Source: Halorientalis sp. (lineage in GTDB: Archaea > Halobacteriota > Halobacteria > Halobacteriales > Haloarculaceae). Taken from it: a DNA stretch of 64,000 nt. Each line of letters begins with the position of its first letter. Positions within the stretch are counted from its first letter, which is position 1. Where the stretch lies: the NCBI RefSeq assembly GCF_028275115.1, contig NZ_JAQCNH010000092.1, positions 1 to 64,000 of the forward strand, in the 5' to 3' direction. Below are positions 1 to 64,000 of the stretch, piece by piece. The position numbers and the translations under genes were made by a program. The notes under the pieces are model-generated. The model did not search any database and was not told the origin of the DNA. It worked only from the letters and a program-made list of their open reading frames with translations.

Positions 1-1
1 C

Positions 2-1265
2 CTGCCCGATGACGTGGCAAGCGAAGCGTGGCACCAAATCGACATTCTCCGACAGATTCGCAACCACGCTGTCCGTGACTACTACGGCAGTAACTACAAC
101 GACAAGCCATCTGACTACGACCAACACAGCAAACTCAAGAACTGGACAGGCCAGTGGCCGACCTTTGCCGAACCCTCTCAACACACCGCACAACAGGCTA
201 TCAGCCAGCTTCACAGCGACCTAGAGACGCTGCAAGAACGCCAAAACGAAGGCTACGATGTTGGCCGGTTGCAGTGGCAAGGCAACGGTGAATTTCGCTC
301 GGTATCGTACAATCAACCCCGTCGCTGGAACGTGGATAACAACACGGGCGACGACCGATCTGTGCGACTTCGACTCGAAAAGATTGGCTGGTTCAGCATC
401 CGTGCAGACCGCGACGTACCACCAGCAGAGGACATTGATGAGGTAATCCTGAAAAAAGAGACGACTGGTGAATGGTACGTCTCACTCGTCACCACTGTCG
501 AAGACACACCCGAGAAACCGCCACTTAGTGAGATTGAGCCGGAGGATTGCGTGGGCGTTGACCTTGGTATCACCAGCTACACCCACACTTCGGAGAATCT
601 GTCTGTTGATACACTCGACCTGTCCGATGGGTACGACCGATATGCACGCGAACAGCGGAAACTCGACCGGAAAGAACACGCGTCTGCTAACCGGGAGAAG
701 CAACGGCGAAAGGTAGCCCAAGCAAAACGGGCAATCAAGCGGAAGGTGCGAGACTACCAGCACAAACTCACGACGTGGCTGGTCACAGAGTACGATGTTG
801 TCGCTGTTGAAGACTTGGATGTGAAGCCGATGTTAGAGGGCAGCCAGAGCGCGAAAAAAGCAAGACGCCGCGTGGTCACGGTTTCTTGACCTGCTGGAAT
901 ACAAGGCTGACCTCCACGGCACACACGTCGAAAAAGTAGAGCCAGCAGGAACGGCCAAAGAGTGCGCTGTGTGTAGTGTTGAGACGGCCAAGCCAATATG
1001 GGTACGCGAACATTCGTGTCCAGCGTGCGGCCATACGGAAGACCGCGACCTCAACGCGGCGAAGAATATTCTCAATCGCGGTTTGAAGCAGTTAGGAGCG
1101 GGACGCTCCGAATCAACGTCCCCAGAAATCGAAGATTTCTGGTGTGCGAACGAATCGCTCCGCGATTCGTCAACGCCTGTGCAGACTGCGCTCCCTACGC
1201 TCACGCCTCACCGGGAGGAAGTGAGTGCAAAGCGGGTCATTGAACCAGGAAGCCCCGGGGCTTGA
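2..1265 (+). pseudogene. tnpB: IS1341-type TnpB (IS200/IS605 family RNA-guided nuclease), 5' truncated by window edge and frameshifted near 860-866
   Basis: ORF 14..889 carries GVDLGI and VAVEDLDV (RuvC D and E); the continuation FLDLLEYKADLHGTHVEKVEPAG...CAVC...CPACG...DRDLNAAKNIL (Zn ribbon and third RuvC D) is in another frame (ORF 969..1265). Confidence 0.9.
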
Positions 1266-1279
1266 CCCCGGGGTGAGTT
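1253..1279 (+). repeat. Terminal hairpin / right end of the IS200/IS605 element (CCCCGGGG-CTTGA-CCCCGGGG then TGAGTTCAC)
   Basis: Inverted repeat directly after the tnpB 3' end. Confidence 0.7.
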
Positions 1280-1285
1280 CACACG

Positions 1286-1816
1286 ATGGTCGCCAACTAC
1301 GTCGACGCCTACCAGCCGTTCTACGAGATGAATCGGGACGCTCTGACCCACGCGCTGGACGTCTTCGGCGTCGAGTACACCACCGCGGAACGCGACGACG
1401 TCCTCGCCGTCTACCACGAACTCGACGTGTTCGCCGACGTGCGCGACGGGATGGAGCGGCTCGCAGAGGCCGGCTACGATCTCTATATCGTCTCGAACGG
1501 GAACCCCGAGATGCTCGATTCCATGGTCGCCCACGCCGGCGTCGACGACCTGCTGGAAGACAGGATCAGCGCCGACGAAGTGGAGGCGTTCAAACCCGAT
1601 TCGGCGCTCCACCGTCACGCCGCCGCCCGGACCGGGACACCCATCGCGGAGATCGCCCACGCCACTGCGGGCTGGTTCGACGTACAGGGCGCGTCCCACG
1701 CCGGTATGCAGGGCGTCTGGGTCGACCGCAGGGACGACCCCTAGGTGACCTTCGACGGCGACCCCGACCTGACGGTGGCGGACTTCCACGGCCTCGCGGA
1801 CGCGCTGGACGCCTGA
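1286..1816 (+). pseudogene. Haloacid dehalogenase (HAD) family hydrolase, N-terminus missing at the IS junction and in-frame TAG at 1742-1744
   Basis: YIVSNGNPEML, ADEVEAFKPD motifs of haloacid dehalogenase type II; reading continues after the stop as VTFDGDPDLTVADFHGLADALDA*; the N-terminal DxD motif region is absent and replaced by the IS end. Confidence 0.8.
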
Positions 1817-1865
1817 GCCGACGACCGAGCGCGGCCCTTTTGCTCGCCGCGCCACAGGTTCAAAC

Positions 1866-2834
1866 GTGTCCGAGTTCGCCTTCGAGGTCGCGCTGTGTGC
1901 CCACGTGGAGCGCGAGCGCGAGGCCGTCGTCGCCCGACAGCTGGGCACCGCCTGCCACGGCAACCGGGTGATGGACACGGTCCTCATCGAACCCGGCCCT
2001 GGATTTGACGACCGGGCCGCCATCACGCCCGAGCGGATTCCTGCGTCCGCAATCGAGAGCGCGGCCGGGCCGGGCCAGGCCCGCTACTGGAAAAACGCGT
2101 TCGACATCAGTCCCGACCGCGCCGAGACGGTCGTCAAGCGGGCGGTCGAACTCGGCTTCTTCGAGCGGGAACGCCGCAACGGCCGCACCTACGTCCGCCA
2201 GACTGCGCGGTATCCCGACGACTGGTACGATTCCCTCGTGGGCATCGAGAACAAGCCCGACCTCGGCCGGCCCGGCGACCTCGAAACGCAACTCCGCAAG
2301 GACGTGAGCCTCGGTCTGCTCGACGGCGTCGTCCTCGCGACCGAGTCACACGTCACCGGCGCGCACCTCAATCGCATTCCGGACGAAGTGGGCGTCTGGC
2401 GATTCCACCCCGACAGCGGCGAGCGTGAGGTGATTCGACCGCCCGACCCGCTCGCGCCGGCCGAGGCCGGAATCGACGTGCTCGACAGACGGACTGCCCG
2501 GACGGACGTGGCGGTGGTCACTGCCGCCGAGAAGCGACAGCAGCGCCGCCGCGTGGCCGAACGCGCTTACGGGAAGGGGTGGCGGACGTACGACTTTCCC
2601 GGCTGTGCCGAAGTCGAACCGGCCGAGCGGTTCGACCGCGGTGGTCTCCCATACTGCGCCTGGAAAGGTCGTTTCGTGAACCCGGCCCGCGAGTGTGGCC
2701 CGGACTGTGGCGGGTACGACCCGGCGGATGCGCCCGCGGTGGACGCGGCCGCCGAGCGTGCCGACGGCCAGCCGTGGGACCCCGACCCCGAGGGCCGGAA
2801 GCGCCGCCAGTCCGGGCTGGACCGGTTCACGTGA
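1866..2834 (+). CDS. DUF5787-like haloarchaeal protein of unknown function
   Basis: Full-length ORF (GTG start), conserved-looking with C-terminal Cys cluster YCAWKGRFVNPARECGPDCGGYDP. Confidence 0.75.
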   Translation: MSEFAFEVALCAHVEREREAVVARQLGTACHGNRVMDTVLIEPGPGFDDRAAITPERIPASAIESAAGPGQARYWKNAFDISPDRAETVVKRAVELGFFERERRNGRTYVRQTARYPDDWYDSLVGIENKPDLGRPGDLETQLRKDVSLGLLDGVVLATESHVTGAHLNRIPDEVGVWRFHPDSGEREVIRPPDPLAPAEAGIDVLDRRTARTDVAVVTAAEKRQQRRRVAERAYGKGWRTYDFPGCAEVEPAERFDRGGLPYCAWKGRFVNPARECGPDCGGYDPADAPAVDAAAERADGQPWDPDPEGRKRRQSGLDRFT

Positions 2835-3030
2835 GACCCAGCCGTCGAGACACGACGACTGCACCCATGTAACACGCGGTGAAGGCTACGACGAACGCCA
2901 CGACGGGCACCGGTTCGACGGGCCGCCCGAACAGCGCGGTCGAGACGGCGTAGCCTACTGCACCGACCGCAGCGATAATCGCAGTCGCGGCCAGCGGGTG
3001 GTCCGTCGCGAACGTCTCTGCGTTGTTCAT
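2827..3030 (-). CDS. Small two-TM membrane protein
   Basis: MNNAETFATDHPLAATAIIAAVGAVGYAVSTALFGRPVEPVPVVAFVVAFTACYMGAVVVSRRLGLT inside ORF 2827..3192; two hydrophobic segments. Confidence 0.65.
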   Translation of the reverse strand: MNNAETFATDHPLAATAIIAAVGAVGYAVSTALFGRPVEPVPVVAFVVAFTACYMGAVVVSRRLGLT

Positions 3031-3079
3031 CACCGGTTCCAGGCACGTCTGCGGCAAAAATCTCCGGTCAGGTTCACGC

Positions 3080-3904
3080 TCAGAGGTCGTATCGCTCGCC
3101 GTCGATGGCCAGGTCCTCCCCGAAGGCTTCGTCGGCCGGAATGAAGTGTGAGAGGTGGACGATTCGTGTCTGGTCGGCACCGAGTTCCGCACCGAGTTCT
3201 CGTGCGCCCTCCATCGTCATGTGTTTGGTCCCGAACGTCCGGAAGACGCCGTCGTCGTTCTCGTGTTTGCCGCCGAGGGGATGGTGTTCACAGAGGTGAG
3301 CTGGGACGATTCCGTCGGCCAGCAACAGGTCGGGGTCGGCCAGCACTGCACGGGACTCGTCGGGAACCCCGTAGCTGGTGTCGCCCGACAGCGAGAGTTT
3401 CGCGCCCGTCTCGGTGTCCTCGACGGCGAGGCCGTAACACACCAGCGGCGGGTGGTCGACGGGCACGAGCGTCACCTCGAACCCGCAGGTCTCGAACGGT
3501 TCGAACGGCGTCTCGGCCGAGACCGTGATGGTGTCGAGGTAGTGGTAGTCGTTTCGGACCGTCTCGGCGACGCTCTCGCCGGTCTTCGGGTCGGTCTCGT
3601 TGGCGGCGTAGACGGGGAGTTCCGAGAACAGCCGGTAGGCGTTGCCCAGTCCGTCGAGGTGGTCGAAGTGGACGTGGCTGATGACCGCCGCGTCGGGCAG
3701 GGACACGTCGCGTTCGAGGAACTGGTGGCGAAAGTCCGGGCTGGCGTCGACGAGCAACGACTCGTCGGTTCGCTCGTTGCGGACGTGGACGGAGTAGCGG
3801 GTGCGCTCGACGCCGCGCTCGCGCGCCCGCTCGCAGGTGTCACAGGAACAACCGGGCGTCGGTGTGCCGGTCGTGTCGCCGGTTCCAAGCAGCGTGACCT
3901 CCAT
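3080..3904 (-). CDS. MBL-fold metallohydrolase, PhnP-like
   Basis: LLGTGDTTGTPTPGCSCDTC and HVHFDHLDGLG metal-binding motif. Confidence 0.85.
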   Translation of the reverse strand: MEVTLLGTGDTTGTPTPGCSCDTCERARERGVERTRYSVHVRNERTDESLLVDASPDFRHQFLERDVSLPDAAVISHVHFDHLDGLGNAYRLFSELPVYAANETDPKTGESVAETVRNDYHYLDTITVSAETPFEPFETCGFEVTLVPVDHPPLVCYGLAVEDTETGAKLSLSGDTSYGVPDESRAVLADPDLLLADGIVPAHLCEHHPLGGKHENDDGVFRTFGTKHMTMEGARELGAELGADQTRIVHLSHFIPADEAFGEDLAIDGERYDL

Positions 3905-4342
3905 TCGTCTCTTATGAGGTGTCCCGAGCGCCTAAACCCCTCGGCTTCGGGGCTGCCCGAGATCACCACTATCCAGCCGATGCGGGAACGTCTCGCCTTA
4001 CTGGGCCGACACATCCAGCTCGGTCAGCCGTTCGGTCACCTACCGTTTGGTGGTGGTCGCGTCCAGCTCGGGCGTCCGCTGACGCAGCCCGTTTTGTGAC
4101 GCGGACGGCCGCACGGGCGGCGACGGCTTCGGTACGGCCGACGGTAGTGGCCCGGACCCCACCGGCTGCGTCGAGGGCCCTCGTGCCGACGCCGCCTCTG
4201 GCCCCGACGGCATTGTGCCGCTAAAACCGTCCTTCGAGCCGACGACGGTCTGGACTTCTATCTGGGATAGGCGGTGGTCAGTCGCGCCCGAGTCACACGG
4301 CGAATGCCCGGTCGCAGAACTACCGGTGACCGACCCTGCCGT

Positions 4343-5710
4343 TCAGTCGTCCGCGTGATCGTGGTCGTGATCGTGGCCGTGCCCGTCGGCGGCGGTCTCT
4401 TCCTCGTCGGTGCCCGAGATGTCGCCCCCGGCGACCAGCGCGTCGGCGTCGCCGTCGATCATGTCGAGGTTCTTGAGGTTGTCTCGCTCCTCGAAGTCGG
4501 CGACGGCGTCTTCGAGGTCCTGCTGTGTGAGGGTGGTCCGTTCCTCGGTCAGGGCGTCCAGCACGGCCTCTCGGAGGACCAGTCGAAGATCACTCCCCGT
4601 GAGGCCCTCGGTCATCTCCGCGAGCGTCACGGGGTCGAAGTCGTCGACGTCCATCTCTCGCGTGACGATCTGCAGGATGTCCGAGCGCATGGTCCGGTCG
4701 GGCTTGGGGAAGTTGACGATCTCGTCGAAGCGTCGCCAGGCCGCGGCGTCGAGTTGGTCGGGGTGGTTGGTCGCCCCGATCAGCAACACGTCGTCGTCGA
4801 TGAGGCTGATGTCGTCGATGCTCTTGAGGAGGGTGTTGACGGCGCGTTTGATCGCGGCGTGTTCGTCCGACGAACGGGTCTTGGCCACGAAGTCGAACTC
4901 GTCCATGAAGAAGATACACGGCGAGAGTCGCCGCGCGACTTCGAAGGACTTCTCGACGTTCTTGGCCGTCTCGCCGAGGTACTGGCTGGTGATCATCGAG
5001 AGCTTCACCTCGACGAACGGCAGGTCGAGTTCGCGGGCCAGCGCCCGGGCGACCGACGTCTTGCCGGTGCCTGGCGGGCCGACGAACAGCAACTTGCCGA
5101 TCTCCCGCAGGCCGATATCCGCGAGGTAATCGCGGTGTTCGATCGCCTTGACGATCTTGTGGATTTCACCCTCCTGATTTTCGGTGAGAACCAGATCGTT
5201 CATGCTTATCTCGACTTCCTCCGGGGCGCGGATATCCACGAGGTCCAGCATCTCCTCCTCCTCCTCGTCGTCGAAGTACTCGTCGAGCAGGCTGTCGATC
5301 CAGGCCCGGTCGGCCCGGGCCGGCCGGTTCAGTTCGTGAGCCTGCTCGTAGTCCACGTCGAACTCGTCGCCGTAAGTGGCGGCCAGCGTCGGGTTCGCGC
5401 GGATCCGGCTGTCGTCCACGCGGTCGAGAAACCACTCCTCGGCCATCCCACGGTCGGTGAACTCGATATCCCCCGAAAAGTCGTCGCGATCTGTGAACAT
5501 CAGACCGGAGACGGCGTCCCAGGCCCGCTCGACGTCGGTCGCATCCGCGGCCGTCGTCGCGGTCACCGAGAGCGGTCGCTCGATACGGCCCTCGCTCCAG
5601 AACACACCCCTGTATGCCGGCGGAAGGTCGTCCGGCTCTAACTCGCGGTCGTCGTTGTACGCTGTCGCTGTCAGCAGGAACTCGACGACATCCAGCTCCG
5701 GGTCACTCAT
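4343..5710 (-). CDS. AAA-family ATPase with histidine-rich C-terminal tail
   Basis: Walker A VGPPGTGKTS, Walker B CIFFMDEFD, sensor/Arg finger region; tail DGHGHDHDHDHADD. Confidence 0.85.
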   Translation of the reverse strand: MSDPELDVVEFLLTATAYNDDRELEPDDLPPAYRGVFWSEGRIERPLSVTATTAADATDVERAWDAVSGLMFTDRDDFSGDIEFTDRGMAEEWFLDRVDDSRIRANPTLAATYGDEFDVDYEQAHELNRPARADRAWIDSLLDEYFDDEEEEEMLDLVDIRAPEEVEISMNDLVLTENQEGEIHKIVKAIEHRDYLADIGLREIGKLLFVGPPGTGKTSVARALARELDLPFVEVKLSMITSQYLGETAKNVEKSFEVARRLSPCIFFMDEFDFVAKTRSSDEHAAIKRAVNTLLKSIDDISLIDDDVLLIGATNHPDQLDAAAWRRFDEIVNFPKPDRTMRSDILQIVTREMDVDDFDPVTLAEMTEGLTGSDLRLVLREAVLDALTEERTTLTQQDLEDAVADFEERDNLKNLDMIDGDADALVAGGDISGTDEEETAADGHGHDHDHDHADD

Positions 5711-5799
5711 TCCCACTGTGATTCGACCGCGACTAATATAAGCCCCCCGGACTCCGCTCGCGACCGCCGTTTCCCCCCGCCGGACCTCCCCCACCGCTA

Positions 5800-5814
5800 T
5801 GTGAACTGTTCACA
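5800..5814. promoter_or_regulatory. Perfect palindrome TGTGAACtGTTCACA between AAA ATPase and thiolase genes
   Basis: 7+1+7 bp inverted repeat in the divergent intergenic region. Confidence 0.5.
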
Positions 5815-5958
5815 ACAAATCGAACAACATTTCAACTGTAAGCCCTCTATACGAGGCAGTTAACATCGGAACATGAGGCCGTGCCACCGGCGACAACTGG
5901 TAGTGCCGGCGCTGGCAGTTCGACGGGATTTAACACCAACGACCCTGATGAGTTACAC

Positions 5959-7113
5959 ATGGCAGATAACACGCCAGTTGTCGTCAAAGCGTACCGGACA
6001 CCGCAGGGGAAAGAAGACGGCGTCTACTCGGATGTCCGAAGCGAGGACCTCTCGATTCCGCTGATCAACCAGATGCTTGAGGAGACCGGCCTCTCGGGCG
6101 CGGACGTCGACGACCTGATTTGGGGCTGTGCACAACAGCGCGGCGAACAGGGAAACAACATGGCCCGCGTCATCTCGTTGCTCTCCGACCTCGGCGAGAG
6201 CGTGCCCGCGACGACGGTCAACCGCTGGTGTGCCTCCTCGGCACAGGCGATTATCTCCGCGGCCGACGCCATCCGCGCCGGCCAGCGTGACGTGCTCATC
6301 GCCGGTGGTGTCGAGAGCATGTCCCGCGTCGAGATGGGCGAAAACACCGCCAACGTCCACCCGCGTCTGAACGACCACTACAACGTGATGAACCTGCAGA
6401 TGGGGATGACCGCGGAGAAGGTCGCCGACGAGCACGGCATCTCCCGGAACACCCAGGACGAGTACGCCGCTCGCTCCCAGCAACGCGCCGTCGAGGCCAC
6501 CGAAGAGGGTCGCTTCGACGACGAACTCGTTCCGATCGAAGGAACGGACGACGACGGCAACGACGTCACCGTCGAGAAAGACGAGGGACTGCGCCCGGGG
6601 ACCACCGCCGAGAAGCTCGAAGGCCTCCCGACCGTATTCAAGGCCGACGGGAGCGTCACGCCCGGGAACTCCAGCCAGATTTCCGACGGCGCGGCCGCCA
6701 CCATGCTCACGAGCAAAACGCTCGCCGAGGACCAGGGTCTGGAAATCCTCGCCGAGGTCGGCGGCAACAACGTCGCCGGTGTCGACCCCACCGTGATGGG
6801 CATCGGCCCAATCCCCGCGGTCGAGGGCCTGTGTGAGCGCACCGGTCGCGACCCCGAGGACTACGACCTGGTCGAACTCAACGAGGCCTTTGCCTCCCAG
6901 TGTTACTACTGCCAGCAGGAACTGGGCTTCGACGACGACAGCTACAACGTCAACGGCGGTGCCATCGCCATCGGCCACCCGCTCGGTGCCTCCGGTGCCC
7001 GCCTGCCCGTGACGCTCATCCACGAGATGAACAAGCGCGACGCCGAACTCGGCCTCGCGACCGAGTGTGTCGGCTTCGGACAGGGCGCAGCCATCGAGTT
7101 CGAGCTGTCCTGA
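5959..7113 (+). CDS. Acetyl-CoA C-acyltransferase (thiolase)
   Basis: NRWCASSAQAI active-site Cys, NVNGGAIAIGHPLGASGAR and C-terminal CVGFGQGAA. Confidence 0.95.
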   Translation: MADNTPVVVKAYRTPQGKEDGVYSDVRSEDLSIPLINQMLEETGLSGADVDDLIWGCAQQRGEQGNNMARVISLLSDLGESVPATTVNRWCASSAQAIISAADAIRAGQRDVLIAGGVESMSRVEMGENTANVHPRLNDHYNVMNLQMGMTAEKVADEHGISRNTQDEYAARSQQRAVEATEEGRFDDELVPIEGTDDDGNDVTVEKDEGLRPGTTAEKLEGLPTVFKADGSVTPGNSSQISDGAAATMLTSKTLAEDQGLEILAEVGGNNVAGVDPTVMGIGPIPAVEGLCERTGRDPEDYDLVELNEAFASQCYYCQQELGFDDDSYNVNGGAIAIGHPLGASGARLPVTLIHEMNKRDAELGLATECVGFGQGAAIEFELS

Positions 7114-7224
7114 GCTTGATTTAATTACGCCGACCCTTTTTGCAACTGCAGTCGCACAATAGCGGTCCCCCACACTGTAGACGGCTCGTAGCAACCGCTT
7201 ACATGCCGAATCAGAAGGTCGGCG

Positions 7225-7893
7225 GTGACGAGCGAGACACCGACCACTGCGTTCCGGACCGAGTTCACCGATGTCTCCGACCGCTACTCCGACGCACTCG
7301 CCGACTGCGTCGAGTATTACGAACACGACGAGAGAGCGTTCTGTGGTGAACTCGAACGCGCCAGACGAGTTGAATCGGACTGTGACGACCTCCTCGCGAC
7401 AGTGCGGCGGACGGTCGGGCAGTCGATGAGTCCCAACTTCACCCGCGTCTACTTCCAGCCCGGCGGCGTTCTCGAACTGTTCGCTCGCACAGACGAGACC
7501 GCCAACCACGTCGAGACGTTCCTCGGCGAACTGGCTGCGATGGAGTCGACGCTCTCGGCGGCCGCCACTGCGGATTTCGCCAGAATGGGTGATATCGTCG
7601 TTGAGGCGGTTGGCGTGCTGTCCGCGGCCGTCAGTGACCTGTTTTCCGCCCCCGCTCACCGGAAAGTCGACGCCGTCCACGACGCCAGGGCAGCGATCAC
7701 GGATCTGGAGTCCCGGTGTGACGCGGTCAGACAAAAACTGGTCTCGGAGGTGTTCGCGACCGACGACACCGCTGCCGCACTGATGATCCGGGAACTCGCG
7801 TTGTGGCTCGACCGGGCGATGGACGCCGTCGAGCAGGCGGTCTCCCTCGACAGCACGGCCGTCTCGACGACCGACCGCAACGGGCCGAACTAG
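7225..7893 (+). CDS. DUF47/PhoU-like coiled-coil protein
   Basis: GTG start; helical composition with PhoU/DUF47-like pattern. Confidence 0.5.
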   Translation: MTSETPTTAFRTEFTDVSDRYSDALADCVEYYEHDERAFCGELERARRVESDCDDLLATVRRTVGQSMSPNFTRVYFQPGGVLELFARTDETANHVETFLGELAAMESTLSAAATADFARMGDIVVEAVGVLSAAVSDLFSAPAHRKVDAVHDARAAITDLESRCDAVRQKLVSEVFATDDTAAALMIRELALWLDRAMDAVEQAVSLDSTAVSTTDRNGPN

Positions 7894-7903
7894 CCGTCGC
7901 GAC

Positions 7904-9886
7904 TCAGTCCGCGAGCCGTGCTTTGCTGTCCCCGTAGATTCGGTCGACTTTCCTCGCGTGCTCGGCCAGGATGTTCCGGCGTTTCTTTTTTAACGAGGGG
8001 GTGAGCAGGTCGTTCTCCGGCGTCCACTCCTCGGGGACGAGCTCGACCTCTTTGATTCTCTCGTGTTTCTCGAGGGTCCGGTTGACGAGGTTCACGTCCT
8101 GGGCGACCCACTCCCTGACGCGGTCGTCCTCACAGATGGCGTTTCGGCCCGTCGGGAGGTCGAGATTCCGGTTGTCGGCCCACCGCCTGATGCCGTCGAA
8201 GTTCGGCACGACCAGGGCGCTGACGAACTTTCTATCGTCGCCCATGACCATGACCTGTGCGACCCGTGACGAGGTCGAGAACTCGCCTTCGATGGGCTCC
8301 GGGGCGACGTTTTTCCCCGTGTCGAGCACGATCAGGTTCTTCAGCCGGTCGTGGTAGATGAGGTAGTCGTCGTCGATACGCTCCACGATGTCGCCGGTCT
8401 GGAACCAGCCGTCGGCAGTGAACGCCTCCTCGGTCTTCTCGGGCATCTCCCAGTAGCCGTCCGTGACGTTCGGCCCCTTGACCAGTAACTCCCCGACGTA
8501 CCCCTCGGCGTCCGCAAACTGCTCGTCGGACACCTTCGACGGGTCGACCCGAATATCGATGTCGGGGAGCGGCGGGCCGAGCGTTCCGGTTCGGTGGTCT
8601 TCCGGCGGATTCGCCGTCACCACCGGCGCCGCTTCGGTCAGCCCGTACCCCTCGAAGATGGGGATTCCCATACCGTCGAACAGCTCCGCGAGACGGTCAC
8701 TCAGGCTGCCGCCGCCGCTGACCATCAGGATGATATTTCCGCCGAGTTCCTCCTTGATTTTGTCGTAGACCAACCGCTCGGAGATTCCGCGTTTGAGTCT
8801 GAGGCCGAACCCGGGGTCGTCGGCGCGGCTGTACTGGCGGGCCACGTCGACGGCCCACTCGAAGACCCGCTTTTTCACGTCCGAACCGCTGGCCTGCTCG
8901 CGAGCCTGTGCGAAGATGCGCTCGTACACTCGCGGCACGCTCGCACCGCCGTGTGGCTGGATCTTCTTGAGGTCCTCGTCGACCGTGTCGGTACTCTGTG
9001 CGTACCCCACGGTCGCGCCGGCGGCGAACATCAGGAAGTGACCGACCGTCCGCTCGAAGACGTGCGCCAGCGGGAGGATCGAGATGGCCCGCTTGTCCGA
9101 ATCGAGCACCGGCATGTCGTCGTCCTTGTCCGGTCTCGGACCGACGCGCCTCCAGATCTGATTGACGTTCGACCGGACGTTGTGGTGGCTCAGCTTCACC
9201 CCCTTCGGCCTGCCCGTCGTCCCGGAGGTGTAGACGAGACTCGCCAGATCGTGACTCCCCCGTTCGTCCAGCCATTCGCGGAACGCACCGTCGTCGTAGT
9301 GGTCTACGCCTGTATCGTAGACCTCCCTGAGCGTGCGGATCTGGTCGACGTGGTCGTACCTGTCGAGTTCGTCGATGACGACCACGAAGTCGAGAGTGAG
9401 GTCGTCCTGCACTCTGACGAGGCGGTCGAGCAGATACTCGTTTTCGACGATTACACCGGCCGCGTCGGGGTTGTTGAGCAGGTACTTGATCTGTTTTGGC
9501 GACGACTCCGTGTATATCGTCGTGACCACACCGCCGGCCGACATGGTGGCGAAGTCGGACAGCGCCCACTCCATGCGGGAGTCGGACATGATCCCGACGC
9601 GGTCTCCCGACGTAACGCCCAATTCACGGAACCCTGCAGCCAGATACCGAACGATCTCACCCATCTTCTCGTATGTAATCGACGTGTACGTCCCAGCCTC
9701 GGGTTCGTCGACGACCTCGGGCGTCAGTGAACGCGGATAGATCCCGCCCTTGTACATCTGTGCCTCGCCGTCGGCGTTGCGTTCGACGCTCTCCGCGAAC
9801 ATCTCGGGAACGGTACCGTCTCCGGTCACCTCGTCTGTGTACTCCCGTTCCGAATCGAGCCACCCCTGTTCCCCGGATTTAATCAT
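7904..9886 (-). CDS. Long-chain acyl-CoA synthetase (AMP-binding)
   Basis: LVYTSGTTGRPKGVKLSHHN, GYGLTEAAPV, GWFQTGDIVE motifs. Confidence 0.95.
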   Translation of the reverse strand: MIKSGEQGWLDSEREYTDEVTGDGTVPEMFAESVERNADGEAQMYKGGIYPRSLTPEVVDEPEAGTYTSITYEKMGEIVRYLAAGFRELGVTSGDRVGIMSDSRMEWALSDFATMSAGGVVTTIYTESSPKQIKYLLNNPDAAGVIVENEYLLDRLVRVQDDLTLDFVVVIDELDRYDHVDQIRTLREVYDTGVDHYDDGAFREWLDERGSHDLASLVYTSGTTGRPKGVKLSHHNVRSNVNQIWRRVGPRPDKDDDMPVLDSDKRAISILPLAHVFERTVGHFLMFAAGATVGYAQSTDTVDEDLKKIQPHGGASVPRVYERIFAQAREQASGSDVKKRVFEWAVDVARQYSRADDPGFGLRLKRGISERLVYDKIKEELGGNIILMVSGGGSLSDRLAELFDGMGIPIFEGYGLTEAAPVVTANPPEDHRTGTLGPPLPDIDIRVDPSKVSDEQFADAEGYVGELLVKGPNVTDGYWEMPEKTEEAFTADGWFQTGDIVERIDDDYLIYHDRLKNLIVLDTGKNVAPEPIEGEFSTSSRVAQVMVMGDDRKFVSALVVPNFDGIRRWADNRNLDLPTGRNAICEDDRVREWVAQDVNLVNRTLEKHERIKEVELVPEEWTPENDLLTPSLKKKRRNILAEHARKVDRIYGDSKARLAD

Positions 9887-9898
9887 AACATCAACTCT

Positions 9899-9927
9899 CA
9901 ACTGGAAGAAATATAAATCTTCAGTTG
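9899..9927. promoter_or_regulatory. Inverted repeat flanking the TATA-like box of the acyl-CoA synthetase promoter
   Basis: CAACTGGAAGA-aatataaa-TCTTCAGTTG (10 bp arms with one bulged G) about 13-40 nt upstream of the start codon. Confidence 0.5.
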
Positions 9928-10124
9928 CGACTCGCGACGGTGGCGGCCCAGGCGCGTTGGGGACGGCGTGGGCGATTCGACCGCCGAAGCCACGCGAACC
10001 GACCACCGAATGGCCGCCCCGTGCCGGACTGCCGATTCCGGCCCGTTTCGGCTCTCTGCCCCGGCCGACAGAACAGCGACTACCCGTACTGCCACCGGCA
10101 AAAAACAAGTCGGTTGGTGTCGCT

Positions 10125-12098
10125 TCAGTCGTCGGCGGGCGTCGCACCGCTCCCGCTGTCGGCCTTCTTTTTGGTGTGGGAGAGCTTCCCACCGTCGGCG
10201 AGGATTTCGCGCTCGCGCTCGGAGGCGTCCAGCGTGGCGGTGAGTTCCCAGTCGTCGTTGACGCGGACGGTGAACTCTTCCTGGCCCGTCCGGACGGCCT
10301 CGGCGACGTCGTCGACGACCTCGATGTCGTCGCCCTGCTCGATCTGCTCGTAGTCTTCGGCGTCGATCTCCAGGGGTAGGAGGCCGAAGTTGAACAGGTT
10401 CGCCTTGTGGATGCGGGCGAAACTCTGTGCGAGAACGCCCTCGACGCCGAGGTACATCGGACAGAGCGCCGCGTGTTCGCGCGAGGAGCCCTGACCGTAG
10501 TTCTCGCCGGCGACGAGGAAGCCGCCGTCGCTGCCGAGTGCGCGCTGGGCGAACTCGTCGTCGACACGGCTTAGAGTAAACTCGCTCAGTTTGGGAATGT
10601 TCGACCGGTACATCAGGATGTCCTGGGTCGCAGGGATGATGTGGTCGGTCGTGATGTTATCCTCCATCTTCAGGAGAGCCGGCCCTTCGAGTTCGGCGTC
10701 GAGTTCGTCCTTCAGCGGGACGTCGCCGATGTTCGGCCCCTTGACGAGGTCGTCGTCGACGGGGTCGTCGGGCGTGATGATGTCGTTCTCTGCACCCTCG
10801 TACTGGTCGGGGAGTTCGAGGCCCGGCGCTTCCATGTCGTCGAGCTCGTCGGCGAGGTCGCGCGGGTCGACGATTTCGCCCTTGATCGCCGCCGCGGTGG
10901 CGACCTCCGGCGAACAGAGGTAGACGTTGTCGTCCTCGATGCCCGAGCGGCCCTCGAAGTTGCGGTTGAACGTCCGCAGCGAGACCGAGTCGGACCCGGG
11001 AACGTGGCCGATGCCGATACAGGCACCACACGTCGCCTCGGAGTAGTTGACGCCGGCCGCCATCATCTCGGCGGTCCAGCCCTCACGGGCGAGCATCTCG
11101 CTCGCCTTCTTCGAACCGGGCGCGACGATCATCTCGCTCGCACGGTCGATCGTCCGGCCCTCCAGCATCTTTGCGGCGGGGAGGATGTCCTCGTACCCAC
11201 CGTTCGTACAGGAGCCGATGATGACCTGGTTGACCTCGACGCCCTCGACTTCGCTGACGGGGACGACGTTGTCGGGCATCGACGGCTCGGCGATCAGCGG
11301 TTCCAGGTCCGAGAGGTCGATGGTGAGCTGGTCGTCGTACTCGGCATCCTCGTCGGGCTGGAGCTCGACGTGCTTGTCCTCGCGGCCCTGTCGCGCGAGG
11401 TAGTCCTCGGTCTTCTCGTCGGTCGGGAAAATCGAGGAGGTCGCGCCCAGTTCCGTCCCCATGTTGGTGATGGTCGTCCGCTCGGGGACGCTGAGACTCT
11501 CGACACCGGGCCCGGTGTACTCGAAGATCTTGCTGACTCCGCCCTTCACGCTGAGGCGGCGCAGCATCTCGAGGATGACGTCCTTAGCGGTGGCCCACTC
11601 GGGCAGTTCGCCTTCCAGACGGACCTCGACGACTTCGGGCATCTCGATGTAGTAGGCACCGCCGCCCATCGCGACGGCCACGTCGAGTCCACCCGAGCCG
11701 ATGGCCAGCTGACCGAGACCGCCGGGGGTCGGCGTGTGAGAGTCACTGCCCAAGAGCGTCTTGCCGGGTGCGGCGAAGTTCTCCTTGTGGACGTTGTGAC
11801 AGATACCGTTGCCCGGACGCGAGAAGTACGCGCCGAACGTGCCAGCTGCCGAACGCAGGAAACGGTGGTCGTCGGTGTTCTTGAAGTCGAACTGGTAGGT
11901 CTGGTGGTCGCAGTACTGCGCGGCCAGTTCCGTCTGAACCTCGTCGAGGCCCAGCGCCTCGAACTGCAGCCACACCAGCGTGCCAGTCGTGTCCTGTGTC
12001 AGGACCTGATCGATCTCGATACCGATCTCCTCGCCGGTCTCCAATTCGCCTTCGACGAGGTGATCGTCGAGAATTTTTTCAGTAAGCGTCTGTCCCAT
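10125..12098 (-). CDS. acn: Aconitate hydratase
   Basis: SDSHTPTPGGLGQLAIGSGG, GSCTNGGYEDI, NYGQGSSREHAAL. Confidence 0.95.
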   Translation of the reverse strand: MGQTLTEKILDDHLVEGELETGEEIGIEIDQVLTQDTTGTLVWLQFEALGLDEVQTELAAQYCDHQTYQFDFKNTDDHRFLRSAAGTFGAYFSRPGNGICHNVHKENFAAPGKTLLGSDSHTPTPGGLGQLAIGSGGLDVAVAMGGGAYYIEMPEVVEVRLEGELPEWATAKDVILEMLRRLSVKGGVSKIFEYTGPGVESLSVPERTTITNMGTELGATSSIFPTDEKTEDYLARQGREDKHVELQPDEDAEYDDQLTIDLSDLEPLIAEPSMPDNVVPVSEVEGVEVNQVIIGSCTNGGYEDILPAAKMLEGRTIDRASEMIVAPGSKKASEMLAREGWTAEMMAAGVNYSEATCGACIGIGHVPGSDSVSLRTFNRNFEGRSGIEDDNVYLCSPEVATAAAIKGEIVDPRDLADELDDMEAPGLELPDQYEGAENDIITPDDPVDDDLVKGPNIGDVPLKDELDAELEGPALLKMEDNITTDHIIPATQDILMYRSNIPKLSEFTLSRVDDEFAQRALGSDGGFLVAGENYGQGSSREHAALCPMYLGVEGVLAQSFARIHKANLFNFGLLPLEIDAEDYEQIEQGDDIEVVDDVAEAVRTGQEEFTVRVNDDWELTATLDASEREREILADGGKLSHTKKKADSGSGATPADD

Positions 12099-12298
12099 AA
12101 CGTCTGTTGGTCGATTGTCCGCGGACATAAATCATGCGAGTCTCCGATATCAGGTCCTCTGTATCCCTAGTACCCCTTTGATGTCACCCGTTGTCGTGCG
12201 GAACCGCAGATGGCACCGTCGCGGCCGACCCCCGACGACCGCCGGGGACCCGCGTCTAAACCGCCAGCGTTTTGCACGCGCTCGCCGGCCACTCCCGC

Positions 12299-12778
12299 AT
12301 GTTCAGAAGCGGCGCGTTCCTTGCCGACCACCTCGACGACCTGCGCGAGTCACAGGTCCAGCCAAACGGCGTCGACCTCACACTCGGGACCGTCTTCGAG
12401 CAGGAGCGTCCGGGACGGATCGAGCGGGGTGACAAGACCGTCGGGGACCGCCGGGAACTCGACCCAAACCCCGACGGCGACGACGGCAACGGCGTCTACC
12501 GTCTCGAACCGGGCGGGTACATCGTCCGGTACGCCGAGCGTATCCGGATTCCGGAGGAACACGTCGGCTTCCTCTACCCCCGGTCCTCACTGCTTCGCAA
12601 CTCCTGTATGCTCGACACGGCGGTCTGGGACGCCGGCTACGAGGGCCGCGGCGAGGGCCTGCTGGAGGTTCACCACGAGATCGAACTCCAGACAGGTGCC
12701 CGTATCGCACAGCTGACGCTCGCGGCCGCAGACCACGAGGGAATCTACGATGGCTCCTACCAGCGCGAGAATCTCTAA
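12299..12778 (+). CDS. Archaeal dUTPase / dCTP deaminase-like (Dcd family)
   Basis: VQPNGVDLTLG, YPRSSLLRN, WDAGYEGRGEGLLEVHH. Confidence 0.85.
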   Translation: MFRSGAFLADHLDDLRESQVQPNGVDLTLGTVFEQERPGRIERGDKTVGDRRELDPNPDGDDGNGVYRLEPGGYIVRYAERIRIPEEHVGFLYPRSSLLRNSCMLDTAVWDAGYEGRGEGLLEVHHEIELQTGARIAQLTLAAADHEGIYDGSYQRENL

Positions 12779-13431
12779 GAGCGCCGGCGCTCGACCGCTC
12801 GACGGAGCGCGACAACTTCCTCGCGGACGGCCGCCCACTGCTCGGCCGTGCCGGGGCGCGCTCCGTCGCCACCGGTCTCGGTCACACCACCGAACTCGTC
12901 CCCGCCGCCGTATCGAGTGCGCTGGCTCTCGACCAACTGCTGGACGACACTCGGGTCGTCGACGTTGCTGAACGCCAGTTCGGTCCCCGACCCACCCGCC
13001 GTGTCGAAGGCCACTGTCCCGTAGTCGAACAGGGTCCCGGTGATTCCCCGCGCGTAGGCGACGTTCTGGACCGTCTCGTGCCCGACAGTCGTGACCCGCT
13101 GCCCGAGAACTCCGTTCTTTCGGTAGAGGTGGCTGTCGGTCACGACGTACTCGGTGTGTCTGACACGGATGAGCGTCCAGATCGGCATCACGACACCGGT
13201 CAGGACGGCCAGCACGCTCAGCGCTACCAGCACGACGCTTCCCACCTGGGTCGCGGCGTACCACAGAGCGCCCAGTCCGACGAGGACGAACGCCAGACCG
13301 ACGACGAGGGACCGAATGACCGTCTGGATACGCGGACTGCCCCGCCACTGGACGGTCTCGTCACTCGCCAGCGGGAGCCACGCCGGCGGGGGACCGTTCG
13401 CGCCGGTCCCGCCGTCAGTTCCGTCGGTCAT
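12775..13431 (-). CDS. PH domain-containing (bPH2/YdbS-like) membrane protein
   Basis: Two TM segments then TEYVVTDSHLYRKNGVLGQRVTTVGHETVQNV. Confidence 0.75.
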   Translation of the reverse strand: MTDGTDGGTGANGPPPAWLPLASDETVQWRGSPRIQTVIRSLVVGLAFVLVGLGALWYAATQVGSVVLVALSVLAVLTGVVMPIWTLIRVRHTEYVVTDSHLYRKNGVLGQRVTTVGHETVQNVAYARGITGTLFDYGTVAFDTAGGSGTELAFSNVDDPSVVQQLVESQRTRYGGGDEFGGVTETGGDGARPGTAEQWAAVREEVVALRRAVERRRS

Positions 13432-14121
13432 CTCGGCCCTCCGGGTCGCTCGGTGTACTGTCGTTGCTGTCGGCCTCGACGGCGGTGCGGATCGCACGCA
13501 ACTCGGTGAGGATCTCGTCCAGCACCTCGTCGGGGCCGCGACTCGTCGGTCCGTCCTCGCCGCGTTTGCCCCGGGACCGCCGGCTCTGTTCGTCGATGCG
13601 CCGCTGGACCGACTTCGGACTCGGGACGGCACGGAACGTCATCTCGACGCCGGTCCCACCGGCCGTGGAGATGTCGACGGTGCCGTAGCCGAAGTAGTTC
13701 CCCAGCGCCCCCTGCGAGTAGGAGATGTTCTGGACCTTCTCGAACTCGATTTTCTGGACGTCCCGCGACAGGATGCCGCTTTTCCGGTAGAGCGCCTCGT
13801 TCGTCAGCAGATACACCGTGTTCTCGCGGTTTAGCTGAATTGAGGCGCTAAGCCCCCTTCCTCAGCGAGCGCCGACGAACGGGGGGTGCGAGCAGGGAGG
13901 GGATACAGCGCCGAACAGTTCTCATACACGATTCGGTACGCGCCGACGACGATGGGAATCCCGATCAGCAAGAGCGCCAGCGGGAGTCCGACGATCAGCG
14001 CGGGGACGATACTGTAGACGTGAGGGTTACCGGACCACTGTCTCTGTTCGCCGTCGTCGAGGGTGAGCCAGTCGAACTCGCTCGCCGTGGCGTCGGAGGA
14101 CTCGGGCGGTTCGGTCGTCAT
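13415..14121 (-). pseudogene. Second PH domain (bPH2) membrane protein, split by a ~98 bp hairpin insertion
   Basis: N-terminal half ORF 13831..14121 (ends ...GAYRIVYEN) and C-terminal half ORF 13415..13816 (TVYLLTNEALYRKSGILSRDVQKIEFEKVQNI); GAYRIVYEN+TVYLLTNEALYRKSG aligns without gap to IWTLIRVRHTEYVVTDSHLYRKNG of the neighbouring paralogue. Confidence 0.8.
13820..13923. mobile_element. Short non-autonomous IS200/IS605-type hairpin element (PATE/MITE-like)
   Basis: Flanked by GTTCTC at 13820-13825 and 13918-13923; internal AAGCCCCCTTCCTC...GCAGGGAGGGGATAC resembles IS1341 right-end hairpins elsewhere in the window. Confidence 0.7.
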
Positions 14122-14284
14122 ACGCGCCGATTGTTCGTGGCCCTACATAATCGGTGCTGTCGACGCGTCCATCGCCGGCGGACTGCTCGACCGCAGAGCG
14201 GCGAGGCTGTACCGCTGGTCTCGCGTCACGGCCCTCCACCCGTCCATCAGGCTGATATGTCCGCTCGTGGAACGGGCGTGGTAG

Positions 14285-15703
14285 ATGTCCCGACGTCGGA
14301 CGGCGGTGGCGACGGTGCTAACGCTGCTCGCGCTCATCGCGGGCACGGGCGTTGTGAACGCGTCACCGACTGCCGACGCGGCACAGACTGACGGCGCCAA
14401 TTTGACGACGTTCGTCGCGCCGGGCGACACGCTCGAAGCCCTCCGGGACGGGACGGCCACTGACGTACTCACACGACGACAGCGAGTGGCACTCTCGGAC
14501 GCACTCGTGGTGCGTGTGTCGAGTCCCGACCTGGGGACGACGGTGGCCGACCAGCCCGGCAACACCACGACTGCACGCTTCCGGGCGCTACTGTCGAGCC
14601 CCGACGCGTCCCTGACCGGTGTCGAGATTACGTCGGGCGACGACCCGCCGCGAACCGCCGACCTGCGGGCCGAGCAACTCGTCGTCCGTCGCGCCGGTCA
14701 GAACACGTTCGATCTGATCTACGACACCGGCCAGTTGCGCGCGACGGACGACACGAACGGCAACGGCCGCCCAGACGAGGACGGCGGCACGGCCGTCGTG
14801 CCCGTCAGGGTGTTCGAAGTTGCGTTCACCCACGACGGCGCCGCCGCGGCGTCGCCGGTGGGTTTCTTTCCCGCGGCCGTCACCTTCTCGACGCCGTCGA
14901 ACGACGGTGTGGTGTTGTACCCGTTGCCCGGCCAGCGACTGATCGGGCAAACCCCGCTGGCGCCCGGGACGACGCTCACCGTCTCGCTCGACGGGGTCGG
15001 ACGTCCCTTCGCGGCCGAGCGGACCACGACCGTCACCGGCAGACAGCAGTCGTTCGCCAACCTCTCGCTGAACCTGACAGGCGCGCACGCGGGCACCCCG
15101 CTCACGGTCACGGCCAGGTTCGACGGAGAGTCCATCACCGAGACACGGGGGCGGCTGGCCGAACTGAACGCCACGTTTATGACGGCCGGGACGAACGACC
15201 CGCGGACCCGACTTCGACTCCGAAACGTCTCCTTTGCCACCGACGGCTTCCTCGTGGTCAGGGACGGTGCGGACGGGCCACTCGTTGCGAACCGATACGT
15301 CGAGGCCGGCGAGTACGACTCGCTGACGGTCCGGTACCGGCAGGTAGCGGCGGCTGACTCGGCGGTCGTGACCGCCTACGTCGACGTCGACGGTGACCGC
15401 TTCCTCGTGCGCGGTGGCCCAGACCGGCCCTTCCGTCAAGACGGCGAGCGCGTCTCGACGGTCGTCGACCTCGACCAGTCCACACCCGCCACGCCACAGC
15501 CAACCGACACGCCGGCGACCACACCACCGACCACTGTACCGCCGACCGACACGCCGACGACTGCCCCGATATCACCGGACACCGTCGAGGCGCGGCCGCA
15601 GTCGGGAGATCGGCTCACCGACGCCAGCGGTGACGGGTTCGGACCCGTCATCGCGCTCGTGGTGCTCGTCCTCGTCCTCGCCGGGGCCGCTCGGTGCGAC
15701 TAA
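14285..15703 (+). CDS. Secreted/surface-anchored protein with Thr/Pro-rich linker and C-terminal TM segment
   Basis: Signal peptide MSRRRTAVATVLTLLALIAGTGVVNA; TPATPQPTDTPATTPPTTVPPTDTPTTA linker; FGPVIALVVLVLVLAGAARCD end. Confidence 0.75.
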   Translation: MSRRRTAVATVLTLLALIAGTGVVNASPTADAAQTDGANLTTFVAPGDTLEALRDGTATDVLTRRQRVALSDALVVRVSSPDLGTTVADQPGNTTTARFRALLSSPDASLTGVEITSGDDPPRTADLRAEQLVVRRAGQNTFDLIYDTGQLRATDDTNGNGRPDEDGGTAVVPVRVFEVAFTHDGAAAASPVGFFPAAVTFSTPSNDGVVLYPLPGQRLIGQTPLAPGTTLTVSLDGVGRPFAAERTTTVTGRQQSFANLSLNLTGAHAGTPLTVTARFDGESITETRGRLAELNATFMTAGTNDPRTRLRLRNVSFATDGFLVVRDGADGPLVANRYVEAGEYDSLTVRYRQVAAADSAVVTAYVDVDGDRFLVRGGPDRPFRQDGERVSTVVDLDQSTPATPQPTDTPATTPPTTVPPTDTPTTAPISPDTVEARPQSGDRLTDASGDGFGPVIALVVLVLVLAGAARCD

Positions 15704-15749
15704 TCCGCGTGTGCGAACACGCGGGCGCGACTCGTATCGCCGTCCCGTG

Positions 15750-16277
15750 TCAGTCGGCGAACTTCTCGCGGACCTTCTGGACCTTCGGTCGGACGTTGGC
15801 CGCGCAGTAGGGTTTGTTCGGGTTCTTCTCGAAGTAGTCCTGATGATACGACTCTGCCTCCCAGAACCGTTCCAGTGACTCGACTTCGGTCACGATGGCG
15901 TCGTCGTAGACGCCGTCGGCTTCGAGCTCCTCGACGAACCGCTCGACGGCCTCGCGCTGAGCGTCGTCGTGGTAGTAGACGGCCGAACGGTACTGCGTTC
16001 CCACGTCCGGTCCCTCGCGGTCTTCCGTCGTCGGGTTGTGGACGCTGAAAAACACTTCGAGCAGGTCCTCGTATGCCAACGCGTCGGGGTCGTAGGTCAC
16101 CTGCACCGCCTCGGCGTGACCGGTCTCGCCGCGACAGACGGCCTCGTAAGCCGGGTCGTCCACGTGGCCGCCACAGTAGCCCGAGACGGCCGACTCGACG
16201 CCGTCGAGTTGCTTGAACGCAGCCTCGATACACCAGAAACAGCCGCCCGCCAGGGTCGCCCGTTCGCTCTCACTCAT
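15750..16277 (-). CDS. msrA: Peptide-methionine (S)-S-oxide reductase
   Basis: LAGGCFWCIEAAF and VGTQYRSAVYYHD. Confidence 0.95.
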   Translation of the reverse strand: MSESERATLAGGCFWCIEAAFKQLDGVESAVSGYCGGHVDDPAYEAVCRGETGHAEAVQVTYDPDALAYEDLLEVFFSVHNPTTEDREGPDVGTQYRSAVYYHDDAQREAVERFVEELEADGVYDDAIVTEVESLERFWEAESYHQDYFEKNPNKPYCAANVRPKVQKVREKFAD

Positions 16278-16673
16278 CGTCAGCGATAGGGACTCCAGCG
16301 TCGTAAGTTCCTCGCCGCGGGCGATTCCGTCCGACTCGGTGTGACAGTCGCCCTGCTGGCAGCCAGGAGCGAAGTCCCGGCTCAACCCACTCTCCTCGCC
16401 GGTCGACCCCGCTCTGCCCGGACCCGCGGTCCTGGCTCGACTGCGTCACATACCGAACCACAACGTGACAGTACCACATATTCGTGTCTACGAAATGAAT
16501 CCGGGGCCGTCACGGGAACCCGTCTCTCTCTGGTTGCACGACGCGTGCCTGCACGGTCCCCGTGAGGGGGGGAAAACCTCCCTCACGAATCGGTTGCCCC
16601 CGTCAGCTACCCCGGACTCGACACCGACAAACCGCAAGCCACGTGAGCGTCGGCGTAGTATCGGCGACCCGCC

Positions 16674-16973
16674 ATGACAGAGGACGATTCGTCAACGGAC
16701 GCCGACGATCGCACGCTCATCCGCAGCGGCCGCGAATTCGAACAGGAGTACCGTCTCGACGCGGCCGAGGCGGGCCAGTTCCTGATCGACCTCGGCGAAC
16801 AGCTCCGCAGCGGCGACGAACTGACAGTCACGACCGACGAGTGGAAACTCCCGTTCGGCTTCGGCGAACCCGTCGAACTGGAGATCGACTTCGAGGGCAT
16901 GGGCGACCCCGAACTGGAGATCGAACTGGAACTCCCGGGCCGCACCGACGAGCGCGCGCCTGACGTGGAGTAG
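16674..16973 (+). CDS. Amphi-Trp domain-containing protein
   Basis: Short acidic ORF with EWKLPFGFGEPVELEIDFEG. Confidence 0.65.
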   Translation: MTEDDSSTDADDRTLIRSGREFEQEYRLDAAEAGQFLIDLGEQLRSGDELTVTTDEWKLPFGFGEPVELEIDFEGMGDPELEIELELPGRTDERAPDVE

Positions 16974-17358
16974 CGGTCCCGGGCAGGCCTGGGCGTCATC
17001 GCCCGGCGCACCCGTCCTGGTGACGACGGTGACCGTCACGAGGAGAGCGCCGACCAGAAGCGATTCGCGGTCCTAAACCCGAGCAGTGTGCTCCGCTACC
17101 GTCTCGGGGCACAGGTGCCGCCGAACACACAGCCACCCGGCGTCGTCTGCGGCACGGCGTGATCGTCGGCGAGGACGAGCCACAGAAGGGAGTCGGAGCG
17201 GGGGCCGAGTCGGCCGGATGGAAGCGGACCCGCCGGTGGTGGTTGAGTACAGCCTCATCGAGAGGGGCGTGGAACCCTCCGACGTGCTGGCGGACTTGGG
17301 TGTGTGGGCGAGACGGTGGGGCGGGGACGTCTCCGGTAGGTTCGACAGCCGGCTCTCG

Positions 17359-17380
17359 CCCGCGGCGTCGCTGCCGCGGG
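17359..17380. terminator. Stem-loop CCCGCGGC-GTCGCT-GCCGCGGG downstream of 17396..18145
   Basis: 8 bp perfect inverted repeat. Confidence 0.3.
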
Positions 17381-17395
17381 CTGTGCTCGACGGTC

Positions 17396-18145
17396 TCACC
17401 GCTCGACCGACCCGTGGTTCGTGATGGTTTCGAGAAACAATAGCAGCGGACTCTCGTCGGTCCGGACGTACTCGTAGTCGACGGCGTCGAGTCCGTCCAG
17501 AATCTCGACGCGGACGTGGGCGCGGATTCGCTCCGGATCGGCCGTGTCGGCCCCGATGTCGTCGACCAGCGCGGTGTCGTGGGTCAGGAACCCGAACCGC
17601 TCGATGTCGATGTCGGGGAGGCTCTCGTGGAGTCGGAGCGCGTTCTCCACGTCCCGCTCGGTGTACTCCGCAGTCGTCCGGTACGCGTAACCCTCGGTCA
17701 CGGGGTTGTCGACCGCCAGCACGACTACGCTATCCCCGTCTCGGGCCCGAACGTCGAGATACGACTGGTCCAGGCCCGAACCGCTGGTCTCGACAGTCAC
17801 TGTGTACGGCTCTCCCCCTGCGAGCTCGGTGACGGCGTCGTGGTGGAAGGCCGACAGACGCTCCCGGGCCGTTCGCTGGTCGCTGGCCAGCTCGCGGTAG
17901 GCGTCTTCCCACTCCGGAAAGAGCCTGACTGGTCCCGTGGTCTCCCGCCTGACTGCCCGTTTTTCCGGCCTGCTGAGGGGGTACTCCCGCTCGGCTGCGT
18001 CGTGGAGCGTGTCGGCGTTGGCCCGCCTGAACGCGGCCGTCAGTTCCGTCCGAAGCTCGCTCCGCTGGTCGTTCAGCTCCCGCTCGACGGCCCGCAACTC
18101 CCGTTCGAGTTCGAACACCTCCTCGAAGTCCAGGTCTGTGTCCAT
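17396..18145 (-). CDS. Hypothetical protein with N-terminal coiled coil
   Basis: Intact acidic ORF; FELERELRAVERELNDQRSELRTEL heptads. Confidence 0.6.
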   Translation of the reverse strand: MDTDLDFEEVFELERELRAVERELNDQRSELRTELTAAFRRANADTLHDAAEREYPLSRPEKRAVRRETTGPVRLFPEWEDAYRELASDQRTARERLSAFHHDAVTELAGGEPYTVTVETSGSGLDQSYLDVRARDGDSVVVLAVDNPVTEGYAYRTTAEYTERDVENALRLHESLPDIDIERFGFLTHDTALVDDIGADTADPERIRAHVRVEILDGLDAVDYEYVRTDESPLLLFLETITNHGSVER

Positions 18146-18320
18146 GGGTCGGGGCCGGGCGGCTCGCCGGCTCGGACGTCACTACCAGTCGCCAGGACTT
18201 GTGCGTTCGGGCGAGTTCGCGCCGGGCCGATACCCGAAGGCTGCGTTTTCGTTGCCCGTCACCACTCGTCGTCACGTTCACAGCCGAAAACCTTTCACAG
18301 AGACGAATCAAGCCCGTGGC

Positions 18321-18794
18321 ATGGCCAGCGAGGATATCGACGACGTGGACAGGGCGATCCTCCACGCGCTCCAGGAGGACGCGCGGAACATGTCCTCGGG
18401 CGACATCGCGGAACGGACCGAGACGTCTGACAGTACGGTCCGCAAGCGGATCCAGCGACTGGAGTCCGACGGCATCGTCAAGGGGTACAGCGCCGACGTC
18501 GACTACGGAGCGTCGGGGTTCCCGCTCCGGATGCTGCTCTTCTGTACCGCCTCGATTCCCGAACGGGGGGAACTCGTCTCCGACGTCCTCGCTATCGACG
18601 GCGTCATCTCCGTCCAGGAACTGGTTACCGGCGAGCAGAACCTGCTCGTGACCGCTGTGGGGGAGTCCGACAGCGACATCACGCCGGTCGCACAGGAACT
18701 GCTCGACATGGGGCTGACCGTCGCCGACGAGGTACTCGTTCGGAGCCACGAGACGACGCCGTTCGGCGGGTTCGTCTCCGGGGAGCAGTCCTGA
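18321..18794 (+). CDS. Lrp/AsnC family transcriptional regulator
   Basis: DRAILHALQEDARNMSSGDIAERTETSDSTVRKRIQRLESDGIVKGY HTH. Confidence 0.85.
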   Translation: MASEDIDDVDRAILHALQEDARNMSSGDIAERTETSDSTVRKRIQRLESDGIVKGYSADVDYGASGFPLRMLLFCTASIPERGELVSDVLAIDGVISVQELVTGEQNLLVTAVGESDSDITPVAQELLDMGLTVADEVLVRSHETTPFGGFVSGEQS

Positions 18795-18795
18795 C

Positions 18796-19812
18796 TCAGC
18801 GGACCACACGTTTCACGTCGAGTGGCGTCGCCCGGCGGACCACGGCCCGAATCGGGTCCACCGTGGCGGCCAGGTTGTTCGACTCGCCGTCGAGCACCAG
18901 TAGTGCCGCGTCCCGACCTGCTTCAATGACGCCGCAGTTCAGTCCCACCGCGTCGGCACCGGCTACCGTCGCCATCCGGAGAACCTCCTGTGCGGTCACG
19001 TCGAAGTGCTTTGCAGTGTACGCCATCTCGCGGAACATCGACGGCGGATTGAGCATGACGTTGTCCGTGCCGAGTGCGACCGACGTGTGGTCGAGCAGGG
19101 CACGGACCGGCGGGCGACCCACGTCAAGGACCTGGTTCGCACGTGGGCACACGGCGACTGGGACGGCCTGGTCGGCGACCCGTTCGAGGTGGGCCTCCGC
19201 CGCGTGGACCATGTGGACGAGCAGGTCCGGTTCGAGGTCCAGTGCGGGGTGGATATCGGTCGCATCCGGTTCGCCAGCGTGGATGGCGAACGGAACGTTC
19301 CCGTCCCGGGCGGCTGCCCGTTCGGTCGTGAAATCGTCGTCGTTCGCACCGCTCGCGCCGTACCCGTCCGCCACGTCGAGGACGTCCGCCGGACCGCTCC
19401 CGAAGACGAACGGAGCGACGTACTCGCCGTCCGCGGCGGCCCGGAGCGCGCGGGTACCCGACGGACCCGATTCGCGGAAATCGAGGCACGCGGCCGTTCC
19501 CGTCTGCTGCATAAACCGGAGTGTGCGTTGGATTTCGGCGACGAGTGTCTCTCTGTCGGCGGCCGCCAGCCGCTGGTGTTTCTGGCTGTCCGGCGGTGCG
19601 ACAGCCGCTTCGAGCCCGAGGCCGACGGCAGCCTCCTTGGCCACCGAGTCTCCGACGTGGGTGTGGGCGTTGACGAACGCCGGCACGACGATGTCGGTGG
19701 AGTCGGTGCCGTCCCGCTCGACGGCCGTTATTCGCCCGTCTTCGACGACGACCGTCCCCTCTATGGGCTCCAGCGACGACCCGGCCACGACCGTCCCCTC
19801 AAGCTCCTCCAT
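18796..19812 (-). CDS. Amidohydrolase family protein
   Basis: PAFVNAHTHVGDS, AIHAGEPD, LGTDNVMLNPPSMFREM metal-binding motifs. Confidence 0.85.
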   Translation of the reverse strand: MEELEGTVVAGSSLEPIEGTVVVEDGRITAVERDGTDSTDIVVPAFVNAHTHVGDSVAKEAAVGLGLEAAVAPPDSQKHQRLAAADRETLVAEIQRTLRFMQQTGTAACLDFRESGPSGTRALRAAADGEYVAPFVFGSGPADVLDVADGYGASGANDDDFTTERAAARDGNVPFAIHAGEPDATDIHPALDLEPDLLVHMVHAAEAHLERVADQAVPVAVCPRANQVLDVGRPPVRALLDHTSVALGTDNVMLNPPSMFREMAYTAKHFDVTAQEVLRMATVAGADAVGLNCGVIEAGRDAALLVLDGESNNLAATVDPIRAVVRRATPLDVKRVVR

Positions 19813-20063
19813 ACAGTTCTCTTCCGCTGAATAACAATATGGGTTTCTGATGGATATTGAACGGACGAGCAAGCGAAACAACACCTCGAAGCGGGCGCGT
19901 CCACTACGACGGTCCGTACGGCTCCCCCGCGACGGCACTCCTCTGTGACCGTCGACGGGGAAATCGACCCGGAGACACCACACTCCCGACTCTCCGACGG
20001 CGTACTCGGTCGCATCGCGAGCGACGTACCCCGTGTGAACCGTCCCCAATATTAAGACCATAA

Positions 20064-20108
20064 TGTTCTATAATTACTTCTATAGAGAACAGTTTGTTAG
20101 TATAGAAG
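20064..20108. promoter_or_regulatory. AT-rich promoter region with overlapping inverted repeats upstream of dabB
   Basis: CTTCTATA (20077-20084)/TATAGAAG (20101-20108) and TGTTCT (20064-20069)/AGAACA (20086-20091). Confidence 0.45.
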
Positions 20109-20216
20109 ATTTTAATACACAGTTCGTTCGTACTAATGGGTGAAGACAACCGACACCAGTCCGCTGGAGTGGTCGTCGAAGCTCCGAGGTGGGGTGGCGT
20201 CAGGACGAGCCAACCG

Positions 20217-21701
20217 ATGACAGACCAGACAGAGACCGAGACCGTGGGACAGTTCCCGAACACGTCGCCGTCGACTCCGCTCGCGCCGGTGGTGCTCACA
20301 CGACTCGTGTGGGCGCTGTTCGTTGCGAGTCTCGGTGCACTCGTGGCGCGACTCTGGACCGAGGGCGGGTGGACGGTCGCCGGGTTGGTGGCTGTCGACG
20401 GCCTGACTGTCCTACTGTGGGTCGTGGTCTCCTTCTTCAGTGGCATCGTCCACAGCTACTCGCGGCGCTACATGGCGGGCAGCGAACACCTCACTCGCTT
20501 TTTCGCCCGGCTGTCCGTCTTCACCTTGGTCGTGATGGGTCTCGTCGCCGCCGACCACGTCGCGCTGTTCGGGGCCGCGTGGCTGGCGATGGGGCTGGTG
20601 ATGGCGGACCTGATCGGAACCGTCCGCGGCTGGCCACAGGCACGAACCGCCGCGACCCTCGCCCGCCGGTACTTCCTCGCCAGTAGCGCGTTGCTGGGTG
20701 CCGCACTCGTGACGCTGTCCTGGGCGACGGGTGCGACGACGATTTCGGCTATCCTGGCGAACGTCGCGGCCGCCCCGGAGTGGGTTTCGCTCGTGGCGGC
20801 CGGCCTGCTCGTCCTGGCGGCGATGGTCCAGTCCGCGCTCGTCCCCTTCCACACCTGGTTGCTCTCCTCGATGACCGCGCCGACGCCGGCGTCGGCGCTG
20901 ATGCACGCCGGGTTCGTCAACGCGGGCGGGATTCTCCTGCTCCGATTTGCCCCCGTCGTCACCGTCGACTCGACGTTCATGCTCCTGGTCGTGGCCGTCG
21001 GCGCGGCCAGCGCACTGCTGGGAAAACTCCTGAAAGCCGTCCAGTCCGACGTGAAGCGCAAACTCGGCTGTTCGACGACCGGGCAGATGGGATTCATGAT
21101 CGCACAGGCCGGTCTCGGCTTCTTCGGGGCCGCCATCACCCACCTGATCCTCCACGGGTTCTACAAGGCCTACCTGTTCCTCTCGACGGGGAGCCAGGTC
21201 GAACACACCAGCCCGAAGAAGTCGGCGACCGGGACGACGACGCTCCTCGGCGGCGTCGTGACGCTACTCACCGCGGTCGCCGGTGGTGTTCTGTTCGCGC
21301 TCGTCACCGGCAAGGGAACGCACGTCGACAGCGGCCTCCTGCTGACGGGTCTGATCTCGCTGACGACGCTGCACGCGACCTGGACCACCGTCCGGAACAC
21401 CGACCTCCAGGCAACCGTCCGATACGGCGTCGTCCCGTTGATTTTCCTGCCCGCCGTCGCCGTCTACGCAGGAGTCTACACCGCGGTCACGACCGTCCTG
21501 GCCGGCGTCCCGCTCGTGACCGTGCCGACCGACCTGACACCGGTCCACGGTGTCGTCGCGGTGGCGTTTCTCGCCGCGTACGTCGCCATCGAGACCGGCC
21601 TCTACCGGCGGAGCCACCGCCTGTACGTGGCGCTGGTGAACGCCTCACAGCCCGCGACCGGAACCGTGCTGACTTCGACGGAGGAGTACAATGAACACTG
21701 A
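20217..21701 (+). CDS. dabB: NADH-quinone oxidoreductase subunit 5-like proton-conducting protein, DabB-type (start may be 20136)
   Basis: Multi-TM, MHAGFVNAGGILLLRF and KLLKAVQSDVKRKLGCSTTGQMGFM, directly overlapping dabA. Confidence 0.8.
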   Translation: MTDQTETETVGQFPNTSPSTPLAPVVLTRLVWALFVASLGALVARLWTEGGWTVAGLVAVDGLTVLLWVVVSFFSGIVHSYSRRYMAGSEHLTRFFARLSVFTLVVMGLVAADHVALFGAAWLAMGLVMADLIGTVRGWPQARTAATLARRYFLASSALLGAALVTLSWATGATTISAILANVAAAPEWVSLVAAGLLVLAAMVQSALVPFHTWLLSSMTAPTPASALMHAGFVNAGGILLLRFAPVVTVDSTFMLLVVAVGAASALLGKLLKAVQSDVKRKLGCSTTGQMGFMIAQAGLGFFGAAITHLILHGFYKAYLFLSTGSQVEHTSPKKSATGTTTLLGGVVTLLTAVAGGVLFALVTGKGTHVDSGLLLTGLISLTTLHATWTTVRNTDLQATVRYGVVPLIFLPAVAVYAGVYTAVTTVLAGVPLVTVPTDLTPVHGVVAVAFLAAYVAIETGLYRRSHRLYVALVNASQPATGTVLTSTEEYNEH

Positions 21702-24117
21702 ATCCGCGGTAACCGAGAGTGTCGAACTGGCAGCAAACAGCGTCGGTCCCGTCTGGCCGCTCCACTCGTTCGTGACGGCCAACCCGCTCGCCGGGTTCGA
21801 GGACCAGCCGTTCCACGAGGCCGTCCAGCAGGCCGAACGCCTGTTCGGCGGTGACGGCTACCCGAGCCCCGACCTGTTCCGCCGGGCCTGGGAGACGGGC
21901 CGCATCGACCCGCACGTCCTGGCCGAGGAACTCGACGCTCACGGCTACGACGACGACCCCGAGGCACTACTCGACCGGATGGACGCGACCGCCGACCAGA
22001 CGCCGGACGCCGACACGGCCGAAACGCCCGCGGAACGCGTCGACGCCGTCCTGACGAAGTGGCTCGCGGCCTTCCTCGATCAGGGGACGGCCACCTGGCC
22101 GATGCCTAACCGCGAGCAGGGATTCTACGCCGCCGTCCGGTCGGTGGCCTCCCACGACGGCGACATCCCGGACGGGGCTGCCGACGCGTGGCCCGCGGAC
22201 CCGGAGGACGCCATCGAGCGCGTCCTCGACGAGCACCCCAAAGACGAGTGGCCGACGATACTCGAGCAGCAACTGACCGCGCTTCCCGGCTGGGCTGGGT
22301 TCATCAAGCAACGCGCCGCCGACGACGACGCGTGGCAGTCGACGTACCCGATCACACTGGCCGAGTACCTCGCGGTTCGGCTCACACTTTCGGAACTGTT
22401 CGACGCGCCGATCACGCCACCAGAGCAGGCGACCGAGTCCAGCGTGACCGGCGACGGGGCCGTTCCGCTCGAAGAGGTCTGGCTCTCCGCGTGGGAGGCC
22501 AGCTACCGCTCGGAACTGGTCGACGCCGTGACCGATGCCGGCGCGTTGGCCGCCGAAGCCGACGGTGGCCGGCCCGACGCACAGTTCGTGTTCTGTATCG
22601 ACACGCGGTCGGAGATCATCCGCCGCCACATCGAGGCCACGGGCGACTACGACACACACGGCTACGCTGGCTTCTTCGGCATCCCGATGCGGTACGAGGG
22701 GTACGACGTCGACGTGACGGTCGACGCGTGCCCGCCTATCCTCGACGCTCAGCACCGCATCACGGACCGCCCGACGACCGACCCCGAGGACAAGGCGGCG
22801 TACGACCGCTGGTCGAACGTCCGCGACGCGGGCGGCAAGCTGGTGAAGTCGCTCAAAGAAAACGCCGCGACCGCGTTCAGCTACGTCGAGAGCGCGGGCA
22901 GCGGCTACGGGCTGGCGCTGGCCGCACGGACGCTCCTGCCGACCCGCGTCCGCGACGTTCTCGACGCCACCGACGAGCGCGTCCCCGACGCCCACGAGTT
23001 CTGTGAGCCGTCGGTCGACTACAACCCCGACGCCGTTACCGAACTCCGGGAGGGACTCACCGTGGCGGAGCGGGCCGACTACGCCGCGACCGCCTTCGAG
23101 CTGATGGGGTGGGAGCAGTTCGCTCGTGTCGTCGTCTTCGCCGGCCACGCCAGCCAGACCGCGAACAACCCGTTCGATTCGAGTCTCGACTGCGGTGCCT
23201 GTGCGGGCAACCCCGGTGGCCCGAACGCCCGCGTCCTCGCCGCCATCTGTAACGACGCGGACGTCCAGGCCGAACTCCGCGAGCGCGGCATCGAGATTCC
23301 CGACGACACCGTCTTCCTCGCCGGCGAACACAACACCACCACCGACGAGGTGGAACTGTACGACGGACCGGTTCCCGAGAGTCACGCCGACGACATCGCG
23401 CAACTCCGTGCCGACCTCGAAACCGCTCGTGCCGGCGCGGCCGCCGAGCGCACCGAGTCGATGGGTTCGGGGGGCGCTGGCGGCGTCCGCGAGACGGAGC
23501 GCCGTGCGGCCGACTGGGCCGAGACGCGTCCGGAGTGGGGGCTGGCCGGCAACGCCGGTTTCGTCGTCGGCCCGCGCGCCCTCACCGACGACCTGGACCT
23601 CGGCGGTCGGTCGTTCCTCCACTCTTACGACTGGACGACCGACGACGGCGGTGACGCGCTCGAAGCTATCGTGACCGGCCCCATGGTCGTCACGCAGTGG
23701 ATCAACACACAGTACTACTTCGCCACCGTCGACAACGACGTCTACGGCAGCGGGTCGAAGGTCACACATAACCCCGTCGGTAACGTCGGCGTCTACCAGG
23801 GCAACGGCGGCGACCTGATGACCGGCCTCCCGCTCCAGTCGCTCATGGCCGCCGACGACGAGCCCTACCACCAACCCCTCCGGCTCTCGACTGTCATCCA
23901 CGCGCCGGTCGAGCGTGTGACCGACATCCTCGCCGACCACGAGAACGTGACGGAACTGCTGGACAACCACTGGCTCTCGCTGACGGTCGTCGACCCCGAG
24001 CAGGACCACTGTGCGTTCCACTACGACGGCGACCTGACGTGGGTACCGGCCGACCAGTCCGACCACCGGCCCACCGCGACGACGTCGACCGTGGAAACCG
24101 GCACCACCGGCGACTAG
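21691..24117 (+). CDS. dabA: DUF2309 / DabA inorganic carbon transporter subunit
   Basis: FCIDTRSEIIRRHIE (C-x-D) and FAGHASQTANNPFDSSLDCGACAGNPGGPNARVLA (H...C) Zn-site motifs. Confidence 0.85.
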   Translation: MNTESAVTESVELAANSVGPVWPLHSFVTANPLAGFEDQPFHEAVQQAERLFGGDGYPSPDLFRRAWETGRIDPHVLAEELDAHGYDDDPEALLDRMDATADQTPDADTAETPAERVDAVLTKWLAAFLDQGTATWPMPNREQGFYAAVRSVASHDGDIPDGAADAWPADPEDAIERVLDEHPKDEWPTILEQQLTALPGWAGFIKQRAADDDAWQSTYPITLAEYLAVRLTLSELFDAPITPPEQATESSVTGDGAVPLEEVWLSAWEASYRSELVDAVTDAGALAAEADGGRPDAQFVFCIDTRSEIIRRHIEATGDYDTHGYAGFFGIPMRYEGYDVDVTVDACPPILDAQHRITDRPTTDPEDKAAYDRWSNVRDAGGKLVKSLKENAATAFSYVESAGSGYGLALAARTLLPTRVRDVLDATDERVPDAHEFCEPSVDYNPDAVTELREGLTVAERADYAATAFELMGWEQFARVVVFAGHASQTANNPFDSSLDCGACAGNPGGPNARVLAAICNDADVQAELRERGIEIPDDTVFLAGEHNTTTDEVELYDGPVPESHADDIAQLRADLETARAGAAAERTESMGSGGAGGVRETERRAADWAETRPEWGLAGNAGFVVGPRALTDDLDLGGRSFLHSYDWTTDDGGDALEAIVTGPMVVTQWINTQYYFATVDNDVYGSGSKVTHNPVGNVGVYQGNGGDLMTGLPLQSLMAADDEPYHQPLRLSTVIHAPVERVTDILADHENVTELLDNHWLSLTVVDPEQDHCAFHYDGDLTWVPADQSDHRPTATTSTVETGTTGD

Positions 24118-24347
24118 CCAGCACGGACGGTATCGGACGACTCACGACTCGGGACGCCGTCACCGCTCGCGGGTCGTTCGACACAGTGACGCGCCGCGGT
24201 CTCCGGAACACCGGTCGACGGGACGCCGGGAAAAGGTGCCTGGCTGGTTACCGGAGCGTACGTGATTTACGCCCGGCGTGAACGGCTGGGTTCTCTCACC
24301 GCGTCCAGGTGGCAAACCATCGAGTTCGCTGCCAGCTAACGGCGGGG

Positions 24348-25532
24348 TCAGTCCCTCCAAGACTCGGTCGGCTCACCCTCCTCGCCGTTCGATGCGGCGG
24401 CCTCTGCCTCCTGTAGCTCCTGTTCTAGCGTCGCGGTCGTCTCGTCGATTGGGGCGAGGCCGAACTCGTACATCCGTCCCGACGTCTCGACGTCCCGGAA
24501 CTCGTACATCACGCCGTCGTCGACGACGGCGTAGACGTCCTGTGCCTGGTCGTGAATGACCCGTTTCTCCGAGTCGATGGCGACGTCGACGAGGTCGAGC
24601 AGCGTCTCGACGGGGACGCGGGCGTACTCCCCCGAGTCCGGGAGCTTGCCGCGAGAGATCCAGTCGGCGTACCGCACACTCTCGTAGTACTTCTCGAACG
24701 TCTCGAAATCCTCGATGCGTCGGTCGACCGTCCTGACGAACACCGCGAGCACCAACGCGCCGATACCGGCGACGACCCACCACAGGGACCGACTGGGCAG
24801 ACTCGCTTCGGTCCCGGGGAACTCGACGGCGGCGGTGGCGACAGATGCGTTGACCGGCCGAGCCACGGTCGTCGAGTGGTTCCGCTCGACGACCTGTGGC
24901 GTGTCGAACTCGTAGGCGCGGCCGGAGACCGAAACCGGGGAGCTCAGGTTCACCTGCCCGGCGTAGGTTCCCGTGTCGTAACTCGCGTTGACGAGGATCC
25001 GGACTCGAACGATGCCGACCTCGTCCGCGGCGGCCTTGACCGCTGCCAGTCGCTCGCGTGCGAGGCGTCGGACGTCGAGTGTCACCGTGGTCCGGGAACG
25101 TCCGTCTGTCACCCGGCGGGTGGTCGATGCCAACTCTCGTCGTTCGGACCAGAACACCGCTTCGTCGCGTGCGGCCGAGAGTTCCAGCACGACGTCCTGG
25201 GTGACGACCACATCCTGGTCGGTTGGCACGTTAGTCCCCACGCGAAGCGTCAGATTCGGCGCCGCCGACAGCAGGTAGACCGGACGGTCGGACACCGTCT
25301 CCCCCTGGTCGTAGAGCGTGGTGTTCCCGGTCACGGTCGCCGTCGCAGTGAGCGAGGTACTGACGGCCTGCTGGTCGGTCTGGACCGTCGTCCGCTGTGG
25401 GTCGGGTGTGTCGGTTGCCCCGGCCGCCGCGCCGGCGAAGGCGAACGCGCTGGCGACGACGAGTGCTGCCACCAGCACTCGACCGTACTGCCCGCAGACG
25501 TATTTCAGTCTGAGCGGTAATCCCGCGCTCAT
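24348..25532 (-). CDS. DUF5305-like membrane protein
   Basis: N-terminal signal/TM, extracellular beta-rich region, TM LWWVVAGIGALVLAVFV, cytosolic tail; next to signal peptidase. Confidence 0.65.
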   Translation of the reverse strand: MSAGLPLRLKYVCGQYGRVLVAALVVASAFAFAGAAAGATDTPDPQRTTVQTDQQAVSTSLTATATVTGNTTLYDQGETVSDRPVYLLSAAPNLTLRVGTNVPTDQDVVVTQDVVLELSAARDEAVFWSERRELASTTRRVTDGRSRTTVTLDVRRLARERLAAVKAAADEVGIVRVRILVNASYDTGTYAGQVNLSSPVSVSGRAYEFDTPQVVERNHSTTVARPVNASVATAAVEFPGTEASLPSRSLWWVVAGIGALVLAVFVRTVDRRIEDFETFEKYYESVRYADWISRGKLPDSGEYARVPVETLLDLVDVAIDSEKRVIHDQAQDVYAVVDDGVMYEFRDVETSGRMYEFGLAPIDETTATLEQELQEAEAAASNGEEGEPTESWRD

Positions 25533-25779
25533 GTCGCACGCCTCTGGAACCCGACGAACTCGCTCATAATATAATGTTCACCGGTCGAACACTAATGTGC
25601 GCGCTAACCCCCTGGTTGGCGGGGCACTTACCCGAGCGAAAGCGACGGTTCGAGCGGTGACGGTGTCCGTCTGGCCGTCGGTGGCCCCGTTCCGGTCTCG
25701 CTGGCTGGTGGGTTCGCGCCTACCACCGTGGAGCGAGCGCGTCCAGCCGCCCCGAAACGAGGCTGGGCGAGTCGGCCGC

Positions 25780-26625
25780 TCAGCGCCGGGGGTCGCTTCC
25801 CGTGTACGTCTCGTTGAGCACCTCGCGTCCGCCCGCCGTTTCGACCACGACAGTGTCTTTCCCGTTGTTCCAGATCGGCCTGCCCGAGTCCTGATACAGG
25901 TCGATTCGAGCGCTGGTCTCGCTGTCGGTCCCCGTGCCAGTTATTAGCTTCACTTTCTGGTCGGGCGCGACGGTCGTTCCCTGGGGAACGACGTACGGTG
26001 CCTGCGCCTCGTCCCGAACACTCCAGCCGGAGATATCGAGTGTCGTGCTCCCGGTGTTGGTGAACACGAGGAACTCGTCGTCGAGATTGTCGAACTCACT
26101 GCCGCGGGCGTTGGCGTTGATATCGGTGAGACGGAACCCGTCGGTGTTCTGTGCACAGCCGCTCGCATCGACCGTCGTCGACCGCGTCGCCGTCCCGGTG
26201 AACCGGGACCCGCTGGTCGTGGTGACGGTGAACGCGACAGTCTCCGGTGGTGACTCACAGCCGACAGTTACGGATGTCGTCGCCGACTCCCCCGGCGCGA
26301 GCGTCGTCTGTGCGTTCGACAGCGACCCCGAGGCGGTTTCGAGCGTGACCGCTGCGTTCACCGTCCGGTCCAGCCCGTTCGTCACGGTGACGAGCCGGCT
26401 CCTGTCACCGGCGGTCACACTGCCGGCGACCTCGAGACCGACGAGGCCGTTCGCATCGTCGGCCACAGCTGCCGTGGCTCCCCGCTCGAGGGTCCCCGAA
26501 CTGAACGCGGCAGTCGGACCGATGGTGAGGATTCCGAGAATAGCCACGAGAACGGTCACCGCGAGTAGCGAGGTGTACACCCGCCCCTTCCCGCCGCGCG
26601 AGCGCGACCGGCGACCGCGTCTCAT
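25780..26625 (-). CDS. Secreted lamin-tail-domain-like protein with SipW-type N-terminus
   Basis: TAAFSSGTLERGATAAVADDANGLVGLE signature; LTDINANARGSEFDNLDDEFLVFTNTGSTTLDISGWSVRD LTD core. Confidence 0.75.
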   Translation of the reverse strand: MRRGRRSRSRGGKGRVYTSLLAVTVLVAILGILTIGPTAAFSSGTLERGATAAVADDANGLVGLEVAGSVTAGDRSRLVTVTNGLDRTVNAAVTLETASGSLSNAQTTLAPGESATTSVTVGCESPPETVAFTVTTTSGSRFTGTATRSTTVDASGCAQNTDGFRLTDINANARGSEFDNLDDEFLVFTNTGSTTLDISGWSVRDEAQAPYVVPQGTTVAPDQKVKLITGTGTDSETSARIDLYQDSGRPIWNNGKDTVVVETAGGREVLNETYTGSDPRR

Positions 26626-27695
26626 CGCTCACCACCCAGTCGGCGAGACACCCGACGACGGGTGCCCCGGAGCGGAGCGAACGGGTCGACGAGCGCCCAG
26701 TAACACAGGTACAGCGGTCCGACTCCGGTGAGGACGGTCGCCAGTGCTGCCAGGAGCGGGTGCACACTGTGTAGTGCCGTCACGACGCCACGCGGTAGCG
26801 TCGCCGGATACGGATACATGTGGAGCGTGGCCGCGTGGACGCCGGACGTTTCCTGTGCCGGAACGGTGACCGTGACGTTCTGTTCCGAGGTGTCGAGGAG
26901 TCGCTGCCGGACCCGGTCGAGTCCGTCACCCCGCTCGGCGACAGTGCCGTTCGGACCAGCCGCGACCGGTGTGGTCTCGTCGATTCGCATCCCGTCGGCC
27001 CGAGTCACGAGGTGGGTGAACGGCGTCGACGCCGATCGGACGGTGAGTGACTCCGTTCGTTCCTCGCCGACGGACAGCACCCCGAGGTCCTTCGAGTCCT
27101 CGGCCGTGACTCGGTAGGTCTGCGTCTGATGGACGGCCGCCATCGACACGAGGACGACACCGACGAGGACCGCGACGACGAGTGCCGGCAAGATTACCTC
27201 ACGGCCACGAAGGACCGCAGGCCGGACACGCCGTCGAGACGACCGAGCGGCACTGATTGCCAACGCGCCGCCCAGTACTGTCACGACGGCGTACCAGTAC
27301 GTCCGGAGCAGCGAGAGCCCCGTTCCGACGTGCGGAACGACGAGCGGCCCGCCGCCGAGCGTCAGCACCTGTCCCGACACCGCAGACCGCTCGACGAGCG
27401 GATAGCCAGCCGCCTGGTCGGTGCTTGGGTTATTGTCGCCTTTCGTCACGATACCGTCGTCCGTCACCCTCATCGCACGGTGGGTGACGTAACTCCCGCG
27501 CTCGGCGGAGTAGAACGTAATCACGTCACCGGCCTCGACAGCCCCCGCGGGCACGAGGACGTACCCGCCATCCGGCTCGATGGTCGGTGCCATACTGTCG
27601 GACGTGACGTACGAAATCTGGACCGGTGAGGCCGCTGGCGCGACCAGCAGGGCGACCACGAGGACGACCGCGAGACCGACGAGCGTGCGCATCAT
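26622..27695 (-). CDS. ER/SipW-type signal peptidase I with C-terminal extracytoplasmic domain
   Basis: SDSMAPTI (Ser), SYVTHRAM (His), VTKGDNN (Asp); further TM segments and an additional domain. Confidence 0.85.
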   Translation of the reverse strand: MMRTLVGLAVVLVVALLVAPAASPVQISYVTSDSMAPTIEPDGGYVLVPAGAVEAGDVITFYSAERGSYVTHRAMRVTDDGIVTKGDNNPSTDQAAGYPLVERSAVSGQVLTLGGGPLVVPHVGTGLSLLRTYWYAVVTVLGGALAISAARSSRRRVRPAVLRGREVILPALVVAVLVGVVLVSMAAVHQTQTYRVTAEDSKDLGVLSVGEERTESLTVRSASTPFTHLVTRADGMRIDETTPVAAGPNGTVAERGDGLDRVRQRLLDTSEQNVTVTVPAQETSGVHAATLHMYPYPATLPRGVVTALHSVHPLLAALATVLTGVGPLYLCYWALVDPFAPLRGTRRRVSRRLGGER

Positions 27696-27770
27696 GTACT
27701 GAAATGGTGGGTTTGGTGAGAATCGAAACAGCAGGGGGGCTGTCGGTTAGCGACGGCCGATAGCCGGTGA

Positions 27771-28379
27771 TCAGGTCCCGTCGGAGACCGAGCCACCTTC
27801 GTCGACGTCGTCGATGGTGAACGCGAGGGTGCCCGAGAGGTCGTCCGTTGAGGTCACCGTCGCAGCGCCGTTGTGGCCAGTATCGACGACGACCACGACA
27901 TCGTAGGCGTCAGTGGCGGCCGCGTCGAGGGACGCTGTCTGGCCTTCCTCGGTGACGGTGCCGACCTGTGAACCGTCCTTGTAAATCTGGAACTTGAGGT
28001 TGGCGTCACTGTTACCATCGTCCACGTTGTGTGTGTATGCGACGTTGATAACGTGCGCCTCGTCGTCGTTGTTCTTGACCTGGAACGCGTGTGAGGTACC
28101 CGGATTCGCAGGGTCGCCGAGTTCGAAGAGCGCGTCGGTGTTCGCACCGGTTGCCGACCCGTTCTCGAAGTCGATCTTGAGTTGCTCCGTCGAAGGGTCC
28201 TGGAAGACGAGGTTCCCGGAATTGCCGTCGATCAGCGCCAGCAGACCGTTCTCGTCGGCCACGACGTCCGCGTTCGCCTGTCGCTCGACCGTCGCCGCGG
28301 TGAACGCACTCGCACCGACCGCCGTCGCTGCAACGAGGACGAGTCCGGCCACGAGTAACGTCTGTGTGATTCGTGCCAT
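27771..28379 (-). CDS. TasA/CalY-like (DUF1102-type) secreted protein
   Basis: MARITQTLLVAGLVLVAATAVGASAFTAATVERQANADVVADENGLLAL; beta-rich mature region. Confidence 0.65.
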   Translation of the reverse strand: MARITQTLLVAGLVLVAATAVGASAFTAATVERQANADVVADENGLLALIDGNSGNLVFQDPSTEQLKIDFENGSATGANTDALFELGDPANPGTSHAFQVKNNDDEAHVINVAYTHNVDDGNSDANLKFQIYKDGSQVGTVTEEGQTASLDAAATDAYDVVVVVDTGHNGAATVTSTDDLSGTLAFTIDDVDEGGSVSDGT

Positions 28380-28433
28380 TGCATTCGAACAGAGTCGACG
28401 ACGCCGGATAACCATCAGCTAACTTATTTGTTT

Positions 28434-28475
28434 GCGAGGTGCTTACCTCGCCGTTAGGGGGCCCACGCACCTCGC
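28434..28475. promoter_or_regulatory. Three GCGAGGT half-sites upstream of the TasA-like gene
   Basis: GCGAGGT-GCTT-ACCTCGC (28434-28451) plus ACCTCGC at 28469-28475. Confidence 0.5.
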
Positions 28476-28863
28476 GGTCAGTGGCAGGCTTTCTTTCAAG
28501 TAAGCGAACGGATTTGTGTATTCACTTGTCCATCTCTGTTGTGGATCGGACTGCAGAGTGGACACGACTCGTAGTGCCGGACGTCGCCGTTCGTTGCGTT
28601 CCTCGTCGCCGTCGGCTGGTCGCAGACTCGAGAGTCGAACACGGTCGATGGGCTCCCCCGAACCCCCCCACGGCGGCCGGGCGAGGCCAGCGAGAGTGTC
28701 GTCGTGACGGACGACCGGGCGGGGACCGCAGACAGGACAGACCGGACGCTCACGGCCGGAACCGAGACTCCGAACCCGCACGGACCCGGACACAAACGCC
28801 GGCGAGCCGACCGGGACGACAGCACCGGCGACCGTTCCGGAGTCCGAGGGTGATACTCCACCG

Positions 28864-29007
28864 ATGATCGGGCGTCTCCGGACGATTCTGTCTGGTTGCG
28901 GACGCGAAGCCGTTCACGAGTGTCGGCAGTGCGGGACGACGGTCGAGGAGACCGACAGTCGGTGTCCGACCTGCCGGTCGGACGAAATCGCGACCTACAG
29001 ACTCTAG
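28864..29007 (+). CDS. 47-aa zinc-ribbon microprotein
   Basis: MIGRLRTILSGCGREAVHECRQCGTTVEETDSRCPTCRSDEIATYRL*, CxxC-x12-CxxC; below the ORF track length cut-off. Confidence 0.65.
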   Translation: MIGRLRTILSGCGREAVHECRQCGTTVEETDSRCPTCRSDEIATYRL

Positions 29008-29043
29008 CGAACGGTCACGCGTCACACGAACTCGGATATACCG

Positions 29044-29283
29044 ATGCCGAACGTCCCGATGCTTCCACGCTGGATTCGAGGCGCGGACCACTGTCTCGAT
29101 TCCGTGCCTGCGGGGCGTCCCGACGGACTCGCCCGTGAGCGTGCCTGCGGAATTCTCGTCGTGGAGGTTGCGCCGGTACACGGCGTCGCCGACGCGACGA
29201 CAGCCCTGCGCCGTCTGCTCGATAGCGGTTGGCTCCACGCGGTCGACGGGACGGTCTATCGCACCGGGAGTCGGGCCGACTGA
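29044..29283 (+). CDS. Hypothetical small protein
   Basis: Intact ORF; weak evidence. Confidence 0.3.
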   Translation: MPNVPMLPRWIRGADHCLDSVPAGRPDGLARERACGILVVEVAPVHGVADATTALRRLLDSGWLHAVDGTVYRTGSRAD

Positions 29284-29423
29284 CCGACACCGTCGAGTGG
29301 CGCTACGGCGCCGAAGTCCGGCTTACCAGCCGGTAAGTCGGCGGCTATCGGCCTCGTTAGCGAGTCTTCTTATTCGATACCAAATAACGAGCGTAGCATG
29401 GACCACGACAGAGTGTATCCGCC

Positions 29424-29933
29424 GTGCTGGGGGAGAGAATGGGTGTGACAGACGACGACGGCGGCGGCCGACAGGACTGGGCGGATGTCCTGCTCGTCGA
29501 AGCGGACCCGGCCGACGCCCGACTGATTTCGTGTGGGTTCCAACGACAGTCCGTGACCACAGATGTCGCCCCGGATGGGCGAACGGCAATCGAGCGACTC
29601 TCGACCGCGAGCGACGAGCGAACCGACGACCGACTCCCACGTCTCATCGTCCTCGACCTCGCCATCGGACCCCTCGACGCCGAGACGATTCTCCACGCGG
29701 TCAAATCGAGTCCGCGACTTGGATTGGTCCCAGTCGTCACGCTGAGTGACAGCGACGAGCACACTGCGGCCACGGACACCGACGCCGAACGGGCCTACGA
29801 CCTGGGCGCGAACGCCCATTTCAGCAAACCGGACGACGTCGAGCGGTACGTCGACGGCATCGAGCGGTTGGCGGCCTTCTGGTTCGAGTGGGCGACGTTT
29901 CCGCCAGAACTGTTATCTGTCGATGGAGCGTGA
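29424..29933 (+). CDS. Response regulator receiver-domain protein
   Basis: DVLLVEADPADARLI, LIVLDLAIGPLDAE, VTLSDSD, FSKPDD. Confidence 0.8.
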   Translation: MLGERMGVTDDDGGGRQDWADVLLVEADPADARLISCGFQRQSVTTDVAPDGRTAIERLSTASDERTDDRLPRLIVLDLAIGPLDAETILHAVKSSPRLGLVPVVTLSDSDEHTAATDTDAERAYDLGANAHFSKPDDVERYVDGIERLAAFWFEWATFPPELLSVDGA

Positions 29934-29940
29934 GATTGTT

Positions 29941-30837
29941 ATGAATTCGTTCGACAGTTCTGCCGACAGTTCCGGTGTGCCGGACTATCTGGTCGAGAGC
30001 GCGGCGCTCCTGTCGAAGAAGTGGCATCCGGCGATCGTGCGATGTGTCGCTGCCGGGGACGGTCTCGGGTTCAGTGACCTCGAAAACAGACTCAACGGCA
30101 TCTCGGCGAAAGTACTGACCGACGCACTGGAGGAACTGCGAGACCACCAGATTCTCGACCGCACGGAGGTGCGCCAGGAGCCGCTCCGCGTCGACTACAC
30201 GCTGACCGAGCGGGGGCAGGACTTCGCAGCTGTCATCGACTCGCTGGCCGACTGGGGCGAACAGTATCTCGCGCCCGACGACGAGGAACAGGTGGTGCTG
30301 GTCGCAGAGGACGACCGACGCATCGCGGAGATGCACACGGTCTGGCTCGAAGACGAGTACACCGTCCACACCGCACACGACGGCGAAGAGGCGCTTCGGG
30401 AACTCGATACGGGCGTCGACGTCGTCGTCCTCGACCGGCGAATGCCGGGGCTCTCCGGCGACGAGGTGCTCGACTGGATTCGGTCGCAGGGGTACGACTG
30501 CCGGGTCGCCCTCGTCACCTCCGAGGAGCCGGACCTGGACGCCGTCGCCCTCGGGTTCGACGAGTACGTCGCCAAGCCAATCCTCAAAGACGACCTCCGT
30601 GCGGTGGTCTCGGACCTCTTCGACCGGGCTGAGTACGACCGCGAGGTGAGACAGTTCCTCGCACTGCAGGCGAAACTCGCGGTGCTCGAAGCCGAGAATC
30701 CGGAGCCGGAACTCGCGGCGAGCGAGGAGTACAGCCGACTCGAAGCGCGGCTCGAAGACGCCCGCGAGCAGGTCGACGAGGACGACGACATCGAAGCACC
30801 AACACTGGACCGGCTGGGGGTGGACCCGTCCCGATGA
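29941..30837 (+). CDS. HxlR-type winged helix + receiver + HalX response regulator
   Basis: KKWHPAIVRCV...LTDALEELRDHQILDR (HxlR HTH), VLVAEDDRRIAEMHTVWL...VVVLDRRMPGLSG (REC), C-terminal HalX-like helices. Confidence 0.8.
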   Translation: MNSFDSSADSSGVPDYLVESAALLSKKWHPAIVRCVAAGDGLGFSDLENRLNGISAKVLTDALEELRDHQILDRTEVRQEPLRVDYTLTERGQDFAAVIDSLADWGEQYLAPDDEEQVVLVAEDDRRIAEMHTVWLEDEYTVHTAHDGEEALRELDTGVDVVVLDRRMPGLSGDEVLDWIRSQGYDCRVALVTSEEPDLDAVALGFDEYVAKPILKDDLRAVVSDLFDRAEYDREVRQFLALQAKLAVLEAENPEPELAASEEYSRLEARLEDAREQVDEDDDIEAPTLDRLGVDPSR

Positions 30838-33800
30838 GCTCCGAATTGGACACCGGCGCGATACGGAACAGTTCGCCGGCAGCGGTACTGGACCGGGTCG
30901 ACGAGGCTATCTACGCACTCGACACCGACTGGCAGTTCGAGTACATCAACGACCGGGCAGCCGAGATACTCGAACGTGACCCCGACAGCCTGCTCGGCGA
31001 GACGATTTGGGACGCGTTCCCAGCCGTCGCCGACACCGAGGCGTACGAGACGTTCCGCGACGCGATGGACACCGGTGAGCCAGCGCGATTCGACATGCAG
31101 TACGAACCGTGGGACGCGTGGTACTCCGTTCGGGCCTATCCCGACGCGGACGGGATTACGATCTGCTTCTACGACGTCACCGACGAACGGGGTCAACAGC
31201 TCGAGTTGCAGCGCAAACAACGACTGTTCGAGACCGTCTTCGAGGACACCGACGACGCGCTCGTCATCGCCGACCCGGACGGTCGGCTCACCGAGCTCAA
31301 CCCCGCTGCGGAACGATTGTTCGGCTACGACGACGTCGACACCCAGGACGAGAGTCTGTCACTCCTGTACGCCGACGAGAACGAGTACGAGCGCCGGGGC
31401 GAACGGCGCGACAGCCACGTCGCCGAGTACCAGCGCGCGGACGGTACGACCTTCGAGGGTGAGACAGTCGCCACGCCGCTGGACGGACCCAACGGCGAGG
31501 CGCTCGCGTTCCTGACCTCGATCAGAGACGTGAGCGCCCGTATCGAATACGAGGAACGGATGCAGCAGCGCAACGCGGCACTCCGGTCGTTCCACGAGAT
31601 TACGACCGACTCCGGGCGGTCCTTCGAGCGACGACTGACGGCGGTGCTGGAACTCTGCTGTGACCACCTGGACCTCGACGTCGGTCGTCTCGTCGCCGTC
31701 GACGACGACGAGTACACCGTCGAGGCGTCCGTCTCGTCGGGCGATTCGTCCGCGCCTGGTGACGCGGTCACGCTCGACGAGACGTTCTGTGAGTTCGTCG
31801 TCGACGCAGACCGTGTCGTCAGTTTCGACGGTGTGACTACTGGCGAGGTCACGGACCACACCGCGTGCCAGGACCGAGGCGTCGAGTCGTATCTGGGTGC
31901 GCCCGTGGTCGTGGACGGTGACCGCTACGGGACACTGAGCTTTTCTCGGCCGACGCCACGCGGTGAACCGTTCACCGAAAGCGACGAGACGTTCGCCCGC
32001 GTGCTGGCACAGTGGGTCGGCAAAGAGTTGAGTCGTCGCCGCCAGCGAGAGCGGGCCCGTGCGAGTCGCCGCCGGTTGCGCCAGATTATCGACATGCTGC
32101 CACAGTTGGTGTTCGCAAAGAAGGAGACCGGCGAGTTCCTGCTGGCGAACGAAGCCGTCGCCGAGGCCTACGGCACGACGGTCGCCGACCTCGAGGGGAG
32201 CACGGACGCCGACTTCGCCGACTCCCAGACGGAGGCCGACCAGTTCCGTCGAGACGACCGTGCGGTCATCGAGTCCGGGGAGCCAAAACACATTCCAGCG
32301 GAATCGCTGACCACCGCCGACGGCGAGCGGCGTGTTCTGGAGACGACGAAGATTCCCTACGACCCCGTCGATGCGGACGGTCACGCCGTACTGGGCGTCT
32401 CGACGGACATTACCGAACGCGAAGCACGTGAGGTCGAACTCGAGGTCCAGTCGGCGGCGATGGAGGCGTCGATGGACGGCATCTCGATCCTGAACACCGA
32501 CGGGGAGTACATCTCCATGAACGAGGCCCACGCCGCCGTGTTCGACTACGACCCGGCGGCCCTCATCGGCAGCTCCTGGCGACGGCTCTACGACGCCGAC
32601 GAGGTCGAGCGGATCGAGGAGACGGCGTTCCCGACGCTCGAACGTGCGGGCGAGTGGCGCGGCGAGACCGTCGGGATGCGACGGGACGGCAGCCCAGTCT
32701 ACCAGGAGATCACACTCTCGCTGCTCGACGACGGCAAACTGATCTGTACGAACCGGGACATCACCGCGCGCAAACAGCGTGAGCAGGAACTCGAACGGTA
32801 CGAGGCACTCGTCGAGAGCATGGACGAGGCCGCACTCGTCGTCGACAGCGATGGTCGCATCGAGTACGCAAACAAGGCATCGGCCTCGTACACGGGAGCG
32901 ACAGTCGACGACCTCGCCGGTCGGTCGATAGAGACGCTCGCCGAGGAGATGACGACGAACGACGAGGACCCGGACCGACTCGTCGGGGCAGTCGAGGCGA
33001 CTCTGGACGGAGGGACAGCGCCGGACCGATTGGAGGTGGCGCTAGATCTCCCGACGAGGACGGCGGTTATGGAGTACCAGCCGTCGTCGTTCCGTTCTGA
33101 CGGCAGGCGGAAGGCGGTCGTCGTCGCCCGGGAGGTCACGGAACGTAGAGCGCGCGAACGGAAACTCGAGCGCCAGCGGAGCAGAACCCGGGCACTGTTC
33201 GACGACTCGCCCGACAGCATCATCGTTCACGACGCCGACGGTGCCATCGTCGACGCGAACGAGACACAGGTCGAGATGCTGGGCTACGACCGGGAAACGC
33301 TGCTCTCGATGAACGTGTCGGAGTTCGAGGTCGGCCTGAGTCGAGCGGACCTCCGTGACGTGTGGGCCGACATGAGTATTGGCGAGACACTCAAAACAGA
33401 GGGAAAACATCGTCAATCGAACGGCCTCGTCTGTCCGGTCGAGGTCTGGATTGCCAAGACCGAGGTCGACGACGAGCCGCGATTCGTCGCGGTCTCCCGC
33501 GACATCAGTGAGCGGAAGACTCGCGAACTGGAACTCGAACGCAACCGTGAGTTCCTCGAAAAGACCCAAGAAAGCGCCGCAATCGGCGGGTGGGAGATCG
33601 AATTCGGAACGGGTGACCTGCAGTGGACCGACGAGGTCTACCGCATCCACGACCTGCCACTCGACGCCGACCCCACGCTAGCCGACGGGTTCGAGTACGT
33701 CCATCACGAGGACAGACCCACGGTCACTACGGCGTTCGAGCAACTGCGGACCGAGGGCGAGTCGTACGACCTCGAGGTTCGAGTCGTCACTGCCGACGAC

Positions 33801-36365
33801 GACGTGCGCTGGGTGCGAACGATCGGTGACCCACAGTTCGACGGAGCCGGCGAGGTCGTCGGCGCTCTCGGCACGTTTCAGGACATCACCGAGCGCAAAG
33901 AACGTGAGCAGGACCTGCGAGAACTCACGGAGCGACTCGACTTGGCCGTCGAGGGTGCGAACCTCGGTGTCTGGGACTGGAACGTCGAGACCGACGCCAT
34001 CGTTTTCAACGAGCAGTGGGCGCGGATGCTCGAGCTCTCGCCGGACGACATCGAACCGACGTTCGAGACGTGGAAACAGCGGGTCCACCCGGCCGACACG
34101 GACCGCGTCGAGGCGGCACTCGAGGCACATGTGGCCGGTGAGACGGAGCTGTATGATTGCGAACACCGGATGCAGACTGCAAGCGGGGACTGGAAGTGGA
34201 TCAGAGACGTCGGCAGGGTCGTCGAACGGGACGCAGACGATGAGCCAGTCCGTGCGGTCGGTATCCACCTCGACGTCACGGACCAGAAGGAGACAGAGAC
34301 CTCCCTCGAAGAGGAGCGAGACATGTTCGCACAGGGGCCGGCTGTCGTCTTCAAGTGGCAGAATGCAGACGGGTGGCCCATCGAGTACGTCTCGGACAAC
34401 GTCACCGAGACGTTCGGCTACACGCCGGCCCAACTCGAATCGGGCGACGTACCGTACATGAATTTAGTCCACGACGACGACCTCGAGCGGGTCGCCGCTA
34501 AAGTCGAGGGACACAGCGACGAGACGACAGAACGGTTCGGTCACGACCCTTACCGGATGGTCACCGCCGAAGGAGCGGTAAGGTGGGTGAAAGACCACAC
34601 CAAGATCATCCGCAACGACGGGGAGGTCACACACTATCTCGGCTATCTCATCGACATTACCGAACGGAAAGAACTCGAACAGTCGCTCCGCGACAGCGAA
34701 CGGTCGCTCCGCGAGGTTACGGAAATCGCCTCGGACACGGAGCGTGCGTTCCAGCCGAAACTGGAGGCGATCCTCGAACTCGGCTGTGAGCGACTCGACC
34801 TCTCGTACGGATTTCTGAACCGGATCGACGAGGACACCCAGCACGTCGTCGAAGCGACGGGAACACACCCACGGCTCCAGCCCGGCGAATCGGCTCCGCT
34901 CTCGGAGACGTACTGCCGGAATACGATCGAGCAGGACACGGTGCTCGACATCGCCGACGCCGCCGCTGGGGGCTGGGAGGACGACCCTGCCCACGGTGCG
35001 TTCGAGCTTGGCTGCTACATCGGGGGCAAAATCATCGTTGAAGGCGACGTGTACGGGACACTCTGTTTCGCGGACGACGATAGCCGTGCCAAGACCTTCG
35101 ACGAGACAGAGCGAGCCTTCGTCGAGTTACTCGTCCAGTGGCTCAGTTACGAACTCGAGAGCAACGCCGTCGAGACGAAACTCCGGGAACTCAACGAGAC
35201 CGCACAGCGACTGCTGGCGACCGGTGACGCCGACGAGGTCGGGTCGGCCGCGACCGAGAGCGCGAGTGCGGTACTCGACCTGCCGATAACGGGCGTCTGG
35301 TGGTACGAGGAATCGGCCGACGCGCTCGTCCCCGCAGGCATGACCGACGAGGCCGCGGCGGTAATCGACACCCAGCCGACGTTCGACGGTGGTGGCTCAC
35401 TGGCCTGGGAGGCGTTCGCCGACGGCGAGACACGACTGTACAACGACGTACACGCCGCCGACGAGGTGTACAACGAGGAGACGCCCATGCGATCCGAGGT
35501 CATCGTCCCCCTCGGTGAACACGGGGTGTTGATCAGCGGCTCCAGACAACAGCGGGCGTTCTCCGAGACCGACCGGGAACTGCTCGAAATCCTCTCGGCG
35601 ACCGTTGAGGACGCGCTGAACAGAGCCGAGCGCGAGCAGGTGTTACGGGAAACCCGTGAACGTCTCACCCAGTCGAACCAGGATCTGGAACAGTTTGCGT
35701 ACGCGGCGTCCCACGACCTCCAGGAGCCCCTGCGGACGATTTCGAGTTATCTCACACTGCTGGAACGACGCCATCGGGACGACCTCTCCGGGGACGCGCT
35801 GGAGTTCATCGACATCGCCGTCGACGGTGCCGACCGGATGCGGGAGATGATACAGGCACTCCTGGCGTACTCACGTGTCGGGACGCGCGGCGACGCGTTC
35901 GAGCCGACGGACATGGCTACCGTCTTCGAGGCGGTGACGCGGAACCTGTCGGTGACTATCGAGGAGGCCGACGCGACCGTCGACGTTCCAGAGGACGAGG
36001 CCGCAGGGACCGTCGTCGGCGACCAGAGCCAACTCGTCCAGTTGTTCCAGAACCTCGTCGAGAACGGTATCAAGTACAGCGAGGACGACCCGCGGGTCGA
36101 AGTATCGGTCGAACGCAACGACGAGGCGCTCGAGTTCGCCGTCACGGACAACGGCATTGGCATCGCGCCCGACCAGGTTGAGGACATCTTCGAGGTGTTC
36201 CAGCGACTCCACACCCGTGCGGAGTTCGAGGGCACCGGCATCGGCCTCTCGCTCTGTCAAAAGATCGTCGACCGTCACGGCGGCGACATCCGGGTCGAAT
36301 CGTCGCTCGACACGGGCTCAATCTTCTTCATCACGTTGCCCGTAGAGGTGGACACACGTGACTGA
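30834..36365 (+). CDS. Giant multi-PAS/GAF sensor histidine kinase (1843 aa)
   Basis: About nine PAS and three GAF segments by eye, then ASHDLQEPLRTISSYLTLLERR HisKA and NGIKYSEDDPRV...GIGIAPDQVEDIFEVFQRLH...GTGIGLSLCQKIV HATPase. Confidence 0.9.
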   Translation: MSSELDTGAIRNSSPAAVLDRVDEAIYALDTDWQFEYINDRAAEILERDPDSLLGETIWDAFPAVADTEAYETFRDAMDTGEPARFDMQYEPWDAWYSVRAYPDADGITICFYDVTDERGQQLELQRKQRLFETVFEDTDDALVIADPDGRLTELNPAAERLFGYDDVDTQDESLSLLYADENEYERRGERRDSHVAEYQRADGTTFEGETVATPLDGPNGEALAFLTSIRDVSARIEYEERMQQRNAALRSFHEITTDSGRSFERRLTAVLELCCDHLDLDVGRLVAVDDDEYTVEASVSSGDSSAPGDAVTLDETFCEFVVDADRVVSFDGVTTGEVTDHTACQDRGVESYLGAPVVVDGDRYGTLSFSRPTPRGEPFTESDETFARVLAQWVGKELSRRRQRERARASRRRLRQIIDMLPQLVFAKKETGEFLLANEAVAEAYGTTVADLEGSTDADFADSQTEADQFRRDDRAVIESGEPKHIPAESLTTADGERRVLETTKIPYDPVDADGHAVLGVSTDITEREAREVELEVQSAAMEASMDGISILNTDGEYISMNEAHAAVFDYDPAALIGSSWRRLYDADEVERIEETAFPTLERAGEWRGETVGMRRDGSPVYQEITLSLLDDGKLICTNRDITARKQREQELERYEALVESMDEAALVVDSDGRIEYANKASASYTGATVDDLAGRSIETLAEEMTTNDEDPDRLVGAVEATLDGGTAPDRLEVALDLPTRTAVMEYQPSSFRSDGRRKAVVVAREVTERRARERKLERQRSRTRALFDDSPDSIIVHDADGAIVDANETQVEMLGYDRETLLSMNVSEFEVGLSRADLRDVWADMSIGETLKTEGKHRQSNGLVCPVEVWIAKTEVDDEPRFVAVSRDISERKTRELELERNREFLEKTQESAAIGGWEIEFGTGDLQWTDEVYRIHDLPLDADPTLADGFEYVHHEDRPTVTTAFEQLRTEGESYDLEVRVVTADDDVRWVRTIGDPQFDGAGEVVGALGTFQDITERKEREQDLRELTERLDLAVEGANLGVWDWNVETDAIVFNEQWARMLELSPDDIEPTFETWKQRVHPADTDRVEAALEAHVAGETELYDCEHRMQTASGDWKWIRDVGRVVERDADDEPVRAVGIHLDVTDQKETETSLEEERDMFAQGPAVVFKWQNADGWPIEYVSDNVTETFGYTPAQLESGDVPYMNLVHDDDLERVAAKVEGHSDETTERFGHDPYRMVTAEGAVRWVKDHTKIIRNDGEVTHYLGYLIDITERKELEQSLRDSERSLREVTEIASDTERAFQPKLEAILELGCERLDLSYGFLNRIDEDTQHVVEATGTHPRLQPGESAPLSETYCRNTIEQDTVLDIADAAAGGWEDDPAHGAFELGCYIGGKIIVEGDVYGTLCFADDDSRAKTFDETERAFVELLVQWLSYELESNAVETKLRELNETAQRLLATGDADEVGSAATESASAVLDLPITGVWWYEESADALVPAGMTDEAAAVIDTQPTFDGGGSLAWEAFADGETRLYNDVHAADEVYNEETPMRSEVIVPLGEHGVLISGSRQQRAFSETDRELLEILSATVEDALNRAEREQVLRETRERLTQSNQDLEQFAYAASHDLQEPLRTISSYLTLLERRHRDDLSGDALEFIDIAVDGADRMREMIQALLAYSRVGTRGDAFEPTDMATVFEAVTRNLSVTIEEADATVDVPEDEAAGTVVGDQSQLVQLFQNLVENGIKYSEDDPRVEVSVERNDEALEFAVTDNGIGIAPDQVEDIFEVFQRLHTRAEFEGTGIGLSLCQKIVDRHGGDIRVESSLDTGSIFFITLPVEVDTRD

Positions 36366-36804
36366 CGGGACCCACCAGGCGTCCGCCGCACAGGTGCTAG
36401 CCGTCGAAGACAATCCTGGCGACGTCCGACTCCTGGAAGAAGGTGTCGGAGCCGCCGACGCGAGCCTCGAGCTACACGTGTGTAACAACGGCAGACTGGC
36501 TATCGAGCGGCTCACCGGCGACGGCGGACCTGCACCCGACCATCCCGATCTAGTGCTACTCGATCTGAACCTGCCGGGAAAGTCCGGACTGGAGGTCCTC
36601 CAGGCGATTCGAGACGACACGCAGTTCGACACCGTGCCGGTCATCGTCGTGTCGAGTTCCGAGAATCCCGACGACGTCCGGGGCGTCTACGAGCACGCCG
36701 CGAACGCGTACGTCACGAAACCGGCCGACCCCGACGAGTACATCGAGGCCGTCGCCGCCGCCGTGCAGTTCTGGATTCCCGGGGTGACCGAGACGGATGA
36801 CTGA
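36358..36804 (+). CDS. Rcp1-like single-domain response regulator
   Basis: VLAVEDNPGDVRLLEEG, LVLLDLNLPGKSGLEVL, VTKPADPDEY. Confidence 0.9.
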   Translation: MTDGTHQASAAQVLAVEDNPGDVRLLEEGVGAADASLELHVCNNGRLAIERLTGDGGPAPDHPDLVLLDLNLPGKSGLEVLQAIRDDTQFDTVPVIVVSSSENPDDVRGVYEHAANAYVTKPADPDEYIEAVAAAVQFWIPGVTETDD

Positions 36805-37891
36805 AACCCCGCCCGAACGGTTCCTGCTCGTCGAGGACAACCCAGCCGACGTGCGCCTGATCGAAGAGTACGTCGACGAACAGTCATGGCCGGAACTGGA
36901 CGGGAAGCCGACGATTACCCAAGTAGACCGACTGGTCGACGCCATCGAGGCACGAACCGACGACACAGACCTCGTGCTGCTCGACCTGGGACTCCCGGAC
37001 AGCACCGGGTTCGACACGCTCGAGCGGATGCTCTCGGCCGCCGTCGACGAACCCGTCGTCGTACTCACGGGTCTCGACGACGAACGCGTCGGTGTCGATG
37101 CCGTCGAGCGCGGTGCGCAGGACTATCTCGTCAAGGACGACCTCACGCCGAAACTCCTCCAGCGGACGGTCCGGTACGCCGTCGAGCGCGAGCGCCAGCA
37201 GCGACGACTGAAGCGGCGTAACGAGGAACTGGCGCTTCTCAACCAGATCGTGCGTCACGATATCAAAAACGACGTGACGGTCATCCTCGGCTGGGGCGAC
37301 GGCCTCCGGGAGCACGTCGACCCGGCCGGCGAACCGTACCTCGAGCGGATGATGAGTGCCGGCGACCACATCACCGGCATCGCCGAGACGGTCGGGGACT
37401 TCCTCGAGATTCTCGAAGGCGACAAGCAACCCGAGTTACAGCCTATCGGCCTCGGACGACTCCTCGAGACCGAAATCGAAAAGACCCGGTCCGCACACGA
37501 GTCGGCGACTGTCTCGGTGACCGGCGACCTGCCGCACGGCCTGAACGTCGCTGCGACCGAACTGCTCTCGTCGGTCTTTCGCAACCTCCTGAACAACGCC
37601 GTCATACACAACGACTCGAACCAGCCCGTGGTCACGGTCACCGTCGAAGTCGAACCGGAGACAGTCACCGTCGGCATCGCTGACAACGGTCCGGGCATTC
37701 CCGAGAGCCAGCGCGACGAGGTCTTCGGTCGCGGTGAGATGGGGCTCCAGAGCCCCGGGTCGGGAATCGGACTGTACCTCGTCGACACCCTCGTCGACAT
37801 GTACGATGGCGACGTTCACCTCGAGGACGACGACCCGGAGGGCAGCGTGTTCACCGTCACTCTCCACCGAGCGCGCCACGGTACCGACTGA
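36797..37891 (+). CDS. Receiver-histidine kinase hybrid
   Basis: LLVEDNPADVRLIEEYV...LVLLDLGLPDSTG; LLNQIVRHDIKNDVTVILGWGDGL; NAVIHND...GIADNGPGIP. Confidence 0.9.
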   Translation: MTETPPERFLLVEDNPADVRLIEEYVDEQSWPELDGKPTITQVDRLVDAIEARTDDTDLVLLDLGLPDSTGFDTLERMLSAAVDEPVVVLTGLDDERVGVDAVERGAQDYLVKDDLTPKLLQRTVRYAVERERQQRRLKRRNEELALLNQIVRHDIKNDVTVILGWGDGLREHVDPAGEPYLERMMSAGDHITGIAETVGDFLEILEGDKQPELQPIGLGRLLETEIEKTRSAHESATVSVTGDLPHGLNVAATELLSSVFRNLLNNAVIHNDSNQPVVTVTVEVEPETVTVGIADNGPGIPESQRDEVFGRGEMGLQSPGSGIGLYLVDTLVDMYDGDVHLEDDDPEGSVFTVTLHRARHGTD

Positions 37892-38196
37892 AACCGGGAT
37901 GTCCGCACCCGCCGACCACGACCCGTCGTCGAACCAGTACACGCGAACGCGTGGCCGCAGTCGACCGAGCCGAAATGACATTACGAGACGGCCTCCGCCC
38001 CCCACTCACGAGCCCTCTGCCAGTCGAACCGTCTGGGTGCAATCGTGAACGAGAGGCGTCCCGTGGACGCCACTCTGGACACCGACTCCACCCCCGCCTG
38101 GACGACTCGGACGCGGACCCCGGTAGGCGTCACTCTCAGGCCGAGTCCCGCGGCGAGACGAAATCGGGTATATACGAGGAGCCCTAACAGAAGGCT

Positions 38197-39138
38197 ATGA
38201 CGGAGTTCGTGCTGTACGGGGGGAAAGGTGGGGTTGGAAAAACAACGCTGGCGGCGGCGACGGGGATGCGGGCCGCTCGCGAGGGCGCACGGACGCTCGT
38301 CGTCAGCACCGACCCGGCACACAGCATCGCCGATGCCTACGAGTCGCCGGTCGAGGAGACGCCGACACGGGTAGTCGAGGAGTCCCCCCTCTCCGCGATG
38401 GAGATCGACCCGCGAGAACGGTTCGAGCGCCGCTACGGCGACGTGTTCGAGCGGATGCTCGACGACGTGGAATCACTGGGCGTGAACCTCGGAGAGGCGG
38501 GCGTCGAGTCGGTGACGGAACAGGGGTTGGTCCCCGGGGCCGACGAGATCGCGGTCGTGGATCTCTTCGCGGAGTACGACGACCACCCCGACTGGGACGT
38601 GGTCGTCTTCGACACGGCACCGACGGGCCACACGCTCCGCCTGCTCGAACTTCCGAACGTGATGGATTCGACCATGGGCACGCTCCTCAATATGCGGGAG
38701 CAGTTGCGCTCGGTGACGGACTCTATCACCAGCATGCTCGGCCGCGACGACGACGAGGCCGACACCTCCTACTCCGAGCAGATGGATACGCTCCAGACCC
38801 GGATGGAAGACGTTGCCGACCGCCTGCGTGACGGCTCTCGAACGGGCTTTCGGGTCGTGACGATACCCGAACCGATGGCCATCACCGAGACCGAACGCTT
38901 GGTAGACGAACTCGGGTCGTCGGGAATCACGGTGGACCACGTCCTCGCCAACAAGGTGCTGCAGGACCCCTCTGAAGACTGTCCGACCTGCTGGCCGCGC
39001 CACCAGAACCAGCAGGCGGCCCTCGACGAAGCGCGGGGGTCGCTGGAGCCAGCGGTGCGAGAGGTGCCGCTCGTCCCGGGAGCAGAGGGCATCGACCGCG
39101 TCGAGACCGTCACCGAGTACGTCGACCCAATCGTGTGA
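38197..39138 (+). CDS. Get3/ArsA family ATPase
   Basis: GGKGGVGKTTLAAATG deviant Walker A; FDTAPTGHTLRLLELP. Confidence 0.9.
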   Translation: MTEFVLYGGKGGVGKTTLAAATGMRAAREGARTLVVSTDPAHSIADAYESPVEETPTRVVEESPLSAMEIDPRERFERRYGDVFERMLDDVESLGVNLGEAGVESVTEQGLVPGADEIAVVDLFAEYDDHPDWDVVVFDTAPTGHTLRLLELPNVMDSTMGTLLNMREQLRSVTDSITSMLGRDDDEADTSYSEQMDTLQTRMEDVADRLRDGSRTGFRVVTIPEPMAITETERLVDELGSSGITVDHVLANKVLQDPSEDCPTCWPRHQNQQAALDEARGSLEPAVREVPLVPGAEGIDRVETVTEYVDPIV

Positions 39139-39176
39139 ACACGCGTGCCGAGTGCCTCAGCAGTTTCGAGGCGGAG

Positions 39177-39238
39177 CCCCCGGCCTCAAGGAGCGAGGGC
39201 TTCCGACTGGTCGGAAGCACGACGCGAGTAGGCCGGGG
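39177..39238 (+). repeat. IS1341-type terminal hairpin (remnant) upstream of tnpB
   Basis: Outer stem CCCCGGCC (39177-39184)/GGCCGGGG (39231-39238), inner stem GCTTCCGA (39199-39206)/TCGGAAGC (39211-39218). Confidence 0.65.
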
Positions 39239-39326
39239 AGGAAGCCGACACAGTGTGACGCAAACCACGAGACAGTAGTCGACCGACTCTCAAGTTTTTA
39301 AGTACCGCTGGAACCACACCTGAAAT

Positions 39327-40583
39327 ATGGAGGTTAGGCGTACCGCGCCGGTCAAACTCGTTGTTCCCGACGAATACCACGACGACCTCCACGAAACTGC
39401 CGACCAGTTCCTCTATTGTGCAAATGAGGCGAGTGACTACTGCTGGGACAACGCCGACTACGAAGACTGCGTCACCTCGAACGTGACAGCCAGAGATGCG
39501 TTGTACGACCGACTCCGCGAGGAAACAGACCTGACAGCGAATCTCGTTCAAGAAGCCATTCGGCGTGCCGTCCACGCCGTCGATAGTGGTGTTGACCGCT
39601 GGAAAAAAGGCAAACGGACGAACAAACCAGAGTTCACCTCGTGGAGTATGGTCTACGACAAGCGGAGTGCGACGTTCTACCGGAACAAGATCTCGCTTTC
39701 GACGGTGAACGGGCGCATCGAGTGTGAGTTTGAGTTGCCAGCGGACAGTCCAACACCATACGAGGAGTACGTGCTTTCCGACGACTACGAGCTTCGGACG
39801 AGTACACTCCAGTACGACCAAGCGACTGACGAGTTCTACTTCCACGTCAAAACGCGGCAAGTAGACGACGAAGGCGAGGCTGTTGAACTTGAGGGTTCGG
39901 ACGATACCGGGCATCAAACTGTCCTCGGGATCGACCTCGGCGTGAACAGCCTTGCTGTTTCGTCAACAGGCACGTTCTGGAGTGGTGACGAGTACGACCA
40001 CTGGATACAGGAGTTTGAGAAGCGCCGCGCAGAGATGCAACAGCGTGGGACACAAGCTGCTCACAACGCCTTGTTGCGGCTTGGAAAGCGAGAGCGAGCA
40101 TGGCGGAAACAGTATATCCACACAGTCGCCAACGAGATTGTTGCCGAAGCGGTTGCCCACGAGTGCGACGTGATCGTATTCGAGGACTTGATTGATATTC
40201 GAGAGCGGCTGCCCCACGCTAACTGGCATCACGTCTGGGCATTCCGTCGCCTGTACGAATACGTCGAGTACAAGGCTCCTGAACAGGGTGTGGCGGTTGA
40301 GGAGGTCGAGCCAGAGCATACGAGCCAGCGGTGCTCGCACACCGATTGTGGCTTCACCCATGAAGATAACCGCGACGGCGAGCAGTTCCAGTGTCTGAAG
40401 TGTGGATACGAGATCAACGCGGACTACAACGGCGCGAAAAACGTCGGATTGCGGTACATGCGGAAGCGACAACACGGACTGCGTTCCTCGCCCACGTCGG
40501 GGAGCGCAGACGCACCAGTAGACGTGCGTATAAATAGTGGGATGTTGAACAGCGACGGCTATCGGCCAACTGCCGACAGTTGA
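39327..40583 (+). CDS. tnpB: Intact IS1341-type TnpB RNA-guided nuclease
   Basis: LGIDLGVNSLAV, VIVFEDLIDIRERL, CSHTDCGFTHEDNRDGEQFQCLKCGYEINADYNGAKNVGLR. Confidence 0.95.
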   Translation: MEVRRTAPVKLVVPDEYHDDLHETADQFLYCANEASDYCWDNADYEDCVTSNVTARDALYDRLREETDLTANLVQEAIRRAVHAVDSGVDRWKKGKRTNKPEFTSWSMVYDKRSATFYRNKISLSTVNGRIECEFELPADSPTPYEEYVLSDDYELRTSTLQYDQATDEFYFHVKTRQVDDEGEAVELEGSDDTGHQTVLGIDLGVNSLAVSSTGTFWSGDEYDHWIQEFEKRRAEMQQRGTQAAHNALLRLGKRERAWRKQYIHTVANEIVAEAVAHECDVIVFEDLIDIRERLPHANWHHVWAFRRLYEYVEYKAPEQGVAVEEVEPEHTSQRCSHTDCGFTHEDNRDGEQFQCLKCGYEINADYNGAKNVGLRYMRKRQHGLRSSPTSGSADAPVDVRINSGMLNSDGYRPTADS

Positions 40584-40604
40584 TCGCCGGGAGTCCACAT
40601 CAAA

Positions 40605-40663
40605 GCCCCTCCCTCAAGGACCGAGGCGCGTATGCGCCGAGGGAGTAGGGAGGGGTAGTTTAC
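40605..40663 (+). ncRNA. Right-end double hairpin of the TnpB element (candidate omega-RNA 3' scaffold)
   Basis: CCCCTCCCT (40606-40614)/AGGGAGGGG (40647-40655) enclosing GGCGC-GTAT-GCGCC (40625-40638), ending GTAGTTTAC. Confidence 0.6.
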
Positions 40664-40731
40664 AGAGCGGATGCTTCACACCGCGAGAACAGGCTACGTC
40701 CTAAACCACACTATCCCAACGGCAATCGGGA

Positions 40732-40758
40732 ATCCTCGCCCCTCAGCGCGGGGAGGAT
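40732..40758 (+). repeat. Further IS200/IS605-type right-end hairpin remnant
   Basis: ATCCTCgCCCC-tcagcgc-GGGGAGGAT. Confidence 0.55.
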
Positions 40759-40813
40759 GTCGAGCCATGGTTCAGCACGGAACGCTTTTCGGTGTCGGCT
40801 GATTCCGGTATGT

Positions 40814-41428
40814 ATGGACTACGACGTCGCGCTCGACCGTGCCTACGAGGCCCTGCCCGAGCGAACAGCGAGCCAGCAGCGACTCCAGATTCCCGACCCC
40901 GCCGCCCAGGAAGACGGTGCTTTCACCCGGTTGACGAATCTCAAATCCATCGCGGACGCCCTGTCCCGCGACCCCGAACACGTCCACCGCTACGTCCAGC
41001 GGGAGTTCGGGACAAACGGGCAGTTCGACGGCGACCGGAGCCGCTACAACGGAACCTTCTCCGCCGCGGACTTCGAGGCCGTGTTGGATGCTTACTCCGA
41101 GGAGTACGTCGTCTGCTCGGAGTGTGGCCTCCCGGACACGAAACTCACTACAGAGGACCGGACCCAGATGCTCCGGTGTGAGGCCTGCGGTGCCTTCCGC
41201 CCGGTCGACAACCGTTCGACGAAAACTAACACGGAAACCAGCACCGCCACGCTGGAAGAGGGCGAGACGTACCAGGTCAAAATTACCGGCATGGGCCGCA
41301 AGGGCGACGGCGTCGCAGAGAAGGGCAAGTACCGCATCTTCGTCCCCGGTACCAGCGAGGGCGACGTAGTGCAGGTCTACATCGACAACATCAGTGGGAC
41401 GCTGGCTTTCGCTCGACCGGTGCAGTAA
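40814..41428 (+). CDS. aIF2-beta-like protein with C-terminal TRAM domain
   Basis: LKSIADALSRDPEHVHRYVQREFG, CSECGLPDT...CEACGA Zn finger, GETYQVKITGMGRKGDGVAEKGKYRIFVPG TRAM. Confidence 0.9.
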   Translation: MDYDVALDRAYEALPERTASQQRLQIPDPAAQEDGAFTRLTNLKSIADALSRDPEHVHRYVQREFGTNGQFDGDRSRYNGTFSAADFEAVLDAYSEEYVVCSECGLPDTKLTTEDRTQMLRCEACGAFRPVDNRSTKTNTETSTATLEEGETYQVKITGMGRKGDGVAEKGKYRIFVPGTSEGDVVQVYIDNISGTLAFARPVQ

Positions 41429-41535
41429 TCCCCCGACGGGTCACGAGCCGTCGTTTCTCGGCCGCCCTCTCGAGCAGAATTAATTACCTGATTGAGGGGT
41501 AGCGAACCGCATCTTACTTACTCGCGCCGTCGCTG

Positions 41536-42327
41536 ATGTATACTCGAATGAACGACCCGGTTTTGCTCACGGGTGCTGGCGGACGCGTCGGCGAGGCTAT
41601 CCTGCAGGGCCTCGGCGAGCGGTACGACTGGCGGCTCCTTTATCACAATCCGCCGGGCGAAGAACCCGACTACGAGTATCTCGTCGGCGACGTCATCGAC
41701 GAGGAGACGGTCCGGGCGGCCGTCGGCGGCGTCGGGGCGATCATCCATCTCGCCGGCGACCCGCGGCCATCCGCACCTTGGAAGAGCGTCCTCTCGAACA
41801 ACATCGACGGGACCAAGAAGATGTACGAGGCCGCGGTCGAGGCCGGCGTTGAGCGGTTCGTCTACGCCTCCTCGAACCACGCCGTCGGTGCGTTCGAGAC
41901 CGACGAGCGTACCCCCGAGATGTACCGCGCCGACGACGGCCACCGACTCGACGGGACCGAGTTGCCGCGTCCGGGGAACCTCTACGGCGTGTCGAAGGCC
42001 AGCGGCGAGGTCATCGGCCGGTACTACCACGACGAACACGGGATCGACGTCTGTAACGTCCGGATCGGCAATCTCACCGAGGGCCACCCGCCAGTCGACT
42101 ACGAGCGCGGGCAGGCGATGTGGCTCTCCTACCCCGACTGTGCCCACCTTCACGAGCGGACGCTGGAGGCCGAGTACGAGTACGAGACCGTCTACGGTAT
42201 CTCGGACAACGACCGGAAGTACTACTCCATCGAACGCGCCGAGGAGGCGCTGGGCTACGACCCGCAGGACAACTCCGCCGAGTGGGACGGCGACGAACAC
42301 GTCGCCGACTACGAACGTACCGTTTAG
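41536..42327 (+). CDS. azf: Extended SDR, NAD-dependent glucose-6-phosphate dehydrogenase-like (Azf)
   Basis: LLTGAGGRVGEAIL, IIHLAGDPRPSAPW, YGVSKASGE; overall resemblance to haloarchaeal Azf. Confidence 0.7.
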   Translation: MYTRMNDPVLLTGAGGRVGEAILQGLGERYDWRLLYHNPPGEEPDYEYLVGDVIDEETVRAAVGGVGAIIHLAGDPRPSAPWKSVLSNNIDGTKKMYEAAVEAGVERFVYASSNHAVGAFETDERTPEMYRADDGHRLDGTELPRPGNLYGVSKASGEVIGRYYHDEHGIDVCNVRIGNLTEGHPPVDYERGQAMWLSYPDCAHLHERTLEAEYEYETVYGISDNDRKYYSIERAEEALGYDPQDNSAEWDGDEHVADYERTV

Positions 42328-42938
42328 AAGAGGCCGTCGACGTCCGACTCTCGCCGCTGTCGTCGTTGGATGTGCTCCGAGAGTCGCTGGTAGATGATAC
42401 CACGGTGGGCCGGGTCCCGAGCGAAGTCCATGACGAACGTGACGAACGGGCTGGTTCCTGCACCGTCGTCGAGGGCGTCGCGGGCGTACTCGATTCCCTG
42501 CTCGACGACCACCTCGTCGAACTGGCCGTCCTCGGCGTAGACCGCGGCGGCGGCGGCGCTCTCCGCGAAGTCCAGCTCCGAGAGGGCGAGCGCCTCGCCC
42601 TCGTGGGTCAGTTCGAGCGGCCGCGCGCGTTCGATCCGTTCCGGGTCGGCGGCCAGCGCCTGCAGGTACGCTCGGACGCCGGCCAGGTCGACGCCGCGGT
42701 AGTCGGCCGGTAGTCCGGCGAGGTAGTCGCGGGCACTCTCGGTCAGCCCCGTCACACCGGGCCAGTTGCGCTCGCTGGCGTGGTGAACGGCGGCGGTAAA
42801 CTGGATGAGACCGTGGAGAAACCGCTCGTCGTCGGTCCCGCTGTCGAGAGCGAGCCAGTGGTCTTCCCAAGCGTCGTGAGCCTCGTGGTAATCGCCCGCG
42901 TTGAAAATCGCGACGCCGGCACGGAGCGCCGTCTCCAT
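42324..42938 (-). CDS. DUF309 domain-containing protein
   Basis: FNAGDYHEAHDAWEDHWLAL...FLHGLIQFTAAVHHA. Confidence 0.85.
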   Translation of the reverse strand: METALRAGVAIFNAGDYHEAHDAWEDHWLALDSGTDDERFLHGLIQFTAAVHHASERNWPGVTGLTESARDYLAGLPADYRGVDLAGVRAYLQALAADPERIERARPLELTHEGEALALSELDFAESAAAAAVYAEDGQFDEVVVEQGIEYARDALDDGAGTSPFVTFVMDFARDPAHRGIIYQRLSEHIQRRQRRESDVDGLF

Positions 42939-43350
42939 ACGTCGCCGTGGATTTCGTCTCTGGTAAGCGTTTGGCTTATCTTCGCTCGTATAAATATTTT
43001 TAAAACTATTTTACTCTTTTCTACGACCGTCCACCGATATATCCGGGCGTTCGCACAAACAAAAAAAGGGTATTTCGGTTCCGCCTGCGCGCCGGTGTGA
43101 AGCCGGTCAGACCTATCAATACACGAGAACATCGGTGCGTACGTGCTGTACCGACCGGCCGAGTTCGGCGACGGGGCACTGGGCGTCGACGGGGCGTGTG
43201 GACCGACTGCCGACAGCTACAGCGACCACGACGTTGCCGGCCGGGTCGCGAACCACTACAGTTACTCACAGGACGAGAAGGTTGTCTCGACCGGGTCGTC
43301 GACGACTTCGACTGAGTCGGGGGGCCCGACCGCTAGCGGGGAGGCGCCGG

Positions 43351-44034
43351 TCAGTCGGCCTCCTCGGTGTCCCGCGGGAGGCGGTCGCGGACGGCCTCGA
43401 GTGCCGACAACACCGGATCCTCGACCTCGATGTCGGTGTACAGGTCTGCCGGGAGCGCCGGCGCGTCGGTCTCTGCCCGGTTCGCGAGCGTCGCTCGTCG
43501 CCTGGCGGCGTGGCGACGACAGCGCCGGTCGAGCGACGCGAGTCGAGCCTCGTCGGTGCTGGATTCGACCGCGAGCAGGTCACGAGCGACGGCTTCCGTC
43601 CGGTCCAGCGTCGCCAGCTCCGCGTCGATGGCTTCGATTCGGTCGACGCGGTGCTCGTGGGCCGTGGTCGCGGCGTCGAGGACCGCCGATTGTAGCGCGG
43701 GCGTGAGGCGGGCCGCCCACCGGATTTCGGCCCGGGTCGGCCGGGGGAGCAGGTCGTCGAAGGCGGGGACCGACGCGTCGTCTTCCTCGGCGTGTGGAAC
43801 TGTCATGACGGTTCCGTCGTAGGCGGCGCGGAGCGCCGGCGGTCCGGGTTCGGTTCGGGCCGTCATCGACAGGACGGAGCCGGGCGCGTCGGTGGCTTCG
43901 ACGGTCGGCAGCGTCTCGACGCGCCGACAGAACTGGTCGAAGGCGTCGCGTTCGTCGACCAGGTGACGACGGCGGACCCGGAGCCGGTGCCGAGCATCGT
44001 CGAGCGGTTCGAGCGGGTGGGTCGTCCCCGACAT
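43351..44034 (-). CDS. DUF7260-like haloarchaeal hypothetical protein
   Basis: Intact helical ORF, Arg-rich N-terminus. Confidence 0.5.
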   Translation of the reverse strand: MSGTTHPLEPLDDARHRLRVRRRHLVDERDAFDQFCRRVETLPTVEATDAPGSVLSMTARTEPGPPALRAAYDGTVMTVPHAEEDDASVPAFDDLLPRPTRAEIRWAARLTPALQSAVLDAATTAHEHRVDRIEAIDAELATLDRTEAVARDLLAVESSTDEARLASLDRRCRRHAARRRATLANRAETDAPALPADLYTDIEVEDPVLSALEAVRDRLPRDTEEAD

Positions 44035-44035
44035 C

Positions 44036-44989
44036 TCACTGGTTGGGGGACGCTCGTTCGCCGGTGGCAGCGGTCGTACTGGACCGGTCGTCGACGAGCG
44101 GAAAGCGACTCAACGCGCCGCGATCGGCGCGGTCGGCGACCCACTGCCCTTTGCTGTCACCGTCGTTGGCGGAGGCGTAAGCCTCCTCGAATCCAGTGCG
44201 GTCCGCCAGTGGGACCAAGTCGACGGTCGTGCCGCTGGCGCCGACCCGGACGTGCAGGAACGCCTGTGGGAGCGAACAGACCGCAGGGGCTATTACCTCA
44301 CGGACCCCACTCAGTGCGCCGGTCCCTGGCCAGTGGCGTGAACCCGACACGACCAGTTCGACACCGCCCGCCTCGAGAACGCGTGCCAACTCTTGAGCGT
44401 TCCCGGTCGGCCTGGCCACGGGCGGGTCGTCGCCCGGAGCGGGAGTCAGCGCATGGTGACAGAGGACGACCGGCCGTTCGAGCGCGGGGAGGATTGATTC
44501 GAGCCAGTCGAGCTGCGTCGGGGAGACGAAGCCGCGGTCGGCCCCAGCTGTCACGGTGTCGATACCCACGAGGTCGACCCCGCTCACACGCTCGACGAAC
44601 GGGTATCGACTGTTGGCGAAGCGGTCGGCAAACGTCCCGACCGGCGGCGTTCGGTGTCCGTCCTCGGGTCGTGGCAAATCGTGCGTACCCGGGACCGCCA
44701 GGACCGGTGCGTTCGCCTCGTCGAGCAGCGCCGCGGCTCGGTCGAACTCCTGCGGTGCCCCATCTTTGGTCAGATCGCCTGCGACAGCGACCGCGTCCAC
44801 GTCCAGCCGGTTGGCCGCCGTGAGAGCCGTCCGGAGTCGCTCGACGGTCCGATGGAAGACCTTCCACGTCCCCGTCGCCCACGGCGTCACGTGCGGATCC
44901 GCCAACACCGCGAGACTCGTCGGTTTCGCGGCTGTCGGCCCGTCGAGTCGTGCCAGGGTCGGCCCCGGAGCGCTCCGGTAGAGCATCAC
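44036..44989 (-). CDS. Metallophosphoesterase (calcineurin-like)
   Basis: LAVLADPHV, AVAGDLTKDG, AVPGTHD, VVLCHHAL. Confidence 0.85.
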   Translation of the reverse strand: MMLYRSAPGPTLARLDGPTAAKPTSLAVLADPHVTPWATGTWKVFHRTVERLRTALTAANRLDVDAVAVAGDLTKDGAPQEFDRAAALLDEANAPVLAVPGTHDLPRPEDGHRTPPVGTFADRFANSRYPFVERVSGVDLVGIDTVTAGADRGFVSPTQLDWLESILPALERPVVLCHHALTPAPGDDPPVARPTGNAQELARVLEAGGVELVVSGSRHWPGTGALSGVREVIAPAVCSLPQAFLHVRVGASGTTVDLVPLADRTGFEEAYASANDGDSKGQWVADRADRGALSRFPLVDDRSSTTAATGERASPNQ

Positions 44990-45193
44990 CGTATCCTGAT
45001 TTCTGATTCCAGATAAACATATTGTAATTCTTATATTTTAGACTACGTTTGGCACTCCGAAGTATAGAGCGATACATACTACACTGCATCAAAACTGTCC
45101 TGAGGGGGTCTCCGCAAACGTAGCGGGCGGGGCCCGTCAGTACGTAAACAACGGAACGAGCGCTCACCGGGTGAGTAATCGCGAGGAGTGAAC

Positions 45194-45265
45194 GTCCTGA
45201 CGGAGATTTGAACTCCGGTCCCTGGCTCCGCAAGCCAAGAGGATAGTCCACTACCCTACCAGGAC
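45194..45265 (-). tRNA. tRNA-Arg (anticodon GCG)
   Basis: Minus strand GTCCTGGTAGGGTAGTGGACTATCCTCTTGGCTTGCGGAGCCAGGGACCGGAGTTCAAATCTCCGTCAGGAC folds as a cloverleaf; loop TTGCGGA. Confidence 0.9.
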
Positions 45266-45415
45266 TCACTTTTTAATATCGTAGTTGTGAATAAATGGGT
45301 TACGGTTCACCCATCGTCCGGTTCGTCGCGGACTCGGGTTCACACGGTGGCCGTGAGAAGGTGCATTTCTTCTGGAAATCAGCATTCTTATGAAACTAGA
45401 AGTTGGAACTCTGAT

Positions 45416-46030
45416 ATGACCAGACAGGTCGCGGGGCAGGGTGTAACGTCGGTCACCGAACGGCTGGCCGACGCGTCGAACATCTTGGTGATGGCGCCGT
45501 CGTTTCCGGACGGCGCGGCCGGCGTTTGCGTCGATTTTCTCGGCGGTGACGACCCAGCAGCGACGTCGGTACTCGGGCTAACGTACACGCAGTCGCCGGG
45601 AAAGTGGGCGGCCGACTACGAGCGGGACAGGGGGACGCCGCCCGCCGACGGAACAGTCATCAGCGTCGGCGACTGGGGTGCCGAGACCGAGGCGGAGGCG
45701 AGTCAGTGGACGTTGGAGGCCGTCGAGCATGCCGGCGACCTGACCGCACTCGGCGTCACGCTCAGCCAACACCTCACGACGGACGAGCAGTCGAGGCGCC
45801 AGCGGCTCTGTTTCGATTCGCTGACCGCCCTCCTGCAGTTCGTGGAGTTGGAGCGTGCCTTCCAGTTCCTCCACGTCGTGACGGGCCGGGTGAGGTCCGC
45901 CGGCGCCGTCGGACACTACCACCTCGACCCCGAGGCGCACGACGAGCAGACGCTGGAGACGGTCCGCGGGTTGTTCGACGCCGTCGTCGAGGTCGACGGG
46001 AACGGCGACTGGACGGTCACCAGCCAGTGA
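45416..46030 (+). CDS. DUF7504-like (RecA-superfamily-related, HTR-like) protein
   Basis: NILVMAPSFPDGAAGVCVDFL...LCFDSLTALLQFVELERAFQFLHVVTGRVRSAGAVGHYHLDP. Confidence 0.65.
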   Translation: MTRQVAGQGVTSVTERLADASNILVMAPSFPDGAAGVCVDFLGGDDPAATSVLGLTYTQSPGKWAADYERDRGTPPADGTVISVGDWGAETEAEASQWTLEAVEHAGDLTALGVTLSQHLTTDEQSRRQRLCFDSLTALLQFVELERAFQFLHVVTGRVRSAGAVGHYHLDPEAHDEQTLETVRGLFDAVVEVDGNGDWTVTSQ

Positions 46031-46089
46031 CACAAACGCGCGTTTGAGCCTCCACAATACCCTTTTTCTGGGCGAGCGACGGGACAGCT

Positions 46090-46734
46090 ATGCACCGACG
46101 CAGATTTCTCGCAGTGACCGCGTCCACAACCGCACTCGGTCTCGCCGGCTGTACACAGGAGTCCGGTGACAGAGGCGGGAACGCCGGCACGGAGACGGGT
46201 CCCGGTGACGGCGGGCCGGGGAGCCAACCGGAGGGGACGGACAGCGGAACCGAGACGGACACGCCCGAAACGAAAACGTCGGGCGGCGAGGGCGACGGCG
46301 CCGGGGGTGCGAGCGAGCAGGCCTGGGGGGGCGGTGGCCGCAGAGACGGCGTCACCTACGGTTTCAGTTCACGGAGTCCGGCGGTCGGCGAGAATCGAGA
46401 CGTGGCCGAGGTCACTTTCGACACGGACGCCGGCGAGGTGCTCGTCGACGGGACGGTCAGTGGGAACAACAGCTGCAGGCGGGCGGCTCTCGGCTCGCTC
46501 GAATACGACGAGTCGGCGGGAGAGCTCACGGTCAGCGTCGAGACCACGGACATCGAGGGCTGTGAGGCGGGCGCACAGGCCCTCGTCGGTATCGACTACG
46601 ACGGACGTTTCGAGGTCGACGGCGAACTCCCGTCGGAGGTGACGGTCAGCCACGACGGGCAGGTCGTCGCGGGTGCGGCCCACGAGAGTTCGAGCGTGTC
46701 GGCGACCGTCCAGCCGACGACTACCACGGAGTGA
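46090..46734 (+). CDS. Lipoprotein (TAT-like signal, lipobox LAGC)
   Basis: MHRRRFLAVTASTTALGLAGC. Confidence 0.7.
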   Translation: MHRRRFLAVTASTTALGLAGCTQESGDRGGNAGTETGPGDGGPGSQPEGTDSGTETDTPETKTSGGEGDGAGGASEQAWGGGGRRDGVTYGFSSRSPAVGENRDVAEVTFDTDAGEVLVDGTVSGNNSCRRAALGSLEYDESAGELTVSVETTDIEGCEAGAQALVGIDYDGRFEVDGELPSEVTVSHDGQVVAGAAHESSSVSATVQPTTTTE

Positions 46735-46880
46735 CCGCGCGGTGCCAGACGTAGATTTAAATCCGAACGCGAGGCAGTCTTCGATATGGCTCGGAGCATG
46801 TCGAAACCGCCGGAGGGAGACGGGTCGAGACGCCGACGGCAACGCTTAAACGGAGTCCAGCCGTGCACTGGGACAGACAG

Positions 46881-48329
46881 ATGGGCGCGCTAGAGGACAT
46901 CTACGCGGATCTGGAGACCGACGAGGTATCCGAGGAGGAGTTCCGGGAGGCCGTCGAGCAGAAGATCGAACAGATGGGGGGCCTCGCGGACGAGGAGACC
47001 GCGGCCATGCTCATCGCTCACGAGCTCGCGGACGGAGAGGTAAACGGGGTCGCGGACATCGAACCCGGGATGGACGAGGTGAAGTTTATCGCGAAGGTGA
47101 TGGCCGTCGGCGACCTCCGGACGTTCGAGCGCGACGGTGAGGACGAGGACGGTCGCGTTATCAACGTCGAGGTCGCGGACGAGACCGGTTCGATCACCCT
47201 CTCGTTCTGGGATGCGGAGGCCGTCTCTGTCGACGAGGGCCAGCTCGAAGTCGGTTCGGTCCTCCGGATCAAAGGCCGACCGACGGACGGCTACAACGGG
47301 CTGGAAGTCAGCGTCGACAAGGCCGAACCGGACCAGGACGAGGAAATCGACGTCCAGCCGGGGGGAACGACGAATATCGAGGCGCTGACACTGGGCCAGT
47401 CCGACGTGAACGTTCGTGGTCTCGTCCTCGATACGGAGTCTGTCCGTACCTTCGACCGCGACGACGGCACGGAGGGTCGGGTCGCGAACCTGTCGCTGGG
47501 TGACGAGGCCGGGCGAATCCGCGTGACGCTGTGGGACGAGCGAGCCGACCGTGCCGAGGAGCTATCGGCCGGAACGGCCGTCGAGGTCGTCGACGGCTAC
47601 GTCCGCGAGCGTGACGGGGACCTCGAACTGCACGTCGGCGAGCGTGGCGCGGTCGAGGTAGTCGAGGAGACCGTCGAGTTCACGCCCGAGACGGCACCTA
47701 TCGACAGCATCGAGATCGGACAGTCCGTCGATATCGGCGGCGTGATTCGGAGTGCCGACCCCAAGCGGACCTTCGACCGCGACGACGGCTCGGAGGGGCA
47801 GGTTCGCAACGTCCGCGTGCAGGACGAGACAGGCGACATCCGCGTGGCGCTGTGGGGCGACAAGGCCGACAAGGAGATTCAGCCCGGCGACGAGGTCTTC
47901 TTCGCAGACGTGGAAATCGACGACGGCTGGCAGGACGACCTCGAGGCCTCCGCGAACTGGCGGTCGACGGTGGTCGTCCTCGAAGACGGGGCGACGACCA
48001 AGCCAAGCGGTAGCGGTGCCGCAGCCGAACAGGGCGCTGCCGAGACCGGCTTGGACGCGTTCGCCGACGGAGAGTCGGCCGAGAGCGACGGCGGGACGGC
48101 GGCGACCACACTCGAGGCAGCAGGGAGCGACGCGGGCGACGACACGAGCGACGCCGGAGAGGTCGTCGAGTTCACCGGGACGGTCGTCCAGACGGGTGAG
48201 CCGGTCGTACTCGACGACGGTGAGCAGACGATGAGCGTCGAGACGGGCGCGACGCTTCAGCTCGGACAGGAAGTGACCGCGCGCGGCCAGCTATCGGACG
48301 GACGACTGGACGCCGACGACGTGTTCTAG
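46881..48329 (+). CDS. rpa: Replication protein A, multi-OB-fold ssDNA-binding protein
   Basis: Three OB repeats (VINVEVADETGSITLSFWD; VANLSLGDEAGRIRVTLWD; VRNVRVQDETGDIRVALWG). Confidence 0.9.
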   Translation: MGALEDIYADLETDEVSEEEFREAVEQKIEQMGGLADEETAAMLIAHELADGEVNGVADIEPGMDEVKFIAKVMAVGDLRTFERDGEDEDGRVINVEVADETGSITLSFWDAEAVSVDEGQLEVGSVLRIKGRPTDGYNGLEVSVDKAEPDQDEEIDVQPGGTTNIEALTLGQSDVNVRGLVLDTESVRTFDRDDGTEGRVANLSLGDEAGRIRVTLWDERADRAEELSAGTAVEVVDGYVRERDGDLELHVGERGAVEVVEETVEFTPETAPIDSIEIGQSVDIGGVIRSADPKRTFDRDDGSEGQVRNVRVQDETGDIRVALWGDKADKEIQPGDEVFFADVEIDDGWQDDLEASANWRSTVVVLEDGATTKPSGSGAAAEQGAAETGLDAFADGESAESDGGTAATTLEAAGSDAGDDTSDAGEVVEFTGTVVQTGEPVVLDDGEQTMSVETGATLQLGQEVTARGQLSDGRLDADDVF

Positions 48330-48393
48330 TGGCTGAGCGGGCGCGAACTGACTCACGGAAAGTCTTAAGACTGCGACAGTCCCGGTATGCGGT

Positions 48394-48834
48394 ATGAGCG
48401 TCGAGCTCCCGTTCGCGCCGGTCGATACGGTCATCCGACGGAACGCAGGGACGCTTCGGGTCAGCGCCGAGGCGGCCGAGGAACTGGCGCGGCGGATCCA
48501 GCAACGGGGTGCACGCCTCGCCATCGACGCCGCCGAGCGAGCGACCGCCGACGGGCGGAAGACGTTGATGGCGTCGGATTTCGGCGTTTCGTCTGTGCCA
48601 GACAAGAATGCGCTCGAGCTCCCTATCGCACCGGTCGACCGGATTGCGCGGCTCGACATCGACGACTCCTATCGGGTATCGATGGACGCCCGGATCGCGC
48701 TGGCCGATCGACTGGAGTCGTTCGCCGACGACGTGGCCGCCGCCGCGACCGCGTTGGCTCGCCACGCCGAACGTCGAACCGTCAAGGCCGACGACGTCGA
48801 GACGTACTTCGAGCTCGCACAGTATTTCGGATGA
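48394..48834 (+). CDS. Archaeal histone, two fused histone folds
   Basis: ELPFAPVDTVIRRNAG...RKTLMASDF and ELPIAPVDRIARL...RRTVKADDVETYFELAQYFG. Confidence 0.9.
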   Translation: MSVELPFAPVDTVIRRNAGTLRVSAEAAEELARRIQQRGARLAIDAAERATADGRKTLMASDFGVSSVPDKNALELPIAPVDRIARLDIDDSYRVSMDARIALADRLESFADDVAAAATALARHAERRTVKADDVETYFELAQYFG

Positions 48835-49841
48835 ACTTCGGCTATCACGAGGACTGTCTCGAACATCAGACCGGTTACCGCCACCCGGAGAGCCCCGACC
48901 GTCTCCGGGCGATCCGGCGGTCGCTCTCACGCGAGCACGGCGTCGAGTACGTCGCCGCCGATCCCGCTCCCGAGTCGGCCGTCACCGCCGTCCACGATGC
49001 CGGCTACGTCAGCGCAATCAAGGAATTCTGCGAGGACGGGGGCGGCGACTGGGACGACGACACCGTCGCCGTCGAGGCGACCTGGGACGCCGCGCTGGCC
49101 GCGGCCGGCCAGGCGGTGTGGGCCGGAGAGCGCGCACTGGCCGGCGACGACGGCCGAGACACGCCCTTCGCGCTGGGCCGCCCGCCGGGTCACCACGCCG
49201 TCGAAACCGATGCTATGGGCTTTTGTTTCGTGAACAACACTGCCGTCGCCGCGCGGGCGGCCACCGACGACGGCGACGCCGACCGCGTCGCCATCCTCGA
49301 CTGGGACGTCCACCACGGCAACGGTATCCACGACATCTTCTACGACGTCGACGACGTGTACTACGCTTCGATCCACGAGGACGGGCTCTACCCCGGCAGC
49401 GGCGACGTGGACGAGACCGGCGAGGGCGACGGTGACGGAACGATACTGAACGTGCCGCTCCTGCCGGGCTGTGGCGACGCCGACTACTGCACCGCCATCG
49501 ACGAGTTCGTCGGCCCGGAGTTCGTCGCGTTCGACCCGGACCTGATCCTGGTGAGCGCCGGTTTCGACGCCCATCGTCACGACCCAATCTCGCGGATGCG
49601 CGTCTCGACGGAGGGGTATGGCGCGTTCACTGCCCGGATGCGCGACATCGCCGACGAGGCCGGCGCCGGCCTCGGGTTCGTGCTGGAGGGGGGCTACGGC
49701 CTCGATACGCTCGCTGAGAGCGTCACGATGGTCCACGAGGTGTTCGACGGACGCGAACCGGTCACGACCGACGAGGAGGTCAAAGACCGCGCGAAAACGG
49801 TGTTTGCGGACCTGCGTTATCAGGGTTTCGGCGAGAAGTAA
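48831..49841 (+). CDS. Histone deacetylase/acetoin utilization family hydrolase
   Basis: RPPGHHAVETDAMGFCFVNNTAVAA, ILDWDVHHGNGIHDIF, VSAGFDAHRHDP; ATGA overlap with histone stop. Confidence 0.95.
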   Translation: MNFGYHEDCLEHQTGYRHPESPDRLRAIRRSLSREHGVEYVAADPAPESAVTAVHDAGYVSAIKEFCEDGGGDWDDDTVAVEATWDAALAAAGQAVWAGERALAGDDGRDTPFALGRPPGHHAVETDAMGFCFVNNTAVAARAATDDGDADRVAILDWDVHHGNGIHDIFYDVDDVYYASIHEDGLYPGSGDVDETGEGDGDGTILNVPLLPGCGDADYCTAIDEFVGPEFVAFDPDLILVSAGFDAHRHDPISRMRVSTEGYGAFTARMRDIADEAGAGLGFVLEGGYGLDTLAESVTMVHEVFDGREPVTTDEEVKDRAKTVFADLRYQGFGEK

Positions 49842-51226
49842 CGGGCGAGTTCCGTCCCGAAGTCGGTGGCCAGTGTCGCGACGTCGTCACCGACCAGCAC
49901 CTCGTAGCCGTCCGCCAGCGCGTTCCCGATGCGTGCGCCAAGCGCGACCTCGAAGACCGCATCACTCGTCAAGAAGTCACGGGCGCTGGTGAACGCTCGT
50001 TCTCGTTCGACGACGTACCGGTCGTCGGCGACGAACGGACCGTACGGCGGTTCCTCGTGCGTCCCGTTCGGCGGCGTCCGGTTGCTGTCGTCCGTCTCGG
50101 CGCCGGCCGCGGCGTACTTCCCGTAGAACTCGCGAGCGTGGTCGCGAACGTGGACTGGCGGGCCGTCGTGGCGCTCGACTGTGGGCCGTTCGGCGACGGC
50201 GAGTTCCAGAAAGAGGACTGCCCGGTCGTCGGCGAAGGCGGCGCTACGGAACACGTCGAACCCGCGTCGGTCGAGTTCGGCGACGACGCCCCGGCGGGAC
50301 TTTCGGAGCTGTGGCCAGAGCTGGTCGTCGACGAGGGCTGGTGCGTCGAAGGCGACGGCGACCGGCGTCGTCCCGCGGGCGGTGACGGCCTCGCGGACAG
50401 CAGCGGCATCGAGTGGGGCAGGCTCGTCGGGTTCGAACAGGTCCTCGCGAGGGTCGGCCAGCAGCTCGCGGGCGTAATGCTGGAGACGGGCGACGTTCGC
50501 GGGAGAGAGCGCGGCGGCGACATTGCGCTCGGGGTCGGTGGGGTCGATGACGACGAGAGGGTCCTCGAACGTCGCCTCCCCGTGGGCTGCCGGGTCGAGT
50601 TCGACCGGCGGGTGCCAGTCGGCGGCGGCTTTTAATATGGAGTGGAGTCCGCCGTACTCCAGCACGAGCAGTTCCGTCAGGTAGCCAGAGAGCCCGCGGG
50701 TCCTCAGGTCGGCGCCGTAGACGCCAACCCCCTTCAGGAAGGCTTTCGCGACGCGCACGTCGGCAGCGGTATCGTCGTCCAGTCGCTCCTCAAGATAGGC
50801 AGTGTGGAAGGGGGTGCGGTCCACGGCCGACTGGATGGCGGTGGCGTTGGCCACATCGTAACAGGGCACCAGGTCGACAGAGAAGCCCTCGAACTCGCCG
50901 ACGATGTAGGGGTGTTCGGCGTACTCCTCGCGGCCCTCGGGGAGGGCTTGGCGGCCGATCCGGAGGCCGTACTCCTCGAGGCGTTCACGTTCTAGGTCGG
51001 CGGGGAAGCGGACGAAAAGGTCCACGTCGCGGTCGCCGGCCAGCCAGGTGCCACGGGCGGTGGAGCCGACCAGCACCACGTCGGTCTCGACGGACAGTTC
51101 GGCGGCGGCGGCCTCGGTGCGCTCGGTGAGGCGTTCGGTGACCGCCTCGAGTCGCGCGCGCTCGTCGTCGTCGGGTGTGACGCGGTCGTGGACGGCGGCG
51201 ACGACCGCGTCGAACTCCGCACTCAT
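49820..51226 (-). CDS. cca: Archaeal class I CCA tRNA nucleotidyltransferase
   Basis: VLVGSTARGTWLAGDRDVDLFVRFP, VDLVPCYDV. Confidence 0.95.
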   Translation of the reverse strand: MSAEFDAVVAAVHDRVTPDDDERARLEAVTERLTERTEAAAAELSVETDVVLVGSTARGTWLAGDRDVDLFVRFPADLERERLEEYGLRIGRQALPEGREEYAEHPYIVGEFEGFSVDLVPCYDVANATAIQSAVDRTPFHTAYLEERLDDDTAADVRVAKAFLKGVGVYGADLRTRGLSGYLTELLVLEYGGLHSILKAAADWHPPVELDPAAHGEATFEDPLVVIDPTDPERNVAAALSPANVARLQHYARELLADPREDLFEPDEPAPLDAAAVREAVTARGTTPVAVAFDAPALVDDQLWPQLRKSRRGVVAELDRRGFDVFRSAAFADDRAVLFLELAVAERPTVERHDGPPVHVRDHAREFYGKYAAAGAETDDSNRTPPNGTHEEPPYGPFVADDRYVVERERAFTSARDFLTSDAVFEVALGARIGNALADGYEVLVGDDVATLATDFGTELARYFSPKP

Positions 51227-51326
51227 GCAGGGCCGTATCCGGCGACCCCGTGAAAGCGTGTCGATGCTGCCCGAAAGCGAAAGCCCTATTAAATAACTCC
51301 GGCTACTCAGGAGTGCTTGCGAACGT

Positions 51327-51430
51327 GCCGCCGTAGCTCAGTTGGTAGAGCACCTCGCTGTTACGGTGTGGAGGTCACGCCTGTTCACCGCAGAAACGAG
51401 GTTGTCCCAGGTTCGAACCCTGGCGGTGGC
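51327..51430 (+). tRNA. tRNA-Asn (GTT) with 32-nt intron (51364..51395)
   Basis: GCCGCCGTAGCTCAGTTGGTAGAGCACCTCGCTGTTA/ACGAGGTTGTCCCAGGTTCGAACCCTGGCGGTGGC; BHB CTGT/GCAG helix with TAC and AAA bulges. Confidence 0.9.
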
Positions 51431-51886
51431 GCTTTTCTCTCGACACCGGTCCACGAGTCACGGCCTTCGGGAACGCTCGAACGAGCGTGCAGAGGTGCTG
51501 CGTCGAGCGCAGAGCGGTCGGCGGCGAGCCGGTCGCGATGAGCGGCGCGGACCCGTCACGCCGGTCGTGGGGAGAGCCGTGCTCTGCGGCGTCTCCGGGG
51601 CCGTGACCGGGGGCTCGTTAAGCCGTGCTCGACGGTGTTCCCGAGAGAGAGCGGTGAGTCGGCGGTTCGGGGCGTCCCGACCCCCGACCCACCCGCGTCA
51701 GCGGTGGGCGGCCGTGCATGCCGTCGCTGTGTCAACGTCACCCGGCATGCACGCACAGCTACCCGGGCCCGGGTATTAGCTACTGGCCGGCTACTACTCG
51801 TACGAACAATAGTATCGATACTCTCATTACTTTCTGTACTGACGACACGAACGACCGACGGCTCGCCGCCGGCGGTCGGTGAGTCC

Positions 51887-52645
51887 ATGCGCGAGATACG
51901 GGAGATTCACATCGCACCGCTGGGGTACGAGCATGACCGGATACTGGAGCCGATTCGGACATACGACGCCGACGAGGTGTACCTGCTGGCCGCCGAGAAC
52001 GCCGCCGACCACGCCAGCTACCACGAGGCGTTGATCGAGCAACTTGAAGGCCAGGGCGTCGACGTGACCCGACGGTCGGTCGACCTGGACGACGTATACG
52101 CGGTACTAGGAATCGTCACGACGATCGCCGCCGACCACGACGACGACATCGTCCGTGTCAACGTCGCCAGCGGGGCCAAGCTCGCCGACATCGGCTGTGC
52201 CATCGCCTGCATGGCGACCGACGCCACCGCCTACTACGTCCATCCCGAATCACACGTCCCGCCGCTCGAACGCGAACCCTTGACCGAAGGTGTCGCCGAC
52301 GTGGAAGTGCTCCCCTCCTATCCCGTCGAGACGCCGACGACCGACCAGGTCGCCATCCTCGACCACATCCAGCGAATCACGACCGAGGCCTACACCCCGA
52401 AAAAATCCGACCTCATCGAGTTTTCCGAAGCGGAACAGCTGTCCTATATGACCGAAGCCGACCCCGCCAACGACAAGGCCAAGTTCGCACTACTGAACGC
52501 CAACATCATTGAACCGCTCGTCGAACGATCGTACGTCCGCGTGGAGTCCGTCGGCCGCCAGAAGCAGACCACCCTCACCGAGACCGGTGAGAACGCATTG
52601 AAAGCCTTCCGACACAAACTCCAGGAGCGTGATTCCGAAAGCTAA
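51887..52645 (+). CDS. HFX_2341/DUF6293-type protein: CARF-like domain + winged HTH
   Basis: HIAPLGYEHDRILEPIRTYDADEVYLLAA...VRVNVASGAKLADIGCAIACMA and C-terminal wHTH. Confidence 0.75.
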   Translation: MREIREIHIAPLGYEHDRILEPIRTYDADEVYLLAAENAADHASYHEALIEQLEGQGVDVTRRSVDLDDVYAVLGIVTTIAADHDDDIVRVNVASGAKLADIGCAIACMATDATAYYVHPESHVPPLEREPLTEGVADVEVLPSYPVETPTTDQVAILDHIQRITTEAYTPKKSDLIEFSEAEQLSYMTEADPANDKAKFALLNANIIEPLVERSYVRVESVGRQKQTTLTETGENALKAFRHKLQERDSES

Positions 52646-52674
52646 AGACGAGGCGCGAGAAATCACCGGATACA

Positions 52675-52782
52675 GGGCCCTTAGCTTAGTCTGGTTAGAG
52701 CACCCGGCTCATACCAACCAACTGATTTCGGTCAGGGTTGTGAGACACCGGGCGGCCGGTGGTTCAAATCCGCCAGGGCCCA
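52675..52782 (+). tRNA. tRNA-Met (CAT, elongator-type) with 33-nt intron (52714..52746)
   Basis: GGGCCCT/AGGGCCC acceptor; CCCGG-CTCATA/A-CCGGG; BHB CTCA/TGAG helix with TAC and ACA bulges. Confidence 0.9.
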
Positions 52783-53136
52783 TGACAGAATTATTAACTC
52801 CATTGAGTCAGGCCAAGCAAGGGCACTCGTGCGTTTCTCATACGTGATTTGATTTGATACCGGCTCGTCGGCGTGCCTCCAGCTTGTGGGCGCGAGCCAC
52901 CGTCTTCGTGCCTTCGCTGCCGACCGACGCCGGGGAAAGAGGTAATCAATCACCGATTGTTCCGAATCTGCTGGCGTCGGACCAGAGTGTGGTTCCGTCC
53001 GCGAATATCTCTCAGCTACGATGGATGTAGAGTGAGGTTCGCTGCATACATCGCGCGTATCGGTCACTGTGAGGTGCCGAAATCAGTGCTGCTCGAGTCG
53101 ATCGACAGCGGGAGAATAGTGCAAGGAAGTTTGACA

Positions 53137-53250
53137 TCACCTCCGCCACTCACTGCTTAGGCCATCGTTTCCGTTCAGGAACCACAACAAAATGAAACAA
53201 CCCACTCCAAAATAAAACAGCGTGGCTACAATCGTTCCGAATGTGCTCAT
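53137..53250 (-). CDS. 37-aa single-TM microprotein
   Basis: MSTFGTIVATLFYFGVGCFILLWFLNGNDGLSSEWRR*. Confidence 0.4.
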   Translation of the reverse strand: MSTFGTIVATLFYFGVGCFILLWFLNGNDGLSSEWRR

Positions 53251-53457
53251 AACTAATGAGTTGTAGCAGGTATATTAATCCCGATAACCGTGTTTCAGAA
53301 TGAGAAACGGGGGGTACACGGTTCACTAAGCAGGCGTATCTTGCACAACGTGGCTATCATGTACTGCATTTGCTCGTTATATGAGTGGCGGAAACGTCTG
53401 GTGTGTGCTCGGTTTAGTCATCAATGACGGCGATGTAGAAGCCGTCGACTGTCCGGA

Positions 53458-54465
53458 CTATTCGAAATCAATCCTGTGTACGAACCAGTCCCCATCGTCC
53501 ATCACGGTGAGGACGGGGAACCGCTTGACAAATCTATCTCCCTCGGAGACAGTCGAGACGACGACAAACTGACACTCAACGCCGTATCGATCCTGTGCGA
53601 GTAGGCCAGCCATCTCGAGGTCCTCGGGGTCCGAGAACGACGCTGCTTCGGCAGCCCTCTCGACCGACCGCTCTTCGGCCCCGACGAGTGCACGTCGGTC
53701 GGTTTCCTGGACATCGTCGTCGGTGACTTGCTCCTGTGGTGACTCGGGGTACAGGACCTCGTTCACTGCGTCCGCATCGCCAGTGGTGAGCGCGCTGACA
53801 TAGAACTGCTCGACAACGCCGGTCGGGGAGTTCGCGAACGGTGGCGTCGGTTCGTTGATGTCCTCGACTGCAATCTGTTCCGAATTAGATATTGAAGCGT
53901 ACAGGAGCCACTCGGCGTCGACGCGATAGAGGAGATAGACGGCCAGCGAGTCGATTGGGACATCCTGGCCGGCTCGGTACTGTTCTTCCCACCATACAAC
54001 TGCGAACTCGTCTGCACCAATCTCGGTGAGTCGTGTTTCGGCCTGTTGCTGATCGAACGTCTCTCCCGTCCGTGACTCGTAGGTCGATGGGCTAATCTCC
54101 TCTATGGTCAGTTCGATGGACTCTAAGTTCTCTGCCGGATCGAACTCATCCGGCTTGATCGGGTCGAGTGGGCCGTCGCCGTAGATGAGTTGGTTGTACG
54201 TGTCGACGTCTGCCTCGTTGAGTGCGACCCTGGCTTGGTCGACGACAGCAGCTGGTTCTGTCTCACCGACATCGGTATCCCCTGTCTCGTCGTCGGTCGA
54301 CTCCTCTTCGGATTGTGACTCCGTTTTGATGTCCGCCTGCTCACTCGCTGGCGTGTCGGTCACCTCTGCCGTCGTCGTATTGTCGCCCGGTTCCAACTCG
54401 GCGCATCCAGCGACACCGGAGAATGTGACGCCGGCGACTGCAACAAGTAGTCGTCGTCGATCCAT
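53458..54465 (-). CDS. Lipoprotein (lipobox VAGC)
   Basis: MDRRRLLVAVAGVTFSGVAGC, acidic linker, mature domain. Confidence 0.7.
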   Translation of the reverse strand: MDRRRLLVAVAGVTFSGVAGCAELEPGDNTTTAEVTDTPASEQADIKTESQSEEESTDDETGDTDVGETEPAAVVDQARVALNEADVDTYNQLIYGDGPLDPIKPDEFDPAENLESIELTIEEISPSTYESRTGETFDQQQAETRLTEIGADEFAVVWWEEQYRAGQDVPIDSLAVYLLYRVDAEWLLYASISNSEQIAVEDINEPTPPFANSPTGVVEQFYVSALTTGDADAVNEVLYPESPQEQVTDDDVQETDRRALVGAEERSVERAAEAASFSDPEDLEMAGLLAQDRYGVECQFVVVSTVSEGDRFVKRFPVLTVMDDGDWFVHRIDFE

Positions 54466-54505
54466 ACGTTTTATTTGCCCAATTATATTTAAGCTCTGTC
54501 CAGCC

Positions 54506-55200
54506 GGCGGTGTTCACATAAGGATGGATAGCGAGGCGGTGTGTTTTCTGCGTGTCCATGCCCGAAAACACACGTCTCGGCGGTAGTATCGACCAGATCG
54601 ACGTAGAGTTTGTTGAACGCGAGGCGACACCGCGACTGCTGATGAAGCTCGGTACTCAGTTGCATCTCGCCGGACTCTCGCTTTCGAATACCATTTTCGT
54701 TCTTGATATATTCGGTGTCGACCGAGCGCGATCCACCGTGCATAATTGGGTTCACAAAGCAGATCTACAGCCCGAAACTGGATGCAGTCCGGATCACGTT
54801 GGATTAACGAGACCGTGATCCAACTCGACGACGAGCGCTACTGGTTGTACGCTGCGGTCGATCCCGACGCGAACGAATTACTCCATACAAAGCTTGAACC
54901 GGTGAGGACGAACGCGCTCGCTCACGCGTTCTTTGGCGAACTCCGCGAGAAACACGACGTGGACGATGCGATGTTTCTCGTCGATGGCGCAGCACCGGTA
55001 AAAGACGCCTGCCAGCGACACGGCCTCGATTTCAGACACGAACGCCACGGAAATCGGAACAGTGTCGAACGTATTTTTCATAGGGTAAAAAGACGTACCT
55101 CTTCGTTCTCAAACTGTTTCAGCAACGCCGAGCGAGACACAGCCGACGACTGGCTCCAATCGTCCGCCCTCGCATGGAATCAGCTAATCTGAACACTACC
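54506..55200 (+). mobile_element. IS6-family insertion sequence remnant
   Basis: Imperfect terminal repeats GGCGGTGTTCACATAAGG (54506-54523) and GCTAATCTGAACACTACC (55183-55200, inverted; 13/18 identities) around IS6-like transposase fragments. Confidence 0.75.
54558..55192 (+). pseudogene. IS6-family transposase, frameshifted near 54807
   Basis: LLMKLGTQLHLAGLSLSNTIFVLDIFGVDRARSTVHNWVHKADLQPETG then, in another frame, NETVIQLDDERYWLYAAVDPDANE...RHGNRNSVERIFHRVKRRTSSFSNCF. Confidence 0.85.
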
Positions 55201-55209
55201 GATCAGGTA

Positions 55210-55670
55210 GCCTCTGCACAGCTCAGGCAGGATCACGAATCCGATGCAACAGCGACACTGGAAAACACAGCCGACACGTTTCGTGCGAGTGGTATCGACT
55301 TAACCGACATTCTCGTCTTCACACACGACCGGGAGCAGAGTATCGACCGCGTCGCTAAGGAGTATCGCTGTGATGCCATTCTGACGCTATGTGAGGTCGA
55401 GCGTATCGAAACGGCTCTCGTCCCGGTGCGCGATGATACGAATCTCGAACGGATCGTATCGCTGCTTGCGAGTGTCATGCGAGTGAACGACGCGTCGATC
55501 ACGTTCTTTCACTCCGTGGCCGAGGACAGCGACTCGAGTCACGGTGAGTTTCTCGTCCGCGGCGCTGTGGACCGTCTGGATGAAGTTGGAACCGACCGTG
55601 AGCGGATCGACTGGCGACTCTCAGACGAGGATCGCCCCGCGACGAGATTATTGAACTCGCAGAGAATAAA
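55210..55670 (+). pseudogene. Universal-stress-protein-like fragment, frameshifted and truncated at its 3' end
   Basis: DLTDILVFTHDREQSIDRVAKEYRCDAILT...; after a shift near 55637 reads RDEIIELAE then runs into TnpB-like sequence. Confidence 0.6.
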
Positions 55671-56115
55671 CTCTGACCAGTATTCTTTCAGGTTCGAGTC
55701 TTTGCTGAGTCGGACTCGCTTATACTTAGTGTCGAGTTTGAACCCTTTGTCCTTGCACGTGACCGTTGAACGCGGGTGGTCGTTTCCGTGTTTGCGGTAG
55801 CCGGGCGGGTTCGCCCGTGTGTCTCCGTTGCGTCGTTTATTTACCAGCCGTTGAACGCCTCAGCGAGTTCTTGCAAAACTCGCTGACTCGACTGAGACTG
55901 CAGGTCATCATAACCCTCGTGCGACTCGAGGTAGGCGGTGATTTCGTCGCGTTCGGGGATGTAGTCGATTTCATCTCAAACACGGCTGATTGTCCACCGT
56001 CCGACGTTCCAGAGTTTCGAGGCTGAGAACCCGAGCGAATCGAGGCCGTCAAACACCTGTTGCTGATTCTGTGTGGAAGCAGTGTAGGTGCGTGTGACGA
56101 CCTGTTTCGCCACAC
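55662..56115 (-). pseudogene. Degenerate N-terminal fragment of an IS1341-type TnpB
   Basis: Minus strand reads VAKQVVTRTYTASTQNQQQVFDGLDSLGFSASKLWNVGRWTISRV*DEIDYIPERDEITAYLESHEGYDDLQSQSSQRVLQELAEAFNGW(fs)NKRRNGDTRANPPGYRKHGNDHPRSTVTCKDKGFKLDTKYKRVRLSKDSNLKEYWSEFILCEF. Confidence 0.85.
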
Positions 56116-56321
56116 GTAACCTATGTAGACAATACGTGAAAGAATGGATTCAAGCGCGGAATATCCGGCTGTGCCATCGAGTGGTGGCTGGCTTCAGAGT
56201 TGTCGGATTCATCCTCATAATAAACGGCGGGGCTTTCTCCTTGGTCCTCCGTAACCGCCGGTTGTGAACCTGCCGGTCGCCTCCCGGAACACACTTCCCT
56301 ACGCCAGCCCCCGATTTGGGT

Positions 56322-56669
56322 ATGGACCCGACCGACGCACAGGCCGCCTGTTTCGAGGCAGGTATCAAGTTCGGCTCCCTATATCATCAGTTCGCGGGCA
56401 CGCCGCTGAGTCCGGAGAGCGCCGACTCGCTCGCCCGCGCTATGGAGGCATCCATCGAGAACCAACCGCACTGTGAGGCGGTGACGGTCGAGATTCTGAC
56501 CGACGAACTCGAACGCACCCTCGCGGACGGCCCGGCCGACTACACCGAACTCACGGGGCGCTTTCTCGACGTAGAGATGCGTATCGACTATGAGGGCCAC
56601 GCCGTCCGGACCCGGATGGAGATGGAAGACGGGTATCCGCTGATGCGACTCGTCGACGTGACGGATTGA
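56322..56669 (+). CDS. Archaeal dihydroneopterin aldolase family protein (MptD-like)
   Basis: ACFEAGIKFGSLYHQFAGTPLSPESADSLARAMEASIENQPHCEAVTVEI. Confidence 0.8.
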   Translation: MDPTDAQAACFEAGIKFGSLYHQFAGTPLSPESADSLARAMEASIENQPHCEAVTVEILTDELERTLADGPADYTELTGRFLDVEMRIDYEGHAVRTRMEMEDGYPLMRLVDVTD

Positions 56670-56753
56670 GCCGCCAGCGTCGCAGATATCGACCCGTCGA
56701 ACCGTACGTAGCTTTTTGATACTCTGTTCCGTTTTTCTGCCGACAGCTACGCA

Positions 56754-58856
56754 ATGCCGGTGCTCCAGACACTCATCGTCCCCCTTCTTCTGCTCTCGGC
56801 GGCGCTGTCGGTCGGGTTAATTGTCGTCGCCCGACAGAGCCGCCAGGAGAGCAGTGTTCGGGAGTTCACCTTTCTGATGCTGGCGGCCGCCGTCTGGGCG
56901 AGCGCGCACGCGCTCCAGTTCGCGTCGGACGACCTCACGTGGATGTTGCTCTGGCGGACCGTCGGGTACGTCGGTCACAATCTCGTTCCGGTCGGCTTTC
57001 TAGTGTTCATGCTGACGTACACGGGGTACAGCGAGTGGGCCACGCGCCGGACGGTCGCCCTGCTGGCGGCCGAACCGCTGTTCGTGGCCGTCGTCCTCAC
57101 ACCGACGAACTCGCTCCATCACCTGATCTACACCGAAGTCGGCGCCGAACAATTCGGCTCGATCGCCGTCCTCACTCGTTCCTTTGGGCCGTGGTACTGG
57201 GTCAACACGACGTACAACTACGCGTTGATCGTGGCCGGTTTCGTTCTCTGTCTCCGGATGGCGCTGGACTCGCGCCAGCACTACCGTCTACAGGGGACCG
57301 CTCTGCTCGCCGGCGCGGTGCCGGCCTTCATGGCGAACATCGCCTGGGTGCTCGGCTTGACGTCTGTCGACTACACGCCGCTGACGCTGGGCTTTCTCGG
57401 CTTCGTCTGGGGCATCGCGCTCTTTCGCTACCGGTTGCTCGATCTGGTCCCCGTCGCCCGCGACACCGTCCTCGACAACATCAGAGACGGGTACATGATA
57501 CTCGACGACCAACTCCGGATCGTCGACCTGAATCCCGCCGCTCGGGACGTGCTCGACGAGTCCGGCGACGCCCTCGGAATGCACGTCTCCGAGGCGTTCC
57601 CGGCCTGTAGGGACTTTTTGGACCACGCCGATTCGGGCACCGAGACCAGAGACGAACTCGTCGTCGACGACGGTGGCTCGAAGCGCTACTTCGACGCCGA
57701 GTTGACGACACTGCGCGACGCCCGCATTACGGGGCACCTCCTCATCCTGCGCGACATCACCGGCCGTCGGTCGATCGAGCAGTGGTACCGCACCCTCACC
57801 GAACAGTCCACCGACATCGTCACTGTCACCGACGCCGAAGGCCGAATCTCCTACCAGAGCCCCTCGGCCGAGCGGGTGCTGGGCTACGACACCACTGAAC
57901 TCATCGGTACGCCGCTCGTCGAGTTGGTCCACCCCGACGACCGGACGGCCGTTCAACAGCGGTTCCCGGACTGGGGGTCGACCGAGAAGGCGGCCGTCGA
58001 GTACCGTGTCGAGGCCGCCGACGGCACCTGGCGCTGGATCGAGTCCCGGGGCCGGAACCTGCTCGACGACCCGACCGTCGGCGGTATCGTCGTCAACTCC
58101 CGGGAGATCACCGAACGCAAACACCACGAGCAGGACCTCGAACGAAAGAATGACCGACTCGACCGCTTCGCCACGCTCGTGTCTCACGACCTGCGCAACC
58201 CGTTGACCGTCATCGACGGACGTCTCGAATTCGCCGAGGAGACCGGCAACCGCGAACACTTCCGAGCCATCTCCGACGCGGTCGAGCGCATGGAACGACT
58301 CATCGACGACATGCTGACGCTGGCCCGCCAGGGCGCGGTCGTCGGCGACCCCTCGCCCGTCGACCCCGTGCCCGTCGTCCAGGACGCCTGGGCACACACC
58401 GGGAGCGGGGACGCTACGATTCGCCTCGAACCCCTCCCCGACACCGTCGTCGCCGACCCGGACCGGCTCCGGGAACTGTTCGAGAACCTGTTTCGCAATG
58501 CCATCGAACACGGCGGTCCCGACGTCACTGTCGCCGTCGGCTCGGCCGACGAGCGTGCCGACGCCACCGCTACCCCGCCGGACGTCGCTGAGCTGTACGT
58601 CGCCGACGACGGCCCGGGCCTTCCAGCCGACGCCGACGTGTTTGAGCACGGATTCACCACGAGCGATGGCGGCACCGGATTCGGTCTGAGCATCGTCGCC
58701 GACATCGTCGATGCACACGACTGGGCCATCACAGGAACACAGTGCGACGAACTGGGCGGTGCACGCTTCGAGGTCACCGACATCGAGACCGCAACGGACC
58801 CAGCGACCACCGGTGACGCCAGAAACACCGAGTCGGAGCCGTCACACTCCGGCTGA
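56754..58856 (+). CDS. 7TM-sensor histidine kinase with PAS domains
   Basis: Seven hydrophobic segments, PAS TLTEQSTDIVTVTDAEGRISYQSPSAERVLGYD, HisKA VSHDLRNPLTVIDGRLEFAE, HATPase FRNAIEHGG...DDGPGLP. Confidence 0.9.
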   Translation: MPVLQTLIVPLLLLSAALSVGLIVVARQSRQESSVREFTFLMLAAAVWASAHALQFASDDLTWMLLWRTVGYVGHNLVPVGFLVFMLTYTGYSEWATRRTVALLAAEPLFVAVVLTPTNSLHHLIYTEVGAEQFGSIAVLTRSFGPWYWVNTTYNYALIVAGFVLCLRMALDSRQHYRLQGTALLAGAVPAFMANIAWVLGLTSVDYTPLTLGFLGFVWGIALFRYRLLDLVPVARDTVLDNIRDGYMILDDQLRIVDLNPAARDVLDESGDALGMHVSEAFPACRDFLDHADSGTETRDELVVDDGGSKRYFDAELTTLRDARITGHLLILRDITGRRSIEQWYRTLTEQSTDIVTVTDAEGRISYQSPSAERVLGYDTTELIGTPLVELVHPDDRTAVQQRFPDWGSTEKAAVEYRVEAADGTWRWIESRGRNLLDDPTVGGIVVNSREITERKHHEQDLERKNDRLDRFATLVSHDLRNPLTVIDGRLEFAEETGNREHFRAISDAVERMERLIDDMLTLARQGAVVGDPSPVDPVPVVQDAWAHTGSGDATIRLEPLPDTVVADPDRLRELFENLFRNAIEHGGPDVTVAVGSADERADATATPPDVAELYVADDGPGLPADADVFEHGFTTSDGGTGFGLSIVADIVDAHDWAITGTQCDELGGARFEVTDIETATDPATTGDARNTESEPSHSG

Positions 58857-58912
58857 CTGCCGGCAGTGAGAAGCGACGAAACACGGATGTAGCTGGTGGC
58901 TGAAACGCCGAT

Positions 58913-59902
58913 ATGGCCCTCTACGCAGTCGACAACGTCGGTGACGCGATCGACGCGACCAGCGCGTTCCTCTTTCCAATCGACCGGTCCCGATGGCTAC
59001 GTCTCGCCGTCGTCACGTTCTTTGTCGCCGTCGGATTCAGTCTGAACGGCCCCACGAACGCCGGCACGTCGGCATCGAGCTTCAGCGGTGACGTCTCCGA
59101 ACTCCCCGGGCTCATCCCGGGCGACCTACTGGCCGTCCTGTCGCTGATCACCGCCGCCGTCGCCGTGCTCGTCGCAGCCCTTGGACTGGTCGGGTCGGTG
59201 ATGGAGTTCGTCTTCGTCGAATCGGTCCGTCGCGAGGCGGTCCACGTGAGACGGTACGGCCGCCAGCATCTGAGCGCCGGTCTCCGACTGTTCGCCTTTC
59301 GGCTCGGGGTCTTCCTGCTCGCAGCGGGACTGGTCGCCGGTGTCGTCTACGTCGCTGGCCCGACCGGTCCGGTGTTGGCCTGGACCGACGCACAGATTCT
59401 CTCGGCCGCCCTCCTAGCGCTCCCACTTCTCGCGGTCCTGTTCCCGCTCGCCGCCCTGATCGACGGGCTCACCGTCGACTTCGTCGTCCCTGTCGCCGTC
59501 CTGCAGGACCGGTCGATTCTCGACGGCTGGCGGCGCTTCTGGCCGACGCTACGCGCGAACGTCTGGCAGTACGCCGCCTACGTCCTCGTTGCCTTCCTGC
59601 TCAATATCGTCGTGGGCCTGGCTGCGACGGCCGCCGTCGCTATCGCCGCAACCCTGCTCGCGATTCCGTTCGTCGCGGTCGGCGTCGCTACCTTTCTCGC
59701 CGGCGGCGGGACGCTCACTACTGTCGTCGTCGCCGCCCTCGCCGTCCTCGTCACCGTTTACCTCCTCCTCGTGCTCGCCGTGGTTGCCCTCGTGCAGGTC
59801 CCACTCCAGACGTTTCTGCGTCATTACACACTGTTGGTGCTTGGCGACACCGACGACGACCTCGACCTGCTCTCGGAACGGCGAACCGCCGTTCGGGAGT
59901 GA
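58913..59902 (+). CDS. DUF7544-like multi-TM membrane protein
   Basis: Several long hydrophobic segments. Confidence 0.65.
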   Translation: MALYAVDNVGDAIDATSAFLFPIDRSRWLRLAVVTFFVAVGFSLNGPTNAGTSASSFSGDVSELPGLIPGDLLAVLSLITAAVAVLVAALGLVGSVMEFVFVESVRREAVHVRRYGRQHLSAGLRLFAFRLGVFLLAAGLVAGVVYVAGPTGPVLAWTDAQILSAALLALPLLAVLFPLAALIDGLTVDFVVPVAVLQDRSILDGWRRFWPTLRANVWQYAAYVLVAFLLNIVVGLAATAAVAIAATLLAIPFVAVGVATFLAGGGTLTTVVVAALAVLVTVYLLLVLAVVALVQVPLQTFLRHYTLLVLGDTDDDLDLLSERRTAVRE

Positions 59903-60005
59903 CGACCTGCGTCCTCCACCCCTGCTCGACCCCTAACGTCGCTCTCTCGATTACACTTTCACTTCCGGGCGGGTTTTTATACTCTTTCCAGCCGAAGTGG
60001 GTAGT

Positions 60006-60461
60006 ATGGGTCAGACGACTCTCGACGACGACGATCTGTTCGACGAGGCTGCCTCGGAGATGCGCGAGGACGTCGAGGAATCGCTCGCGAACGCCCGCAG
60101 GGCACTGCCCGAGGGCGACGCCATTTGGGACGTGGACGCGGGCAACACCCTCGGTGTACTGAACGGCCTGCGGTCGGCACTGGACCCGGGCGAGGCACGA
60201 GAGCACCTCACCGACGCCAAAAAGTGGTACACGATGGGCGAACGCGCCGACGCTTTCGAGGACGCCGACGACCTCGCCGAGGAGATCGAGACGCTCCAAG
60301 AGATGTTCGAGGACATCGAAACTGCGCACGAGCAGGTGAGCGACCTCGCCAGCACCGTGCCGGAACTGCGTGGTTCGCTGGACGACGCTCACGCGGCAAC
60401 CGAAGACGAGTCCGAGGCCGACGCCGACAGCGACGCCGAGGAAGCCGAAGCCGCCGACTAG
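60006..60461 (+). CDS. DUF5790-like acidic haloarchaeal protein
   Basis: Intact acidic ORF, helical, EALPEGDAIWDVDAGNTLGVLNGLRSAL-type core. Confidence 0.65.
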   Translation: MGQTTLDDDDLFDEAASEMREDVEESLANARRALPEGDAIWDVDAGNTLGVLNGLRSALDPGEAREHLTDAKKWYTMGERADAFEDADDLAEEIETLQEMFEDIETAHEQVSDLASTVPELRGSLDDAHAATEDESEADADSDAEEAEAAD

Positions 60462-61207
60462 CGGTGGTCGGGCAGCCCCGTGTCGCGGTTCGACACTCGT
60501 TCCAGTAGCGCCGACAGTGCCGTCGCCGCCTCCTCGACCAGTTGTTTCCCCAGGTCTGTGTTCCCTCCACGAGGGTCGCCCACCGTCCCGTTCTCGCTGA
60601 ACTCCGCGCTGTCGTGCGCCAGATTCACTCCGCTCTCCCACTCGCCCCAGCCGTCGGCTCCCCCTTCGGCCGCCTCGTCCAGTCGGTCCTCGTTGACCAG
60701 TTCGGGGTGGAGATGCCGGAGTACGCTTGTTTCTAGAGGGCCGCCGTGGCCCATCGTCACCTCCTCGGGGTCGACGGCGTCGAACCAGGTGAACGCGGCC
60801 GCGTAGCCGTCGGAGTGGCGGGTGACGCGAGCGGCGGTCTCTCGGAGCGCGGCGACGTTGCCGCCGTGCCCGTTGACGAGCACGGTCTTGGACCAGCCGT
60901 GAGACCGCAGGCTTCCGACGGTCTCGCGGACGTAGTCCCGGAAGGTGTCCTCGCTCACCCACAGTGTTCCGGTGAACTGGCGGTGTTCCTCGGCGACGCC
61001 GACCGGGATTGGCGGTGCGACCACGACGGACTCGTCGGCATCGTCCTCGTACCGCTCCGCGCCGGCCTCGGCGACGGCCTCGGCGGTGATGTAGTCCGTC
61101 CCGAGCGGGGCGTGGGGGCCGTGCTGTTCGGTACTGCCGACCGGGAGGACGGCCAGGTCGGGGTCGGCGGCGTCGACATCGGTCCAGGTGGCCTCGGCGA
61201 GGTGCAT
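60458..61207 (-). CDS. Creatininase family protein (ArfB-like)
   Basis: LPVGSTEQHGPHAPLGTDYITAEAVA, LVNGHGGNVAAL. Confidence 0.85.
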   Translation of the reverse strand: MHLAEATWTDVDAADPDLAVLPVGSTEQHGPHAPLGTDYITAEAVAEAGAERYEDDADESVVVAPPIPVGVAEEHRQFTGTLWVSEDTFRDYVRETVGSLRSHGWSKTVLVNGHGGNVAALRETAARVTRHSDGYAAAFTWFDAVDPEEVTMGHGGPLETSVLRHLHPELVNEDRLDEAAEGGADGWGEWESGVNLAHDSAEFSENGTVGDPRGGNTDLGKQLVEEAATALSALLERVSNRDTGLPDHR

Positions 61208-61586
61208 CACCTGACTCCTCGGCCGGCGGCCACGTAAGCGCCCCGGCACGGGACAGGACCGCCGAGCGGGACCACTACTATAAGCCACAGTCTCTATTCG
61301 CTGGCGCTCACGAGAGCGCGTACGCCGACCTGTGACCCGACGTTGCCGTCGCGGCCGCGGTCAGTCCCCTCCTGCTGATCGCGCCCCGTCGCTGTAGCCC
61401 GTCCGGAGTTGGGGAGTCGAAACGAGTACGCGAACCCGCGTAGGGTCACGAGTCACCGGTCGAACGCGACGAGATAAAAAGCGGCCGCACTCCACCGGTA
61501 CGGCGTTCGTCGAATAAGCCGGCGTGGTCGGTCGTCGCCGTCGTCCGGACGCCGACCGCGGTTTGGCCCGCTCCGGTCCGGACGGA

Positions 61587-63530
61587 TTAGTCGTCGTCGG
61601 ACTCCGTCTTCGCCCGTCGCTTCGTCGCCCGCTGGACGAAATCCTCCGGCAACTCCTCAATCTCACCGGCCTGGACCGCCCAGAGGTTGGCGTAGAGCCC
61701 GTTCTCTGCCAACAACTCTCCGTGACTTCCGCGCTCGACGATCTGTCCGTCTTCGAGGACGACGATCCGGTCTGCGTCCCTGATAGTCGAGAGTCGGTGG
61801 GCGATGGCGAAGGTCGTGCGGTCCTCGGCGAGCCGGTCCAGCGAACGCTGGATGAGCATCTCCGTCTCGGTGTCCACGTCGCTGGTCGCCTCGTCCAGCA
61901 CCAGAATCTCGGGGTCTTTGAGAACTGCCCGGGCGATGGCGATACGCTGGCGCTGGCCGCCCGAGAGCTTCACACCACGCTCGCCGACTTCGGTGTCGTA
62001 CCCTTCCGGGAGATTCGTGATGAACTCGTGGGCCTCGGCGCGTTTCGCAGCCTCGATTATCTCCTGTCTGCTGGCGTCGAAGGTACCGTACCTGATGTTC
62101 TCGGCGACCGTCCCGTAGAACAGGAACGTCTCCTGGCTGACGTAGCCGACGGTCTCGCGAAGACTCTGAATCGTCACGTCCCGGACGTCTTGGCCGTCGA
62201 CACGAATCGTCCCCTCGCCCACGTCGTACATCCGCATGAGCAACTTCAGTACGGTGGACTTCCCTGCGCCCGTTGGGCCGACCAGCGCGAACGTCTCGCC
62301 GCCATCGACCTCGAAAGAGATATCCTCGAGAACCGGCTCGTCGTCGCTATCGTACGAGAAACCGACGTTCTCGTACTCGACGCGTCCCTCGTCGAGGACG
62401 AGTTCCTCCGCGTCCGGCTCCTCGGCGATGCGGGCGGGCGTGTCCATCAGACCGAAGATACGCTCGGCGGAGGCCCGTGCCCGCTGGTACATGTTGATGA
62501 TCTGTCCGAACTGTGCCATCGGCCAAATGAACCGCTGTGTCAGGAGAATGAACGTGACGAACTCCCCCGTCGAGAGCGGCAGGGTGAACAGCCACGGCGC
62601 CTGCCCGGTATTCGTGACCGATACCACCCAGAACCCGCCGATGGCGAACGTGAGGACGAACCCGACGCCGGAGATGATCCGCAGGCCCGGGAAGAAGACG
62701 ATCCGGGTCTTGATCGCCCCCCAGTTCGCATCGAAGTAGCCCTGTGACGCGTCTTCGACGCGGTCGGACTCGTATGACTCGGTGTTCGCACTCTTGATGA
62801 CCTGAATCCCGCCGAGATTGTTCTCTAGACGCGAGTTGACCTTCCCGACGGAGGACCGAACGTCGGCGTACTTCGGCTGAATCGTCTTGATGAACCGGTA
62901 GGTGAAGTATGCGATGAGCGGCACCGGAACGAGTGCAACCAGTGCGAGTTGCCAGTTGATCCAAAAGAGGATACCGGCGATCCCCAACACCATGACTGCG
63001 AGCCGGAACGCGGAGTTCATCCCGTCGTTGAGAAAGTTCTCTAGCCTGTTGACATCGTTCGAGAGGATGGACATCATCTCGCCGGTCTGCTTGGCGGCGA
63101 AAAAGTCCATGTTCAGCCGTTGCATCTTGTCGTACGTGTCGGTCCGGATATTGTGTTGGATGCGCTGTGCGAACGCGTTCCACCCCCAGTTTCGCACCCA
63201 GTGGAACCCGGCCCCGAGGAGGAAGGCGACGCCGATGATACCGATTGTTAGGATCAACTGCTCCGTCTGAGTCGTCGGCAGCCACGCCTGCGGAACGCCG
63301 AGCAGGCTGTAGGCTCTCTCACCACGGATGATAGCGTCGATCGCGAGACCGAGAAGGACTGGGGGTAACAAATCGAGCAGGCGAGCGGCGATGCTAGCGG
63401 CCAAGCCAACGCTGAACGCACCCGCGTTCTCCCGGCCATACTCGGCGAACAGTCGCCGCATCGGGTTGTCGGTCCGCTCGCGTGCTTCCTCGAACGGGTC
63501 GTCGTCTGTGTCGGCCGCACCGATATCCAT
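61587..63530 (-). CDS. ABC transporter, fused permease and ATP-binding domains (type IV exporter)
   Basis: LVGPTGAGKSTVLKLLMRMYD, VKLSGGQRQRIAIARAVLKDPEILVLDEATSDVD, six TM helices. Confidence 0.95.
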   Translation of the reverse strand: MDIGAADTDDDPFEEARERTDNPMRRLFAEYGRENAGAFSVGLAASIAARLLDLLPPVLLGLAIDAIIRGERAYSLLGVPQAWLPTTQTEQLILTIGIIGVAFLLGAGFHWVRNWGWNAFAQRIQHNIRTDTYDKMQRLNMDFFAAKQTGEMMSILSNDVNRLENFLNDGMNSAFRLAVMVLGIAGILFWINWQLALVALVPVPLIAYFTYRFIKTIQPKYADVRSSVGKVNSRLENNLGGIQVIKSANTESYESDRVEDASQGYFDANWGAIKTRIVFFPGLRIISGVGFVLTFAIGGFWVVSVTNTGQAPWLFTLPLSTGEFVTFILLTQRFIWPMAQFGQIINMYQRARASAERIFGLMDTPARIAEEPDAEELVLDEGRVEYENVGFSYDSDDEPVLEDISFEVDGGETFALVGPTGAGKSTVLKLLMRMYDVGEGTIRVDGQDVRDVTIQSLRETVGYVSQETFLFYGTVAENIRYGTFDASRQEIIEAAKRAEAHEFITNLPEGYDTEVGERGVKLSGGQRQRIAIARAVLKDPEILVLDEATSDVDTETEMLIQRSLDRLAEDRTTFAIAHRLSTIRDADRIVVLEDGQIVERGSHGELLAENGLYANLWAVQAGEIEELPEDFVQRATKRRAKTESDDD

Positions 63531-63590
63531 CACTAGTTGAACGTGCTGAATCCGCAAAAGCCCCACGTTTGAGGACGCTGCCCCGCTGTC

Positions 63591-64000
63591 TCAGCTCACG
63601 CCGCCGGGATTCGGCGTCGCATCTGACGCCGCAACCCGAGCCGGGATTGCCACTGTATCACCCACCGACAACCCAGTCCGGTTGGCGTAGCCGCGATTCA
63701 CCTCAAGCACGTACTGCCCCGACCCCGGGTAGCGGGTGAGGTTCGTCTCGGCCACACCAGGTTCGGTGGGGGCGTGATGGATGGTTGTGACTGTGCCGTT
63801 GGCCGCGACGAAGAGGATGTCTAGCGGAAAGTCCATATCCCGCATAACGTAGGTGCGCGTACCGGAGGACTGGTAGACGAACAGCATCCCCTCACTGTCG
63901 TTCAACGCCTCGGTGTCGCTGAGGCCGGTGTAGCGCTCGCCGACGGTGTCGGCAATCGTCACCGTGACTCGCCCCAGCACGGTGGTGTTCTCGTCCCGGA
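63591..64000 (-). CDS. DUF192 family protein, 5' end beyond window
   Basis: TVGERYTGLSDTEALNDSEGMLFVYQSSGTRTYVMRDMDFPLDILFV. Confidence 0.85.
   Translation of the reverse strand, partial: RDENTTVLGRVTVTIADTVGERYTGLSDTEALNDSEGMLFVYQSSGTRTYVMRDMDFPLDILFVAANGTVTTIHHAPTEPGVAETNLTRYPGSGQYVLEVNRGYANRTGLSVGDTVAIPARVAASDATPNPGGVS

Follow-up and report, generated by a model that had tools for sequence, protein, structure and literature searches.

A conserved haloarchaeal operon that probably builds a Sec-routed protein fiber on the cell surface

The window analyzed is a 64,000-nucleotide stretch of a Halorientalis sp. contig (NZ_JAQCNH010000092.1), in which the locus comprises four minus-strand open reading frames, all scoring as coding. 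In order of transcription they encode a TasA/TafE-like, pilin-like subunit, here termed TasL (27771..28379, 202 aa), an S26 signal peptidase of the ER/SipW type (26622..27695, 357 aa), a lamin-tail protein that is a second pilin-like subunit (25780..26625, 281 aa), and a DUF5305 membrane protein (24348..25532, 394 aa). This confirms the four co-directional genes of the initial annotation. A gap of 75 bp separates TasL from the peptidase gene, and the ATG of the lamin-tail gene overlaps the peptidase stop codon by 4 bp (spacing of −4 bp). As in SipW-TasA systems, then, the peptidase shares one operon with its candidate substrates, an arrangement conserved among relatives.

The order pilin-like subunit, S26 signal peptidase, second pilin-like subunit, DUF5305 was kept in 26 of 28 distinct type-1 loci, the haloarchaeal group that includes the window locus, drawn from several haloarchaeal families. 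The initial annotation had made its module depend on the genes being conserved together, and the neighborhood survey bore this out. The module is patchy, since a peptidase of the window type (E ≤ 1e-39) was present in 7 of the 99 genomes surveyed and most of them lack the gene order of the window. We regard the locus as a conserved haloarchaeal operon whose product is probably a protein fiber on the cell surface.

The peptidase scores 53.6 bits against TIGR02228, above the cut-off of 51.85 bits, and Ser34, His72, Asp87 and Asp93 are invariant among 10 relatives, so its description as an ER/SipW-type enzyme with Ser-His-Asp in place of Ser-Lys holds. It does not reach the SipW equivalog model NF046067 (30 bits, against a 190-bit cut-off). 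Its C-terminal extension is predicted to cross the membrane and to have an extracellular part. Type-1 peptidases (n = 22) form a separate clade with SH-aLRT support of 100. TasL and the lamin-tail protein would be cleaved by this neighboring enzyme, though perhaps not by it alone, because the genome has a third, weaker S26-like gene (C84).

TasL has a Sec-type signal peptide, followed by a conserved AF-x6-R-x5-V stretch, the probable donor strand, and then a predicted beta-sandwich. Searched alone, the window protein matched no TasA/CalY, DUF1102 or Taf model in Pfam or NCBIfam, no pilin family and no PDB chain. Its original label, TasA/CalY-like, thus finds its support in relatives, profiles and predicted fold rather than in the sequence of the window protein itself. 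It is not a DUF1102 or TafA protein proper: neither PF06510, at its gathering score, nor TafA matched it, and it is TafE that some of its relatives match. When the TasL model was compared by Foldseek with 350,542 solved chains, the top two were 7ueg_A (E = 2.2e-4), a Pyrobaculum bundling pilus, and 7pnb_A (E = 4.9e-4), a Sulfolobus thread. Both are donor-strand filaments, matched at TM-scores of only 0.39–0.44 with high rmsd and 12–13% identity. The model is of moderate quality overall (pLDDT 74), with values below 50 in residues 22–43, the presumed donor strand. The TasA/camelysin-type beta-sandwich is suggested by predicted fold, with the bundling pilus ranking first at a TM-score of about 0.4, and comes without a Pfam match; structure prediction had been proposed at the outset as a check, and the model did not give the refuting result named for it. 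Family profiles reach PDB 9P0A, named ‘Pilin’, over the whole length, at E = 4e-22 with the mixed profile and at 2.8e-4 with the type-1-only profile, for which it is the first PDB match; the aligned part includes some of the signal region. An iterated CARDB-like ‘BIG’ profile had drifted, with 90 matches spread over many sandwich proteins, and was excluded as evidence.

TasL and the lamin-tail protein had been said to share an N-terminal substrate signature. The stretch is real, with 13 identities in 27 positions; its local score is 61, where 5000 shuffles gave 18.5 ± 4.0 and a maximum of 40. It is not a tag, however. The two proteins align over their whole homologous core domain (hhalign E = 2.5e-9 over 111 columns), which rules out an export tag independent of homology. 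The shared stretch is part of that homology, as the opening strand of the pilin-like domain, and it is where both subunits are best conserved.

What is conserved in the lamin-tail protein is a TafC-like pilin domain, and the lamin-tail domain itself (PF00932, E = 1.3e-14) is C-terminal. In relatives this C-terminal domain is swapped for two malectin domains plus CBM35, for LamG, or for nothing; such variability makes the lamin-tail domain an accessory and rules out the place it had been given among the conserved components of the module. The protein is a probable tip or side adhesin.

The DUF5305 protein matches PF17231 at E = 1.1e-33 (117 bits, gathering score 29). Its layout is a transmembrane segment, an extracellular beta-sandwich, a second transmembrane segment and a conserved cytoplasmic domain. 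A fold search with its model (pLDDT 87) retrieved generic arrestin/Fn3-like sandwiches only, so any role given to it here is a guess. Across the 99 genomes, 76 of 85 DUF5305 genes had an S26 peptidase gene within 6 kb, where ∼0.6 would be expected, supporting DUF5305 as the standing partner of the peptidase. A literature search on DUF1102, DUF5305 and DUF7344 found no paper naming it as such. The earlier suggestion that the lamin-tail and DUF5305 proteins would be new components survives for this partnership, but the arrangement as a whole has a precedent in the Tat-fimbriae. Lower-GC genomes of the same phylum likewise have DUF5305 and S26 genes beside proteins passing the cut-offs of TIGR04088, of Peptidase_M73 (the TasA/camelysin family) or of DUF1102. 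There, equivalent genes match DUF1102 (1.1e-43 in one case), and substrates of related non-halophile loci (e.g. L171, L172 and L175) carry the TIGR04088 SipW-type signal.

The motif GTAAS-N18-GTTAG has only three sites in the 3.53-Mb genome, all upstream of transcription units of the locus. One (28419..28446, minus strand, GTAAG-N18-GTTAG) lies 40 bp before the TasL start, where the element is conserved in relatives. Another (25604..25631, minus strand) lies 72 bp before the DUF5305 start, marking a second transcription unit, and the same 72-bp spacing was found in two other loci (L071 and L072). The last (29333..29360, plus strand) is 79 bp before a divergent set of signaling genes; in L071 the element precedes the equivalent divergent gene by 78 bp. 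The first gene of that set encodes a receiver-domain protein (29439..29933, plus strand; PF00072 at 7.9e-6, below its cut-off) and the second an HxlR-type DNA-binding protein with receiver and HalX domains (29923..30837, plus strand; PF01638 3.7e-20, PF00072 2.3e-18, PF08663 2.9e-15). A histidine kinase with several PAS and GAF domains (30834..36365, plus strand; HisKA 1.1e-11, HATPase_c 3.1e-29) probably belongs to the same divergent operon. An HxlR gene accompanies 7 of 28 type-1 loci vs none of 91 type-2 loci, which are Taf-like, and the HxlR-type protein is our candidate for the binder of the element.

We consider it likely that the locus encodes a Sec-routed surface fiber of the TasA/Taf type with its own peptidase, DUF5305 protein and operator. 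TasL and the lamin-tail protein would leave the cell through Sec, and the neighboring S26 peptidase would cut off their signal peptides close to the conserved Ala-Phe, so that a strand (AF...R...V) is freed at the N-terminus. This strand would then complete the beta-sandwich of the subunit that follows, in the manner of TasA and the archaeal bundling pili. TasL would likely serve as shaft or adapter; the lamin-tail protein, with the same pilin-like core and an exchangeable C-terminal domain (lamin-tail here, lectin-like elsewhere), would likely be a tip or side adhesin. DUF5305 would likely anchor or nucleate the fiber beside the peptidase, and the HxlR/two-component system would control all three transcription units through the shared operator.

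The locus might instead belong outright to the known Tat-fimbriae (Taf) system, with a divergent sequence, which we judge unlikely. TafE is matched by 5 of 19 TasL relatives (best 4e-7) and TafC by 7 of 14 relatives of the lamin-tail protein (best 3.8e-9), all below cut-off, and the pairing of peptidase and DUF5305 recurs in type-2 loci, with their Tat signals. No window protein, however, reaches the cut-off of any of the NCBIfam models for TafA, TafC, TafE and TafF. By motif count, a twin-arginine occurs in 2 of 35 type-1 subunits vs 56 of 78 of type 2; type-1 peptidases branch apart, and DUF7344, the usual type-2 regulator, was unseen in type-1 loci.

The lectin-like C termini would also suit a monomeric adhesin, and the operon would then be a secretion module for matrix or S-layer decoration, its matured products staying membrane- or S-layer-bound. 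That the model fold ranks donor-strand filaments first, that the solved relative is named a pilin and that conservation in both subunits is highest in the N-terminal strand make this quite improbable. S26 peptidases occur in most genomes and the window proteins themselves match no named system, as would be expected had unrelated secreted proteins come to lie by chance next to a housekeeping signal peptidase; the kept gene order, a DUF5305-S26 coupling far above chance and a private operator common to three units already contradict this, and we give it almost no weight.

Beyond the fiber reading itself, we put forward tentatively, at somewhat under an even chance, a distinct, Sec-dependent class of donor-strand archaeal fibers, with two subunits, the second bearing swappable tip-adhesin domains (lamin-tail, malectin/CBM35, LamG), its own SipW-type peptidase, a DUF5305 membrane platform that archaeal TasA-like systems have in common, and a private HxlR/two-component operator. 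If so, archaeal TasA-like fibers would form a single broad family built around a constant DUF5305-peptidase pair, with differing subunits, tip domains and export route (Sec or Tat). A function could then be assigned to DUF5305, that of fiber anchor or assembly factor, and the exchangeable binding domains would follow in haloarchaea the pilus-tip-adhesin logic of bacterial chaperone-usher pili. With a locus-specific operator and adjacent HxlR and kinase genes, regulation is directly testable in culturable haloarchaea, of which Halorientalis salina and Haloferax mucosum have the locus, the latter in a LamG version.

Like Bacillus tapA-sipW-tasA, the locus sets a SipW-like Ser-His-Asp peptidase beside its likely substrates; the two also have in common a conserved Ala-Phe after the signal peptide and, by prediction in the window locus, beta-sandwich subunits (PMC9674648 for TasA). 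Unlike it, the window locus adds DUF5305 and a subunit bearing a lectin or lamin-tail domain; no TapA was found, and the window subunits matched neither the TIGR04088 SipW-dependent signal nor TasA/M73. The AbpA bundling pili of Pyrobaculum (7UEG) and the Sulfolobus thread (7PNB) are the closest solved folds to the TasL model, but they come from a different phylum and were compared by fold only. PDB 9P0A is a relative by sequence profile, but its N-terminus (MNRRNVLVG...) is Tat-type, so it belongs with the type-2 subunits. Haloarchaeal Tat-fimbriae, or tafi, are already published (Galeva et al., iScience 2025, 28:111793, via PMC12687288), and their subunits are remotely homologous to both window subunits. 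The module is therefore not wholly new but a Sec-routed sister of these fimbriae, TafE- and TafC-like, set apart by its Sec-type signals, its own peptidase clade, its minimal layout of four genes and its exchangeable C-terminal binding domain.

The initial annotation's cluster of four co-directional genes is confirmed on the minus strand. The gene for the TasA-like protein, TasL (28379–27771), comes first and is followed after 75 bp by that for the S26 signal peptidase (27695–26622), which passes TIGR02228. The third gene, encoding the lamin-tail protein (26625–25780; LTD by Pfam, 1.3e-14), shares an ATGA overlap with the peptidase gene, and the DUF5305 gene (25532–24348; Pfam, 1.1e-33) lies 247 bp further on. 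The TasL start, Met at 28379, is also used by its relatives; for the third gene we favour the start at 26625 (281 aa) because relatives retain a basic RRSRRR-like leader. The source assembly is haloarchaeal (3.53 Mb in 150 contigs), and the peptidase's closest kin in a quick tree are from Haloarculaceae. Two plus-strand features were noted by eye: a convergent NuoL-like multi-pass protein and 808-aa partner at 20217–24117, a candidate pair resembling the DabA/DabB inorganic-carbon transporter, and a TnpB-like transposon-associated protein at 39327–40583, downstream of signalling genes.

The window peptidase found matches in 64 of 99 genomes of the order. We examined 40 surrounding regions, plus 80 organism-named loci from a genome-collection scan, and distinguished two layouts. 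Type 1 has the order TasL, peptidase, third gene, DUF5305, unbroken in 28 of 30 loci, or 26 of 28 without two duplicate places, so that joint conservation, on which the proposed module had been staked, holds. Its genera include Halorientalis, Haloarcula, Halobellus, Halonotius, Haloquadratum, Haloferax, Halospeciosus, Halolamina and Halomarina. Type 2 starts with a divergent DUF7344 regulator and an exported protein, followed by at least one TasA-like gene and the gene for a CARDB-type exported protein; in some loci a multi-pass membrane protein comes next, and peptidase and DUF5305 close the row. The window genome carries one of each, with type 2 on contig C139. In the quick tree 22 type-1 peptidases formed a single clade (SH-aLRT 100), yet one peptidase from a type-1 locus (L081_6) was placed among type 2. 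The type-1 peptidase gene of a MAG of uncultured archaeon A07HN63 (L082:4965–6091) reads as two overlapping frames, which would fit a frameshift or a sequencing error.

Across the 99 genomes, 76 of 85 DUF5305 matches lay within 6 kb of an S26 match (∼0.6 expected), 60 of them on the same strand and downstream. The pairing recurs in genomes of lower GC content from the same phylum. There, neighbours of the two genes score above the cut-offs of TIGR04088 (SipW-type signal) and Peptidase_M73 in L171, L172 and L175, or of DUF1102 in L177 and L179; by the company that these same two genes keep, the haloarchaeal module is thus linked to SipW-TasA systems. In L171 and L175 a single DUF5305 gene accompanies two S26 peptidase genes that are interspersed among several genes for SipW-type substrates. 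The DUF5305 model (pLDDT 87) comprises a transmembrane segment, an extracellular beta-sandwich, a second transmembrane segment and, on the cytoplasmic side, a conserved domain with W291-I292 followed by L-DVAI; its fold search returned generic sandwiches and nothing more specific. One DUF5305 protein of 1272 aa (L034:2310–6128, the same as L076) has a very long C-terminal extension with no Pfam match.

The N-terminal stretch common to TasL and the third protein, which the initial annotation took for a substrate tag, is real (13/27 identities; local score 61 versus 18.5 ± 4.0 in shuffles). We reject a transplanted recognition tag, since hhalign matches the two families across their entire core (111 columns, E=2.5e-9). 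Both share one architecture, hydrophobic signal, A-F, R, V..D and sandwich, and these profile comparisons indicate that the stretch reflects homology and is probably a donor strand. C-terminal to its conserved TafC-like core the third protein varies. The window version has the lamin-tail domain, and that of L033 has two malectin domains plus CBM35; L092 carries a lectin-like LamG domain, L071, L072 and L073 carry domains without family assignment, and in L079, L080 and L084 nothing follows the core. The lamin-tail domain is therefore not the standing component that had been proposed. Since the assembly domain is fixed and the binding domain exchangeable, the protein resembles a tip or side adhesin, a role it may well play.

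In the TasL model (pLDDT 74) the sandwich is well predicted and residues 22–43 are of low confidence, which would fit a strand lacking its partner, although low confidence alone is no proof. Among 350,542 PDB chains, Foldseek gave only two matches below 0.001, Pyrobaculum bundling pili (7ueg_A, E=2.2e-4) and a Sulfolobus filament (7pnb_A, E=4.9e-4), both with modest TM-scores of 0.39–0.44; P-pilus subunits came next with weaker E-values. Window TasL alone had no match among PDB sequences. A profile of its relatives reached 9p0a, 'Pilin', at 4e-22, still the top match for a type-1-only profile (2.8e-4; domain 0.003).

An alignment of upstream regions brought out GTAAS-N18-GTTAG, with three sites in the entire genome, all at this locus. 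One precedes TasL by 40 bp, another precedes DUF5305 by 72 bp, and the third stands 79 bp ahead of the divergent genes for receiver, HxlR and kinase proteins. The backward control matched once in the whole genome. In Halorientalis salina (L071, genome G266) the pattern occurs at four sites in 3.7 Mb, of which three occupy the equivalent positions, with distances of 49, 72 and 78 bp. Because the pattern was chosen after looking, the weight rests on the whole-genome count and this replicate, which suggest a private putative operator. Upstream of TasL, of DUF5305 or of both, L072, L073, L074, L075, L077, L082 and L092 carry versions that differ by one base or have an N19 spacer. An HxlR protein is encoded near 7 of 28 type-1 versus 0 of 91 type-2 loci. 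Within type 1 its presence tracks that of the element: 6 loci have both, 3 the element alone, 1 HxlR alone and 18 neither (p=0.0014). Upstream of TasL a second short palindrome overlaps the element (window 28434–28451, GCGAGGTAAGCACCTCGC; L074, CACTTACAGTGCGGTAAGTG; L092, GGTTACAGTGAGGTAACC), suggesting three half-sites. In four other type-1 loci (L031, L032, L036, L086), which have neither an HxlR gene nor the strict element, receiver or PAS proteins adjoin the pilin gene.

The best account, and in our judgement a fairly probable one, is a donor-strand fibre. TasL and the third protein would be exported by Sec, processed by the SipW-type peptidase and polymerised by donor strands, with the third protein as adhesin subunit, DUF5305 as anchor and expression under two-component/HxlR control. 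Among the closest named relatives are the haloarchaeal Tat-fimbriae, which, according to PMC12687288, citing Galeva et al. (iScience 2025, 28:111793), are appendages exported by Tat with TafA as the core component. NCBIfam holds TafA, TafC, TafE and TafF models; 5 of 19 TasL relatives matched TafE (best 4e-7) and 7 of 14 third-gene relatives matched TafC (best 3.8e-9), but none of these matches reached its curated cut-off. The export route differs, twin-arginine motifs occurring in 2 of 35 type-1 subunits versus 56 of 78 in type 2 (Fisher p=1.5e-11, for sequences that are not independent). The module is akin to TasA, bundling pili and Tat-fimbriae, with several parts that are without description in the literature searched.
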